A stretch of 48,005 nt of DNA from a virus. The position numbers were made by a program, and so were the translations under genes. Below the pieces are notes generated by a model. That model was given only the letters and a program-made list of their open reading frames with translations. It had not been told where the DNA came from and made no database searches. Shown in pieces: positions 1-48,005 of the stretch. Positions within the stretch are counted from its first letter, which is position 1. Each line of letters opens with the position of its first letter. The stretch spans positions 1 through 48,005 of IMG/VR virus record IMGVR_UViG_3300020118_000025. The stretch is one strand, 5' to 3'.

Positions 1-127
1 GCAAACGAGTGACGCGACATTTCCGAGCTTGGTTACTATTTGCTTCCCGCCGGTAGCGATAAGCGTGAAATTATAGGTTGGGAAGTTACCTCGTATATCC
101 GAGATAACGATTGTATCGCCCAGTAGA
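1..127. repeat. Left copy of 127-bp terminal direct repeat (circle joint)
   Basis: Bases 1-127 are identical to 47879-48005. An exact 127-bp end overlap is what a de Bruijn assembler run at k=127 leaves on a circular contig, so this is best read as an assembly overlap. The tail fibre reading frame continues without a break across the joint, which supports circularity. A real short terminal repeat is possible but less likely. Confidence 0.95.
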
Positions 128-1272
128 GGCGATGCAGGTAGGTTAGCTCCAAATGCCCCGGCTATCGTGTCTACGTTGTAGCTCCCGATTTGAAGTGTAG
201 CCGTTGCAGCAAGGTATCTCCATTGCAGGATTGCCGCATCGGGGATAATGAGGCCATTGATTACCCATTTGTCGTATGCTGCGATGTAGGTTGCGGTAAT
301 GACCGATTGATTAGTGATATCGTTCGGCCGTGGTCCGCTCCCATCGCCCCGCACCAGCGGCTTTGCGCCAGCTCCAGCGTTAAGCGTTGGCGTGGTGGTC
401 AGGTTGTTTGCGCTGGGAAGAAAGCGCACGGTCTGGAAATTGGCGTAGGAAGTAGACGCTGGGATTGTGGCGATTACATAGGCATCTGCCGCACCAGTAT
501 CGGCCGCCCCACCGCCAACGCGCGAAGACGAGCGATCCGTATAATAGGTCGTGGAGATTGCCTTGGAGGCATCGCCGGAATTCTGGTTTGTCGAACTTGC
601 TTGCTGATAGCCCATATTCACGCCATCGCAATAAATTGAATCTGCCGATTGCTGCTTGATGGTTACGGCGCTACCGGACGCAATGCAGTTGACAAGATAT
701 GCTCCGGTCGTCTTGTTGACGACAAAATACTTACCAATCACTGATGGGAAATTGAGCGTGACATTGCTTGTCAGCGTGCCAGATACAACGATGACATCGG
801 CGGCAAGTTGGGCGGCGGTCAATGTTGTAGCACCGCCAGTGGTCGAGACTGCGACAGTGCTAAATGCCGCGCCGGCATAAGTACCCCACAGCGTGCCGAT
901 GCTCGACGGAGTACTGTTGAAATCTGTAGTGTTGTTGTTGACCAGGCTGACGTATGACGACAGGCTGTCATTGGATTGCAGGATCATGCCTTGCGGGTAG
1001 CCGCCCATCGCAGTAGACAGCGCCGCGTCGAATTGGTATTGACCGCCTGCATTGACCCAAACCGTGTGCGACATCAGATCGTAAAACAGGCCGTTGAAGT
1101 CGTCGCCAGATGGTGGGACACCGCCGGCCGTAATCGCTTGCATCGTAACGGCGGGGAAGCCCTCCGTGAACGATGCGTGATTCGTGCCAGTCGGCGCGTC
1201 TGGAATAGTGTTGCGCGTGCCCGAAACCGCGAAAGGCTTCGGGAAATTAGTCGGGCGTATTGGTGCTGGCAT
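1..1272 (-). CDS. Tail fibre protein, N-terminal and central part (runs off left edge)
   Basis: The gene starts at the ATG at 1272 and is still open at base 1. On the circle it continues at 47878 and stops at 47819, giving 443 aa. The N-terminus (MPAPIRPTNFPKPF) and the following stretch with GVPPSGDDFNGLFYD and WVNAGGQYQ match the attachment region of short phage tail fibres. The middle is a Ser/Thr/Gly/Ala-rich beta-type sequence and the end (GIEFKTWYDGANWRLF) resembles a fibre tip. It lies just after the DUF2612-like baseplate gene, the usual place for a host-binding fibre. The receptor cannot be inferred. Confidence 0.85.
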   Translation of the reverse strand, partial: MPAPIRPTNFPKPFAVSGTRNTIPDAPTGTNHASFTEGFPAVTMQAITAGGVPPSGDDFNGLFYDLMSHTVWVNAGGQYQFDAALSTAMGGYPQGMILQSNDSLSSYVSLVNNNTTDFNSTPSSIGTLWGTYAGAAFSTVAVSTTGGATTLTAAQLAADVIVVSGTLTSNVTLNFPSVIGKYFVVNKTTGAYLVNCIASGSAVTIKQQSADSIYCDGVNMGYQQASSTNQNSGDASKAISTTYYTDRSSSRVGGGAADTGAADAYVIATIPASTSYANFQTVRFLPSANNLTTTPTLNAGAGAKPLVRGDGSGPRPNDITNQSVITATYIAAYDKWVINGLIIPDAAILQWRYLAATATLQIGSYNVDTIAGAFGANLPASPLLGDTIVISDIRGNFPTYNFTLIATGGKQIVTKLGNVASLVC

Positions 1273-1275
1273 TTT

Positions 1276-1872
1276 TTAACCTGGGAAGAAAGTACCGTGA
1301 TCGAATGTCTGCAAATTGCTACCATCGAAACCAAATACATCAGTAGCTATTTGCTCGATAGTCACCAAGACACCGGCAGGATGCGGGATCACGCCAGATA
1401 TGGCAACTATAGCATATTCGTAGGGCAACAAATAAAACTCAAAGGTGAATTTCATCGTCATCGCGCCGGTGTCTTGGACATAGCAGCGGCCGCGCGATGC
1501 GAACAAACGAGTCAGCAGCGCATTCAAGCTTGGCGCGGTGCAGGTGGTAATGTTCGCCAGAGCCTTAATCAGAATGAGCGTGCGGAATGTCGCATTGTCG
1601 AGGATGTAGGTTCCAGCGGTGTACGTAAAGCCGCCGGGGTTTGTAATCCCGGCCGGAATATTCAGGTTGCGAGTCACGCCGACAATGCGACCCCATACGT
1701 CAAGGCCATAGTTGTTTAGCGTGGCGCCATCATCAAGCACATTCCAAACTGCCGCGTAGAAAGCATCAATGTCGGCATCGGGCGAGAAATATTGATTCAT
1801 CGAGTCGATCAACTGCATGATCGTCGGCGAGGTAGAATACTGGCTAAGGATCGTGTCCTGAACGTTTTTCAT
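1276..1872 (-). CDS. DUF2612-like baseplate protein (P2 gpI position)
   Basis: 198 aa. The N-terminal half (QYSTSPTIMQLIDSMNQYF, then DAFYAAVWNV and GLDVWGRIVGVTR) carries the LDxWGRIVG-type signature of DUF2612 proteins, which follow baseplate J in contractile-tail clusters and link the baseplate to fibres. It sits between the J-like gene and the tail fibre with only 3-nt gaps on either side, consistent with one late transcript. The assignment rests on motif and position. Confidence 0.8.
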   Translation of the reverse strand: MKNVQDTILSQYSTSPTIMQLIDSMNQYFSPDADIDAFYAAVWNVLDDGATLNNYGLDVWGRIVGVTRNLNIPAGITNPGGFTYTAGTYILDNATFRTLILIKALANITTCTAPSLNALLTRLFASRGRCYVQDTGAMTMKFTFEFYLLPYEYAIVAISGVIPHPAGVLVTIEQIATDVFGFDGSNLQTFDHGTFFPG

Positions 1873-1875
1873 ACG

Positions 1876-3093
1876 TTACACCAGCGTTACAGTGATGTCA
1901 GACGCCGAGATAGTCGGCTTCTGGTCAATACCCATCGTCACACTATCGAGCGTAGCCGTGCTAATGCCGAGCTTGAGCGACAGGATGGAAATTGCCGTTC
2001 CCGGAGTGGCAAGCGCAAGGATGGGAGAGTAGAACCGGCTCGCGTAGATCGCACTGCCGATGCGCGCCACGGTGCCGCCGTCGCCGCCGTTGAACGCCGA
2101 GACAATAGCAGCCTTAATGTTCGCCACCGCGCCGGCCGGAAGGTAGATATTGTTTGCCACCGATACAGCGAACTTGATCGGCGTCGATGCTGCCGCCTGA
2201 TATTTTACCGTGTATTGCGGCTGCGGAACGTTGTAGGAGGTATCGTAGATCGTCACGCTCGTGGCGCCGTTGTAGTCGCAGCCTGGAGCCTTCTTCGACC
2301 AGATAGCCGCCGCGATAGCCGCAGAAGCGCCGCCGGCCGCACAGACCCAAAGAGAGTGAGCAATCAGCGTCACGCTGCCGATGGTCACACTGCTGGCGGT
2401 TGGGTTCTCAGTCACATACACGTCGAGAACGTTCGGCACGTTGAACACGGCCGCCTTGATGGCTTGAATCGAGTTCTGCGCGTTGACGGCCACGGTCTGC
2501 TGACGGCGGTACTCGAATTGGCTTGGTGACTCTACATCGCTGCCGATCACGCCGGCCGCCACGTTGTTGACGCTATCCCATCCGGGGATCGTGCGGTAAA
2601 TCGCATTCAGGGTATTCGCCGGGCAGGCGATGGGGCCGGACGTTTGCGCGGAAAACGTGGTGGTGATGCTGCCGCCAACCGGGATTGTCACCGCCGAGAC
2701 GCACGAATAAATAGTTCCATCGGTTGCGATGGCTTGCGCGCCTACCGGGATAACCGTTCCTGTCAGCCCCATTACGGTAGCCGTCACCGATGTTGGAACG
2801 GCCGGCAGGCGGCTCATGAAGTAGATGCGCCCAAGACCATCCTGCCAGCGCCCGCTAGAGGTCTGCGGGTCGAACTGATTGCAGAGGAAGGCCACTTGCG
2901 CATTCTTGTCTGCGATGATGGCCGCTTGGCTTTGCGCGAGCTGGCCTTGTGGCGTGGACAGACCCGGATTAAGGTTGCCACCGAATGCCGCGTTTTGATC
3001 TGCCTGCACGCCAGCCAGGATAGCGGTTTCAGTCGGCAGCACCGGGCCGGTCGGGGAGAATACGATTGCTGGGACGCTTGTGGTGCCTGCCAT
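1876..3093 (-). CDS. Baseplate J-like protein (wedge component)
   Basis: 405 aa. It has the typical order of J/gp47-like proteins: an N-terminal helical region (ETAILAGVQADQNAAFGG, TPQGQLAQS), a central beta domain, a GWDSVNNVAAGVIGSDVES segment, an EYRRQ helix, and a C-terminal beta region with IKAAIVSAF. These proteins form baseplate wedges that join tube, sheath and fibres. It lies between gp25-like and DUF2612-like genes, the standard order. Confidence 0.88.
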   Translation of the reverse strand: MAGTTSVPAIVFSPTGPVLPTETAILAGVQADQNAAFGGNLNPGLSTPQGQLAQSQAAIIADKNAQVAFLCNQFDPQTSSGRWQDGLGRIYFMSRLPAVPTSVTATVMGLTGTVIPVGAQAIATDGTIYSCVSAVTIPVGGSITTTFSAQTSGPIACPANTLNAIYRTIPGWDSVNNVAAGVIGSDVESPSQFEYRRQQTVAVNAQNSIQAIKAAVFNVPNVLDVYVTENPTASSVTIGSVTLIAHSLWVCAAGGASAAIAAAIWSKKAPGCDYNGATSVTIYDTSYNVPQPQYTVKYQAAASTPIKFAVSVANNIYLPAGAVANIKAAIVSAFNGGDGGTVARIGSAIYASRFYSPILALATPGTAISILSLKLGISTATLDSVTMGIDQKPTISASDITVTLV

Positions 3094-3102
3094 TTTGAAT
3101 CC

Positions 3103-3453
3103 TTAGAATGTAACGTTGTTCTTCACGCCGGCTTGGTCGATGATCTGCACTTGCCCCGTAAGGTTGCGGCCCTCGAAAGAGGCGAACAGGCAAAGCGCCT
3201 TGACCACGCCCGGCACGGTCAGCGCCGCCGCCTCGATCTTCGCCTTAACGAATTGAAGGTTCGGGCGCACGCCAAAAATATCGCTGAAATACGGAATGCC
3301 TTGCGTAACGTCAAAATACGCCTCACCGAGAAACAGGCGGATTGCGCTTGCAACGTCCTGAGCCTCGGCATATGGATCGCTCGCAACCGACCAATCCCCG
3401 GCGGCATTTAAAATCAGATCCCAAGTGTCGGTCGCAACAATCATGGTATCCAT
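3103..3453 (-). CDS. gp25-like baseplate wedge protein
   Basis: 116 aa from the ATG at 3453, which overlaps the previous stop as TGATG; an upstream in-frame ATG at 3465 has no ribosome site. DPYAEAQDVASAIRLFLGE and DVTQGIPYFSDIFG match the gp25/W family of wedge proteins that help initiate sheath assembly. It lies directly before the J-like gene, the classical neighbour. Confidence 0.82.
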   Translation of the reverse strand: MDTMIVATDTWDLILNAAGDWSVASDPYAEAQDVASAIRLFLGEAYFDVTQGIPYFSDIFGVRPNLQFVKAKIEAAALTVPGVVKALCLFASFEGRNLTGQVQIIDQAGVKNNVTF

Positions 3454-4004
3454 CAGATCGTGCATCCAGGGAAGCTGGCCGCCGCGCTAGTGATGGCCGA
3501 TTGCAAGCCGCTCAACGCGGAAGTGATGCCCGAAACCTGCGATGTAAGGTTTGTTAGCTGCGACATAATCAGGTTGTAGTCGTGCTGAATGGCGGTAAGG
3601 TCTGCGCCCAGCGCAAGCGCCTGCTGCACGAAGCTTGCCGTGTTGGTAGCGCCGAAGCCTACCAGCACCAGCCCCTGAGCCTTGATATACGCGATGGCGC
3701 TTCCCAAGTCCGATACTGCGGCAGCGGTAGCCGACACGGTGCCAACAGCCGTGGTGGACGCCTGCGATGCCGACAGCGTGGCAATGTGCGATGTCAGCTT
3801 TGAAATCTGGTTGCCGATGTTCGTAATTTGAGTCGTTACGGCTGCAATCTGCGCAGTGGTCGAGGACAGCGTGGCGTTGACGGAGGCAGTCACGTCGGTA
3901 TGCATCGCTTGCAGTTCAGCGCATGACTTCGCCGCAGCGGCGCGGTGCGCCATGCTAGTAAAGTACGCCGTATTAACTACTGTCGATCCTTGCGGGATAG
4001 CCAT
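3453..4004 (-). CDS. Baseplate-region protein with Ser/Thr/Ala-rich heptads
   Basis: 183 aa, not recognised. The sequence is dominated by Ala, Ser, Thr and regularly spaced Ile/Leu/Val (for example TTAQIAAVTTQITNIGNQ), suggesting a long helical coiled coil. The only cysteines are Cys28 and one near the C-terminus. It is translationally coupled to the gp25-like gene and lies after the spike gene, so a structural baseplate or fibre-connector role is plausible but unproven. Confidence 0.7.
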   Translation of the reverse strand: MAIPQGSTVVNTAYFTSMAHRAAAAKSCAELQAMHTDVTASVNATLSSTTAQIAAVTTQITNIGNQISKLTSHIATLSASQASTTAVGTVSATAAAVSDLGSAIAYIKAQGLVLVGFGATNTASFVQQALALGADLTAIQHDYNLIMSQLTNLTSQVSGITSALSGLQSAITSAAASFPGCTI

Positions 4005-4011
4005 ATAGACC

Positions 4012-4683
4012 CTAGAAAATGTTTGTTACGATGCCGTCTTGCACTGTCACGGTCAGCCCCTCAACGGTGGTAAATGCGCCGCTCGCGCCATTGCCAACCG
4101 TTAGATTCTCGGATACCCCGACATTACCGTTGAACTGAACGAATGGTGCATTCGTCGTCCAGTCCATCGTATTCTGCGTGATCCGATCCGGCGAGCGTAT
4201 TTCAATTCCGCCGTTGTAAAACCGCATAAACTGCGTCGGCACGCCGTTGAGCAATCCACCGAAGTATATCCCATCGGAAAGGTCGTGAACACGCGCGGAG
4301 CCGGGATTTGATACCGATCTATTGGCCTTGAGCGAAGAAATGTCTTTGTCCGCGCACATCATAATGCCATAGTCGCCAACCTTGGGGTCAAGGATGATCG
4401 CATCAGTGCCGCCCTGCATTCGGAAATATGGGATGCCATGGATGACGCCATGGGGGATAGCCACACCGTCGCCAGTGATCTGATTAATCATCGGCTGCAC
4501 GTCCACGCGGCCAGCCATAGCCAACTCGCCGGCACTAGACACGGCGATTATTTTCACTGGGACGTTGAAGTTATTGCCGGCAAGGATACCCATCACCTTG
4601 AAGAAAAGCGCGTTGTATTCGCTCGACGTAGTTGATTGATCTAGGAACCCCGCCGCGCCTTCTTGATTCTCGTCATTGGGCAT
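4012..4683 (-). CDS. Baseplate spike protein, Gp138 N-terminal type (gpV-like)
   Basis: 223 aa from the ATG at 4683, preceded by GGAG with a 7-nt gap; a TTG six bases upstream is less well placed. The first part has an OB-fold-like region (VKIIAVSSAGELAMAGRVDVQP, then HGIPYFRMQGG and DPKVGDYGIMMCADKDIS), the signature of Gp138-N spike proteins, followed by a Gly/Asn/Thr-rich beta tip. It forms the central membrane-piercing spike. It overlaps the end of the hub gene by 11 nt. Confidence 0.85.
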   Translation of the reverse strand: MPNDENQEGAAGFLDQSTTSSEYNALFFKVMGILAGNNFNVPVKIIAVSSAGELAMAGRVDVQPMINQITGDGVAIPHGVIHGIPYFRMQGGTDAIILDPKVGDYGIMMCADKDISSLKANRSVSNPGSARVHDLSDGIYFGGLLNGVPTQFMRFYNGGIEIRSPDRITQNTMDWTTNAPFVQFNGNVGVSENLTVGNGASGAFTTVEGLTVTVQDGIVTNIF

Positions 4684-5539
4684 AGCCAAGCTCCATAGTG
4701 GTGAACCAAGGGCCGTCCGGCAGCTCGCACGAAAGGCTATGGGACAGGTTGATAATGCGCCATGTACCGCATGCCATTTGCACGGAGCTTGTCACTGCCA
4801 CGTCTTGCCATACTTCGATGTCGCCTCTGAATGCGTGCTTGATGGACATGCCCTTGCTAGACAGCGTGGGATAGCCAACCATGCCGGTTTCCTTCGATAC
4901 CTGCGGTTTCTCGCCGCCTACGCCTTTATCCTTGGGCGAGATAATCAGCTTTCCCTTGTCTACTATGTGGAATATCTCAGCCGCACGCGCGACGGCGCGA
5001 ATCTTGGACAGGGTAGTTCCTTGTAGGTAAGGGCTTTGCAAAGACTTCTGCACGCCGTAATCGACAAATTCTAGCTGCGCCTCCGTTGCGAGCGCCTGCA
5101 TTATCTCGGCTACATCGGTGGCGCCGTTGTAGCTTGTCGGGTTGACCGGCCGAAGCGCGGCCGACAATCCCGAATATGCGATGATATTGAAGCCAATATC
5201 TGGCGCGCTGTTGTAGTCGGCCCATGCGTCGAAGATCGTTCCTTGGAAGATATTCATCAAGCCCGACTCGTCGTCTCCAGCGTCAACAAAGATCGAATTC
5301 CGAAGGCGCACGCTTTTATTGATTGTGCCGATGCTCGTGAGCTGGTTGATAAGCGCGGGACTCAATCCCCATATTTTCGCCTGCACCATGCCCATTGTCT
5401 CGCCGCCGGGATTTTTCAACTCGGCCATGGCACGGAAGCCCTCAAGCTCCACTGTATCAGAGACGGTATCGCCAAAAGTCCCTTCGCCAAGCGAGACGGT
5501 GAACTTGATTTTCTTCTGCGTGAAGTCCGCGCCGCTCAT
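4673..5539 (-). CDS. Baseplate hub protein (gp27/gpD-like)
   Basis: 288 aa. It contains an N-terminal beta domain, the segment PGGETMGMVQAKIWGLS, then YSGLSAALRPVNPTSYNGAT and TLSKIRAVARAAEIFHIVDKG, typical of tail hub proteins that hold the spike trimer. It lies between the small plug gene and the spike gene, as in other small myophages. The start overlaps the upstream stop (ATGA). Confidence 0.78.
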   Translation of the reverse strand: MSGADFTQKKIKFTVSLGEGTFGDTVSDTVELEGFRAMAELKNPGGETMGMVQAKIWGLSPALINQLTSIGTINKSVRLRNSIFVDAGDDESGLMNIFQGTIFDAWADYNSAPDIGFNIIAYSGLSAALRPVNPTSYNGATDVAEIMQALATEAQLEFVDYGVQKSLQSPYLQGTTLSKIRAVARAAEIFHIVDKGKLIISPKDKGVGGEKPQVSKETGMVGYPTLSSKGMSIKHAFRGDIEVWQDVAVTSSVQMACGTWRIINLSHSLSCELPDGPWFTTMELGYAQ

Positions 5540-5826
5540 GGCAAATAGCTCAGAACGTAGCGGCTATCAAAGCCCGTGTATTGCGGGTCGCTCGTGCCTT
5601 GGGTATCGACAAACGCCAGATTGCCGACGAAGCCAAGGTATGGATAGCGCAGCAGCTTCACGCGGTCGCGGCAGATCATCGCCGTCACGATCTGCGTTTG
5701 CCCGATAGCGAGGTCAAGAAACAATCCTTCAGCCTTTTGATACAGCGCGATCTTGCACCGCTGGCCGGCGAGCGTAATCGAGAACGTTTGATACGGCACG
5801 TTTGCGAGGGGGATTACCTGCGTCAT
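5536..5826 (-). CDS. Small baseplate plug-like protein
   Basis: 96 aa. LANVPYQTFSITLAGQRCKIALYQK and the final SRYVLSYLP resemble the small DUF6983-type baseplate plug proteins found before the hub gene in small myophages. It overlaps both neighbours by 4 nt (ATGA), so it is translated as part of the baseplate set. The name is inferred from resemblance and position. Confidence 0.7.
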   Translation of the reverse strand: MTQVIPLANVPYQTFSITLAGQRCKIALYQKAEGLFLDLAIGQTQIVTAMICRDRVKLLRYPYLGFVGNLAFVDTQGTSDPQYTGFDSRYVLSYLP

Positions 5827-6464
5827 ACCATCCCCGATGTATCAAGTGTTTGGTCATCCACGGGCTGCAACTGGCCGCCAGATTGTGGGTCGAATGCATT
5901 GGGGAACTTGGGCGCAGCATAGGTCGAAGAGGCGGTTTTGCGCACCTCTTGGAACTGCATATGCGCGGTCAAGATTGTCGCGCCCTCGGTCGCCGAATGG
6001 CGGTAGGACAGGTTGACGCAGTTTGCATTGAGGATCGTATCGAGCGGTGTGAATATCGAATACAGGTCGATGGAGTCGCGCGCCAACTGCAAGGCCGTCA
6101 GGCATGTTGAGCGCCGCGCATCGCTTCCGCCGCAGTTAAGCACCACCTCAATATCGTAAGGCGTCGCCACTTTGTTGTAGGACGTAAAGCCGCCATCCTC
6201 AACCGGGAAGTTGGATATCTTGGCCGCGTTGGTGTAATCGACAGTGAAGACAGAATCATAGTCGGCGATTGGCTGGCCCTGCTCGTCGAATACGCCCCAC
6301 TTACTCGGATCGGCGCCGATAATGTCATCAAGCGCCTTACCGAAGCCAATCTTACCAAACGTCAGCGTGTCGAGAATAGCCGCGCCGCCCCGCAATAGCG
6401 CAGGCACGCCAGCCACTTGCGGGACTAGCGGATACAGCGCCTTGGGGATCAGGTCGATTGCCAT
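5823..6464 (-). CDS. Tail/baseplate hub-associated protein
   Basis: 213 aa. It has a hydrophobic Gly/Leu-rich start (IPKALYPLVPQVAGVPALLRGG), a central VFTVDYTNAAKISNFPVEDGGFTSYNKV segment and a C-terminal acidic tail. The phrase VEDGGFTSYNKV is typical of Dit/XkdP-like or DUF6046-like proteins made right after the tape measure. It probably caps the tube at the baseplate. It starts one base after the tape measure stop. Confidence 0.65.
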   Translation of the reverse strand: MAIDLIPKALYPLVPQVAGVPALLRGGAAILDTLTFGKIGFGKALDDIIGADPSKWGVFDEQGQPIADYDSVFTVDYTNAAKISNFPVEDGGFTSYNKVATPYDIEVVLNCGGSDARRSTCLTALQLARDSIDLYSIFTPLDTILNANCVNLSYRHSATEGATILTAHMQFQEVRKTASSTYAAPKFPNAFDPQSGGQLQPVDDQTLDTSGMV

Positions 6465-8432
6465 TTAACGGATACCAGTGTTTGCTTGCATGGCCGAATT
6501 ATACTTCTCAATCGCCGGCTTGATTTCCTTTGCGATACCCTTCGCATCCGTTGCCTGAGTAACGATGGTCACGCCGCCGTTGATAGTAGTATCGCTGGTG
6601 TTCGTGCTGGTGCGGCTGTTGTCAGTTCGGTTAGCGATAGACTGGTTGGAGCCGACAGGCATCGCAGCCGATGCCAAAGCATTCGACTTCTGCATGCCCA
6701 ATTCAATCTGAGTAGCAAAGGCTCTACGCATGCGGTCATTGGCTTCGTCTTCGCCTGGGCGCTCGTAGTACCGGCGATGAACTTCGGCGGCCTCTGCTGC
6801 CGTCTTGGTGCCGCGTATGCGCGCCCCCGCTGCCGTCTCGCTGCCCTTGGTCAGCTCATAGTTTTGGAACTCAAGCTGCTGGTCAAGCGATGACCCTTTG
6901 AGCGGGCGGCCGGCCCATTTCTCAAAGTTGGCGATACGGTCTTTCGACAGCCATTGCGCAATGCCTCGCGCGCCAGACGTTGGATTGACTGCATCAGGGT
7001 CTAGGCGCGATTCCTGTACCAGACTGCCAACCATTCCGGCGGCCTGCGCCTGAGTCCAGCCCATAGACATCAGTTTCTTGGTCGAGTATTTAGCGCGATC
7101 CATAATCGTGCCGTCCACTGGCGCCGAAAGCGCCGGCTTCTTCTGTCCTGCCCCATACAGGTCTTGCCCCATGTTGTCGCGTACAAATTCTTTTGCCGAC
7201 TGCACGCCGAACGATGCGAGAGTACGAGCAAGCGCCATTTCGATACCGTCAGCGATAGACTTCGCCGCGCCGTTTGAAACTGGCTCAACCTTCACGGGCT
7301 TGCCGGTTGCGCGATTGTCAGTATCGAGATTTTCCTTTTGGCCGAATCGGAAAGCCCCAACCATCTTCGTAACACCCGGCGTCTGAATCTTTGTGTTGCC
7401 GGTGAACTCGTCCCACCGATTTATCACATTGGTAAGATTATCCGCGATGGATTTTACCGATGCGGCGAACTCCTTCGCACCATCGGTAATAGCCTTCCAG
7501 TCGATATTGCGAATGAAGTTGACGAGCGTATCGCCCAGCTTCTGAATGCCTTCCTTGTTCGAACCAAGTTGCCCAGCCCATTCGGCGAACTTGGAGACAA
7601 TATCTGTGATGGCCGGCGCAAGCGCCAAGATGACTTTCATAAAAGTCGATTGCAGCGACTGCGTGAAGTTCAGCCAGCTATTCTTGAGCTTGAGCGCTTC
7701 GGCCGCATTCTCGGCGGTTACGGCCGAGTTCTTGCGCTGCGCATCAACAAGTTTTGCAATCGCTTCTGGCCCCTGCTTTATAAGGTCGAATTGATCCTCA
7801 ACGATGCCCATTTCGCGTGCCATCAACGCGGCCTTGCCGGGGTCTATGGCGAACATATCGGCCACGATCTTAGACCGGGCGAGCAGGTACGTATTGCCGT
7901 CTTTCAGGTCGCTTGAGTTGCCGCCGAATCGAAAGAACGATTGCAGGCTCTCGCTTGCGCCAAAGCCAAGCTTGAGCTGCGCCAGCGTATTTGCCGACTC
8001 TTTGAACTGTGCTGTCATGCCGGCAGCGCTACCGTTCGCGCGCTCGGATGCATGTTGCCAAGCGCTGATATCCTCGGTCGTCATCCGCAGATTAGCGGAT
8101 AAAAAACCAAGGCTGGCGGCGCCATTGATAGTATTTTCCACGAACGACTTGAAGCCCATGCCGGCAGTGAACAGCGCGGCGATTTTCAGCACTTCATTGC
8201 GGACGGTCTTAAATCCTTCAACCGTCTTCTTGGCGCGGTCGTCAGATTCCCGCTGACGCTTCTTTTCAGCCTCAGAAAGACGCCGATCTTGATTTTCTCG
8301 GTCACGGCTATTGCGATTGGTATTGTTCGCAAGGTCTTGCTGCGTGCGCCGAACGCGGACGGAGTTCCGGTCGAAGTTCGACGTGTCCATGCCGATTGTT
8401 ACTAAAAATGCATCGATCACGCTTGCGGCCAT
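6465..8432 (-). CDS. Tail tape measure protein with C-terminal tail lysozyme domain
   Basis: 655 aa. The N-terminus (VIDAFLVTIGMDTSNFDRN) is the usual tape-measure start, followed by a charged helical stretch and a hydrophobic segment near residue 80 (KIAALFTAGMGFKSFVENTI). Roughly residues 445-580 form a phage tail lysozyme domain (GWTQAQAAGMVGSLVQESRLDP, GARGIAQWL, LDQQLEFQNYEL), with the Glu of QESRLDP as likely catalytic acid, for local peptidoglycan cutting during DNA injection. The modest length implies a fairly short tail. Confidence 0.9.
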   Translation of the reverse strand: MAASVIDAFLVTIGMDTSNFDRNSVRVRRTQQDLANNTNRNSRDRENQDRRLSEAEKKRQRESDDRAKKTVEGFKTVRNEVLKIAALFTAGMGFKSFVENTINGAASLGFLSANLRMTTEDISAWQHASERANGSAAGMTAQFKESANTLAQLKLGFGASESLQSFFRFGGNSSDLKDGNTYLLARSKIVADMFAIDPGKAALMAREMGIVEDQFDLIKQGPEAIAKLVDAQRKNSAVTAENAAEALKLKNSWLNFTQSLQSTFMKVILALAPAITDIVSKFAEWAGQLGSNKEGIQKLGDTLVNFIRNIDWKAITDGAKEFAASVKSIADNLTNVINRWDEFTGNTKIQTPGVTKMVGAFRFGQKENLDTDNRATGKPVKVEPVSNGAAKSIADGIEMALARTLASFGVQSAKEFVRDNMGQDLYGAGQKKPALSAPVDGTIMDRAKYSTKKLMSMGWTQAQAAGMVGSLVQESRLDPDAVNPTSGARGIAQWLSKDRIANFEKWAGRPLKGSSLDQQLEFQNYELTKGSETAAGARIRGTKTAAEAAEVHRRYYERPGEDEANDRMRRAFATQIELGMQKSNALASAAMPVGSNQSIANRTDNSRTSTNTSDTTINGGVTIVTQATDAKGIAKEIKPAIEKYNSAMQANTGIR

Positions 8433-8436
8433 GGCG

Positions 8437-8604
8437 TCAGTCTTTCGGCTTATTCAGGGTTCTTGTATTCGCGTTGTCAACAGCGATGATTTCAATCATG
8501 TCGTGCATGTCTTGCGTGCCATATACCGTGTCTAACTCGTGCAGAGTTGCCAATCGACGAGAAACAATTGTGCCGATCATCGCCGGCACATTTGCATACT
8601 CCAT
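8437..8604 (-). CDS. Second tail assembly chaperone-like ORF (55 aa)
   Basis: A 55-aa frame starting MEYANVPAMIGTIVS and ending at 8437. Its ATG at 8604 overlaps the stop of the upstream gene as TAATG, so it is translationally coupled. Position between tube/chaperone and tape measure is that of the second (G-T-like) chaperone product. No obvious slippery heptamer is seen before the upstream stop, so reinitiation rather than frameshifting is suggested. Confidence 0.7.
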   Translation of the reverse strand: MEYANVPAMIGTIVSRRLATLHELDTVYGTQDMHDMIEIIAVDNANTRTLNKPKD

Positions 8605-9050
8605 TAGCTCTGGGCCGGAACCTTCGCCTCCGACTCCGAAGTCGATTGCAACTCGGAAGTAAAAGGGCGGGTGTGCATCAGGAAGACGGCCTTTTGCAGC
8701 TGGAATACGGTAGATATTTCCTCAACGTCCGTGTCCCAAAAGATACGGCGCTCCATGCCGGGCTTGTTTGGCTCGTATGTGATGGTCACACATTCGAGCA
8801 TTTCATCGAGCAAAGGCTCGGCGCTCTCAAATGGGATGCCCGCCATGAAGGCATTCAAGCCCATAACGGCAAGGCCTGCCATGCCTGCCGATGCGATGTT
8901 GTCAGGGATTGACGCGCCGGCCGCTCCCATGGCAAACAACGCGCGACAAGCCCACTTATGGCCCGGACGGGAAAACATTTCGGTCAGGATAAAAGTCTTG
9001 CCTTTATCCCGGCCAAAAGTACCAATGAAGGTTTCGACTGTGCGCGCCAT
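8604..9050 (-). CDS. Tail assembly chaperone-like protein
   Basis: 148 aa from the ATG at 9050, two bases after the tube stop. TFILTEMFSRPGHKWACRALFAM and the acidic SAEPLLDEMLECV segment resemble small chaperones that coat the tape measure before tube polymerisation. Order tube - this gene - 55-aa ORF - tape measure is the standard arrangement. Assigned from order and weak motif similarity. Confidence 0.72.
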   Translation of the reverse strand: MARTVETFIGTFGRDKGKTFILTEMFSRPGHKWACRALFAMGAAGASIPDNIASAGMAGLAVMGLNAFMAGIPFESAEPLLDEMLECVTITYEPNKPGMERRIFWDTDVEEISTVFQLQKAVFLMHTRPFTSELQSTSESEAKVPAQS

Positions 9051-9051
9051 G

Positions 9052-9486
9052 TTAGGTAGGTGCCCGGCTGATGGATTGGAACTTAATCGTGAACTTGCGC
9101 GGTTGCAGCGACTTTTTGGCCTCGGCCATAGGGACGTGCGAACCAAGGAAGCCGCGAGTCATGGCGAACTTTCCGCCGATGCCCGTCAGTATCACGATAC
9201 CGTTTGCGATCAGTTTTTCGCGTGCGTTTTCCTCGGCTGCAATCCATGCGTCCATCACGTCATTGGATTCGGAATCAGCCTGCAAGGTGAAGGTGAACGG
9301 TCGCTCAACGAACACATAACCGCCCGACAGTTTGCCATCGGTGCCCATCATCGTCTCCGAAGTGTCCACCTCGCCAGTAGAGAACATGTCATCGGTCGCA
9401 TAGCCTTTGATGCTCACGGGCACCGGGAACAGGCCGTCAACTTGGAGCGCAAACGACGAGTTTGCAGTGGTAAGAGTGCGTGCCAT
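9052..9486 (-). CDS. Tail tube protein
   Basis: 144 aa. The sequence is beta-rich (SSFALQVDGLFPVPVSIKGY, then GGYVFVERPFTFTLQADS) and ends in KFTIKFQSISRAP. It follows the sheath gene immediately, as tube genes do in contractile-tail phages, and precedes the chaperone genes. It resembles tube proteins found with DUF3383 sheaths. The tube forms the inner DNA channel. Confidence 0.8.
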   Translation of the reverse strand: MARTLTTANSSFALQVDGLFPVPVSIKGYATDDMFSTGEVDTSETMMGTDGKLSGGYVFVERPFTFTLQADSESNDVMDAWIAAEENAREKLIANGIVILTGIGGKFAMTRGFLGSHVPMAEAKKSLQPRKFTIKFQSISRAPT

Positions 9487-9496
9487 TTAATGCTCC

Positions 9497-11017
9497 TTAT
9501 TGGACGAGGATAGAGGCCATGGTGATGGTCTGGATAGAGCCGCCGTCCATGTAGTACAGGGTGATGATCGGGGTGCCGCGAGCGGCGCGCACGGTAGCGC
9601 CTGGGTCTTTGATTTGCAGATACCAGCCGCGCGAGGACAGCACCGTGTCGATCTTGGCGCCGGCCGATGCGTTGACAGCCGCGATTTGAGCGGTGGACAG
9701 CGCAACATTGGTACGGATGGCACCGAAGTTAACCGCGTTGCTGATTGGGATATTGCACGAAGCGTCAATCAGCGAATAGCCATCGGTGTTGTAAGGCACC
9801 GATCCGGCGTTAGCAAGCAGCGTCATCAACGATTGCTGGAGCGCGGCGTTAAGCCAAATCTGGTTGATGTACGAATCGAGCCATGCGAACGGGCCGCCAA
9901 CCGAACCGGGTTGCAGGAACTGGAACGATTGCGAGCTGGTCGCATAATCGCCATAGAAGTTGTAGCCGTTGGTATCGAGGATATCCGCGATGGTCGCATC
10001 GCCCACGCCGGCAACAATGCCACCTTGACCGCGATACGCGAACGTCACTCGGCCATTGGTGCGGCCAAAGTCAACCGAAGCGATGGCACCCAGCACGAAG
10101 GCTGCGAGCGGCTGGGTCAATGCGGCCATGGTGACGCCAAGCGCGGCGGCGCGGGCAGGATCAGCGGTCAGCGGTACGACGCCCGACAGCGACAGGCTGA
10201 CGACTTGTGGGCCGAAAGCGGACGTGTTGCCCGAGACAACGGCGTTGTTGTCAGTGTCCCAGCTGGCGTAGACGAAGCGGTTGTTTTGCTGGGTCGTCCA
10301 CGTACCAAACAGCACCTTATCGGCCAAGATCGGCTCAAAGGTGGTAGTGAAGGCCGCCCAGTTCAGGGTGGCATTGGTAATCGAGGTCATAGCGGCGGCA
10401 GGCGTGTAGGCAACCGAACCTTGCGACAGCACGGCGCCAGTTGCAGCCGTGAACAACAGCGCTGCCGAAATGGTGCCGCTGCCGAACGTGATGGTCGAAG
10501 CTGCGCCAGTGGTGGTCGAGGTGGCGACGAACGCTGTGCGCTGCGAATCGTAGGTCACGGCGGGGCCGCCGGTGAAGGCCGCAGCAATCAGCGAAGCCGC
10601 GTTGCTGAACGAGGTGGCGGACGACAGCGTGATCGAGCTGGAGGTTTTCACCACGCCGTCAACGGTGATCGTCAGCACGCCGGCAGGAATCGCTTGCAGT
10701 TGGGCCAGCGTCATGCTTGCGAGCGAGCCGCTGCGCAGGTAGGCCGCAACCGATGCGGTCGGGTACTGCGAGAACAGGATATTGCCCGGCTTGGCGGTCG
10801 AGTTGTCGTAGCCGGCGAAGTAGATGCCGGCCATGGTCGCTTCGGTCGATGCTGGTCCGAAGAAGGCCGACACTGCCGCAGGGTTGGCGAACTGATAGAC
10901 GCTACCCAGAGGGATCGGGGTCGAGTTGGTCAAGATCAGGCCGGACAGCGTAAGCGCCGCGCCGCCTGCGGTAATTACTCCCGGATTTACCTTGACTAGT
11001 TTGCTTGCTGGGATCAT
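9497..11017 (-). CDS. Tail sheath protein, DUF3383 family
   Basis: 506 aa. Features of DUF3383 sheath proteins are visible: N-terminal VNPGVITAGGAALTLSGLIL, the SVYQFANPAAVSAFFGPAS segment, YFAGYDNSTAKPGNILFSQYP, and a C-terminal FLQPGSVGGPFAWLDSYINQIWLNAAL region. It is the contractile outer layer of the tail and the clearest evidence that this is a myovirus. It is located between neck genes and the tube gene. Confidence 0.92.
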   Translation of the reverse strand: MIPASKLVKVNPGVITAGGAALTLSGLILTNSTPIPLGSVYQFANPAAVSAFFGPASTEATMAGIYFAGYDNSTAKPGNILFSQYPTASVAAYLRSGSLASMTLAQLQAIPAGVLTITVDGVVKTSSSITLSSATSFSNAASLIAAAFTGGPAVTYDSQRTAFVATSTTTGAASTITFGSGTISAALLFTAATGAVLSQGSVAYTPAAAMTSITNATLNWAAFTTTFEPILADKVLFGTWTTQQNNRFVYASWDTDNNAVVSGNTSAFGPQVVSLSLSGVVPLTADPARAAALGVTMAALTQPLAAFVLGAIASVDFGRTNGRVTFAYRGQGGIVAGVGDATIADILDTNGYNFYGDYATSSQSFQFLQPGSVGGPFAWLDSYINQIWLNAALQQSLMTLLANAGSVPYNTDGYSLIDASCNIPISNAVNFGAIRTNVALSTAQIAAVNASAGAKIDTVLSSRGWYLQIKDPGATVRAARGTPIITLYYMDGGSIQTITMASILVQ

Positions 11018-11029
11018 TTAAGCACCTTT

Positions 11030-11554
11030 TTAAATTAGAGGGTAAGTCACATCTACGTCAATCAGGTTTGCTTTCAGCGCCCCCGCGAACTGCTGCGAAA
11101 CTGTCACTACTGGGTTGTACTGCATGGACGCCGTGAATATCCACCGCGCCTCGTAATTCTCTTCGCCATTTACCAGCGCCGCTTGCCGCGCATCGTCAGC
11201 GTATAGCGGCACTATGTTTGGCCCCATCTGGTCGGCTGCATAGCCATCATTAAACATCGTTACCAGTATCTTTGCCCAGTCGCTCGAAAGCGGCCCATAG
11301 CAATCGACCTGCATATCGTATTTCGTCGGCTGCATCACGCCTTTATTTCCGACCGTCGAAACAGGGTCATTATACGATGCAACATTCGTTGATAGGCGAG
11401 TTTGCAATATCTCGGTCATCAAGATAAACGGCTCGTCAGGCATGGCCGATCCGTTTTGCAATCCACGCTCGACAGGGCAGGTAATAAGGCCAAGGATAAA
11501 TGATCGCAGCGCCGTGAATATGGCATCCTGAGTCGGGGTTACAGTGGTCGTCAT
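11030..11554 (-). CDS. Neck/tail-terminator protein (LIC_12616-like)
   Basis: 174 aa from the ATG at 11554, overlapping the previous stop (ATGA). QDAIFTALRSFILGLI, EPFILMTEILQTRLSTN and QPTKYDMQVDCYGPLSSDWAKIL are typical of the small neck proteins that sit just before DUF3383 sheath genes and close the tail tube at the head end. The name follows resemblance and order. Confidence 0.75.
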   Translation of the reverse strand: MTTTVTPTQDAIFTALRSFILGLITCPVERGLQNGSAMPDEPFILMTEILQTRLSTNVASYNDPVSTVGNKGVMQPTKYDMQVDCYGPLSSDWAKILVTMFNDGYAADQMGPNIVPLYADDARQAALVNGEENYEARWIFTASMQYNPVVTVSQQFAGALKANLIDVDVTYPLI

Positions 11555-11946
11555 GCCGTCACCAATGCAGTCTGGAGTTGGACAACCACACAACTCCAAT
11601 CCGGGAATGTCTCAAGAACGGCAACTACTTTCCACGTCTGTACTGCTGCGCCCACGCGCTGCGGGAAGTTGAGTAAGTCGCCGCCCTTGCCATCCGCGCG
11701 CACCACGCCGGCCGTATCGCCATACATGTGGACTTGTCGCAAAACGCCTTGGATATTCAGGCTGTCCATGTGCAGCAACGTAGAGGCTTTGACGCCCTGT
11801 ACTTGCAGGCGCGCGGACGATGCCGAGTATGTCGGCACGTTCTTGCCAGTTGCATCGGTCGTATAGCCCGTGCTGATTAGGTGCGTGCCGGCGATATCGG
11901 GATTAACCGTAGTGATGGCGCCGCGTACAATCAAGTGCAAATTCAT
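11551..11946 (-). CDS. Head-tail connector region protein
   Basis: 131 aa, conserved in type but not firmly named. It is beta-rich (MNLHLIVRGAITTVNPDIAG, then QVQGVKASTLLHMDSLNIQG and DLLNFPQRVGAAVQTWKVVAVLETF). The last part resembles minor neck proteins in the same slot of Bcep781- or AP22-like myophages. Its start shares a base with the preceding gene's end, and its end overlaps the next gene by ATGA. Confidence 0.68.
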   Translation of the reverse strand: MNLHLIVRGAITTVNPDIAGTHLISTGYTTDATGKNVPTYSASSARLQVQGVKASTLLHMDSLNIQGVLRQVHMYGDTAGVVRADGKGGDLLNFPQRVGAAVQTWKVVAVLETFPDWSCVVVQLQTALVTA

Positions 11947-12488
11947 CAGTCGCCCCCCACGATGTCGAAGGCCACGCTGTTGCGCATGACTTTGGAATAG
12001 ACGAGCGGCTTGGTGCTAACGCCGCCGGTATCCTCGCCGCGCTTGAGGCGCGCGAGAGCATCGGCTACGTCGGCCCATTGCGCCTTTTGATCGGTGCGGC
12101 CAATCATTACCTTGCGGATCATCAGCGTAAGCGGGCTCAAGGCCGGCGCGGTGATATCGGAAATAGAGGTCTGCACGTCATCAATCATTTCCGATGCGAT
12201 TTGACGCATGGATTTGTCAACGTCGTAATTGTTGATTGGCACAAGCTTTCCGAAGCGGCGCACCCACGCTTCTTTATTCTTGGCGATGGCGTTGCGGAAG
12301 AACGGGCGCGGTGGCGCGCTCTTGGTTCCGTATTCATTCCAGAACGCCACCTGCGCGACACTTTCGCCGCTAGGATATTTGGCCGTCTCCAGGAAGCCCA
12401 CGCGCAAAAGCTTTTGCTGGCCGAGTGCTTCGGCCAATTCGCGCAAGCGCTTTTCCATTGCAGCGCCGCCTGTGAAGGTATCGGCCAT
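11946..12488 (-). CDS. Tail completion/neck protein (HK97 gp10-like position)
   Basis: 180 aa from the ATG at 12488, which overlaps the preceding TAA as TAATG; longer upstream readings lack a good start. The segment VGFLETAKYPSGESVAQVAFWNEYGT, followed by PPRPFFRNAI, is the hallmark of a virion-morphogenesis family that completes the head-tail joint. Position after the DUF4054 gene agrees. Confidence 0.78.
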   Translation of the reverse strand: MADTFTGGAAMEKRLRELAEALGQQKLLRVGFLETAKYPSGESVAQVAFWNEYGTKSAPPRPFFRNAIAKNKEAWVRRFGKLVPINNYDVDKSMRQIASEMIDDVQTSISDITAPALSPLTLMIRKVMIGRTDQKAQWADVADALARLKRGEDTGGVSTKPLVYSKVMRNSVAFDIVGGD

Positions 12489-12913
12489 TAGGTATAACGC
12501 CGGCCGTAGACAAGCGGGGCAGGGGCGATATAGATCGCCGTGCGGTAACGGGCGGTTGCTGCCCAATAGGCCGAACCATACGGCGTCTGATAGAAAAATG
12601 CCTCAAGCCCGTTGTTCGCCTGCGCGTATTCAAACGAGGCCGACACGCTGCCCTCTGCCGCTGCGCTGGTGCGTCCAACCACGCCGCTTGCGCCCGCTGC
12701 ATTCACGCCGCTGCCGTTCATTGCCGCAACGTGCGCGGTCAACATATTGAGCAGAATCGCCCGTTGCGCCGGGTCAGAAACCCGGCTGCAATCGGTGTTA
12801 TCAAGGTAGATCGTCGCCTCAGTAAAATAGTCCTGCAAAACCACGTCATTTACCGTGGCGAACTCAGGATAGCGCAGCTTGAAGCGCGCCGGATCAAAGA
12901 CGACGATTGCCAT
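12488..12913 (-). CDS. DUF4054-like head-tail adaptor
   Basis: 141 aa. FDPARFKLRYPEFATV, YLDNTDCSRV and LLNMLTAHVAAM, plus C-terminal FFYQTPYGSAYWAATARYRTA, match DUF4054 head-tail connector proteins. These bind beneath the portal. It follows the small gene after the capsid gene. Confidence 0.83.
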   Translation of the reverse strand: MAIVVFDPARFKLRYPEFATVNDVVLQDYFTEATIYLDNTDCSRVSDPAQRAILLNMLTAHVAAMNGSGVNAAGASGVVGRTSAAAEGSVSASFEYAQANNGLEAFFYQTPYGSAYWAATARYRTAIYIAPAPLVYGRRYT

Positions 12914-12915
12914 GA

Positions 12916-13248
12916 TTAGGCCTGTGGTGCGTCAGCGGCTTGGATGCCTGCTGGCTTTTTCTTTGGGTCGAGCGGTTCAAGGCCGGTCTTGTGATCGGCT
13001 TTTTCTTCCGCTTCGGCCACGACGGATGCGGTCTTGACATTGATGAACAGGTGGCCGCCCTTGACGATATCATTAGCTGCGTAGCGCTTCATCCATTCGT
13101 CCATGAATGCTTTATCGACGCCTTCGGTAATGCCGTGGCCGCCGATGATTTGCGACGAGTTCGCGCCTTTTATTTCAACGCGCTTGTCGCCCAGTTCCAG
13201 CAGCAGGCCATTCGGGTAGCGACATCCAACAGTTACAGTTTCAGCCAT
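12916..13248 (-). CDS. Small head-region protein
   Basis: 110 aa. MAETVTVGCRYPNGLLLEL and VEIKGANSS, then GHGITEGVDKAFMDEWMKRY, resemble a short protein that follows the DUF2184 capsid in related myophages. The C-terminus is Lys/Ala/Pro-rich. It may be a head completion factor; the function is not established. The GAG-rich ribosome site upstream (gagataaataa region) supports this start. Confidence 0.7.
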   Translation of the reverse strand: MAETVTVGCRYPNGLLLELGDKRVEIKGANSSQIIGGHGITEGVDKAFMDEWMKRYAANDIVKGGHLFINVKTASVVAEAEEKADHKTGLEPLDPKKKPAGIQAADAPQA

Positions 13249-13300
13249 TTTATTTATCTCCGAGAGTGCGCCCCAGCACTATGCCGGGGCGCTTGTTACA

Positions 13301-14320
13301 TCAAGTTCCGATCATCGATGCGATGGCCGCTGGGCGTTTTACGATTGTTCCCCAGGTGCCTTGCGACTTCTTCTGACGCCACGAGGACTCGCCTACGATG
13401 ATCGGGTGCGCGCGCAGCTTCTCGGTGAAGCCGCATTGGGCGGTTTTGATACCGTCCATCGACTCGACCATCATTTGCACCAGCTCGCCGCCAGCGGTCG
13501 CGTATTCCGGCGCGGTTTCCATGCGGATATTCGGGAAGTTACCCTTAATAAGCGTGAAGACGTTGACGTTGAACTGGTTGGTCTTGTTCAAGTCGGTTTG
13601 CTTGGTCGGCGACATCGACAGCACCAGCGGGGTTTTCTGGTCGATCAGGCCGTTCAGCTGGGTTTGCAATTGCTTGAACAGGCGGCGCACGTCGTCGTAG
13701 ATGACTTCGGCGGCAGCAGTTGCCCACGACGAGGTAGGCGCAATCGAGGCCGGCAGCGATGGATCGTTCAACAGGCCGTACAGTTTCAGGCCGGCGACGC
13801 CGTTGAAGTACGTCGAGTTCTGGTACTTGTTCAGCGTCAGGATCGAGCCGGTATTGATTTCGTTGGCCCAGTTGATCTTAGCTTCGCCCATGATTTCCGC
13901 TTCCATTTCACCCCATTTGGTAATGGTCTGGTAGTGGTAGGACTGGCGCGTGTTGAAATTGGTGTTGGCGCCGCTCGAACCGTTCTCGGCATAATCGCCG
14001 TAGCTCGAAACTTCGCCGGTTGAATCCACGATTGGGAAGGTGGCTTCCTTGGTGATCCACGAACCTTTTTGGGCCTCGCCGCAGATCACGGCCGCATTCA
14101 TCGGCGCGAACAGCACGCGGACGATTTCCGGGTCCATGAAGTTCAGGATGTAGTGCGGCACGCCCGAACTGGTAACGGTCGCCAGCGCAGGCTGTGCATC
14201 GCACGCGCCCGCGAAGTCGAAGGCCGCGCCCTCAGGGAAGAAGTCCATCGCGCCAGGGAAGGCCACGAGGCCTTGGCGGATCATCTGCGCGATGACTGGG
14301 TTTTGTTTGATTGCAGGCAT
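13301..14320 (-). CDS. Major capsid protein, DUF2184 type
   Basis: 339 aa. It has the DUF2184 signatures: an N-terminal helix (AIKQNPVIAQMIRQGLVAFP), GSWITKEATFPIVDSTGEVSSYGDY, and WGEMEAEIMGEAKINWANEI, with a C-terminal QKKSQGTWGTIVKRPAAIASMIG. This is an HK97-like fold shell protein. It follows the protease/scaffold and decoration genes. Confidence 0.9.
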   Translation of the reverse strand: MPAIKQNPVIAQMIRQGLVAFPGAMDFFPEGAAFDFAGACDAQPALATVTSSGVPHYILNFMDPEIVRVLFAPMNAAVICGEAQKGSWITKEATFPIVDSTGEVSSYGDYAENGSSGANTNFNTRQSYHYQTITKWGEMEAEIMGEAKINWANEINTGSILTLNKYQNSTYFNGVAGLKLYGLLNDPSLPASIAPTSSWATAAAEVIYDDVRRLFKQLQTQLNGLIDQKTPLVLSMSPTKQTDLNKTNQFNVNVFTLIKGNFPNIRMETAPEYATAGGELVQMMVESMDGIKTAQCGFTEKLRAHPIIVGESSWRQKKSQGTWGTIVKRPAAIASMIGT

Positions 14321-15027
14321 TACAGCGCTCCCGAAGAGAATTTAGCGATTTCGCCAGCAGCGACGGTTTGGCCGACGATGAAAGCGGTTTCCTTGTTCAG
14401 CGTGTTGGTCACGGTCACGCCGGTTGCAGTCGCGGTGGTCGCGGCGCTCAGGGTGTAGGTGCCAACGCCACCAGCAGCAGGGCCGGCAACGATGTACGCG
14501 CCGGCAGGGATGCCAGAGCCGGATACAGGCTGGCCCAGTGCGATGACGTTGCCGCCAGCCAGTGCCGTCACCACAAGCGACGTGTTGGTCGCGGTGTTGG
14601 CGGTCATGGTGCTGGTGCTTGCGGCGCCAGTTGCGGCGGCCGACAGCGAGCCATCTGCAAAGCTGAAATACACTTTTTGCAGGAAGGTGGCGCCAGCTGC
14701 GAAGCGGCCCCAGTAGCTGCCGCGCGTCATCAGCGTGATCGGCATGCCGACAGGTACGTTCATGCCGGATTCGGCGAGGAAGGTAACGATCAGCGCTTGC
14801 TGGCGACGGGCGATGAAACCGTAATCGCTGGCGTTTGGCGTGGCGGTCTGCGTGGTCACGAGGCCGGCAGCGCTGGCCCACGCAAAGCGGCCGACGTTCA
14901 CGCCGTTGGCATCGCCTACCACCAAGCCACCGGGGCCGGCGAGCATGCTAGTGCGCGGATTGTTGTCCGCGAAGTCGCCTTCAGCCGCTGGGGCTTGTGC
15001 GATATTTACTTGAGTTTGGAAAGACAT
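14320..15027 (-). CDS. Head decoration/structural cement protein
   Basis: 235 aa. The first 120 residues (SFQTQVNIAQAPAAEGDFAD, GGLVVGDANGVNVGRFAWA, NASDYGFIARRQQALIV) match the structural cement proteins encoded just before DUF2184 capsids. The C-terminal 90 residues are Ala/Thr/Gly/Ser-rich (an Ig-like or beta extension) and look like an added domain exposed on the capsid. The stop overlaps the capsid start (TAATG). Confidence 0.82.
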   Translation of the reverse strand: MSFQTQVNIAQAPAAEGDFADNNPRTSMLAGPGGLVVGDANGVNVGRFAWASAAGLVTTQTATPNASDYGFIARRQQALIVTFLAESGMNVPVGMPITLMTRGSYWGRFAAGATFLQKVYFSFADGSLSAAATGAASTSTMTANTATNTSLVVTALAGGNVIALGQPVSGSGIPAGAYIVAGPAAGGVGTYTLSAATTATATGVTVTNTLNKETAFIVGQTVAAGEIAKFSSGAL

Positions 15028-15039
15028 TGTCCGCTCCTT

Positions 15040-15792
15040 TTACATTTTGCCAAAACGGCCAGCGCCGAATTGCTCGTTTGCCGTTTTGGTAGCGGCGGAA
15101 TCCATGCCCAAGCTTGCCTTGGCGACGTGGGTACGGGTAGGCGTTGCGGCCTTGGTGTGCATGTTCCACATCGCGCGCAGCGAGGCAGGCTCGGTCGCGC
15201 CGAAGGTATCGACCTTGGCATGATCCAGCGCGAATTGGTAGACGGCGCCGGCACTGTCGAGGGCCACATCGCCGCAGACTGGCGCGACTTCGCGCTTGGC
15301 GATGGCGAGCGAGTCGCTATCAGCGGCCAGTTGGGCTTTCAGGGCAGGGATGGCCTTAGCCAGCTCGGCTCGGATGCCGCGCGCAATGGCTGCGTCCATG
15401 GCCTGTTTGGTGTTGGCTTTCGGGCCACCTTCGGAGTTGCCCTCACCCGGCTCGTCCTTGCCCAGCTTGGCTTTTTTGTCGCCTTCGTCCTCGTCGTCGT
15501 CAACGCCGTCTTCGGCCTTGTCGTCCTTCTTCTCGTCGTCGGACTCGGCGTCCATCGCCAGCGGGGCCAGCATCGCGTGCAGGTCATCCAGCTTGGCGTC
15601 TTGCGCCAGCTTACCGCCGAATTTGGTCTTGACAGCGGCGACGATGCCGGCGGTCTGCTTGTGGTAGTCCTTGGCGCTAACCGTTGCAACCAACGCGCTC
15701 AAGTCGCCAATTGCGGCGTCCTGAGCGAGTTTCGGCGTCAGATAGACGCGCAATGCACCGGCCACCGCGTAAGCTTGAGGCGTGAGTTTCAT
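15040..15792 (-). CDS. Nested in-frame scaffold protein (internal start)
   Basis: The in-frame ATG at 15792 (MKLTPQAYAVAGALR) is preceded by AAGGAA with a 6-nt gap, a better ribosome site than that of the full gene. It would give a 250-aa protein lacking the protease domain. Phage lambda C/Nu3 uses the same trick to make scaffold from the protease gene. Whether it is used here is inference from the ribosome site and domain boundary. Confidence 0.6.
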   Translation of the reverse strand: MKLTPQAYAVAGALRVYLTPKLAQDAAIGDLSALVATVSAKDYHKQTAGIVAAVKTKFGGKLAQDAKLDDLHAMLAPLAMDAESDDEKKDDKAEDGVDDDEDEGDKKAKLGKDEPGEGNSEGGPKANTKQAMDAAIARGIRAELAKAIPALKAQLAADSDSLAIAKREVAPVCGDVALDSAGAVYQFALDHAKVDTFGATEPASLRAMWNMHTKAATPTRTHVAKASLGMDSAATKTANEQFGAGRFGKM

Positions 15793-16356
15793 TTCGGTTC
15801 CTTTGAGAAAAAATGGGCTTGCATCTGCTACTACTACATCACTGCCCGCGCGGCCAACTTCAACCAAGGCGACGTGATTTCCGATGATGTCGCGCATCAC
15901 GCCATCGTAGGCTTGGCCCTCGTATGTTCCGGGGGTCATGTCAGGACGATAGCGGTAGCCACACGACAGTTCCGCTTGCTGGCCCGACTGGACGGCGGCA
16001 ATCGCTTCTTCCGTCCAGATGCTCAGGCTAGCGTCAATATAAGGGGCAACCCACGAGGCCGCGCCAACCGTTCCAACCACGACTTGCTTATCGTGGTTAT
16101 CCGCCGTAGTACCCTTGTGGATAATCAGCAGCGGCAAATTCGTGAAACTCTGCGCGGCCTTTTCCAGCTCTTTCGGGTCGCGCAGCAGGTTGTAAATCCG
16201 ATTGCCGTCGAGGCCGAGTTCTTCCCAGCCGGGAATCTCCTTGCCGAAATACGGCGAAATCATCGCGCGCGTGATATGCGAAGCATCAACGCGCATGCGC
16301 CCGTCCACGTCTATCGTGCGTGCTGACTTGTCGAATGCGAATGTTGCTGTTGGCAT
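15040..16356 (-). CDS. Prohead protease-scaffold fusion, DUF2213 type
   Basis: 438 aa from the ATG at 16356. Residues about 5-180 form the DUF2213 protease-like region (SARTIDVDGRMRV, FTNLPLLIIHKGTTADNHDKQ, AELSCGYRYRPDMTPG, GNHVALVEVGRAG), with His/Ser-type residues as in prohead proteases. The rest is scaffold-like: helical, with a strongly acidic tract around residues 275-300 (DDEKKDDKAEDG, DDDEDEGDKK). It would assemble the procapsid and then be processed. See the nested start at 15792. Confidence 0.88.
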   Translation of the reverse strand: MPTATFAFDKSARTIDVDGRMRVDASHITRAMISPYFGKEIPGWEELGLDGNRIYNLLRDPKELEKAAQSFTNLPLLIIHKGTTADNHDKQVVVGTVGAASWVAPYIDASLSIWTEEAIAAVQSGQQAELSCGYRYRPDMTPGTYEGQAYDGVMRDIIGNHVALVEVGRAGSDVVVADASPFFLKGTEMKLTPQAYAVAGALRVYLTPKLAQDAAIGDLSALVATVSAKDYHKQTAGIVAAVKTKFGGKLAQDAKLDDLHAMLAPLAMDAESDDEKKDDKAEDGVDDDEDEGDKKAKLGKDEPGEGNSEGGPKANTKQAMDAAIARGIRAELAKAIPALKAQLAADSDSLAIAKREVAPVCGDVALDSAGAVYQFALDHAKVDTFGATEPASLRAMWNMHTKAATPTRTHVAKASLGMDSAATKTANEQFGAGRFGKM

Positions 16357-16435
16357 AACTTCCACTTGTGCAATGTGTCTTTACGGCAGCAATATAACAC
16401 CATTTCGACACTGTATATATCAACAGGCAATAAAA

Positions 16436-16459
16436 AAGCCCAGCGGCTAGGCTGGGCTT
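16436..16459 (-). terminator. Intrinsic terminator after the 16478-19755 accessory genes
   Basis: On the minus strand an AAGCCCAGC / GCTGGGCTT stem (9 bp, 6-nt loop) is followed by a T-rich run. It lies after the 125-aa gene and before the protease gene, so the accessory block is separately terminated or partly read through. No other feature is seen in 16366-16477. Confidence 0.85.
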
Positions 16460-16477
16460 GGGTCTTATGATTAGCAT

Positions 16478-16855
16478 CTATAGCGGCGTAATTTCCGCAA
16501 ACCGCCATTCTTTGTAATCGCCGGCTAGACCATCATTTGATGGGTGCGGATCAAAAACTATTGAGAGGCCATCACTGATAACTGCATGATGACCATCGCG
16601 AGGAGAGGGGCCGCCTACGATATAGAACCGTCCTGCTACCAAATCGTGATAGTCAGTATGCTTCCAATTAAGCCCGCGCTCGTCTAGCCAGTCATACACG
16701 GCATTCCAGAAGTCAGCTGAACCGACTGTTTCCTGTGCGAAGTGTGGAACGCTGGCTATCGGAAGCTCAAGAACTGATGCAAGGCAAGCGCGCAAGCAAT
16801 CGCCTTGCTGTCCGATATCCGGACGATGGAGGAACTCTTGCTTAACGGGCTTCAT
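16478..16855 (-). CDS. Papain/C39-like cysteine peptidase fold protein
   Basis: 125 aa. The N-terminal GDCLRACLASVLELP (Cys at about 19 or 23) followed by DGHHAVISDG (His about 93) and VFDPHPSNDG (Asp about 103) give a Cys-His-Asp arrangement typical of small C39-like papain-fold phage proteins. Enzyme activity and substrate are unknown. It is the last of the accessory genes and overlaps its neighbour by 4 nt. Confidence 0.72.
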   Translation of the reverse strand: MKPVKQEFLHRPDIGQQGDCLRACLASVLELPIASVPHFAQETVGSADFWNAVYDWLDERGLNWKHTDYHDLVAGRFYIVGGPSPRDGHHAVISDGLSIVFDPHPSNDGLAGDYKEWRFAEITPL

Positions 16856-17124
16856 GCTGGCACCATCGCCGGCTTAGGCTCGAAGAGGTCGCGCACCAAC
16901 TGCTCGCCGGTGGGCTGACTCTTAGGGCGCAGTTCTCCGTGAGTGGCATATAGGACTCGCCCATCAGGAAGAATTGTGTCTGTTTCGCAATAGGTGATTG
17001 TCACGCCCCCGCTACCTTTAAGTTCAAACTTTTCGGGAAGCCCAATAACAGTAGTTTCCGAGCCATTCACAGAAGTATGTTCGCGCAAGTTCTGCCAAAC
17101 GTACACCTTGCCAACTTCGTACAT
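16852..17124 (-). CDS. Small phage protein, unknown function
   Basis: 90 aa, MYEVGKVYVWQNL start, beta-rich, with no cysteine pair and no membrane segment. The opening VGKVYVWQ and a PDGRVLYATHGELRP phrase recur in small phage proteins of unknown role. It overlaps the peptidase-like gene (ATGA). Confidence 0.65.
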   Translation of the reverse strand: MYEVGKVYVWQNLREHTSVNGSETTVIGLPEKFELKGSGGVTITYCETDTILPDGRVLYATHGELRPKSQPTGEQLVRDLFEPKPAMVPA

Positions 17125-17125
17125 G

Positions 17126-17344
17126 CTATTTCTCCTTCTTCGTGCAGTTGCGAATCAGCGCTGCGCCATAAAGCCACGACGTGTTGTCTGCGTGCGTTGC
17201 AGCCTTTGCCTGCTCGGTTTCCTTAATGGCCTTATCGTGCTGCTCTGCCGTGCAAACATAGAGGACTGGCGCCGCATATGGAGAGTCTCCATCTGGCCCG
17301 CAGCCAGCGCAAAGCGCAGCCAGGATGATAGCTGCGGCCTTCAT
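17126..17344 (-). CDS. Small lipoprotein, unknown function
   Basis: 72 aa from the ATG at 17344 (overlapping the previous stop as ATGA). It begins with a short positively charged start, a hydrophobic stretch (AAAIILAAL) and a lipobox-like LCAGC with Cys15, so it should be a membrane-anchored lipoprotein, plausibly made from prophage or during infection to alter the envelope. The mature part has two further cysteines. A role in superinfection exclusion is only a guess. Confidence 0.7.
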   Translation of the reverse strand: MKAAAIILAALCAGCGPDGDSPYAAPVLYVCTAEQHDKAIKETEQAKAATHADNTSWLYGAALIRNCTKKEK

Positions 17345-17823
17345 GGCGCAACCTTGATTGGCTCTTGCGACAGGCCGCGCCACTCGACAAAATACGTATC
17401 ACCGCTATGCGCCATGGCATTGTCAAACTTTTCCTCCTTTGAGTAATATGGGTAATAAGCATAAGACCATGCATTACCATCCCACCAGCGGCGAGGATGC
17501 TCGCTTCTCTCAATACTTGCGTTGTACTCTCCAACCAGATCGGGAGGCATCTTTGCCCACGCAGTCAGCGGGATAGCGTCGTTGATCTGCTGCGCGACTT
17601 CGGCGAACGAGGCGAGAAGATCGGAGGTCATCGGGGTCATATTGAACAAGGTTGGATAACCCTCGCTTTCATAGAGGTAGAGAGTATCGCTCCAATAGTC
17701 AATCTCCGTGCAGAGGCCAGATGGAAGAAGCGCGAACTTCTTCAAGCCCAAATGCTGACACATGCGCCCAGCCTGCGTAGCCATATGCGCAGCATCGGGG
17801 CCGTAGACAATCATTGACTTCAT
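17341..17823 (-). CDS. Hypothetical accessory protein
   Basis: 160 aa from the ATG at 17823 (ATGA overlap with the preceding stop). The start MKSMIVYGPDAAHMATQAGRM suggests an NTP-like or Rossmann-type strand-turn but lacks a clear P-loop. An aromatic stretch RRWWDGNAWSYAYYPYY near residue 120 is striking. Not recognised. Confidence 0.65.
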   Translation of the reverse strand: MKSMIVYGPDAAHMATQAGRMCQHLGLKKFALLPSGLCTEIDYWSDTLYLYESEGYPTLFNMTPMTSDLLASFAEVAQQINDAIPLTAWAKMPPDLVGEYNASIERSEHPRRWWDGNAWSYAYYPYYSKEEKFDNAMAHSGDTYFVEWRGLSQEPIKVAP

Positions 17824-18215
17824 TTCATTTCCTTTCCAATTGAAGCGGCACGGCGCACCACAGCTCTTCTCCATGCCGACGATGGGTCATCCCCAATAGG
17901 TTCATTGATGGGATCATGATAACCCCTTCCATATTTCGGAGTTACTGCGCAGTAGCCGGAAAAAACTGTCTTCCCATCATTGTAGAATGTTGGGGCTATC
18001 CTAAGCCGCACAGCAAGCCGCAGAGCGTCACCGTCGTCGGTAAGCGGCAACCATGGCTTGCTGCAATGGTATGGTTTTCCAAACGTTCGGAAATGCATAG
18101 CCGGTTGACCATGATGCTCGCAAAAGAACCAACCATCCTCGTCATTCCATGGACGCTCCAGAATTACCATTCCAGCCGCCCGCGCGGCCAGCTCCAGTAG
18201 TTCGCGGTCGGTCAT
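17820..18215 (-). CDS. DUF2591-like phage protein
   Basis: 131 aa. ELLELAARAAGM, WFFCEHHGQPAMHFRTFGKP, WLPLTDDGDALRLAVRLRI and AWRRAVVRRAASIGKEM follow the layout of DUF2591-type phage proteins: an Ala-rich helix, WNPLTDDGDALRLAV and a final helix. Function unknown. It is a paralogue-like neighbour of the 18212-18613 gene. Confidence 0.7.
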   Translation of the reverse strand: MTDRELLELAARAAGMVILERPWNDEDGWFFCEHHGQPAMHFRTFGKPYHCSKPWLPLTDDGDALRLAVRLRIAPTFYNDGKTVFSGYCAVTPKYGRGYHDPINEPIGDDPSSAWRRAVVRRAASIGKEMK

Positions 18216-18613
18216 TGCGGCACCTCGTCAGGAACGCTATTGCCATAGACGCTGGCAACCAGCGCTCGCATGGCGGCGATTATGGGCCTTGGGCCGTGAC
18301 CGGTGACGGCTGTCACTGGGTCTCCATCGTTGTTCCAGCGGAAGGCCAGCCAGACGTTAGGGGCGTCGGCAACAACATCGAGTTGATACTTCTCGATCAG
18401 CTGGCCGCCTTGTTCCCAGTTGCTTGATGGGTTAAAACCCTTAAATCGGCAAGCGCCACTCTCAACCGTTCCGAACAATCCCTCCGTCCCGTCCGACTGC
18501 TTGAATCGCTTATACCCGAGTTCCCCGGGCACCATTTCAAACAATGTCCAGCCAATCGCGCGGGCTACCCACTCGTCTAGCTTACTTCCTTCCAATCTCG
18601 CGACTGCGGTCAT
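18212..18613 (-). CDS. DUF2591-like phage protein
   Basis: 133 aa. It shares an architecture with its neighbour: an N-terminal EWVARAIGW helix, central FNPSSNWEQGGQLIEKYQLDV, then a C-terminal IIAAMRALVASVYG helix. The phrase NWEQGGQLIEKY is characteristic of this phage accessory family. It overlaps both neighbours by 4 nt. Confidence 0.7.
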   Translation of the reverse strand: MTAVARLEGSKLDEWVARAIGWTLFEMVPGELGYKRFKQSDGTEGLFGTVESGACRFKGFNPSSNWEQGGQLIEKYQLDVVADAPNVWLAFRWNNDGDPVTAVTGHGPRPIIAAMRALVASVYGNSVPDEVPQ

Positions 18614-19026
18614 TTGGTGGCCTCTTTGATGATGGCGGCGAGGTCGTCGCTTTTCACGGAGCCGGACGCAATGGCCTGATTGCAGGCGTAATGCACAGCC
18701 TTCGCAATCCGCAAATCCCGCTCAGGATCGGGCAGCACTACTTGGCCCGTCTCCAGCGCGTGGGCGAGGGCAGCATTGGCTACCGCAAGATAGCCCACTT
18801 GGAAGCCCATCAACCGATCAGGCGAATTGATGCCTACCTTGTAGAGCTGCTCCTCCGTCATCGTTGTTTCCGGCCACTTAGGCGCGGCTGGCTTGACGCG
18901 GTATTCGCCGTACTCCATCCAAGTTGGGCCGGGGCATGGAACCCAATTGCCACGTGGATGGTCTTTGCATTCAATCTCTGCGCCATTCGCCCAAGCGATG
19001 ATGGCTTCCGCGTTCTTGTGTTTCAT
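18610..19026 (-). CDS. Accessory protein, unknown function
   Basis: 138 aa from the ATG at 19026, preceded by AGGAGG with a 7-nt gap. It has an N-terminal EAIIAWANGAEIECKD segment and a GPTWMEYGEYRVKP motif seen in many phage proteins, then a helical C-terminal part. Function unknown. Confidence 0.7.
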   Translation of the reverse strand: MKHKNAEAIIAWANGAEIECKDHPRGNWVPCPGPTWMEYGEYRVKPAAPKWPETTMTEEQLYKVGINSPDRLMGFQVGYLAVANAALAHALETGQVVLPDPERDLRIAKAVHYACNQAIASGSVKSDDLAAIIKEATK

Positions 19027-19037
19027 TTTGTAACCTC

Positions 19038-19226
19038 CTAGTGAATTTGTGAAATAGTGATACCGCGCTTTTGCATTTCCATCGCGTAGATCAGGGCGCC
19101 AGCAAAGCAGGCTTGATGCCACTCTGAATTGTTTTGCTCGTGGCTGGCAATCGCCAAGTCATCCTTAGCAATGAGAAATGCGGCCTTCAATTCATCATCG
19201 GTCATCTGTTCGATTTCTTCGTTCAT
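19038..19226 (-). CDS. Small acidic phage protein
   Basis: 62 aa from the ATG at 19226 (ATGA overlap). MNEEIEQMTDDELKAAFL and the following helices are acidic and probably wholly alpha-helical. Not recognised. Confidence 0.62.
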   Translation of the reverse strand: MNEEIEQMTDDELKAAFLIAKDDLAIASHEQNNSEWHQACFAGALIYAMEMQKRGITISQIH

Positions 19227-19438
19227 TTCACACCCGCTGCGGCAATCGCGCGCTCTTTGATTTGGCGCAGCTCCACCAAGTCGCACACCTCGACAGGCCA
19301 ATCCGCGCACTCGTCCATCATGTGGATAAGCTGCTCGCAAACTGCAACTAGCGCATCATGCGCCTCGTAGCGGCGCTTGAGTTCGGCGGGGTCAAGCTCA
19401 CTGACTTCGAGCCAGCCCATGGAGTTGTTATCGCTCAT
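19223..19438 (-). CDS. Small helical phage protein
   Basis: 71 aa, overlapping its neighbours by 4 nt at both ends. It contains a long helical segment (ELKRRYEAHDALVAVCEQLI). Unknown function. The overlaps suggest co-translation with the 19435-19755 gene. Confidence 0.62.
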   Translation of the reverse strand: MSDNNSMGWLEVSELDPAELKRRYEAHDALVAVCEQLIHMMDECADWPVEVCDLVELRQIKERAIAAAGVK

Positions 19439-19755
19439 TTCGCTCTCTCCTTAATCATAGCGTCGGCAATCTCGTAGGCGTTCTTCGCCCAAATCTCGGC
19501 GGCAGTGACTACCGGGTCAACCTCGGCCATATAACTTGGCGCGCAAGCCTGAATCCCACCGTCCTCCTGAGCGAGGATCGAGTTAAGCGCCTCACCCGCG
19601 AAGTAGTCGCGTAGGCTCATGCCGCCAAAGCTCATGGCGACATCGCCGATGCGCTCGGATTGCGGGAACGCTGGGCCGCCGCCGATTTGGCTATATGTAG
19701 CCTTGTCTTGCGCTTGCTTCAACGCTTTTTTGTTCGTCTCTTCGATCAAATTCAT
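19435..19755 (-). CDS. Phage protein with GGPAFP/LRDYFA motif
   Basis: 106 aa from the ATG at 19755, with GGGG a short distance upstream; a TTG further upstream is not needed. GGGPAFPQS followed by MSFGGMSLRDYFAGEAL is a widespread phage accessory motif of unknown role. It is the first gene of the leftward accessory operon; a promoter probably lies in 19760-19850. Confidence 0.72.
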   Translation of the reverse strand: MNLIEETNKKALKQAQDKATYSQIGGGPAFPQSERIGDVAMSFGGMSLRDYFAGEALNSILAQEDGGIQACAPSYMAEVDPVVTAAEIWAKNAYEIADAMIKERAK

Positions 19756-19857
19756 ATCAACCCCGATCCATGTGTAAGCGGCCAGAAAGCCGGACAAATC
19801 AATGGTACAGAGTTTTCAACGCAAAATCAACAAGGTAAATTTATTTGTGCAAAGCTA

Positions 19858-19886
19858 TTGCATGCGTTTAATTTTCGTGGCACAGT
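19858..19886 (+). promoter_or_regulatory. Promoter-like element (TTGCAT-N17-CACAGT)
   Basis: TTGCAT at 19858, a 17-nt spacer, and CACAGT at 19881, followed by TTCGTCATCG, a 10-mer also present downstream of the 36796 element. The upstream AAGCTATTGC is also shared with the 36796 copy. It sits about 65 nt before the 129-aa plus-strand gene, so it is the likely promoter of this island. The -10 match is weak. Confidence 0.5.
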
Positions 19887-19951
19887 TCGTCATCGCAAGA
19901 CAACTTGCAACCGCAGCCAGCGGACACTGGCAATCTCGGAGAACGCGACAC

Positions 19952-20341
19952 ATGGACATCGACAACCTCACCATCGGCCAAGCTAAAGAGCTGGCCGCAA
20001 TGTTCGGCGCAAGCGCGCCACAAGCCCCGCAGGCGGCAACTCTTAACGGCATGATCGGCCAGCAGGTAATCATCCGCACTTACTCGGCCGGCAACTGGTT
20101 TGGCACGCTGAGCGAGAAGGGCGGCAACGAGGTCATCCTCACTAACGCTCGCCGCATGTACCAGTGGAAGGCCAAGGAATCCATCACCCTGAGCGCCATT
20201 GCCCTGCATGGCATCGATGAATCGAACAGCAAAATCATCCAGGCGGTGCCGTCCGTCTGGCTCGAAGCCATCGAAATCATTCCATGCTCGGCCAAGGCCG
20301 CCGCTCAGCTTGCAGGTGCCGCGAATGTCAAAGCTCAGTAA
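19952..20341 (+). CDS. DUF6948-like phage protein
   Basis: 129 aa from the ATG at 19952 (GGAG 11 nt upstream). NLTIGQAKELAAMFG leads into a beta domain (IGQQVIIRTYSAGNWFGTLSEK, NARRMYQWKAKESITLSAIALHG) and PSVWLEAIEIIP, matching DUF6948 proteins. Function unknown. Its 3' end overlaps the start of the Gly-Ser repeat protein, and the pair has its own promoter-like element and terminator, so it behaves as an independent cassette. Confidence 0.75.
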   Translation: MDIDNLTIGQAKELAAMFGASAPQAPQAATLNGMIGQQVIIRTYSAGNWFGTLSEKGGNEVILTNARRMYQWKAKESITLSAIALHGIDESNSKIIQAVPSVWLEAIEIIPCSAKAAAQLAGAANVKAQ

Positions 20342-20564
20342 GCCAGTAATAGCCGGCAGCGGCAGCGGCTACGGCAGCGGCAGCGGCAGCGGCAGCGGCA
20401 GCGGCGACGGCAGCGGCTACGGCAGCGGCAGCGGCTACGGCAGCGGCAGCGGCAGCGGCTACGGCAGCGGCAGCGGCAGCGGCGACGGCAGCGGCAGCGG
20501 CAGCGGCGACGGCAGCGGCAGCGGCTACGGCAGCGGCTACGGCAGCGGCAGCGGCAGCGGCTAA
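20325..20564 (+). CDS. Low-complexity Gly-Ser-(Tyr/Asp) repeat protein
   Basis: 79 aa from the ATG at 20325. After ten ordinary residues (MSKLSKPVIA) the rest is GS repeats interrupted at intervals by Tyr or Asp, ending in GSGSG. Such a chain is disordered, like a flexible linker or a phase-separating tail, and resembles tiny proteins that follow DUF6948 genes. It starts inside the end of the upstream gene. No function is known. Confidence 0.7.
   Translation: MSKLSKPVIAGSGSGYGSGSGSGSGSGDGSGYGSGSGYGSGSGSGYGSGSGSGDGSGSGSGDGSGSGYGSGYGSGSGSG
20354..20561 (+). repeat. GGCAGC-type hexanucleotide repeat inside the Gly-Ser gene
   Basis: About 208 bp of GGCAGC units with TAC or GAC substitutions replacing some AGC triplets. 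The repeat keeps the reading frame, so unit gain or loss would only change protein length. It is not a CRISPR array because it has no spacers. Confidence 0.9.
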
Positions 20565-20583
20565 CCCTTCCCTACCTCAATAC

Positions 20584-20608
20584 AAGCCCCTTCGCGGGGC
20601 TTTTTTTT
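20584..20608 (+). terminator. Intrinsic terminator of the DUF6948/Gly-Ser cassette
   Basis: AAGCCCC, loop, GGGGC, then eight T. It ends the plus-strand two-gene island before the convergent tRNA genes. Confidence 0.93.
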
Positions 20609-20623
20609 GCCTAAATATTTGGA

Positions 20624-20649
20624 CAAAAAGAACCCGGCGCTTGGCCGGG
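20624..20649 (-). terminator. Terminator of the tRNA transcript
   Basis: On the minus strand, CCCGGC/GCCGGG hairpin (6 bp, 5-nt loop) followed by TTCTTTTTG. It lies just past the last tRNA and faces the plus-strand terminator. Confidence 0.75.
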
Positions 20650-20679
20650 CTAAGTCCTTGGAGAAGGAGGGGAGGGAAC

Positions 20680-20753
20680 TGGAGCGGCTATAGGGAATCG
20701 AACCCTAGTCTTATCCTTGGAAGGGATCGGCTCTACCATTGAGCTATAGGCGC
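20680..20753 (-). tRNA. tRNA-Gly(UCC)
   Basis: 74 nt including an encoded CCA. Acceptor GCGCCTA pairs with TAGCCGC with one C-C mismatch; D-arm GCTC/GAGC, anticodon loop CUUCCAA (anticodon UCC), T-arm TAGGG/CCCTA. It reads GGA codons. Confidence 0.9.
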
Positions 20754-20761
20754 TTTGAAAC

Positions 20762-20835
20762 TGGAGTCCACTACAGGATTTGAACCTGTGTGCGCCGGGT
20801 TGCAACCGACTGCCTCGCCTCTCGGCCAAGCGGAC
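20762..20835 (-). tRNA. tRNA-Cys(GCA)
   Basis: 74 nt with encoded CCA. Acceptor GTCCGCT pairs with AGTGGAC (one G-U), anticodon loop UUGCAAC, T-loop UUCAAAU. It is 8 nt from the Gly tRNA, implying one transcript. Confidence 0.9.
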
Positions 20836-20843
20836 TTTGAAAC

Positions 20844-20918
20844 TGGCAGATCATGATGGAATCGAACCACCTCTGCACGGCTTTGGAGGCCGGCCGACTA
20901 CCATTATCTTTATGACCT
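20844..20918 (-). tRNA. tRNA-Trp(CCA)
   Basis: 75 nt with encoded CCA. Acceptor AGGTCAT pairs with ATGATCT (one G-U), anticodon loop CUCCAAA, T-arm GGTGG/CCATC with loop UUCGAUU. The D stem is weak. Confidence 0.9.
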
Positions 20919-20927
20919 GTTGAAACT

Positions 20928-21002
20928 TGGAGAACCGTATGGGTTTCGATCCCATCTGCGCAGCGTGAAAGGCTGCTGACTTCGCCAGAAGTCTAACGGT
21001 TC
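20928..21002 (-). tRNA. tRNA-Glu(UUC)
   Basis: 75 nt with encoded CCA. Perfect acceptor GAACCGT/ACGGTTC, D-arm GACTT/AAGTC, anticodon stem GCAGC/GCTGC with loop CUUUCAC, T-arm ATGGG/CCCAT with T-loop AUCGAAA. Confidence 0.9.
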
Positions 21003-21007
21003 AAACT

Positions 21008-21108
21008 TGGTTCGCGCAACTGGATTCGAACCAGTAATTCAAGGAGCGTGAGCCGGTCTCTGCTAAAAACAAACTGGACTTGCACCAGCAGCGAAGCGCA
21101 TCACGCAA
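21008..21108 (-). tRNA. Degenerate fifth tRNA-like gene (anticodon uncertain)
   Basis: A clear T-arm (ACTGG UUCGAAU CCAGT), acceptor 3' strand TGCGCGA and ACCA end are present. The 5' part is irregular: an acceptor 5' strand TTGCGTG needs three G-U pairs, and the element would be 101 nt with a roughly 22-nt variable arm. The best anticodon stem (UUUG/CAGA) gives loop UUUUUAG and anticodon UUU (Lys); a one-step shift would give UUA, an ochre-reading anticodon. It could be a decaying or unusual class II tRNA. Confidence 0.45.
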
Positions 21109-21202
21109 CGCACCCACTTGGGACGACAAGTATATCTGCCGTGTTTTGTTAAATAGGCGGCCGGTGATGAAGCTCCGGCTTTACAGAGTTGGCGGCCATC
21201 AC

Positions 21203-21530
21203 CCCAACATGATCGGAGTGCTGCACCCATCCTAACGTGTGTCTGAATATCCTAACATAGCGCAATCATCACTTGCGTATTCGCCTAAAGGAATTACCGG
21301 GCTGTAGGCTTAACCAAGGTTGCAGCTCCTTATCCTACGTCTGGTTTGTATCCGCTGCATGTCGCACGGCTCGCACCGTGAAGACCTAGCTTCCTTGAAC
21401 TTCTCCCCCAATGCTACCCAGTTAGCAAAGCTGGTTTCTTGTAATCGAGAAGGCGCTAGGAGCACCGATAATTTCTTTAGGCGGCCGGTTAAGCCAGCCA
21501 AGCTACGTGAGCCGTCTAAATCACGTTGGG
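21203..21530 (-). ncRNA. Candidate large structured RNA beside the tRNA cluster
   Basis: No convincing gene lies in 21109-21565. Nested long-range pairing is visible: 21203-21213 with 21520-21530 (11 positions; the one A-C in the plus strand becomes U-G in the minus strand) and 21282-21290 with 21475-21483 (9 bp). Inside are hairpins at 21299-21328, 21365-21380, and a two-helix arm 21385-21390/21455-21460 plus 21400-21405/21447-21452. This is the layout of a multi-branched RNA on the same transcript as the tRNAs. Ornate phage RNAs such as GOLLD also lie near tRNAs, but identity with any family is not claimed. Confidence 0.6.
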
Positions 21531-21565
21531 TAGGACTTAACTATGCCACAGGTGATTTGCGCTTG

Positions 21566-22399
21566 TCAATCATCTTCTTCGAGTCCTGGGATAATTGCAC
21601 GCGAGCTGCAACCACAACGCGGCAGATAGCCGGGCTGTATCCACTCGCCATCGATGTACGCGCCCTTGGCGATGTCGTACACGAGCTTGTCCGCGCCTGC
21701 CTTGACGTGGGACGGGCGAGGCTCGCGGCCGCCATGAGAGTGGCGCCAGATTGCCTTAGTGATGCCAAGCTCGAGCCGGCGCACCTTCTCTGTGATGGAC
21801 TTGGCCTTGGACGCTTGATCCTTAGCAATGAAAGAGGCGCGGCGATGCGTGACGCCGTAGCGCTGCTGCAACGTGCTGGTAAGCGATTCGAGGTCGTAGC
21901 CTTGCGAGACGGCGCGCCACACGTCGCCCTCGACTTGGGTAAGGTACTGGCTTGGGATTGACTTAATAAGCGCCACGTTCTCGGACAGCACGGCTTGGTA
22001 GCCCTCGCGCATGGCCGGCGTCATCTGGAACTTGACCGCAAAGCCGGCCTTGGCTAGCTCGGCCTGAAACGCTGCTTGCGTGGTCGAGGTCGCGCCATCG
22101 ACAAACACTTTCGCCAGCTCGGGCGCGAGCGCATCGAACTTGGCTTGCCATGTGTCGATCATCTTGCGCATAGACCGGCGCAGCGCCTGCATTGGCTTGG
22201 CATCCTGCGCCAAGTCCACTATCTCTGTCGGGTCGTCCTTGCGCCACGCCGCGCGCGTCCAGTAGATCACTGACTTGCTCATGGCCGTAACGAGGTCTTG
22301 TAGCTGCTTGCGGTAAGCCTCTTCGACGCCGGCATTGGGAACGAGCGCGCCCAGCACTATCGGCTTAGCGGTGGGCGCTTGGAGCTTCTTAGAAGCCAT
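21566..22399 (-). CDS. Minor head protein, Mu F-like (phage head morphogenesis)
   Basis: 277 aa from the ATG at 22399. N-terminal EAYRKQLQDLVTAMSKSV, central helices, then ARASFIAKDQ-like RRASFIAKDQASKAKSITEKVRRLELGITKAIWRHSHGGREPR and PGYLPRCGCSSRAI: the C-terminal TRAxFIARDQ...WxTSxDxRVRxxH..PxxxCRC pattern of SPP1 gp7/Mu F proteins. It acts inside the head near the portal and follows the portal gene with one small gene between. Confidence 0.87.
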   Translation of the reverse strand: MASKKLQAPTAKPIVLGALVPNAGVEEAYRKQLQDLVTAMSKSVIYWTRAAWRKDDPTEIVDLAQDAKPMQALRRSMRKMIDTWQAKFDALAPELAKVFVDGATSTTQAAFQAELAKAGFAVKFQMTPAMREGYQAVLSENVALIKSIPSQYLTQVEGDVWRAVSQGYDLESLTSTLQQRYGVTHRRASFIAKDQASKAKSITEKVRRLELGITKAIWRHSHGGREPRPSHVKAGADKLVYDIAKGAYIDGEWIQPGYLPRCGCSSRAIIPGLEEDD

Positions 22400-22559
22400 G
22401 AACCGTGAACTTCGCTTTCGATACGATGTACTCGGCGATTTCCTTGGTGTCGAACTTCGCACCGAATAGGATATGCACGCCGTATTTCCAGTATGCATAG
22501 GCCATATGCCAGAACGGCAGCTTGATGTTGCAGCTAACTTCCAAGTGTTCAATCTTCAT
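22389..22559 (-). CDS. Small protein between portal and Mu F-like gene
   Basis: 56 aa from the ATG at 22559 (GGAG with a 6-nt gap; the upstream ATG at 22574 is less well placed). It overlaps both neighbours by about 11 nt. Aromatic-rich middle (FWHMAYAYWKYGVHI). Unknown function. Confidence 0.68.
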   Translation of the reverse strand: MKIEHLEVSCNIKLPFWHMAYAYWKYGVHILFGAKFDTKEIAEYIVSKAKFTVHGF

Positions 22560-24060
22560 TTTCAACTCCGTCATCAGGTTTTACATCAGGATCGACCATA
22601 GGCTCGGGCGCATCGTTGACATCAATGCTGTTGTAGCCGCTTGCTGGGTCGGCAGCTAGGCGCTTTCGTTCTTCTAGCGGGGAGATTACGCCTGCACCGA
22701 TTAGGGCCACTGCGCTCGTGGCATCGGCAGTGCGCACCTCTGCAAGCTCTTTGCCGTTCAGTTGCTTCATCGGCACCCACTCGTAGCCGATGGCTGGGTC
22801 AATCTCGCCGAACTCGTTGAGCTGGATAAGGTCGAGGATTGGCTTAATCACTGGGTCGCCAACGTTCTGTTGCTGCGCGGCCACGTAGTCATACCACGCG
22901 TCCATTTCAGGCTCGGCGCTCGCGTTCAGGCCGCTTGGGGTGACGCCCGTGAGCTTGACCAGCGGCATGTGGCACGGCGCTGCCATTTGCTCTTGCGACT
23001 GCGCCTGTAGGGCATCTAGGCCACCCAACGGCACATTGAGTTGAGCCACGTCCTCTTCGTTCTTGTCCACCACCATCAGGCCGCGATTGTCGCGCCCCTT
23101 GATGAACAGCTTCATCCGGTCGAGCAATCCTCCCTCACCACCCGCGAGCGTGCCTGACATCGTAGTCTTGAGGATCGTTGTCGAAAACGCATGAATCAGG
23201 TCAGATACTGCCGCGCGCGTGCGCAGCCAAGAATTAACGTATGGCTCCATCAACTGCGACATGGCAATGCCGCCGAAATTGTACGCCGGCTTGAGCATGT
23301 CAGGCACCGGCCGCGAGACGATGGTTAGCAGGCGCGTGGCGTGCGTCTGCTTGCCCAGCACGAACCACATGCGCGGGCGGTAGAACCAGCGATCCGTAGG
23401 GTCAAGGGAGTTGTAGTCATACGGGGCAGTCCACAGCGGCTCAATCGTTTGGAAGCCCAGCAGCGAGCCGCGCTTGACCGTGGCCTTGTCGATGATTAGT
23501 GGAAGCTTGCGCTCCTCGTCGCCGTCCTGGCCCTTGATGCTCACATGGATATGCGACATGCCAAAGAAGCCGTCATGCTCAATTGCTCGGCGGAAGGTCT
23601 GGCGCACCTCGAATCGCTTGAGCGCGGCCTCCAGTTTCTCCAGCTTGTCCGAGTTGTCGCCGTCGCCGTGCGAAACCAGCTTCAACCATTTGCGCGTCAT
23701 TTCCATTGCCAGAGTCTCGCTAGGGCTGCGGTACTCGCTGCGCTGCTGGAGCTGGGCCAGATACGGGTAGCCAGGGAAGCCCTCGCCCTCGTAGTACTGC
23801 CCAGCGTAGCTCATGGCCGAGTTGCACGCGCTGTCCGTTGCAAGGTAGGTCTGGTCGGTCATCGCGTCATGCGGGACAACGCCGGGCGGCGGCGTGTACT
23901 TGGTCACTGGATACTTCGGCACGTCAGCGCCGCCGCCGATCATCCCCAGAAGCGTTTGATTGATCTTCATGACCTTTGGCCCGGCCGGCGCGGCGGCAGG
24001 CTCAGAGCGAACCCAGCCAAAGTGCCCCATCAGGCGGGAGTATAGCGCTTTGAGTTTCAT
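22549..24060 (-). CDS. Portal protein, DUF1073 type
   Basis: 503 aa from the ATG at 24060, which overlaps the previous stop (ATGA). Central YLATDSACNSAMSYAGQY, ETLAMEMTRKWLKLV, RRAIEHDGFFGMSHIHVS, and C-terminal LTGVTPSGLNASAEPEMDAWYD are the signatures of DUF1073-type portal proteins. It forms the dodecameric DNA channel at one head vertex and binds the terminase. Confidence 0.9.
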   Translation of the reverse strand: MKLKALYSRLMGHFGWVRSEPAAAPAGPKVMKINQTLLGMIGGGADVPKYPVTKYTPPPGVVPHDAMTDQTYLATDSACNSAMSYAGQYYEGEGFPGYPYLAQLQQRSEYRSPSETLAMEMTRKWLKLVSHGDGDNSDKLEKLEAALKRFEVRQTFRRAIEHDGFFGMSHIHVSIKGQDGDEERKLPLIIDKATVKRGSLLGFQTIEPLWTAPYDYNSLDPTDRWFYRPRMWFVLGKQTHATRLLTIVSRPVPDMLKPAYNFGGIAMSQLMEPYVNSWLRTRAAVSDLIHAFSTTILKTTMSGTLAGGEGGLLDRMKLFIKGRDNRGLMVVDKNEEDVAQLNVPLGGLDALQAQSQEQMAAPCHMPLVKLTGVTPSGLNASAEPEMDAWYDYVAAQQQNVGDPVIKPILDLIQLNEFGEIDPAIGYEWVPMKQLNGKELAEVRTADATSAVALIGAGVISPLEERKRLAADPASGYNSIDVNDAPEPMVDPDVKPDDGVENED

Positions 24061-24266
24061 GGCTTCATGCCTTGTGTATTTTTCAGAATGAACTTCTCTA
24101 GGCACTCGATTCGCTCCTCCGCCTCAAGCATGCGCCGGCACATGCGCGCCATTGCCTCGGCTGGAAACTCCGAGAGATCCATCTTCCACCGCGTCGGATC
24201 ATCCCCAACAGATTTAGTCAGAGTATCAATAATTCCCTCTGCCAGTTCCTTATTGCTAATTTTCAT
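24057..24266 (-). CDS. Small protein between terminase and portal
   Basis: 69 aa, TAATG overlap with the terminase stop and ATGA with the portal start. Probably all helical and acidic (KELAEGIIDTLTKSV, MCRRMLEAEERIECLEKFI). Unknown function. The tight coupling to packaging genes suggests a virion or assembly role. Confidence 0.7.
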   Translation of the reverse strand: MKISNKELAEGIIDTLTKSVGDDPTRWKMDLSEFPAEAMARMCRRMLEAEERIECLEKFILKNTQGMKP

Positions 24267-25882
24267 TACATTGACTCCAATAATTTGCTGCTGATTTTCG
24301 TCGCGCGGCGGCGTGGGGCGAATGCAATCATCACAGCATCCGCAAGGTTTGGCGAGCGCGTACCTTCTGGCGCTTTGTCAATCAGTATTTTACCCGTTCC
24401 GTTCTTGGTATATGTCGGCTGGGAAAGTTCAATCACGAGTTTATCTCGATTTTCTAGGTCGGAGGGGATGGATATGATCTGGTCGGGGTCGTAGTCCATC
24501 CCTTGAATCGCGCGGAATGTGTTTTGGAACAGGATGCGCAGATACCACCACGATTGTGCTTTGTAGTTGGCAAAGAAGTCCTGATTCTTGCGCTTCTCGA
24601 CCATTTCGCGCTCAGGCTCAAACACGCCGCCCGATCCACGGAACGGCTCGACGCTTAGCAGTTTCTCGCGCCGGTCGCCTTTGTCGTGTTTTTCCTTGCG
24701 CCGGTCGTTCAACACGCGAGCATCACCGCGCACGCCGGCGCCAAGGCCATCCGCATCATAGTCGAAGCCCTCGTAACCGTATGCGTCCGAGATTCTGAAT
24801 GCTTCCTCGACGGTATAGAAAATGTCGCTACCCTTTCCGCTCCAAGCCGACAGGTGCTGAATCACGATACCATTGCGCCCGCAGTAGGCGTTAAGGTCAA
24901 TACCCTCGTCGGCAACGTCAAGTGCCCCGCGCCGCACGCCGGTCGGCTTGATGCCAAGCTTTACATGCGCGTCAATGGCTGCCTGCACCCATGCGGACGG
25001 TACAAGCACACCTTCGACGGATGCTGTGTAGTCGATGTCAATCTCTTGCGCGACGGTCACAGGGTCTAAACGCGCCTTTTGCTTCTCATACCAATCGTCA
25101 TCGCGGCCCGGATGGTCGCGCCAGTGGAAGGTAAATACCTGAATCTTGCCTGAATGGCGCTTCTGAGCGAACGGGTTAGCCATGCCGTTCGCAGATGATA
25201 TGTCCTGGCGGCAGTTGGTCGTTTGCGACAAGGACGCCTCCACGAGCTGCGGGCGCTCCAAGAATGCAGCCTCGTCCACGAAGTAGATAGATGCACGGTC
25301 GCCTCGTCCAATGCCATCGCCAGACTCACCAGAGATAGCAGAGCCGGTGCCGGGGAAGTTCAGGCGCAAGTGCGGCGCGTCCTTGCCGATGTCCCAGCCC
25401 TGTTTGAACTCTTCCGGCAGGTACTGCATGAACATGCGCGCCTTGTAGAACAGGCACTTCGGCGCGCCGATCTTGTCAACGTACTCTTCCTTGCGGCTAC
25501 CGAAGCCAATCACCAAGCCGTCACGGAACAGGCATAGCGTGCAAGCTAGCGCCACAGATACCCAGCTCATGCCCATGTCTCTGCTTTTCTCTGTCAAGCC
25601 CGGCTCTTGGCGCTGCCAGCGATCTACGATCCAGTTTGCCCACTCTTCCTGCTTCGGGAACAGCAGGAATGGAACGATGGACGGCAAGCCGCGCTCAGGG
25701 TTACGCGGGTCGAACGTCACCCCCCAATCTATTATGAATTGAGCAGGATTGTCACGATAGAACTTTCGCAGGGCCGGCATGCATTTAGGGTCTGCGCGAA
25801 TACGATTGATCCTCTCGACGCGATGCCGGAACACCATTGTGTAATCCGGCGCCTTGAAATCGAACTCAAACGGGATAGGCAT
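24266..25882 (-). CDS. terL: Terminase large subunit
   Basis: 538 aa. ATPase half: an adenine-binding [12 protein letters not shown] (about 75-86), a degenerate Walker [11 protein letters not shown] (98-107) and Walker [10 protein letters not shown] (199-207). Nuclease half of RNase H type: LDVADEGID (Asp322/325), [12 protein letters not shown] (372-383) and [10 protein letters not shown] near residue 520. It drives ATP-dependent packaging and cuts the concatemer. Ends of the genome are not visible, which fits headful packaging, but this is only inferred. Confidence 0.93.
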
Positions 25883-26509
25883 CTACACGCCGCCCATGAT
25901 GCGCTGATACTCCTTGGATGCCTCCATAGCGTCATCAGACAGCGCGCGTTTGGATTCCTCGGACGAGTGGCGGCGCGCATTATCTTGTTGCGTTGCCTGC
26001 TCGATTTGCTCTTGCCCCACCTTCATCATGGTCAGCGGGATATGCGCCGCGTCGTTTGAAAGCTTATCGAACAGTGCAAAGTTCTTCAAATGCTCAGCCG
26101 TACCCACTGGATCATCACCATCCACCTTTTCGAGGCTGGCACTTGCCAACGCGCTAAGCCGATGCACAGCCGCCGCCTTGTACTTACCAGCCGATGCCAT
26201 GTGATTGCTGATCGCCACGAGGTCAGACACGATGTCGCTAACGATCATCTGCCGAACCACTGGCAAGCTCGCTATCTCCGAATCCACATCACGGCTAGCC
26301 TTGTCTGCCTGAACCTTACGCGCTGCAATGTCATGCAGTTGATCCCTGACCGGCCCAGCCTCGCGCGCCTTGCCAGCCATTTTTCGCCGAAGCGAGGATT
26401 CATTAACGCCGAACTCTTTTGCAAGGGCGTTAAGCGACTCACCCCCTAGTATGTGGCGGTGTTCTACGATGGCCCATTGCTCGGGCGTCAGTGCTGATTT
26501 TCTTCCCAT
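25883..26509 (-). CDS. terS: Terminase small subunit
   Basis: 208 aa. A helix-turn-helix is visible in residues 6-48 (TPEQWAIVEHRHILGGESLNALAKEFGVNESSLRRKM), followed by a helical oligomerisation region with SDIVSDLVAISNHMA. It abuts the large subunit gene without a gap. The protein would bind the packaging start site on the DNA. Confidence 0.88.
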   Translation of the reverse strand: MGRKSALTPEQWAIVEHRHILGGESLNALAKEFGVNESSLRRKMAGKAREAGPVRDQLHDIAARKVQADKASRDVDSEIASLPVVRQMIVSDIVSDLVAISNHMASAGKYKAAAVHRLSALASASLEKVDGDDPVGTAEHLKNFALFDKLSNDAAHIPLTMMKVGQEQIEQATQQDNARRHSSEESKRALSDDAMEASKEYQRIMGGV

Positions 26510-26528
26510 GGCTCAATCTTACCATGCA

Positions 26529-26570
26529 TAAAGCCGATTCGGCTTTTCGGCTTTATTCGGTAATGCCGAA
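26529..26570. promoter_or_regulatory. Operator-like palindromes before the terminase gene
   Basis: TAAAGCCGA (26529-26537) pairs with TCGGCTTTA (26547-26555); AAAGCCGA also pairs with the nearer TCGGCTTT (26539-26546); and TTCGG-TAATG-CCGAA spans 26556-26570. All share the GCCGAA/TTCGGC core. They fill the divergent gap between the terminase start and the plus-strand promoter-like element, so they could be repressor sites or an mRNA hairpin. Confidence 0.5.
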
Positions 26571-26580
26571 CGAAAAGTGA

Positions 26581-26609
26581 TTGCGTTTCTAAAATCACTG
26601 TGTCATAGT
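26581..26609 (+). promoter_or_regulatory. Promoter-like element (TTGCGT-N17-CATAGT)
   Basis: TTGCGT at 26581, a 17-nt spacer and CATAGT at 26604. The spacer (aaatcactgtgt) and downstream TACATGGGCAGCGC are nearly the same as at 40839-40890. It precedes the isolated three-gene plus-strand unit. Confidence 0.55.
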
Positions 26610-26655
26610 ACGTACATGGGCAGCGCGCTTGGTGCTGCAAGAACTGGAGAAGATG

Positions 26656-26841
26656 ATGGCAATGCAGCCTGTAGATCGTAAGAACTCGAAACACACCTTC
26701 AAGACTGCGCCGCGCGCCAAGCCAAGTCTTGTAAATCGCACGAACAAACGCATTCTTGCTGATCTGGCACCGCACAATGTTCTTGTCTCGCGCTTCCAAA
26801 ATGGCTGGGCAAATTACAACTGGAACACTGGCACGTTCTAA
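26656..26841 (+). CDS. Small basic protein of isolated plus-strand unit
   Basis: 61 aa from the ATG at 26656, with GGAGA spaced 5 nt as in the 40913 gene. It is basic (KNSKHTFKTAPRAKPSLV) and ends in aromatic/Asn residues (NGWANYNWNTGTF). Unknown function. A CCGCCC/GGGGCGG hairpin follows it. Confidence 0.65.
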   Translation: MAMQPVDRKNSKHTFKTAPRAKPSLVNRTNKRILADLAPHNVLVSRFQNGWANYNWNTGTF

Positions 26842-26882
26842 TCAATCCCGCCCTTAGGGGCGGCAATAGGAAGGGAGGAATC

Positions 26883-27212
26883 ATGATCGACAAAGCAAAG
26901 CTTCTCGAAGCAATCGAGCGTTACGCGGCAGCACGGATTGAGGTTTCAAATAATCCAGCGGCACTTTCATTGAACGAGTTCATCCCCATCCGCGATGATG
27001 CGTTTGACGAATTCAACCGTGCAGCAGTGCACCTCGGCGCGGCCTTGGCTGCTGTTAACGAGCCGCTGCTGGACTCCACCGTTGAAAAAGCAGCACGGGT
27101 GCTGTCGGATCGTGCTGCGGTCGTAAATGGCTGGAATAAACAAGCAATTTGGGATATCTGCAAGCAAAAGTTCATTGCCGATGCCCGCGCCATGCTGGAA
27201 GCAATCCAATGA
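26883..27212 (+). CDS. Hypothetical helical protein
   Basis: 109 aa, strong ribosome site (GGGAGGAATCATG). Mostly alpha-helical and acidic (LLEAIERYAAARIEV, AWDI-like WDICKQKFIADARAMLEAI). No conserved domain recognised. Its stop overlaps the next start (ATGA). Confidence 0.7.
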   Translation: MIDKAKLLEAIERYAAARIEVSNNPAALSLNEFIPIRDDAFDEFNRAAVHLGAALAAVNEPLLDSTVEKAARVLSDRAAVVNGWNKQAIWDICKQKFIADARAMLEAIQ

Positions 27213-27511
27213 GCGCCATTACCATGACCCTACTAGAAGCCCTGCGCCGGCTTGTAGACGTTGCGCGGCTCATTGATGCAAGCGAGTGCGGCGAGCTTTA
27301 CAACGAGCTGCAAGGGGCGCTTACTGTGGCTGGAACGGTGCTTGCCAACCCGCCGGAAGATGCGCCGCGCCTTCCAAGCACGGCAGACGAGGTTATCGCC
27401 TTCATCGGCGAAAATTATTCCACGATGTCATATGAAGGGCTGAAAGAAGACCGCGCCTACTGGCTTACAGTGCATGACCTTCTTAGCGCATTCGCGCAGA
27501 TTCAAGAATAG
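27209..27511 (+). CDS. Hypothetical helical protein
   Basis: 100 aa from the ATG at 27209. Helical (LLEALRRLVDVARLIDA, GLKEDRAYWLTVHDLLSAFA). The two small genes may act together because they are translationally coupled. Unknown role. Confidence 0.7.
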   Translation: MSAITMTLLEALRRLVDVARLIDASECGELYNELQGALTVAGTVLANPPEDAPRLPSTADEVIAFIGENYSTMSYEGLKEDRAYWLTVHDLLSAFAQIQE

Positions 27512-27544
27512 AAAAAGGCCCGGCTAGCGGGCCTTTTTCTATTC
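27506..27544. terminator. Bidirectional terminator between convergent units
   Basis: A perfect 17-bp inverted repeat (GAATAGAAAAAGGCCCG and its complement) around a 5-nt loop. A- and T-runs on each side let it stop transcripts from both strands: the plus-strand three-gene unit and the minus-strand spike module. Confidence 0.95.
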
Positions 27545-27576
27545 TCCCCGGCCGGCGCCGGTTTCGGTGGTAGGGG

Positions 27577-29433
27577 TCATGGGTTGATTGGCCCGGCAAC
27601 CTTCTCCAGCCGCAAATTACGCATCCGCACATTGCCGGTGCCTCCCACCGCGCCGCCGATACGGATCTGCACCCGCATAGTGGCCGTGACGTCGAGCCAC
27701 TTTTGCGGCTCGCTTGACAGCTCCAATGGCCGGTACTCGGTGCCGAAAGTCGCTACGTTGTTCCCCGGCTGCAGCTGGATCAACGTGATGTTGTTGGTTG
27801 TGGTTGTGTTGTCGACAAAGACCGTGAAAAGCGCAAGGCCGTTGCCTGTCATCTCGCCGACCGCGCCGTCGAACGCGAGGCGCAGATAGTCGCCTACGGC
27901 AATCCCGGCTGGCACCGCGAGGCCAGTAACGCGCAAGACGTGGTAGTCGCTTGCGGAGGCAGCGGCAAAGGTCACCTGATACCAATCGGGGCCGCCATCG
28001 GTTGCCGCGACGTTGCTTCCGACAATGGTTTGCGTCGTTCCACTGAGCGCGAAAGCCCACCCAGCAGGGACAACACCCGTAACCCCGGTGGTTGCCGTGC
28101 CGCCCGAGCCGACGAAGGTAGGGTTGGGGTTGATGACTCCAGTTTGCAATGTGGAGTCCCACGCATCCAGCGGTACGCGGCGTAACCCCGCGAAAGGCGA
28201 GTCCTCTTTAACCGCATCAATCAGCGAGATAGGTGCCGTGGAGGCCCCATAAGGCGCGAGGTGCAAATTGTCACCGTACATTCCCGCGCGGGATACCACG
28301 TTCGTGGTCGTATACGTGACCAAGCGGTCGTTTGCCTGCACAAAGCGAACGCCCGTTACCTCCCGGCAGTACTCTCGGATGGCTGTATCCGCCTGTGCCA
28401 AGTACTTTGTGCCCGTGGCATCTTTGACAGAGGCGGCAAAAATCTCGCCGACGTACAGCCGGCGCACGCGCGCCGCGCAATAGTCGATGATCGTTTTCAA
28501 GTTGGCGATCAGGGCGTCGCGCTGGACAGTTGTCGCGCCGGTGTTCGGGATGTCGTTGACGCCCGCCTGCAGGTACATCGAATCGACCGGGGTTTTGAAC
28601 ATTTGCGGCATGAACTTGACCACGTCGGATGTCTTGCAACCGCCGATGGCATAGCCTTGATAGTCGCGGAACCGGCCGCCCAGCGCGCCAGCGATCCACG
28701 TCGAGTGCCCGCGCAGATCGTAATCCCATGAGAACGGGTATCCACCGGCGGTGCAGGTGGCGGAGCCGTTGAGGACCGGGGAAACCGACGCCAGGACGCT
28801 GACGAAGAGGCCCGCGTTAGTGGGGGTGCCGGATGGCAGGTAGTACCAGCCGCCTTGCGATACATCCGTCCATGGGCCTGCGGTGTCGCCCGTCAGCGTC
28901 CAGCGCACGCGGCCAGTTGCGTCGCTGGCCAGTGTTCCCGTTCCGTTCAACGGGGCGCTGCCGTCCATAATAATGTCAGGCATCCAGCTGCCGGAGATTC
29001 CGCCGGTGGTCAGGTATTTGGTGCGGCCGTCGAAAATACCTGGCTCCCGGCCGGGGGAACCGTACCGGGTGCGCGAATCTCCCACGCACAAAAACAGGCC
29101 ATAAGGCGCAGTGGAGTCCATTTTTGCCCCCAGCACCGCCGCCCCCACCGACACATCCACGCTGCCGGCCGTACAGGTAACAGAAAAGCGAGAAGTACCA
29201 CTAAACGCGCCAATTGTCGGTAATTTTCCAACGCCGATAGCCCAGCTTCCAGCAGCATCAAGCCGCTGAACTGTTCCGGTTGTTGCAGCAGCACCAGTAA
29301 TAGTTAGCGCATCACCCTCCTGCAAAATAAACGTTCTCGGGCTTCCTGGGACAACTCCAGAAACGGATGGCGAAGAAAGTTTGCGCAGACGCGCAAGAAC
29401 GGAGTTTTTTACGAAGTCGCCGAATTCGATCAT
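27577..29433 (-). CDS. Tail spike with SGNH/GDSL esterase domain
   Basis: 618 aa from the ATG at 29433 (ATGA overlap with the small upstream gene). Residues about 110-400 contain an SGNH hydrolase: CVGDSRTRYG (Ser120), IGGCKTSD (Gly264/265), GVND (Asn293), and GDNLHLA (Asp388, His391). N- and C-terminal parts are beta-rich and the last 150 residues look like a carbohydrate-binding region. It likely deacetylates surface polysaccharide during adsorption. Spacing of catalytic blocks is standard. Substrate unknown. Confidence 0.82.
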   Translation of the reverse strand: MIEFGDFVKNSVLARLRKLSSPSVSGVVPGSPRTFILQEGDALTITGAAATTGTVQRLDAAGSWAIGVGKLPTIGAFSGTSRFSVTCTAGSVDVSVGAAVLGAKMDSTAPYGLFLCVGDSRTRYGSPGREPGIFDGRTKYLTTGGISGSWMPDIIMDGSAPLNGTGTLASDATGRVRWTLTGDTAGPWTDVSQGGWYYLPSGTPTNAGLFVSVLASVSPVLNGSATCTAGGYPFSWDYDLRGHSTWIAGALGGRFRDYQGYAIGGCKTSDVVKFMPQMFKTPVDSMYLQAGVNDIPNTGATTVQRDALIANLKTIIDYCAARVRRLYVGEIFAASVKDATGTKYLAQADTAIREYCREVTGVRFVQANDRLVTYTTTNVVSRAGMYGDNLHLAPYGASTAPISLIDAVKEDSPFAGLRRVPLDAWDSTLQTGVINPNPTFVGSGGTATTGVTGVVPAGWAFALSGTTQTIVGSNVAATDGGPDWYQVTFAAASASDYHVLRVTGLAVPAGIAVGDYLRLAFDGAVGEMTGNGLALFTVFVDNTTTTNNITLIQLQPGNNVATFGTEYRPLELSSEPQKWLDVTATMRVQIRIGGAVGGTGNVRMRNLRLEKVAGPINP

Positions 29434-29666
29434 TGAGTTACCCAATCACTTTCTGCGGTCAAAACACCGTTTGTCCACGTATAAGTTTTAACACGGACGA
29501 TCCCGGCATTTGTCCAAGTATCAGTAATCAGGTTCCCGCTACCGTCGAAGCCATAAACGTGCGATCCAGTGCCATTTGCATAGCCCGCGCCTGTCGATGG
29601 GTCGCTCAGAACCACGCGCAAGAGGTCCTTGCCCCCCGCCTGGACTTGTGCGTCAATTGGATTCAT
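29430..29666 (-). CDS. Small protein upstream of spike (fibre connector-like)
   Basis: 78 aa from the ATG at 29666 (GAGGGG with a suitable gap; upstream ATG at 29681 has no ribosome site). MNPIDAQVQAGGKDLL and a beta-rich GSHVYGFDGSGNLITDTWTNAGI resemble short phage tail accessory proteins encoded before spikes. It probably belongs to the same transcript as the spike. Confidence 0.7.
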   Translation of the reverse strand: MNPIDAQVQAGGKDLLRVVLSDPSTGAGYANGTGSHVYGFDGSGNLITDTWTNAGIVRVKTYTWTNGVLTAESDWVTQ

Positions 29667-29687
29667 TCGGCCACCCCTCATAAAATA

Positions 29688-29756
29688 AAAAGGCCGCTAA
29701 CAGTCTCGGAGTACCGTTAGCGGCGAAAGAGGGGCTTTGAGCCACCTCGGAGACTG
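29688..29756 (-). promoter_or_regulatory. Terminator or attenuator ahead of the spike module
   Basis: On the minus strand a GCCGCTAAC/GTTAGCGGC hairpin (29693-29701 with 29716-29724) is followed by a TTTTTATTTT run just before the small gene's ribosome site. Upstream CAGTCTC (29750-29756) is complementary to GAGACTG in the hairpin's loop and 3' edge (29701-29707), so two alternative folds are possible. It may simply end the early leftward operon. Confidence 0.65.
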
Positions 29757-29790
29757 GTCAATGATACTATACTTTGCCGCTTGGAATCGT

Positions 29791-30300
29791 TTAGGCAGCG
29801 ATCTTTTCCACGCGGTCGCCCTCGTCGGTGTAGACGTTGCCGTCGTTGATGCGCGCTCGGACAAGTTCCATGGCCGTGACCAGCTCGCGCTTGGACACTT
29901 GCTTTACCTGTTCGTCATGGATGGCAAGCGCATACTTCACGTCGCGCAGCGCTTCGCCGTCGAGCCTGAAATTCCCGCTGGTCTTGCTGCGGATTTTCGC
30001 GCGAAACAGTCCGTCTAGCGCCCGAACGAAATCCTCTTCGTATTCGGCTCCAAGCACGGTTTCAGAGAGAGCCATTCCGATGTTGGTCGCGCAGACCACG
30101 CAAGACCAGTGTTCCTCGTCCGCGCTGCCGCAGGCAAGGTTATCAATCGACAGCCAGTAGGCCGCGCCCAAGTCCGTCTGCTGGTCGGGCCGCAGGCAGG
30201 CCGCAGCCTCGCCGCGCGCGCCAACGTGAGCCAAGGCAACGAGTCCGCCAGCCATGTGTACCGGCTTCGGGCGGTATTTCTTGTTTCGTGTCTTAGCCAT
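29791..30300 (-). CDS. Conserved hypothetical phage protein
   Basis: 169 aa. Two CxxC-type cysteine clusters are absent but a CVVCATNIGMALSE segment near residue 70 is notable. The N-terminus is basic (KTRNKKYRPKPVHM). It resembles a conserved early protein of betaproteobacterial phages. Unknown function; it is the last gene of the leftward early operon. Confidence 0.7.
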   Translation of the reverse strand: MAKTRNKKYRPKPVHMAGGLVALAHVGARGEAAACLRPDQQTDLGAAYWLSIDNLACGSADEEHWSCVVCATNIGMALSETVLGAEYEEDFVRALDGLFRAKIRSKTSGNFRLDGEALRDVKYALAIHDEQVKQVSKRELVTAMELVRARINDGNVYTDEGDRVEKIAA

Positions 30301-30302
30301 GA

Positions 30303-30644
30303 TTACCCTATCGACTTGATGGCGCCGCGAGCGGCTGCAAGCTGCGCGTAAAGCTCCGTGCGGTGCTTGTCGATCTTGAGCGGCCGGTCTACCTTAGCCA
30401 CCTCAAGCGCGCGCTGCTCGGCGTTTAGCTGCGCCTGGGAGGGAATGTAGAACCCTGTTGCCCGCTTGGCATTCGAGCGGCGCACGCGGCCCGACTTCTC
30501 CATTTCTTGCAGCATGGAAAACATGCCCGCCTGCCCAACCTTGAACTTCTTGGCAATCTGCGAGACAACCACTACATCGCCGCTTCTAGACCGAAGCCAA
30601 GCTAAAATGTTTTCCTCAAAGGACGTTTCTTCTTGTTCTTGCAT
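30303..30644 (-). CDS. Winged-helix DNA-binding protein (predicted)
   Basis: 113 aa. The region FEENILAWLRSRSGDVVVVSQIAKKFKVGQAGMFSMLQEMEKSGRVRR has the form of a winged helix, with a recognition helix at about 35-47. It is followed by a charged helical tail. It probably regulates phage genes. The family is not firmly identified. Confidence 0.7.
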   Translation of the reverse strand: MQEQEETSFEENILAWLRSRSGDVVVVSQIAKKFKVGQAGMFSMLQEMEKSGRVRRSNAKRATGFYIPSQAQLNAEQRALEVAKVDRPLKIDKHRTELYAQLAAARGAIKSIG

Positions 30645-30659
30645 TTCTTTTTCCCCTAG

Positions 30660-30854
30660 TTAAATCGCATCGGCTGGTTTTGGAACCGGCAATTCCATGG
30701 CGGCATAGGCGAATGGAATTTGAATATTGAGCAGTGTTTTATCGCCATGCTCGAATCGGTAAATTATCCGCTTGGCCCATGCCTTGTAATCTCGGCCAAG
30801 GGAGTTATTCAACGGGTATTTCGATTCCGCTGCGAGTCTGATAGCCAAGCTCAT
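30660..30854 (-). CDS. Small hypothetical protein
   Basis: 64 aa, overlapping the next gene by 4 nt. No domain recognised. Basic centre (RDYKAWAKRIIYRF). Unknown. Confidence 0.6.
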   Translation of the reverse strand: MSLAIRLAAESKYPLNNSLGRDYKAWAKRIIYRFEHGDKTLLNIQIPFAYAAMELPVPKPADAI

Positions 30855-31492
30855 TGGATAGCCTTTAAGTTGGACAGCATCAAAGCCAAGCGCTCTTTGA
30901 CCGCTGGGTTTGGTGCGGCTAGCTGTGGAAGCGTGGCGCCGGCTTGAATCAGCAGCGCATCGCCGTATTCAGGCGGCAGCAGGGAAACAGCGTAATCGGC
31001 CGGCAAGCGTTTCTTGCTGACGGCTTCGATTAATGCGCGCTGCCGGCCAAGCATGTCTTCGCCAAACGATGCCGACCATTTGGCAGGGATGCCAGCCTCT
31101 CGCGCGTCGGCCACATCCTTTGCATACGCCTCCTTAAAGGCCATGCGCGCGGCTATCTTGTCGCCCTGTTGCAGAAGCTCGTACACCACGCCGTGCGCCT
31201 GCGCCATTTCTTCCGTCCACACCACAGAGGCGCTTTCATCGGTCGGGATCATCGCCCAAGCCTGCTCGATTCCTGGCCGGCCGTCCACTTCCGACATTTC
31301 GTCAGTAATCGCTGCCAACGAGAAGCGTTTTCCGCCCCTTCTGACGCGCGACAGGGCCGCGATGACGTCTGCCTCAGGGTAAGCCGCCAAATCGGCCACC
31401 AGCATGCTTGCAGCGGCCTCAGTGAGCCTTGCGCCGCAAAGCTCAGCCGTCGCTGCGAGCGCTTTGATAAATTCGCTTGATGCCATGTTCAT
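30851..31492 (-). CDS. Replication-associated protein (helicase loader-like position)
   Basis: 213 aa from the ATG at 31492 (ATGA overlap with the DUF1376 stop). The first 70 residues (ASSEFIKALAATAELCG, EADVIAALSRVRRGGKRFSLAAI) loosely resemble the N-terminal domain of lambda P-type loader proteins. No P-loop is present. Position after a DUF1376 gene is where loader genes often lie, but the call is tentative. Confidence 0.55.
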   Translation of the reverse strand: MNMASSEFIKALAATAELCGARLTEAAASMLVADLAAYPEADVIAALSRVRRGGKRFSLAAITDEMSEVDGRPGIEQAWAMIPTDESASVVWTEEMAQAHGVVYELLQQGDKIAARMAFKEAYAKDVADAREAGIPAKWSASFGEDMLGRQRALIEAVSKKRLPADYAVSLLPPEYGDALLIQAGATLPQLAAPNPAVKERLALMLSNLKAIQ

Positions 31493-32364
31493 GCTCCCGT
31501 ACTTTGATGTTTTTCGATGATCCTGCCCCACATATCGCCAGCATCTTGCAACCGATCCGCCTCGCCAGCCGCCGCCAGTGTCACGCGCCGGCCTGTCGCC
31601 CACTCGGTACGCAGCTTGGCATGGTCGTGCAGCAGAAGCCCGATCTGGTGCATTGCCGCCACGTAGTTACGCCCGCTGTGCTGAACGAAGAATGCTGCAA
31701 TGTCTGGCGCCTCAACTCCCAGCGCCTGCACCACGGCCTTAACAACGGAATTGCTCTTTGCATTCTGCACCGGCGGCACGCCGTAGCGAACAGCATACGC
31801 TTGCTTGTACGCCTTCCAAGTCTCAAGGTTCAGCGGGTTAGGCTCGTCCTTCGATGCAGACTTTTTTTTGCGTGGCGCGGCGACAGCCGGCGCAGTCTGT
31901 TGCTCTTCGCTTTGTTTTTGAACTGCTCTTGGCTCTTGGTTCTGGTTATGGTCTTGGGTATGGTTCTTGGTAATGGTAATGGTATTGGTTAGCATACCGT
32001 CCGCAATGCATTCGCTATGCGGACGCATAACATCGGCATTGCCTTGCTTGCTCCATCGCTTGTTAGCTGCATCTGCTGCCTTCGCGCTCTTCTCACGATA
32101 CAGCGCAATTTCAGCGTCACAGCGCTTGTGTATCCAGCCTCCATCAGTCTGCGAAAAGAACTCTGATAGCACTATGCGGATGGCATCTTTCTCGTCGTCA
32201 GAGCGCGCGCGCAACTGCCTGAACAACATCGCTTCATCAAGACAAAGCGGCGCTTCATTTGTGTAATACTTGTCCAATAATCTACGGTACGCCCCATCCT
32301 CAAGCATCGAAAGATGGGCCGTATCCGTCAGATAATCGCCAATGTGATGGGCGTAAAAATTCAT
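31489..32364 (-). CDS. DUF1376/YdaU-like replication initiator
   Basis: 291 aa. FYAHHIGDYLTDTAHLSMLEDGAYRRLLDKYYTNEAPL and GGWIHKRCDAEI form the DUF1376 domain of phage origin-binding proteins. A Lys-rich linker (RKKKSASKDEP) joins a helical C-terminal region. It would open the phage origin. No origin repeats were recognised inside the gene. Confidence 0.8.
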   Translation of the reverse strand: MNFYAHHIGDYLTDTAHLSMLEDGAYRRLLDKYYTNEAPLCLDEAMLFRQLRARSDDEKDAIRIVLSEFFSQTDGGWIHKRCDAEIALYREKSAKAADAANKRWSKQGNADVMRPHSECIADGMLTNTITITKNHTQDHNQNQEPRAVQKQSEEQQTAPAVAAPRKKKSASKDEPNPLNLETWKAYKQAYAVRYGVPPVQNAKSNSVVKAVVQALGVEAPDIAAFFVQHSGRNYVAAMHQIGLLLHDHAKLRTEWATGRRVTLAAAGEADRLQDAGDMWGRIIEKHQSTGA

Positions 32365-32370
32365 TCTTAT

Positions 32371-32733
32371 CTACGCTTCATACATTTCATATGGATGACG
32401 ATAGCCACGAATAAGAGCTTTAAAATTCTGGCTTGTCGTCATACGAAGATTGCCCTTCCCAAAACGCTTGCCGTCTGGATCAACCCAGTTACGTACAAAA
32501 AATACTCGCTCTGGGTAACTACCCGGCTTGAATACAGCAATGACCGTATAGGCCACCTTTCCATTTGCATCGGCGCATGCATCGTGGCCGGCAAAGCCGT
32601 CACTCTCAAAATTAACACCGGGCCGCCATGATTCAGTTTGAATAGGCTCCCCGCCACTAAAATCGTCATATTTAGCGCGAACGAATGGATATTCCGCGAA
32701 GAATTCTTGACCACAATGAAATTTATTGCTCAT
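32371..32733 (-). CDS. Hypothetical protein downstream of antirepressor
   Basis: 120 aa. GESWRP-type and AYTVIAVFKPGSYPERVFFVRNWVDPDGKRFG segments suggest a beta-rich protein. It overlaps the antirepressor stop by 4 nt. Unknown function. Confidence 0.65.
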   Translation of the reverse strand: MSNKFHCGQEFFAEYPFVRAKYDDFSGGEPIQTESWRPGVNFESDGFAGHDACADANGKVAYTVIAVFKPGSYPERVFFVRNWVDPDGKRFGKGNLRMTTSQNFKALIRGYRHPYEMYEA

Positions 32734-33425
32734 ACGATACCTTCAATATTTGAGTAGCGCTTAGCAAGAAATACCTGTCCTGCGCCAGTGACTTGCGTTG
32801 TAAATACTGGATGCTTAACGCCGTCGTTATCAGTGTATGGCATGCCCTCAAACACTGTAAAATACCCGCGATCAATGTATTTCTGATAGGGTAAATTGGT
32901 TCCTTTTATAAGGATTTTGTCTTCTCTCAGACGGCTAAAGAATTTGTTCCGGCCAAATCCCAAAGTCTTAGCAATATCTTGAATGTAGCAAACGCCGTCA
33001 ATGGCGCGAATCGTTTCGGCGAATCTAACTTTTGGCGCGTCAGTCTCGATCTTTTCTTCGAGAGCAATGACTTTTTCGGAATAATTCAACAAAGCCATGC
33101 GAAGAGAGTTCGCGTCAGATAAGTCAAATCCTTTCGAATCCTTCGACTCCAGCTCTTGCCAGCGCTTGATTACCGCCATACGAGCCTTAACATCGTAACC
33201 AGAGACAAGACATACAGCCTCGTCATGCGGTAAGCGATAAATCGTATAAGTAACGCCGTTTTGTGGGTGAACATAGGTGTCCTCAAAACTGAGGATACCC
33301 ACGCCAAGCATTTCACATTGCGTTACGAAGTCACGAACCACATTATCGTGTCGCTTGCCGGTTAGCTCGGCAATCTCTTTGGTAGTCATGGTTTGCGGAG
33401 AACCCGCGAGAATCAGCTTATTCAT
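32730..33425 (-). CDS. ant: Phage antirepressor (Rha-like N-terminus, KilAC C-terminus)
   Basis: 231 aa from the ATG at 33425. Residues 1-110 are Rha-like (MTTKEIAELTGKRHDNVVRD, LPHDEAVCLVSGYDVKARMAVIKRW). Residues about 135-215 form a KilAC domain (VCYIQDIAKTLGFGRNKFFSRLRE, NLPYQKYIDRGYFTV). It would counteract the repressor. A C4-type antisense RNA lies just upstream on the same strand and can pair with its ribosome site and codons 6-8. Confidence 0.88.
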   Translation of the reverse strand: MNKLILAGSPQTMTTKEIAELTGKRHDNVVRDFVTQCEMLGVGILSFEDTYVHPQNGVTYTIYRLPHDEAVCLVSGYDVKARMAVIKRWQELESKDSKGFDLSDANSLRMALLNYSEKVIALEEKIETDAPKVRFAETIRAIDGVCYIQDIAKTLGFGRNKFFSRLREDKILIKGTNLPYQKYIDRGYFTVFEGMPYTDNDGVKHPVFTTQVTGAGQVFLAKRYSNIEGIV

Positions 33426-33440
33426 ATTTCCCTTTCGGAA

Positions 33441-33523
33441 ACAAAAAGCTCCACCTGCTGTCTCCCGCTTGCGCGGGTTGGCCGAACGGGTAAGGTACCC
33501 GCCAGACAGCATGTGGAGCTTCC
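33441..33523 (-). ncRNA. c4: C4-type antisense RNA upstream of antirepressor
   Basis: Closing stem AAGCTCCAC/GTGGAGCTT plus CTGCTGTCT/AGACAGCA (33446-33463 with 33504-33521), two inner hairpins (CGGGTA/TACCCG at 33487-33501; CCCGC/GCGGG at 33464-33477), then a TTTTTG run on the minus strand. This three-stem layout and position are those of C4 RNAs of P1/P7. Antisense segments: 33482-33493 matches the ant ribosome site (33428-33438) with one mismatch inside an eight-pair match, and 33472-33479 matches codons 6-8 (33401-33408) exactly over 8 bp. Confidence 0.82.
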
Positions 33524-33600
33524 CTTAATTTAATTGCCGGCCAAGGCAATGCATATTCTACACCAACATTCCGGCAGGAAAGCTAGACTGCTGGAAATAT

Positions 33601-33693
33601 TTATGCAGACCAGCCGGCCCACTGGTAGACGGCCGCCCACACGGCGACATTGAGAACGAGAGCAGCCAGGAAGGGCCAGTTAATTTTACGCAT
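33601..33693 (-). CDS. 30-aa membrane peptide
   Basis: A 30-codon frame from the ATG at 33693, with GGAGA a short distance upstream. MRKINWPFLAALVLNVAVW shows a positively charged start and a single membrane span that runs to AVYQWA. It overlaps the end of the 62-aa gene by 8 nt. A small inner-membrane peptide, function unknown. Confidence 0.6.
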   Translation of the reverse strand: MRKINWPFLAALVLNVAVWAAVYQWAGWSA

Positions 33694-33874
33694 GGTAGAT
33701 TCTCCGAAAGATGGTTGACATGAGTTCGACTTGCTTGAGCGACAGCAGTTGCGGCATGTAGCCGTTATGCGAGGCGTCGAAGCAGCAGCGCACCGCGTCT
33801 TGCTCCCAGCTACACAAGCCTTGCGGCTCCTTGTGCAGCGCCTGCACCATCTGGCCTACTGATATCGTTTGCAT
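33686..33874 (-). CDS. Small Cys-containing protein upstream of C4/ant
   Basis: 62 aa with AAGGAG six nt before the ATG. Two cysteines near CSWEQDAVRCCFDASHNGY. Not recognised. It begins just after the terminator at 34000 and is probably transcribed with the C4/ant region. Confidence 0.62.
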   Translation of the reverse strand: MQTISVGQMVQALHKEPQGLCSWEQDAVRCCFDASHNGYMPQLLSLKQVELMSTIFRRIYHA

Positions 33875-33999
33875 GGCGAACTCCTTGAGTTAGGGTAGAA
33901 GTCAGGTCGGATAATTCCTACTTGTCCGACATGTGTAATCCTACACCTGTAGAGTTCGGCAACGCAACAAGTTTCGCGCGCAAAATTTAACTGTCGTAA

Positions 34000-34022
34000 A
34001 AAAGCCCGCGCTTGGCGGGCCT
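34000..34022 (-). terminator. Terminator of the repressor-methyltransferase-NinG operon
   Basis: On the minus strand GCCCGC/GCGGGC (6 bp, 5-nt loop) with flanking AAGG and six T. It follows the 101-aa gene and separates this operon from the C4/ant region. Confidence 0.9.
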
Positions 34023-34025
34023 TGG

Positions 34026-34331
34026 TCACGATGCACAGTCATCAATTGATAGCTGTCGCGGGTCTGTTGGAGTGATTACATAGATGTGCGTCTTGTCGCT
34101 TTCAACGTCGCGCGCCTCGCAGTCTGGCAGGCCAGCACGCCGCGCAATTTCGCCAGCCTGAACGCAGACCTTCGCGCGCTGGCCCTGAAAACAGCAAGAC
34201 CTGCACGCCTTCTCCGGGCGCTCCTCGTTGCGCGATACCCAAACCACCGCCAGCACGGCTCGGTACTGCATATCGGCCGGCACAAGCGGTTCTGCTCGGC
34301 CGATCAAGTCGGCCAGTGGTTTCATTTTCAT
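34026..34331 (-). CDS. Small Cys-rich early protein
   Basis: 101 aa. RSCCFQGQRAKVC and DCEARDV show clustered cysteines that may bind zinc. It overlaps the winged-helix gene (ATGA). Not recognised. Confidence 0.68.
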   Translation of the reverse strand: MKMKPLADLIGRAEPLVPADMQYRAVLAVVWVSRNEERPEKACRSCCFQGQRAKVCVQAGEIARRAGLPDCEARDVESDKTHIYVITPTDPRQLSIDDCAS

Positions 34332-34708
34332 TGGCTCGCCTCCTTCTGGAAAATCAACGCAGCCATCCAGCCGCCGCGCTTCTTGGCCGTGGTTTTGCGC
34401 AAGTAGAACCTGTCTCGAATTTCCTTACGCCGGCCAGGGTGGCGCTTGTCGTAGCGCTGCTGGCTTTGTTGGTCGGTAAGCGTTGGCGGCTCCTTTGCAT
34501 CAACCCCAGCGCCCAGCACATACACCGGCCGCTTGCTGCCAAGCTTTGAGCGCAACCACTTTGACACATGGATAGCGCCCTCTGCATGCAAGACGGCTAT
34601 CCACTTCCCCACCGTTGACGAGCTGGTGCCCGACTTCTTTTCAATCTGTGCGCGTGTGCCAGGAAGGCCAGTGATGACTTTCTCGCGCAGGCTTGGACGG
34701 CCTTTCAT
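34328..34708 (-). CDS. Helix-turn-helix DNA-binding protein (predicted)
   Basis: 126 aa from the ATG at 34708 (GGAGA 7 nt upstream; the TTG at 34714 is too close to it). GLPGTRAQIEKKSGTSSSTVGKWIAVLHAEGAIHVSKW reads as a winged helix-turn-helix with a recognition helix at about residues 28-40. The C-terminus is basic and likely contacts DNA. Confidence 0.72.
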   Translation of the reverse strand: MKGRPSLREKVITGLPGTRAQIEKKSGTSSSTVGKWIAVLHAEGAIHVSKWLRSKLGSKRPVYVLGAGVDAKEPPTLTDQQSQQRYDKRHPGRRKEIRDRFYLRKTTAKKRGGWMAALIFQKEASQ

Positions 34709-34710
34709 TG

Positions 34711-35343
34711 TCAAATCTCCTTCAATTTTTGTTTGTAGTGCGCCTCAATGGCTAGGTAATCATCTTTCTTGTAATGGCGTTGCACTTGGTCGCTGAGCAG
34801 GCCATCAACATAATCATCGCCCATCTTGAGGCGTAGTCGGCGCTCGTATTCCTGCTGGTTCCCGCCTTTTTTAAGGTTGCATTCTTTACACTGGCCCCAC
34901 ACGTTTCTAGGGTCAAATTCAAGATGCTTTGCCGATCCGACTGAGCGCATGTGGCCGGCATCATAGTCGCCGCCCATCTTGCCAGTATTGACAAGAATCT
35001 TGTCGCAGGACGCGCAATGTTTTCCTTCATCGCGGGTTCGTACGTACAGGTGCATAGCCTTCTTTGCCTTCGCCAATGCCCACTTGGCAGGCTTTAACTC
35101 GATAAGCTTTGCCTTCGTCTCTGCGCGCTCCCTGCGCTGATCCTTGGCCTTCTTCTTGGCGGCCAGCAGCAAGCCAAGCTCCACGCCGCAATCAGGGCTG
35201 CAATGCTTGGCCCATACAGGATCGGGAAGGAACTGCACTTTGCAGACCTTGCACCGAACCTTTCGCGGCCCCGCTGCCGGCTTTGGAACCTTGGCAATTG
35301 ATGATCTTAATGGGGTGGCGCGCTTGAGTTCTGAGCGTTTCAT
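34711..35343 (-). CDS. ninG: NinG/Rap-like recombination nuclease
   Basis: 210 aa from the ATG at 35343, which overlaps the methyltransferase stop as ATGA. N-terminal zinc-like CKVCKVQFLPDPVWAKHCSPDC, a long basic helix, then HCASCDKILV, DYDAGHMRSVG and WGQCKECNLKKGGN (HNH-like), matching lambda NinG/Rap. That protein cuts branched recombination intermediates. It fits with the ERF/exonuclease set on the other side. Confidence 0.9.
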   Translation of the reverse strand: MKRSELKRATPLRSSIAKVPKPAAGPRKVRCKVCKVQFLPDPVWAKHCSPDCGVELGLLLAAKKKAKDQRRERAETKAKLIELKPAKWALAKAKKAMHLYVRTRDEGKHCASCDKILVNTGKMGGDYDAGHMRSVGSAKHLEFDPRNVWGQCKECNLKKGGNQQEYERRLRLKMGDDYVDGLLSDQVQRHYKKDDYLAIEAHYKQKLKEI

Positions 35344-36050
35344 CGGTTTAGAATCTCCCATGCTGTTGCAGCCACGCATGGAATTTGTCCGTTCCCAATG
35401 GCTTTAAGTCTGTCCAATCCAAAGGCCATCCCATCATCCATTCTGTGAAATTCGGGTGAATTTTCCCACCAACGTGCGTTGCCAAAGTTGGCGTGTTCCT
35501 CGCGTATTCCGAAGGGTATGCGCCCTCCTTTGCGTTGTGCGCGGTCGGGGTGGGTAGCAAGAATCCAAATTCTTTCACGCTCATGATTGGCGCCAAGGGC
35601 TTTGCCTGAAAGAATTCCCCATCTACAATCGAACCCTCTCGCGGCCAAGTCTCCGAGAACTCTTCCGAGTCCCCTAGAAGTGAGAGCTGGGCTGTTTTCC
35701 ATATACGCGCCGATTGGCTGTACTTCGCCAATGATGCGGTCTTGCTCGGCCCAAAGCCCGCTATTCTCTCCTTCGATCCCAGCCCCCCCCCCGGCGACTG
35801 AGATATCAGTACAGGGAAATCCTCCGCATACGAAGTCCGCAATTCCTCGCCAGGGGTTGCCATCGAATTTTGATACATCGCCAAAGATGGGAAAGAAGGG
35901 AAGAAACCCGTCCGCCTGCCGTGCTGCCAAGACTTGCTGGCAATATGGATTGATTTCGACGGCGCAGACTGGTTGATGTCCGAGTAACACATCGGCAAGT
36001 AACCCTCCGCCAGCGCCTGCAAAAAGATGCATAGTTCTGAGTCGCTGCAA
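35340..36050 (-). CDS. DNA cytosine-C5 methyltransferase (mini form)
   Basis: 236 aa if started at the TTG at 36050 (GGAGG 7 nt upstream), 230 aa from the ATG at 36032. Motifs: I FAGAGG, IV GGFPC (catalytic Cys near 80), VI ENS (near 118), VIII HERERIW, X GNGQIP. Only about 45 residues separate VIII and X, so the target-recognition domain is unusually short and specificity is unclear. It may shield phage DNA from restriction. It overlaps another open frame almost entirely (35348-36064) and contains a G10 tract. Confidence 0.85.
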   Translation of the reverse strand: MQRLRTMHLFAGAGGGLLADVLLGHQPVCAVEINPYCQQVLAARQADGFLPFFPIFGDVSKFDGNPWRGIADFVCGGFPCTDISVAGGGAGIEGENSGLWAEQDRIIGEVQPIGAYMENSPALTSRGLGRVLGDLAARGFDCRWGILSGKALGANHERERIWILATHPDRAQRKGGRIPFGIREEHANFGNARWWENSPEFHRMDDGMAFGLDRLKAIGNGQIPCVAATAWEILNR

Positions 36051-36064
36051 TTTACGGCCTCCAT
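35348..36064 (-). CDS. Overlapping frame inside the methyltransferase gene
   Basis: 238 codons in a different frame from the methyltransferase, starting ATG at 36064 with TAATG coupling to the 60-aa gene. It contains SETWPREG (137-144), LPTPTA (170-175) and TEWMMGWPLDWTDLKPL (207-223), motifs that I recall as typical of stand-alone phage proteins of unknown function. The same bases encode the methyltransferase motifs (VLGDLAARG, ILATHPDRA, MAFGLDRLKA). Either a real overlapping gene or an out-of-frame image; both frames are uninterrupted. Confidence 0.5.
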   Translation of the reverse strand: MEAVNCSDSELCIFLQALAEGYLPMCYSDINQSAPSKSIHIASKSWQHGRRTGFFPSFPSLAMYQNSMATPGEELRTSYAEDFPVLISQSPGGGLGSKERIAGFGPSKTASLAKYSQSARIWKTAQLSLLGDSEEFSETWPREGSIVDGEFFQAKPLAPIMSVKEFGFLLPTPTAHNAKEGAYPSEYARNTPTLATHVGGKIHPNFTEWMMGWPLDWTDLKPLGTDKFHAWLQQHGRF

Positions 36065-36246
36065 TATTTAGCCGCGCAAGCCGCGCAGCACCAGAGAGTG
36101 CGCCGGCCGGCCATGCCGACCTTGCGGCGCCCCAAGATCGACTTTCCCTGCTTGCAAGTCGCGCACATGAAGGTTTCCCGTGGCGAGTTTGCAAGGCGGT
36201 TGGTCACTTCGCGATACGGGCCTATCTTGTCGTGTTCGACTCGCAT
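36064..36246 (-). CDS. Small zinc-ribbon-like protein
   Basis: 60 aa. CATCKQGK and CCAACAAK form a two-pair cysteine set at about residues 28-31 and 53-57, suggesting a zinc ribbon. Its stop overlaps the start of the overlapping ORF (TAATG). Confidence 0.7.
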   Translation of the reverse strand: MRVEHDKIGPYREVTNRLANSPRETFMCATCKQGKSILGRRKVGMAGRRTLWCCAACAAK

Positions 36247-36431
36247 TAGTTTCCTTGCTGCGCTTTGATGCGCTCCGAATTTGGAACTGCCGCATAATCT
36301 TTGAGCGCATTTTTCACCGTGAAATCGTTGCTCTCGAAGATTTTTCGGAATGTTTCATCGACGCGCATTTCTTTGATGCGGTCGAAGGCCTCGCGGCTCA
36401 TTACGTGGAAAGGCTCGATTGGCTGCGTCAT
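36246..36431 (-). CDS. Small hypothetical protein downstream of repressor
   Basis: 61 aa with ATGA overlap to the repressor stop and TAATG to the next gene. Helical (AFDRIKEMRVDETFRKIF). Unknown. Confidence 0.65.
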   Translation of the reverse strand: MTQPIEPFHVMSREAFDRIKEMRVDETFRKIFESNDFTVKNALKDYAAVPNSERIKAQQGN

Positions 36432-36709
36432 GCTGGCGTCTCGTCGCTGGTTGGCTTGGGTGCGCCGCGCTCAGCATCGCCGATCAACTCGCGCATCCGC
36501 TTGATGGATACGCCGGTGCGCTCGTGGATTTGCACGAGGCTGGCGCCAGTGATGGGGTGCTTGCCAGTACGCACGGTGCTGATTACGGGTCGGGACAGGC
36601 CGATCTTGTCGCTGAGCTGCTTGTCGTTGGAGAGCTTGAACTTCTCCAGCAAGAAGTTGAACAGCTCGCCGGATCGGTCGTTGGGAAAGTCTTTCTGTAG
36701 CTTGGGCAT
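36428..36709 (-). CDS. XRE-type repressor (Cro/CI-like, DNA-binding domain only)
   Basis: 93 aa from the ATG at 36709 (GAGGAA ribosome site); upstream in-frame ATGs are not used because the leader is the promoter region. LFNFLLEKFKLSNDKQLSDKIGLSRPVISTVRTGKHPITG is a helix-turn-helix of XRE type (recognition helix about residues 38-48). It lacks a C-terminal cleavage domain, so RecA-style cleavage is not expected; the antirepressor may inactivate it instead. Confidence 0.82.
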   Translation of the reverse strand: MPKLQKDFPNDRSGELFNFLLEKFKLSNDKQLSDKIGLSRPVISTVRTGKHPITGASLVQIHERTGVSIKRMRELIGDAERGAPKPTSDETPA

Positions 36710-36743
36710 TTGTGTTTCCTCTGTAAAATTGAACTTCGCCTCT

Positions 36744-36772
36744 ATTGTCGCATTGTTGTTTGTTGGCCGCAA
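36744..36772 (-). promoter_or_regulatory. Leftward promoter-like element of repressor gene
   Basis: On the minus strand TTGCGG (36772-36767), a 17-nt spacer containing ACAACAATGC, then GACAAT (36749-36744). It shares TTGCG, the spacer length and the ATGC end with the rightward element 24 bp away. Together they form the divergent control region of the phage. Confidence 0.5.
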
Positions 36773-36795
36773 TCGATTTAATTTTGTGGAAGCTA

Positions 36796-36824
36796 TTGCG
36801 CCACACATAAAACCATGCAATACT
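36796..36824 (+). promoter_or_regulatory. Rightward promoter-like element (TTGCGC-N17-AATACT)
   Basis: TTGCGC at 36796, spacer CACACATAAAACCATGC, AATACT at 36819, followed by TTCGTCATCGG. It precedes the first gene of the rightward early operon by about 25 nt. Confidence 0.55.
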
Positions 36825-36849
36825 TCGTCATCGGTTAGGAGAAAGCGCC

Positions 36850-37164
36850 ATGTACGGTAAAGCACTAGAGGTTAGCGGGTTGGTGGTAACGGCAAGCGTG
36901 ATGGGCGGCCTTGAGCTGGAAATGGCGCAGGTTTCGCCAGTTACTGTAACGTGCCTGATGGACGGCCAGAACGTAAGCAAAGTCCACGCAGACGAAGGCA
37001 TCGAGTTCGCTACAGAGGGCGGCTTACTCACACTGACTTACATGCGTTGCGCAGACATTACAGACCTGTGCAACCGGAAAGAATTAGCAAAGCGGCTGCG
37101 CGCCATCGAGGAAGAAGGCGACGCAATAACGATCCATGTATCCAATGTGAAGGGTAAATTCTGA
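36850..37164 (+). CDS. First gene of rightward early operon, unknown function
   Basis: 104 aa; AGGAG precedes the ATG at 36850. Beta-rich start (ALEVSGLVVTASVMGGLEL) then a cysteine-containing MRCADITDLCNRKEL region. In this position other phages carry a cro-like or accessory gene, but no helix-turn-helix is visible. Confidence 0.72.
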   Translation: MYGKALEVSGLVVTASVMGGLELEMAQVSPVTVTCLMDGQNVSKVHADEGIEFATEGGLLTLTYMRCADITDLCNRKELAKRLRAIEEEGDAITIHVSNVKGKF

Positions 37165-37367
37165 TGTCCAAGCAAACACCGGCCGGCAAGCCAATCCCAA
37201 CCTGCAATCAGGAGTGGCCGAACCAAAACGAATCGTGGGCCGAGTTCATCGCCCGCACCGATGCGGAAGGTGTCGAGTCGTCCAAGGTCGCAACGCTCTT
37301 GGGCTTTGCAATTCTCGCAGCATCGGTTATCTTTGTGATTATCGACACGCTCGACAAGAGCCTGTAA
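37164..37367 (+). CDS. Small single-span membrane protein
   Basis: 67 aa, TGATG overlap with the first gene. Hydrophilic N-terminus, then a single membrane span (LLGFAILAASVIFVIID) near residues 44-60. Unknown; superinfection exclusion is one possibility. Confidence 0.7.
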   Translation: MSKQTPAGKPIPTCNQEWPNQNESWAEFIARTDAEGVESSKVATLLGFAILAASVIFVIIDTLDKSL

Positions 37368-37373
37368 AAGTTT

Positions 37374-37744
37374 CGGCCAGCTAGAGCCGATAGGTTGTCA
37401 GGGAATCTAGCAAGCTGCGCGGTCAAAGGAGTATCACCGCGCATAGCCTGACTGGCTCAACCAGTCTCTATTTCGCAACACAGTCGGATCACTTCCCATT
37501 CAACGGATGGGGATAATGTGCAAAACTGACTTTTCAGGCTAGCTTGAACAGCTTACAAGCACATGGCGGACATGTTCAAAGCCGCAGCACGAAGCCATGG
37601 CGAAGTCGGCCATCCCGGAGGCACCCGGGCCTATTTCAGCCCATAGTAACGCGCAAGCCAATGGCGTGCCATCCGGGGCTAAGCGGATGGACTCCTTTCG
37701 GGCGATGGCTCTAGCCTCACATTGGTTGAGCCAAACAGTGGCCG
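37374..37744 (+). ncRNA. Candidate large structured RNA before the ERF gene
   Basis: 500 bp (37368-37867) without a credible gene. CGGCCA (37374-37379) pairs with TGGCCG (37739-37744) and the adjoining GCTAGAGCC (37380-37388) with GGCTCTAGC (37707-37715), closing the element. TGGCTCAACCA (37453-37463) pairs with TGGTTGAGCCA (37723-37733) and so makes a pseudoknot. Local hairpins: 37416-37443 (8 bp) inside 37397-37452, 37493-37513, 37526-37537, 37542-37560, 37614-37629, 37669-37690 (7 bp). Identity unknown; could also be a long structured leader of ERF. Confidence 0.65.
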
Positions 37745-37867
37745 TTGACACTGACTAAAAATTGCCCCCTAACTCATAGGGAACGGAAATGAGAGAGGCA
37801 GGTTGTGGAAAACATGCCGCAGAAGGTGAAAGCCCTTCCTACATATAAAAATCCTCGGAGCTAATAA

Positions 37868-38635
37868 ATGGAACAAGAATTGCAACTGGTCGAAGACCAG
37901 CAGGGGCGCGGCTTGCCTGTCGTAACACAACAAAGCTACGGGACAACGCCGGCCGATCTGCTGGTCTACGCCATGAAGAACGGCGCATCAATCGCAGAAG
38001 TGCGCGAGTTCATGATGCTCAAGCGTGAGTTTGATGCCGACGAGGCGCGCAAAGCTTTTGTTGCCGACATGGCCGAGTTCAAGAAGAACCCTCCTGAAAT
38101 TGTCAAAGACAAGCTAGTTGGCTACAAGAACAAGGATGGCAGTGTTACCGGCTACATGCATGCCACTATTGGCAACGTGACTGCCGCTGTCGTTGCGGGC
38201 CTTGCAGCGCACGGCTTTAGCCACCGCTGGACTATCGACCAAGCCGGCGCAAACATCACTGTCACATGCGTTCTTACCCACAAGCAGGGCCACAGCGAAA
38301 GCACGCCGCTTACCGCTCAGAAGGACGATAGCGGCAAGAAGAACCAGATTCAACAGGTTGCCTCGACCATCACTTACTTGCAGCGCTACACGCTTCTTGC
38401 GGCCACTGGCGTAGCAACCAAGGATCAAGAGGATGATGACGGTAAGGCATCCGATACAGAATCACCAGCCAAAGAACAAAAGAAAGAGACGCTTGCCGGC
38501 CCACGCTTTGACCAAGCACTGGCGGCGATCCGCGCCGGAAAGTATGACGCCATCGCCATGCGCGACTACTACCAACTGACGCCAGACCAAGACGCGGCGC
38601 TTTGCGATCTGGAAAAGGAGATGGCCCGTGCTTAA
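37868..38635 (+). CDS. erf: ERF-family single-strand annealing protein
   Basis: 255 aa; GGAG seven nt before the ATG. REFMMLKREFDADEARKAFVADMAEFKKNPP, NKDGSVTGYMHATIGNVT, and KKNQIQQVASTITYLQRYTLLAATGVAT are the ERF signature. It anneals complementary single strands during phage recombination and works with the exonuclease encoded next, which overlaps it by 8 nt. Confidence 0.92.
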   Translation: MEQELQLVEDQQGRGLPVVTQQSYGTTPADLLVYAMKNGASIAEVREFMMLKREFDADEARKAFVADMAEFKKNPPEIVKDKLVGYKNKDGSVTGYMHATIGNVTAAVVAGLAAHGFSHRWTIDQAGANITVTCVLTHKQGHSESTPLTAQKDDSGKKNQIQQVASTITYLQRYTLLAATGVATKDQEDDDGKASDTESPAKEQKKETLAGPRFDQALAAIRAGKYDAIAMRDYYQLTPDQDAALCDLEKEMARA

Positions 38636-39359
38636 ATTCCACCCGTCATCTGTTGGCCTGCTGATGGGCGATGCACAGTCTATCGACGCATCGCTGTTGC
38701 CGCCCGACCTGCTGGAAATCTCCAAGAAGGCGCGTAAGACTGACGCCGAGAAGGAGCTTCTACAGCCTTACAAGGACATGTCGCTGTCGGCCGGCGCCAA
38801 GACGTACTTGAAAGCGATGGCAAGCGAGTTCCTGTTTGGCTACCATAAAACGGTCGAAACCAAGTACATGGACAAGGGCTTGATGTGCGAGGACGAAGCA
38901 ATCGAGTTCTTGAACAATCTGTGGTTCCAGCGCTACAAAAAGAACACGCAGCGGCTGGAGGACGAATACCTTACCGGCGAGTGCGATATATGGGTGCCCG
39001 GCGTAGAGACGATTGATACAAAAGTGGCGTGGGACTTGTCCACCTTCCCGCTGCTCTCGGAAGACGCGCACGACACGTTGTATCAATGGCAAGGAATCTG
39101 CTACATGCGCCTTTACGATGTGCCGCGCCATCGCGTGGCCTTCGTCCTACTGGACACGCCGGCCGAACTGCTCAAGCCGTGGGATCAAGTGGAACTGCAC
39201 CAAGCAAGCCACCTGCCTGCGCACATGCGCGTAACCACCATCACTTACGAGCGTGACATGGTGCTTGAACAAAAGCTCGTCACTAAGCTTAAAACCGCAA
39301 GTAACTATCTTGCAAACATCGTAGCCAAAATCAACCTTGAACACAGAGAGGCAGCATAA
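38628..39359 (+). CDS. PD-(D/E)XK exonuclease (YqaJ/Cas4-like)
   Basis: 243 aa. LTGECDIWVPGVETIDTKVAWD contains the spaced Asp and D-x-K of the PD-(D/E)XK core (about residues 113-133), preceded by GLMCEDEAIEFLN (an acidic Glu helix). YQWQGICYMRLYDV follows, as in recombination nucleases. It would process ends for the ERF protein. Confidence 0.83.
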   Translation: MLKFHPSSVGLLMGDAQSIDASLLPPDLLEISKKARKTDAEKELLQPYKDMSLSAGAKTYLKAMASEFLFGYHKTVETKYMDKGLMCEDEAIEFLNNLWFQRYKKNTQRLEDEYLTGECDIWVPGVETIDTKVAWDLSTFPLLSEDAHDTLYQWQGICYMRLYDVPRHRVAFVLLDTPAELLKPWDQVELHQASHLPAHMRVTTITYERDMVLEQKLVTKLKTASNYLANIVAKINLEHREAA

Positions 39360-40564
39360 TGACCACCAACACCGCACTGACGACCCAACAACGCGCCGCG
39401 CTGGCGCTTGACTCCAGCAAGACCGAAGCACAGTTGCGCGAGCTGGTCGCTTCCTCTGCCGATATCGTGGCAGTAATCGACAACGCCGGCCGCGAGCAGG
39501 CGCATCGCATTGGTATGAATCTCAAGGGCGCACGGGTCGCTATCGAGAAGACCGGCAAAGCTGCCAGGATGGATGCTACGGAATTTTCCAAAAGCGTAAT
39601 TGCCGAAGAAGCTCGCCTGAAAGCCATCATCGAGCCGGAAGAATCCCGCGTCTTGGCCCTGCGCGACAAGTGGGACGCTGAGCGCGAGGCTGAGAAGCAA
39701 GCCAAGATCGCCGCTGAGCGGGCGCGGGTCGAGGCCATCCAGTACCGTATTACCGAGTTCGGCCAGATCGTCGCAAAGTCGGCCGGCAAGAAATCCGATA
39801 AGATCATTGCGCTGCAATGCGAGTTGGCCGAATACATCATCAACGATGAACTGTTCGGCGAATTCATCCCGCAGGCGACCGCAGCCAAGAACGAAGCAGC
39901 GCTTGCACTGGCTGCCGCATTAGCTTCCGCAGAAGAGGCCGAGCAAGCCGCAGAATCCGCCCGTCTCCAGCGCGAGGAAGAAGACCGCCAGCGCGCCGAG
40001 CAGGCCGCCGAGAACGCACGCCAGAAGGCCGAGAACGACCGTGTAGCCGCTGAGCAGGCAGCCGCGCGTAAGCAGATCGCCGACGAGGCAGCAGCGCAGC
40101 AAGCGGCCATCGCCAAGCAGCAGGCCGAAGCCGAAGCCAAGATCAAGGCCGCAGCCGACGAACTCACCAAGCAGGCGGCCGCAGATCAAGCCGAGCGTGA
40201 CAAAGTGATGGCCGAAACCAAGCGCCAGATGGAAGCTCAGCAGGCCGCTATCAACGCCGAGCGCGCCAAGCTCGAAGAAGAGAAGCGCGCGGCGCAACAA
40301 GCCAAGGACGACGCGGCCAAACTGGAAGAGGATCACACCCAGGCGCTGGAGATTGATGCCGAGCGTGACCAGTACCTGAAAGATATCGCCGCAGTCGTCC
40401 ATGCCCCGGCCGTAGCCGATGCGCTGATTTCCGAATCGCTCGACCGGCCCGATGCCGAGCCAAGCGACGAAGAAATCGTTGATGCCTACCTTGAGGCATT
40501 CGGCGGCACCAAGGAGCAGGCCTTAGAGCGCCTGAGCCGCTTTGTTGCTGCTCTGACGGCATGA
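39359..40564 (+). CDS. Coiled-coil protein of the recombination operon
   Basis: 401 aa. N-terminal 150 residues are helical (AQLRELVASSADIVAVIDN, ESRVLALRDKWDAEREAEKQAK). Residues about 190-330 are an Ala/Glu/Lys/Gln-rich long coiled coil. The C-terminal region ends YLEAFGGTKEQALERL. Similar DUF1351-like or unnamed proteins lie between exonuclease and NinB genes. TAATG overlap with the exonuclease. Confidence 0.72.
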   Translation: MTTNTALTTQQRAALALDSSKTEAQLRELVASSADIVAVIDNAGREQAHRIGMNLKGARVAIEKTGKAARMDATEFSKSVIAEEARLKAIIEPEESRVLALRDKWDAEREAEKQAKIAAERARVEAIQYRITEFGQIVAKSAGKKSDKIIALQCELAEYIINDELFGEFIPQATAAKNEAALALAAALASAEEAEQAAESARLQREEEDRQRAEQAAENARQKAENDRVAAEQAAARKQIADEAAAQQAAIAKQQAEAEAKIKAAADELTKQAAADQAERDKVMAETKRQMEAQQAAINAERAKLEEEKRAAQQAKDDAAKLEEDHTQALEIDAERDQYLKDIAAVVHAPAVADALISESLDRPDAEPSDEEIVDAYLEAFGGTKEQALERLSRFVAALTA

Positions 40565-40836
40565 TTAGATCGAGCGCGCAAAATAAAATCTTCCATAGCA
40601 TCATGGGAGACTTTGCGCGCTCGTTCGCCCATGAAGGCGTTAGATTGACCGCTGCCGAGTGGAAGACGTTGCTAGTAGTGTTCTTTCCGCTCGCGCTTGC
40701 AGAGGCTGACGGCGCGCCCATTCCACATGCCACAGCGCCCGAATCCACCTCCAAGATGGACGTCGACCGCATGAGTTGCCTTATCGAATACTGTTACTTT
40801 ATTGGTACACGGTTCGGCGTTACTTTTGCAGATTGA
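40561..40836 (+). CDS. ninB: NinB-like recombination protein (short)
   Basis: 91 aa. RSSAQNKIFHSIMGDFAR corresponds to the RSxxQN segment of NinB, RLTAAEWKTLLVVFF to its WK segment, and APESTSKMDVDRMSCLIEYCYFIGTRFGVTF to its C-terminal region. It is shorter than lambda NinB (about 146 aa) because its N-terminal part is missing. NinB binds single-stranded DNA and helps the annealing reaction. Confidence 0.8.
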   Translation: MIRSSAQNKIFHSIMGDFARSFAHEGVRLTAAEWKTLLVVFFPLALAEADGAPIPHATAPESTSKMDVDRMSCLIEYCYFIGTRFGVTFAD

Positions 40837-40838
40837 GA

Positions 40839-40867
40839 TTGCATTTACAAAATCATTATGCTATAGT
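40839..40867 (+). promoter_or_regulatory. Promoter-like element (TTGCAT-N17-TATAGT)
   Basis: The best copy of the element: TTGCAT at 40839, 17-nt spacer, TATAGT at 40862. Its downstream TACATGGGCAGCGC is shared with the 26581 copy. It leads to the 42-aa gene and the accessory operon. Confidence 0.65.
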
Positions 40868-40912
40868 TCTTACATGGGCAGCGCACTGGCGCGGCGAAAA
40901 TTGGAGAGCATT

Positions 40913-41041
40913 ATGGGTAATACTTATTGGGCAAGCACTGGATTGATGGACGACTTTGGCGACACGATTGTCCATCAAGATATGAGTAGCCTGAACCTGA
41001 TGATCGGCTCCCTATCGGCATTCTGGTTCTGGAACGCCTAA
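40913..41041 (+). CDS. 42-aa peptide at head of accessory operon
   Basis: ATG at 40913 with GGAGA 5 nt upstream. It ends LSAFWFWNA. No homology recognised. A CCCGG-TTCG-CCGGG hairpin follows at 41052-41065. The arrangement promoter-tiny gene-hairpin is the same as at 26581-26870. Confidence 0.6.
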   Translation: MGNTYWASTGLMDDFGDTIVHQDMSSLNLMIGSLSAFWFWNA

Positions 41042-41087
41042 ACCACCCCGCCCGGTTCGCCGGGCCATCTTTACCTCGGGACACAAA

Positions 41088-42020
41088 ATGATTGACTTGA
41101 AAAAAATAGCTGACGAGATTGCCATCGGCAAGGCTGGATCGGTAGATAGCTGGTCTCTGCCAATCTCGGACGTTGAGCAGATGCTCGACTTGATCTACAA
41201 GCAGGAGGGTGAATTGTCGGCTGCGCGCAAGGCGAACGACATTCTGCTTGAGCAGTCCAATTCGCAGATCAGTGAAATCTACACGCTGGAAACCGCGCTC
41301 GCCGAGATTCAGGGCCGCATGGGCGCGCTGATTTTGGCGCAAGAGGCAACTGTTAAGGAATCCTTAAACGTTGCCGGCGAGCTGCCGCTGCTGCCGGCCA
41401 AGGCCTATCTGGGTGGCGATGAAGCATTCGGCGACGTTATCACGGGCTATACCGACGAGTGCATGCACGACTACGGCCGCGCCTGCATCGCTGCAGCCCG
41501 CCCCGCGATCTGGTACGAGGGCTGTGATACGGCGCTGGCGCACGGGCCGAAGGTGGCGCCGGCTGTTGATCTGTCGGGGCTTACTGCCTACGAGTTTAAA
41601 AAATTCCCCACCTCGGAGGCGATACTCTTTTACGAGGCTTCCGACGTCCGCGCCCTGCTTGCGGCCGCGCCAGTAGCGCCGACTGCCCCGACCGACATCA
41701 GCGTCCGGCTTCGTGCGCTGCGCTCCTTCGGCCCCGAGCACTTCGAGCTGCTGGTGCAGGCCGCCGACGAGATCGACCGCTACTACGGCGCTATGCTGGC
41801 ATGGAAGCAGGCGGCCGAGACGAAGGACCGAAAGCTGTCGGAAGAGATGTGCGCGCGGGTTGACGAGCGCGTAGCTGCCCGCATCGCTGAAGGCAACCCG
41901 CTCACCCAAGCGCAGATCGACCACATCGGCGAGCAGTGGGACGGCTGTTCATACGACGGTGTTGACGACATCGGCGCCGCGCTACGTTTCGAGCTGGCGA
42001 AGATCGGAGGTGTGAAATGA
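41088..42020 (+). CDS. Mosaic accessory protein
   Basis: 310 aa. Helical start, AYLGGDEAFGDVITGYTDECMHDYGRACIAAARP module, a Pro/Ala linker (AAAPVAPTAPTD), then a helical C-terminal domain. Such modular proteins are common in phages but have no known role. Ends overlap the next gene by 4 nt. Confidence 0.7.
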   Translation: MIDLKKIADEIAIGKAGSVDSWSLPISDVEQMLDLIYKQEGELSAARKANDILLEQSNSQISEIYTLETALAEIQGRMGALILAQEATVKESLNVAGELPLLPAKAYLGGDEAFGDVITGYTDECMHDYGRACIAAARPAIWYEGCDTALAHGPKVAPAVDLSGLTAYEFKKFPTSEAILFYEASDVRALLAAAPVAPTAPTDISVRLRALRSFGPEHFELLVQAADEIDRYYGAMLAWKQAAETKDRKLSEEMCARVDERVAARIAEGNPLTQAQIDHIGEQWDGCSYDGVDDIGAALRFELAKIGGVK

Positions 42021-43147
42021 GCGCGCACAAGGAAGCCTGGCAGGTGATGATGTCGGCGGATGCGCTATGCCCAACGGAACGTTCGCACCCTGAACGCATG
42101 CGCTGGATGGCCGGCTACTTCTTGGCGAACTTCGCCATCGAGCAGCCAGCGCTGGCCGCACCTGTCAAGGAATGCTTGACGACTGAACTCCCGCTGCCCG
42201 AGCGCGATGGCGATTGGGCGGGGGATGACTGGTACACCGCAGCTACATTGCGCGCCCACACCGCGCGCGCCGTAGCCGCAGCACTCGCCACCCCGCCAGC
42301 AAGCGCGCAGGCAGTGGCCCAACACATACCGGCTAACTTCACAACGCACCGCTCCGCATGGCGTGACGCCATCGTGATGGCCCGTGACAGCGCGCCATCT
42401 GCAACGGTCGATAGCGACGAGCGCGGGTACTGGCAGCATGAACTGGATGCGTTTGATCGGTCGTTTTACCGCCTATTGGCCGGCGAGTTGAGACGGCAGG
42501 CAGTGGCCCCGGCGCAGGTTGAGCAGAAACCGCGAGGCTGGCTTACTGGTGATAGCTCACATCATCGTCAAGGAACTTTGGAAACATTCACTTCAAGCTA
42601 TGAGTTTGCACTCTCGGAGTGTGCCGAATGGAACAGATACGCTCGTCAAGACAATGACCCCGAACACATCGACCGAGTCCCTGAACCACTCTACACACGC
42701 CCACAAGCAGCGCAGCCAGCCGCACAGGACTCTATCGAAGCTGCCGAGCTGCAAACTCTACTTCTGACTGAATTCGAGTGCTACCGTCCAACTTATCCGG
42801 CCGGCATTATGGCGTGGGCGCGTTCGGCGCTGCTGGATAATTCTCCGCATCGTGCAAAGCTAGCCGCGCAGGTGGCGGGGCTGACGGATACTGATGCAAA
42901 CCGTATCGCGGACATCCTGAAGTACCCCGGCGAATGGGATATTGCCGCTTACCCCAACATTGGGGAAGCACTGATTGAATTTGTATCGGCGCATAGCTGC
43001 CCCGGGCCGGATCTGACGACCCAAGAGATTGACGCAATCGCGAACAAGTTCAACTGGCACAACGCGCGCTGCTGCGGCACGCATTACCAGTTCGCTCGCG
43101 CCATCCTCGCCGCCAAGTCCGCGCCGGCTGATGGGGGTGGGGTATGA
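42017..43147 (+). CDS. Mosaic accessory protein
   Basis: 376 aa. Three domain-like parts joined by Ala/Pro linkers: an N-terminal ALAAPVKECLTTELPLPERDGD, a middle with NDPEHIDRVPEPLYTRP, and a C-terminal VSAHSCPGPDLTTQEIDAIA and CCGTHYQFARAILAA. Unknown function, part of the same operon with 4-nt overlaps. Confidence 0.7.
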   Translation: MSAHKEAWQVMMSADALCPTERSHPERMRWMAGYFLANFAIEQPALAAPVKECLTTELPLPERDGDWAGDDWYTAATLRAHTARAVAAALATPPASAQAVAQHIPANFTTHRSAWRDAIVMARDSAPSATVDSDERGYWQHELDAFDRSFYRLLAGELRRQAVAPAQVEQKPRGWLTGDSSHHRQGTLETFTSSYEFALSECAEWNRYARQDNDPEHIDRVPEPLYTRPQAAQPAAQDSIEAAELQTLLLTEFECYRPTYPAGIMAWARSALLDNSPHRAKLAAQVAGLTDTDANRIADILKYPGEWDIAAYPNIGEALIEFVSAHSCPGPDLTTQEIDAIANKFNWHNARCCGTHYQFARAILAAKSAPADGGGV

Positions 43148-44058
43148 GTGCCACTAGTTTCGGCATGGCTGAGGCCGACGCAATCCAGCTTGAGCGCTAC
43201 GGGATTGGCGGCTTGGTTCGTATTAAGAACGCAACCATCAAGGCCCACCAGTCCGTGCTTGCCGAGAGAGATAAGGAAATCGCCGACCTGCGCGCAGCCC
43301 TGGCCGCTGCTACGGCACAGCAGCCAGTGGCTGGAGGCGCCGACCTGCGCGCTACAGTGCGCGGACTCGACAGCATCGGCATGCGGCTCGGCGCTGACCT
43401 AACACAGATGCCAACCGTGACCGTCAACGGCACTGACTGCCTGTCGCGCGAAGAAGTCATGGGCCGGCTGATGGCGTGGCGGCGCGAGTGGGACGCGAAC
43501 TCCAAGGCGCGGCCAGATCCTCGTGCGGTGCAGCCAGTGGCGGGCGACGAGCGCGCGGCTTTTGAGGCGTGGGCGAAGGCCGAAGGCCTGATTCAAGAAT
43601 CGTTCGGTATTCGCTCGACAAGTTCGATGTGTGGCGTGGCCGAGAAAGCATTCCAAGCTGGCCACGCCCACTCAGCCCGCCAGATCGCCACGCTGCACGC
43701 GGTGATTGCCGATCTGACGGCTGAGCGGGGCGGGACAAAGTTTGATGAAGTTCTTGCGCTTGAATTGGCCCACGATTGCGGCGTGCGCTTCAAGGATGAT
43801 ATGCCTATTACCTCGGTCGAGGATACGCTAATCGAATACGCGCATGCCATATTGCGCAACTTCGCGCCGCAACCCATGGCGCCGGCCGGCTGGCAATGGG
43901 TGCCTAAGGAGCCGACCATTGAAATGATCGCGGCGCTTGCGTGGGGAGGCGACGAGATTTTGGCAATTGGGCAAGCCGCAATCACTGATGGCGTCTATGA
44001 CGGATACGCCAGCATGCTGGCCGCCGCCCCTGCTGCGCCTACTGGGAGCAGGGAATGA
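43144..44058 (+). CDS. Mosaic accessory protein
   Basis: 304 aa. ELEAKIA-type helix, VNGTDCLSREEVMGRLMAWR, EAWAKAEGL and a final GWQWVPKEPTIEMIAALA module ending ASMLAAAPAAP, recurrent units in phage accessory proteins. Unknown role. Confidence 0.7.
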   Translation: MSATSFGMAEADAIQLERYGIGGLVRIKNATIKAHQSVLAERDKEIADLRAALAAATAQQPVAGGADLRATVRGLDSIGMRLGADLTQMPTVTVNGTDCLSREEVMGRLMAWRREWDANSKARPDPRAVQPVAGDERAAFEAWAKAEGLIQESFGIRSTSSMCGVAEKAFQAGHAHSARQIATLHAVIADLTAERGGTKFDEVLALELAHDCGVRFKDDMPITSVEDTLIEYAHAILRNFAPQPMAPAGWQWVPKEPTIEMIAALAWGGDEILAIGQAAITDGVYDGYASMLAAAPAAPTGSRE

Positions 44059-44360
44059 GCCTAGTTGACCAACTCCTCACCACCCGCACGCCGCTGGAGC
44101 TGGCGAAGGAGCTGGCGGCCACGGCCAAAGAAAATGCCGCGCTGTGCGAGCGCGTGGCGCGGCTGGAGACTGAGCTTTTCTGGCTGAAGGTTCCGCAAGA
44201 ATGTGAGTGGAAGCCGCTTGATCCTGATTTTGATTACCCTTCGTGGGAATCGGCTTGCGGTCACGCGTGGTCTTTTACCGATGGAGGCCCAGAGGAAAAC
44301 CATGTTGCATTTTGTCAGGGTTGCGGAAAGCCCGTTAAATTAGGAGGCGAGAGTGAGTGA
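44055..44360 (+). CDS. Zinc-ribbon-like accessory protein
   Basis: 101 aa. Helical start (ELAATAKENAALCERVARLETELFW) then a cysteine pair CQGCGKPV at the end and CGHAW at about 70, suggesting a zinc site. Four-nt overlap with its neighbour. Confidence 0.7.
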   Translation: MSLVDQLLTTRTPLELAKELAATAKENAALCERVARLETELFWLKVPQECEWKPLDPDFDYPSWESACGHAWSFTDGGPEENHVAFCQGCGKPVKLGGESE

Positions 44361-44826
44361 TGTGATGCTTTTCGGCGTGCTGCGCATGCCCTACGAAATG
44401 GCGATGGAAGGCGAGATTGCCCGCTTGCAGTTTTACAATCGCGCGCAGGAGGCCGCGAATCGTCTTGAGCGCGTAGAGAGTGAGCTTACGGCTTTGCGTG
44501 CAGCCGCTGGAGCACTTATCAAGGCCAAGGGCCGCTATCACACGGAGCAGAATTACCGAGGGCTTGTGGCGGCGTTTGATGCGGATGGCAAGAATAGCCA
44601 TGCCAAGCTGGGAGGATCGATAGGCGCATACCAACGCGGCAGCGAGGCCACACGTAAGCAGATCGATGCAGCTATCGCCATGGCCGATGCGATGATGCTC
44701 CAAGCAAAGCCGGTAGGTGATCGGCGCAAGCTTCCAGCCCCGATTGGCTTCTCCGAGCGCCGCCAGCAAGACCGCCGAGCAATGCAGCGCGCGAACATGT
44801 TGCGCATGCAGTCCGAAGACGATTGA
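44353..44826 (+). CDS. Conserved hypothetical phage protein (GTG start)
   Basis: 157 aa from a GTG at 44353 with AGGAGG 5 nt upstream. FGVLRMPYEMAMEGEIARLQFY and a DRRK-rich C-terminus. The N-terminal phrase is conserved in phages, mostly of unknown role. Overlaps the previous stop. Confidence 0.72.
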   Translation: MSDVMLFGVLRMPYEMAMEGEIARLQFYNRAQEAANRLERVESELTALRAAAGALIKAKGRYHTEQNYRGLVAAFDADGKNSHAKLGGSIGAYQRGSEATRKQIDAAIAMADAMMLQAKPVGDRRKLPAPIGFSERRQQDRRAMQRANMLRMQSEDD

Positions 44827-44887
44827 CGTAAAATTAGGCAAGACGTTCCGGCCCGACAGACCGGCTTTTTAGCTAGGAGCTTTTCTA

Positions 44888-45193
44888 ATGACTTCCAAGG
44901 TAACAGTTGTTTTGAGCGTGACCGCAACCGAATTCCCGGTTGGCACTGCTGCGCCAGTCCTTACCCGCGTCGAGATTCTGGACGCGTCGGGCAATGTCGT
45001 CTTCTCGCAAGACTCGGGCTACGAGTTCACGGGCGTGCAGGATGGCGAATACGCGATGCGTGCGAGCGCAATTGATGGCAATGGCAACCAAGTCGGCAGC
45101 GCCTATACGCAGCCGTTCAACGTCTTCACTGCGCCGACCACCGTCACTTTCGACCTTCCAACCGGCGCTACTATTTCGGTCACGCCGGAATAA
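44888..45193 (+). CDS. Small beta-rich (Ig-like) protein
   Basis: 101 aa; AGGAGC before the ATG. A beta-sandwich-like sequence (VLSVTATEFPVGTAAPVLTRVEI) ending VTFDLPTGATISVTPE. It could be a virion decoration or a secreted protein without signal. Last large plus-strand gene; the start of the next ORF is coupled. Confidence 0.68.
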   Translation: MTSKVTVVLSVTATEFPVGTAAPVLTRVEILDASGNVVFSQDSGYEFTGVQDGEYAMRASAIDGNGNQVGSAYTQPFNVFTAPTTVTFDLPTGATISVTPE

Positions 45194-45294
45194 TGTGCTT
45201 CGTCAATTGGGTGTTGGGCTTCTTCGGCTTGCGTATCGTGCGGGTCTTCGATGTACCAACCGGTGCAAAGATTGATGTTCAGCAGACCAAGTAA
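45193..45294 (+). CDS. 33-aa ORF echoing the upstream protein's C-terminus
   Basis: Starts at the TAATG overlap with the 101-aa gene. Hydrophobic start (MCFVNWVLGFFGLRIVRV), then FDVPTGAKIDVQQTK, which resembles FDLPTGATISVTPE at the end of its neighbour. Followed at once by a terminator. It may be a duplicated remnant. Confidence 0.55.
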   Translation: MCFVNWVLGFFGLRIVRVFDVPTGAKIDVQQTK

Positions 45295-45296
45295 CC

Positions 45297-45316
45297 AAGC
45301 CCCGCGAGGGGCTTTT
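45297..45316. terminator. Terminator between rightward operon and lysis genes
   Basis: AAGCCCC, loop GCGA, GGGGCTT, then T4. It ends the plus-strand operon; on the other strand the hairpin also lies just past the Rz stop, so it may serve both. Confidence 0.85.
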
Positions 45317-45806
45317 ACTTTACCGCTTCGTTTCGGGGCCAGCTATCGGCAAGGGTTTTTGTATCGCTGGCGTGGCGGTCAGTGATTTCAGCCAGCGCTC
45401 TATATCGTCCCGTGCAGTCTGCGAGTACAGTTGTAAGGGTTGCGGTTGAGTCACGGAGGGCATCAACGGTAGCGCTGGGCACGCCGTTGCGGATGGCGCC
45501 GAGCGCGTCGCGCAGCCCGGCAGAAGCAGCAGAACTGCCAGCAGCGACAGTACGTAAAGTTTGCTCACGTTCATTCCCCTTATCAACGGCGTCGGCCACT
45601 TGGCCCTGTAGTTCTTTCTCGCGCTTGTCGGCGGCGGCTTTGGCTTCGACAAGTTTTTGCGCGTACTCGGCGCGGACTTCATTTCGGCCAATATCGCGCT
45701 CTCGCTCGCAGAACTCGTGGAAGCCATACAGCAGGCCGGCGAGCAGCGCAAAGGCCGCCAGAAGATCAAGCGGTAGCTTGTAGCGTGCGAGTGCCAGCAG
45801 CATCAT
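45315..45806 (-). CDS. Rz: Rz-like inner-membrane spanin
   Basis: 163 aa from the ATG at 45806, overlapping the endolysin stop (ATGA); a longer upstream reading is ruled out by the neighbouring gene. An N-terminal membrane anchor (LPLDLLAAFALLAGLLYGF), then a coiled coil (YAQKLVEAKAAADKREKELQGQV). It bridges to Rz1 to fuse the two membranes at lysis. Confidence 0.87.
   Translation of the reverse strand: MMLLALARYKLPLDLLAAFALLAGLLYGFHEFCERERDIGRNEVRAEYAQKLVEAKAAADKREKELQGQVADAVDKGNEREQTLRTVAAGSSAASAGLRDALGAIRNGVPSATVDALRDSTATLTTVLADCTGRYRALAEITDRHASDTKTLADSWPRNEAVK
45320..45574 (-). CDS. Rz1: Rz1-like outer-membrane lipoprotein spanin (nested)
   Basis: 84 aa from the ATG at 45574, read in another frame wholly inside Rz. 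Signal peptide LSLLAVLLLLPGC has a lipobox (LLPGC), and the mature part is Pro-rich (TACPALPLMPSVTQPQP). This nested arrangement is the classical Rz/Rz1 pair. Confidence 0.87.
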   Translation of the reverse strand: MNVSKLYVLSLLAVLLLLPGCATRSAPSATACPALPLMPSVTQPQPLQLYSQTARDDIERWLKSLTATPAIQKPLPIAGPETKR

Positions 45807-46285
45807 GCCACGACCCCGCCAGCGGCCACGTAAGCCGCTTGCAGAACGCTTAGCGGGCGTTCTGGCTGCGAGTACCCAGCGCCCGGCAGCGAGGCCCAGC
45901 GGCTGCGGCAAGCCTGCACGGCGTCAGCGAACTTGCCGGCCTCAATCATGCCGATTGCGCCGCACTCTTTGATAAGCTGGATCGCCCACTTGTCTTGCGA
46001 TTCGGGGCCGAAGTCCGGCAGGTTCAGTTGCTGCTTGTAGGCCAGCCAGTAGCGCCCCAAGAACTGATATCGGCCGGCTGCGCTGCTGGTCAAGCCCTTA
46101 CGGTTAATGAGCTTGGCGGGGCGCACAGCGAACGGATGAAAGCGAAAGTCCGTGAAAACTTCGGGCCGGCCGTCAATGCCGGTGACGATCACATCAAACC
46201 CGTTGCATTTTGTCGCTGGGCTGGTGCTGGTTCCCTCGCTGAATGCAATAGTGTCGAGGAAAGCTTTAAGGTTTGGGTGCATCAT
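45803..46285 (-). CDS. R: Endolysin, lambda R-type lytic transglycosylase (GH104)
   Basis: 160 aa. FLDTIAFSEGT (Glu of SEG as catalytic residue), DVIVTGIDGRPEVFTDFRFHP, SAAGRYQFLGRYW and C-terminal helices match lambda R. It cleaves the glycan strands of peptidoglycan from the cytoplasm after holin opening. It lies between holin and spanin genes. Confidence 0.9.
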   Translation of the reverse strand: MMHPNLKAFLDTIAFSEGTSTSPATKCNGFDVIVTGIDGRPEVFTDFRFHPFAVRPAKLINRKGLTSSAAGRYQFLGRYWLAYKQQLNLPDFGPESQDKWAIQLIKECGAIGMIEAGKFADAVQACRSRWASLPGAGYSQPERPLSVLQAAYVAAGGVVA

Positions 46286-46523
46286 CCGACTCCTTCGGGG
46301 TCTGCGAAATCACGCGGCAGACGATGCCGGCCACGAACACGGCAGCGGTAACGCCGGCCATCCATTGTGGTGGGATCGTTTCCTTGAGCTGCTCATACAT
46401 CGTCGCATAGGTCGCCGCCATGGCAACGCCGATGGTGTTCGCCTGCACGCTCAAGAGCTTGTAAGCCTTGCGCCACTCGTCAATCAGCATCATCGCCTCC
46501 CAGTAGGTCAACGCCCATTTCAT
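46266..46523 (-). CDS. Holin-like small membrane protein
   Basis: 85 aa. WALTYWEAMMLIDEWRKAYKLLSVQANTIG is the start of DUF7940-type holins; a membrane span (MAGVTAAVFVAGIVCRVI) follows, then a charged tail. It probably sets the time of lysis. It overlaps the upstream gene by 44 nt and the endolysin by 20. Confidence 0.75.
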   Translation of the reverse strand: MKWALTYWEAMMLIDEWRKAYKLLSVQANTIGVAMAATYATMYEQLKETIPPQWMAGVTAAVFVAGIVCRVISQTPKESDDAPKP

Positions 46524-46782
46524 GAGCCTTTTCTTTCAGCAAGCGGCTGCGGATTTTTTCATTCTCGGACTTGATCCAGTTTAGCCGCGCAAGTACCAAG
46601 ACGCCCAGCAGGCCAGCCCACACGGCAAGCGAAGCGCCAAGCCCGGTTATCCACTGCTGGAGCGATGCAAGGCCCGCAGCCGTGCTAAACGCAGATGTGG
46701 CAACGGTAGCCGCCGCTATGGTTTTTGGGCTTTCAACAACCCGCTCAATCGCGACGTGAAAGTCGTTTAGCCAATTCATCAT
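46480..46782 (-). CDS. Second holin-like or lysis-associated membrane protein
   Basis: 100 aa with two membrane segments (AATVATSAFSTAAGLASL and ASLAVWAGLLGVLVLARL) and a basic-acidic tail. Small two-span proteins of this kind next to an endolysin are often holins or antiholins. Overlaps the 141-aa gene (ATGA). Confidence 0.7.
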   Translation of the reverse strand: MMNWLNDFHVAIERVVESPKTIAAATVATSAFSTAAGLASLQQWITGLGASLAVWAGLLGVLVLARLNWIKSENEKIRSRLLKEKAHEMGVDLLGGDDAD

Positions 46783-47204
46783 TCCGCCTTTTCCGACGCG
46801 AGGTAAGAACGTCCACGAGTAACGCTACGAACCAAATCCCGCCAGTAAGAATAGTTAAAAACATCGCCCCCACCCATGACAATAAGTCGCATGGCAAGCG
46901 CATAATTTACCCCCGCTATCGCTTTGTTATAAAGTTCTGGCGGGGAATAGGCCAGATACATCGCCCAGCCGAGAGCGTTAATGCAGATCGAAGCAATGCA
47001 TAGGGCTTCAATATCTCGGCGCAGCGAGCCACTCAAAAACTTTTCAACGCATCGGTACATCAAACAGTCCACTGTTGCCGCGCCGGCGTAGTACACAGTC
47101 CAGCCAAACTCGTTGCGAGAATATCCGGCCATGAATAGATCAAATGCCATTCCCGACAGCAGGAACAGCATCCAAAGCGCTAACCGTGAACGGAAAGAAT
47201 TCAC
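46779..47204 (-). CDS. Four-span membrane protein of the lysis region
   Basis: 141 aa; hydrophobic segments near residues 8-26, 32-50, 68-86 and 95-112. No family recognised. Position between tail fibre and holins suggests a lysis or superinfection role but this is a guess. Confidence 0.62.
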   Translation of the reverse strand: MNSFRSRLALWMLFLLSGMAFDLFMAGYSRNEFGWTVYYAGAATVDCLMYRCVEKFLSGSLRRDIEALCIASICINALGWAMYLAYSPPELYNKAIAGVNYALAMRLIVMGGGDVFNYSYWRDLVRSVTRGRSYLASEKAE

Positions 47205-47317
47205 GCCGTCTTTTTCTTCGTGGTGCTAGCTGGTGCAGGGGCAGGAGCCTTTTCTTGTTCCTTGGTTGGTGGACGCTCGCCACCTTGGCCGCCTGTTGCA
47301 AAGTTTTGATTTTTCAT
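47201..47317 (-). CDS. 38-aa Pro/Ala/Lys-rich peptide
   Basis: ATG at 47317, weak AAAGAAAG site. KEQEKAPAPAPASTTKKK shows the low-complexity character. Overlaps the next gene (ATGA). Small Pro-Ala-Lys proteins are frequent near tail fibre genes; role unknown. Confidence 0.6.
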   Translation of the reverse strand: MKNQNFATGGQGGERPPTKEQEKAPAPAPASTTKKKTA

Positions 47318-47331
47318 GATTTGCTTTCTTT

Positions 47332-47526
47332 TTAAAACGGTGGAAGGAAGATGTATGTTTCGGTGCCTTCGTCGAAGACGTATCGCCATCCCATCTGAAC
47401 TGGGGAGTCGAGCGGGAGAATATGCTCCTCGCTGCCTGCTGGCCCCGAGCAACTGGCGTTGCCGCTCAAGTCCATCAGGTAGATGATGCTCACAACGAGG
47501 CCATCTTTGGTGTAGGTATATTTCAT
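47332..47526 (-). CDS. Small protein downstream of tail fibre
   Basis: 64 aa. Beta-rich (MKYTYTKDGLVVSIIYLMDL). Four-nt overlap with its neighbour. May be a fibre chaperone or assembly factor by position only. Confidence 0.65.
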   Translation of the reverse strand: MKYTYTKDGLVVSIIYLMDLSGNASCSGPAGSEEHILPLDSPVQMGWRYVFDEGTETYIFLPPF

Positions 47527-47819
47527 TTGCTTGTCTCCACAGATACAGTAGCGTTTGCGTTTGCGCCAGGGCCATAAACGGTAATGGTCTGACCCGTTCC
47601 CAATAAGAAAACTGCCGAATACATTATGCTATTACTAGGCCACAACGACGCCCCGTTTATGAGAATCGGGCCTGCCGAACCACCGTTTCCGGTAACGTAC
47701 ACTTTAACAGGGCCACCAGTTGCGGTGTAGGTTATGGTTCCCCCTGCATTCGCCAAAGTTCCGATGTACGAAGTACGACTCGGTACGTCTGCATTGAGTA
47801 AATCGCTTGTGGTAGTCAT
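47523..47819 (-). CDS. Small beta-rich protein next to the tail fibre
   Basis: 98 aa. SYIGTLANAGGTITYTATGGPVKVYV and NATVSVETSK: a beta-sandwich type chain. Its ATG at 47819 overlaps the tail fibre stop as TAATG. It may form part of the fibre or its receptor-binding tip. Confidence 0.68.
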   Translation of the reverse strand: MTTTSDLLNADVPSRTSYIGTLANAGGTITYTATGGPVKVYVTGNGGSAGPILINGASLWPSNSIMYSAVFLLGTGQTITVYGPGANANATVSVETSK

Positions 47820-48005
47820 TAGAACAATCTCCAGTTTGCACCGTCATACCACGTTTTAAACTCGATGCCTTTGCTATTGCAAACGAGTGACGCGACATTT
47901 CCGAGCTTGGTTACTATTTGCTTCCCGCCGGTAGCGATAAGCGTGAAATTATAGGTTGGGAAGTTACCTCGTATATCCGAGATAACGATTGTATCGCCCA
48001 GTAGA
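47819..48005 (-). CDS. Tail fibre protein, C-terminal end (continues at the left edge)
   Basis: The end of the gene that starts at 1272. It reads ASLVCNSKGIEFKTWYDGA and stops at 47819-47821. Bases 47879-48005 are the second copy of the terminal repeat, so the true unique part here is 47819-47878. Confidence 0.85.
   Translation of the reverse strand, partial: LLGDTIVISDIRGNFPTYNFTLIATGGKQIVTKLGNVASLVCNSKGIEFKTWYDGANWRLF
47879..48005. repeat. Right copy of 127-bp terminal direct repeat
   Basis: Identical to bases 1-127. See the left copy. Confidence 0.95.

Follow-up and report, generated by a model that had tools for sequence, protein, structure and literature searches.

Few large and ornate phage RNAs are known, these being GOLLD and ROOL. 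Both occur in phages near tRNA islands and assemble into RNA-only cages, and no function is known for either (PMC12286853). GOLLD is a large RNA of ornate structure that sometimes carries a tRNA inside a linker and has a variable 5' part (PMC12286853). ROOL, of about 660 nt, is found in phages and prophages near tRNAs, and it has several pseudoknots and no known protein partner (PMC12286853). The window, by which we mean the whole 48,005-nt stretch of viral DNA analysed here (IMG/VR record IMGVR_UViG_3300020118_000025), has two non-coding stretches to be set beside these RNAs:

37374 to 37845 (approximate), plus strand: RNA1, at the same place in five phages, its ends inferred from the outermost conserved hairpins
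21003 to 21565, minus strand: RNA2, the second non-coding stretch, 560 nt, ending at tRNA-Glu, Trp, Cys and Gly

The setting near tRNAs that is typical of GOLLD was seen for RNA2 with its four tRNAs and for related sequences in three other phages (L130, L025 and L106), but not for RNA1 of the window. Further points of likeness to GOLLD are the ornate build, a tRNA that is sometimes carried inside and a variable 5' part. RNA1 has about half the length of GOLLD and its modules are different. ROOL resembles the present RNAs as a phage RNA near tRNAs with pseudoknots, but its about 660 nt are arranged in another architecture. The initial annotation could not match the RNA to a known family, and this still holds, as an Rfam search at E up to 10 gave no match apart from three chance-level hits; cmscan of window positions 37100-38000 and 20600-21700 and of L025 (E<=10) found neither GOLLD nor ROOL, nor did searches of the relatives (E up to 1-2), and group I or group II introns were not matched at E<=10. 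Likeness to tmRNA (RF00023, RF01849, RF04321) lies in the pseudoknots and a tRNA-like part, and in a tag segment of the relatives HK620, Klebsiella 6991 and Magnus, but RNA1 of the window shows neither a tag reading frame nor a tRNA-like domain and is not matched by the Rfam tmRNA models. Neither Rfam nor ARAGORN called a tmRNA in the window, and the relatives gave sub-threshold matches only. A resume codon with a short tag frame was not found on reading RNA1 of the window and was seen in HK620, Kp6991 and Magnus. The put RNA of phage HK022, which is about 65 nt long, is likewise a pair of hairpins within the early operon of a phage, but RNA1 is larger, positioned otherwise and has different relatives.

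In the window, the genes up to 36865 point leftward and those from 36850 onward point rightward. Because they diverge at a helix-turn-helix gene (36428-36865), the stretch from 36850 on looks like a lambda-type early operon. The order within it is a 104-aa gene, a membrane-protein gene, a gap and the ERF gene:

36850 to 37164, plus strand: operon gene 1, 104 aa, with homologs in L001, L085, L130 and L137
37164 to 37367, plus strand: small membrane-protein gene, 67 aa, with homologs directly 5' of RNA1 in L001, L085, L130 and L137
37868 to 38635, plus strand: ERF single-strand-annealing protein gene directly 3' of the gap (Pfam PF04404, E 3.6e-15)

The 500-nt gap in front of the ERF gene, amid packed coding sequence, was already described in the initial annotation and was confirmed here (37368-37867). 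Its presence had been taken as a sign of selection for something other than protein; that argument is weak alone, and the claim is carried by the comparative evidence. No ORF was conserved across the gap, where just short matches in several frames were seen, no promoter-like site was found within 36700-38000, and ARAGORN and Rfam gave no tRNA cloverleaf in 37368-37867.

Synteny and pattern searches yielded four orthologous gaps (L001, L085, L130 and L137), which with the window makes five phages. L001, with the same operon and a gap of 351 nt, was reached via relatives of ERF, and a hairpin common to its gap and that of the window provided the search patterns leading to L025, L085 and others; L130 was reached by alignment of the 104-aa protein and L137 by the last pattern search. 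Searches with the proteins of the two upstream genes alone were unsuccessful, no useful hit came from BLAST of the gap sequence against phage and plasmid sequences, and a pattern scan of genome contigs returned chance matches only. The ERF relatives L002-L022 had no comparable gap and no hp1-hp2 (the 5' hairpin pair listed below) above chance, and the R1 covariance model, whose E-values are rough like those of the second model R2, had no match at 1e-5 among 369 genomes of one class.

In all five phages the gap lies 3' of the membrane-protein gene and 5' of a single-strand-annealing protein (SSAP) gene, and hp1 was found at this place in each. The SSAP gene is ERF in three phages and RecT (PF03837) in L085 and L137; in the latter, the RNA and RecT are separated by an HNH gene. 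As the same place is kept in five phages across the swap of ERF and RecT, comparison of the sequences shows that the putative RNA holds its position despite exchange of the gene that follows. Outside the modules listed below the gaps vary greatly, both in length (about 250-560 nt) and in sequence. The HNH endonuclease gene of L137, on the minus strand after the RNA, is preceded by an inverted repeat (CCATGTGGTCGAAGCAGAG/CTCTGCTTCGACCACATGG).

By comparison, RNA1 is shown to contain at least four predicted structural modules that bear compensating changes, an H-type pseudoknot among them:

37380 to 37411, plus strand: hp0, GCTAGA (37380-37385) pairing with TCTAGC (37406-37411), from two sequences only
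37416 to 37443, plus strand: hp1, stem TGCGCGGT/ACCGCGCA, loop CAAAGGAGTATC, with covariation
37444 to 37449, plus strand: linker UAGCCU from hp1 to hp2, of the pattern TAGCYT, with independent sightings
37450 to 37466, plus strand: hp2, stem GACUGG/CCAGUC, loop CUCAA (CUYAA), with covariation
37542 to 37560, plus strand: hpC, stem GCUUG/CAAGC, loop AACAGCUUA, consensus nACRGCkYA, in a gapless block
37561 to 37585, plus strand: H-type pseudoknot, stem 1 ACAUG/CAUGU, loop GCGG pairing with downstream CCGC, linker UCAAAG
37822 to 37838, plus strand: 3' hairpin, stem GAAGG/CCUUC, T-loop-like 7-nt loop UGAAAGC (UGNRANY)

The homolog of hp0 in L137 (GCCAGA/TCTGGC) has one double change and lies in 109 nt of 79% identity; hp0 is missing from L001, L085 and L130, in which hp1 comes directly after the upstream gene. 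The comparison as a whole draws on five orthologs, which are few, and on short alignments partly chosen by eye; shuffle controls leave relatedness in, and slid controls were also low. For hp1 in seven sequences, five of the eight pairs changed on both sides (score 0.607 vs 0.207 shuffled, 0/500), and the 12-nt loop is kept as CAAnGGwGUAwy in the four orthologs and in L025. Since TAGCYT belonged to the search pattern, conservation of the linker among pattern hits is by selection, and it was found independently in L025 and as TCGCC(T) in L001, L130 and L137. The covariation score of hp2 was 0.503 in 12 sequences (vs 0.222, 0/500). Three of its six pairs were fixed by the search pattern, and the other three, left free, were all formed in 8 of 19 distinct pattern hits vs 2.4 in shuffles (4/20000 as high), these eight hits lying in non-coding stretches.

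Between hp2 and hpC, a long arm in L001, L085 and L137 has strands that are rewritten yet complementary (17, 14 and 14 bp). Together, hpC and the pseudoknot form a gapless 44-nt block (37542-37585) in the window, L137, L001 and L085, in which all five pairs of hpC are formed. Among 21 records the R2 model placed only these four sequences, which match by construction, above chance. The pseudoknot loop and its partner change together (GCGG/CCGC, CCGG/CCGG, GGAG/CTCC and, with a one-base shift, CTCG/CGAG in L085), and in 2.19 Mb the pattern was found in three exact-register orthologs and two relaxed matches and nowhere else. A possible partner of the hp1 loop (GACUCCUUU, 37690-37698, plus strand, pairing with AAAGGAGU by 8 bp) was equalled by 6/300 shuffled loops, and the partners in the other orthologs lie in different places and are weaker, mostly at chance level. 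In five sequences including RNA2 of the window, 20/20 cells of the 3' hairpin were paired (score 1.0 vs 0.24, 1/500, for hairpins picked by eye), and from this conserved hairpin it follows that RNA1 reaches about 37845. Two readings of single hairpins were rejected. The hp1 loop (AAAGGAG) is not taken for a Shine-Dalgarno or anti-Shine-Dalgarno sequence, as L085 has AAUGGUG, and hp2 is not taken to close a tag reading frame, as no stop codon arises from the CUCAA loop.

A different fold had been drawn in the initial annotation, in which two contiguous helices closed the element end to end and a third crossed them as a pseudoknot:

37374-79/37739-44, plus strand: outer closing helix CGGCCA/TGGCCG
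37380-88/37707-15, plus strand: second closing helix GCTAGAGCC/GGCTCTAGC
37453-63/37723-33, plus strand: 11-bp crossing helix TGGCTCAACCA/TGGTTGAGCCA

All helices named there exist in the sequence; a perfect long-range helix of at least 11 bp arises in 1/150 shuffles, and 37374-37744 folds better than dinucleotide shuffles (z -3.0; whole gap z -2.8). The closing and crossing helices have no counterpart in any of the four orthologous gaps, and they use the same strands as hp0 (37380-37411) and hp2 (37450-37466), hairpins with which they compete and of which hp2 clearly covaries. We consider these helices to lie outside the native fold, and they may be due to chance or represent an alternative fold peculiar to the window phage. 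The 3' limit at 37744 was too short by about 95 nt, the conserved structure reaching 37838. RNA1 is indeed pseudoknotted, but the conserved H-type pseudoknot at 37561-37585 was missing from that description. The kind of RNA claimed, a structured, pseudoknotted and conserved phage RNA, is borne out by compensating changes in homologous gaps, although these fall in other helices than those originally listed. Overall the observation was thus partly confirmed and its interpretation partly supported.

A copy of hp1-hp2 (21525-21483) is found at the start of RNA2, where the R1 model matches 21527-21481 on the minus strand (20.1 bits, E 0.0018), and two further hairpins of this stretch have likenesses in the family:

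21088-21074, minus strand: UGNRANY hairpin of RNA2
21179-21160, minus strand: hpB-like hairpin of RNA2

As a whole RNA2 folded no better than shuffles (z -0.7). Other copies of hp1-hp2 stand before tRNA-His (L025) and near tRNAs (L106), an intact tRNA-Arg forms the end of the L130 gap, and in L105 hp1-hp2 occurs alone about 60 nt before a gene. The predicted 5' module hp1-hp2 is thereby shown to recur beside tRNA genes in other phages and also in the window itself, on the strand opposite to RNA1. RNA2 (minus strand) also has a T-arm and a CCA-like end just 5' of the four tRNAs. In L101 (minus strand, motif at 3614), hp2 comes directly after a sequence that resembles a tRNA but escapes ARAGORN, and a tRNA-like fold seems to stand in place of hp1. 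Beside RNA2 the window has a DUF6948 gene (19802-20341) and an adjacent Gly-Ser repeat ORF, and a similar gene and Gly-rich repeat stretch directly follow the RNA of Iodobacter phage phiPLPE (L115 812-1410).

We tentatively prefer to read RNA1 as a conserved, non-coding RNA, about 430-470 nt long and belonging to the tRNA-linked ornate type, which would act free and resemble GOLLD and ROOL as a member of neither; this stands somewhat below an even judgement. RNA1 would be transcribed on the plus strand along with the neighbouring genes of this rightward early operon, be cut out of the transcript via tRNA-type and RNase E-type processing, and act as a free, tightly folded RNA. As in GOLLD and ROOL, it might do so alone, by assembling with more copies or by holding a tRNA, and its role would be exerted neither by coding nor by controlling expression of the gene behind. 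We infer an excised free RNA because of the tRNA linkage, the size, the elaborate structure and the independence from the downstream gene. The lone hp1-hp2 of L105 speaks against it, as it would suit a cis element too. Also against it are the small number of five orthologous gaps, their marked differences outside the modules, and the lack of a kissing core (described below) and of a recognisable tRNA in the window copy. The main rival, possible but rather unlikely, is a cis-acting leader of the ERF or RecT gene that sets translation, mRNA cleavage or stability without a separate RNA. For a leader speak the constant place of RNA1 directly before the SSAP gene and in its orientation, in five phages whose SSAPs come from two unrelated families, the negative search for a promoter-like site in 36700-38000, and the stand-alone copy before a gene in L105. 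However, RNA1 is very big and elaborate for this role, its 3' part near the start codon has no common form, the HNH gene of L137 separates it from RecT, and related modules (RNA2, L025, L106) precede tRNA arrays and not protein genes.

The tRNA-Arg of the L130 gap, the T-loop-like 3' hairpin of the others and the widely differing gap lengths would also suit the remains of a tRNA island, in which hairpins derived from tRNAs are mixed with mobile hairpin modules and which is decaying in the window and intact only in L130-like relatives, but decay yields no compensating changes across independent modules including a pseudoknot, and we regard this as improbable. Still less probable is an antitermination RNA like put of HK022, read by RNA polymerase during transcription of the operon. 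The adjacent hairpins hp1 and hp2 in an early operon fit such a role, as does the related RNA of HK620, flanked by the late promoter region and the holin gene, but RNA1 lies about 520 bp into the operon and far exceeds put RNA in size, and RNA2 precedes tRNAs late in a structural operon. Inverted repeats near replication and recombination genes could finally belong to a DNA element such as a replication origin or recombination site, or be due to chance. This reading is already disfavoured and very improbable, as the orientation is always sense to the operon, G-U pairs, conserved 12-nt and 9-nt loops and an H-type pseudoknot are traits of RNA, and covariation exceeds that of shuffles and slides.

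The L085 gap carries in addition a core of kissing hairpins (a/b arm, hairpins A and B, c strand), in which strand b comes first and is followed by hairpin A (AATGCGCAGGCTGATGCGC), then a variable part, then hairpin B (GCCGGAGATCAGCACCGGC) and finally strand c. BLAST with this core matched known phages, and its members include HK620, P1 and Klebsiella and Pseudomonas phages:

L114, L116, L117, L118 and L119-L128: core-bearing records of HK620, Pantoea PA-1, Gungnir39, Magnus, phi_D3, AP1, P1, PY54, Aeromonas, Kp6991, KsaM-C1, phi2, D6 and P7869

Strands b and c pair in 18/18 members (own vs swapped partners 100 vs 68, 0/5000), and loops A and B are complementary in 17/18, PY54 being the exception, with changed pairs in Iodobacter phiPLPE and L106. 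The core is mostly located in unannotated sequence near holin or lysis genes and tRNAs; its HK620 form was present in 162 of 5426 E. coli genomes, and 292 phage records had some core match, the weakest being chance. In several members an upstream strand competes for the same partner in the covarying helix around the hairpins. The sequence strings of the core were not found in the open-access literature searched, and the literature on phage tmRNA and structured RNAs, with subscription journals thinly covered, held no account of the core.

A tmRNA-like tag segment adjoins the core in HK620, Klebsiella 6991 and Magnus, where the Rfam tmRNA models score below gathering. The segment (AUAAAUGCAAACGA) and a tag-like frame after it lie 5' of the core (L114 ~1788, L124 1268-1310, L118 ~1757), the frames reading ANEEMYLAVA stop and ANDDVVLMAA stop. 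In phage P1 (L121 1183-1870), tandem units after tRNA-Asn and tRNA-Thr each have a T-arm-like hairpin inside a long helix, and STnc100 and int-alpA matches to Rfam above threshold lie near the phage RNAs (L118 3554-3768; L116 2164-2229). In RNA1 of the window the kissing core was not found by eye, and because RNA1 has neither the core nor a recognisable tRNA, its link to the wide family is via L085 and hp1-hp2.

Possibly, though with considerable doubt, RNA1, RNA2 and the kissing-hairpin RNAs of HK620, P1, Klebsiella, Pseudomonas and Iodobacter phages could form one unrecognised superfamily that carries or mimics tRNAs and acts in trans during infection, perhaps as RNA-only assemblies. The tRNA-like traits behind this suggestion are the T-loop-like hairpin, an embedded tRNA or tRNA-like domain and, in some members, the tmRNA-like tag. 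The present results add a covariation-backed family in another setting than that of GOLLD and ROOL, namely an early recombination operon, and tie it to an unannotated kissing-hairpin RNA of the laboratory phages P1 and HK620, in which tests by deletion and expression are easy. If the link is true, the role of tRNA-linked phage RNAs would become testable in standard E. coli systems.
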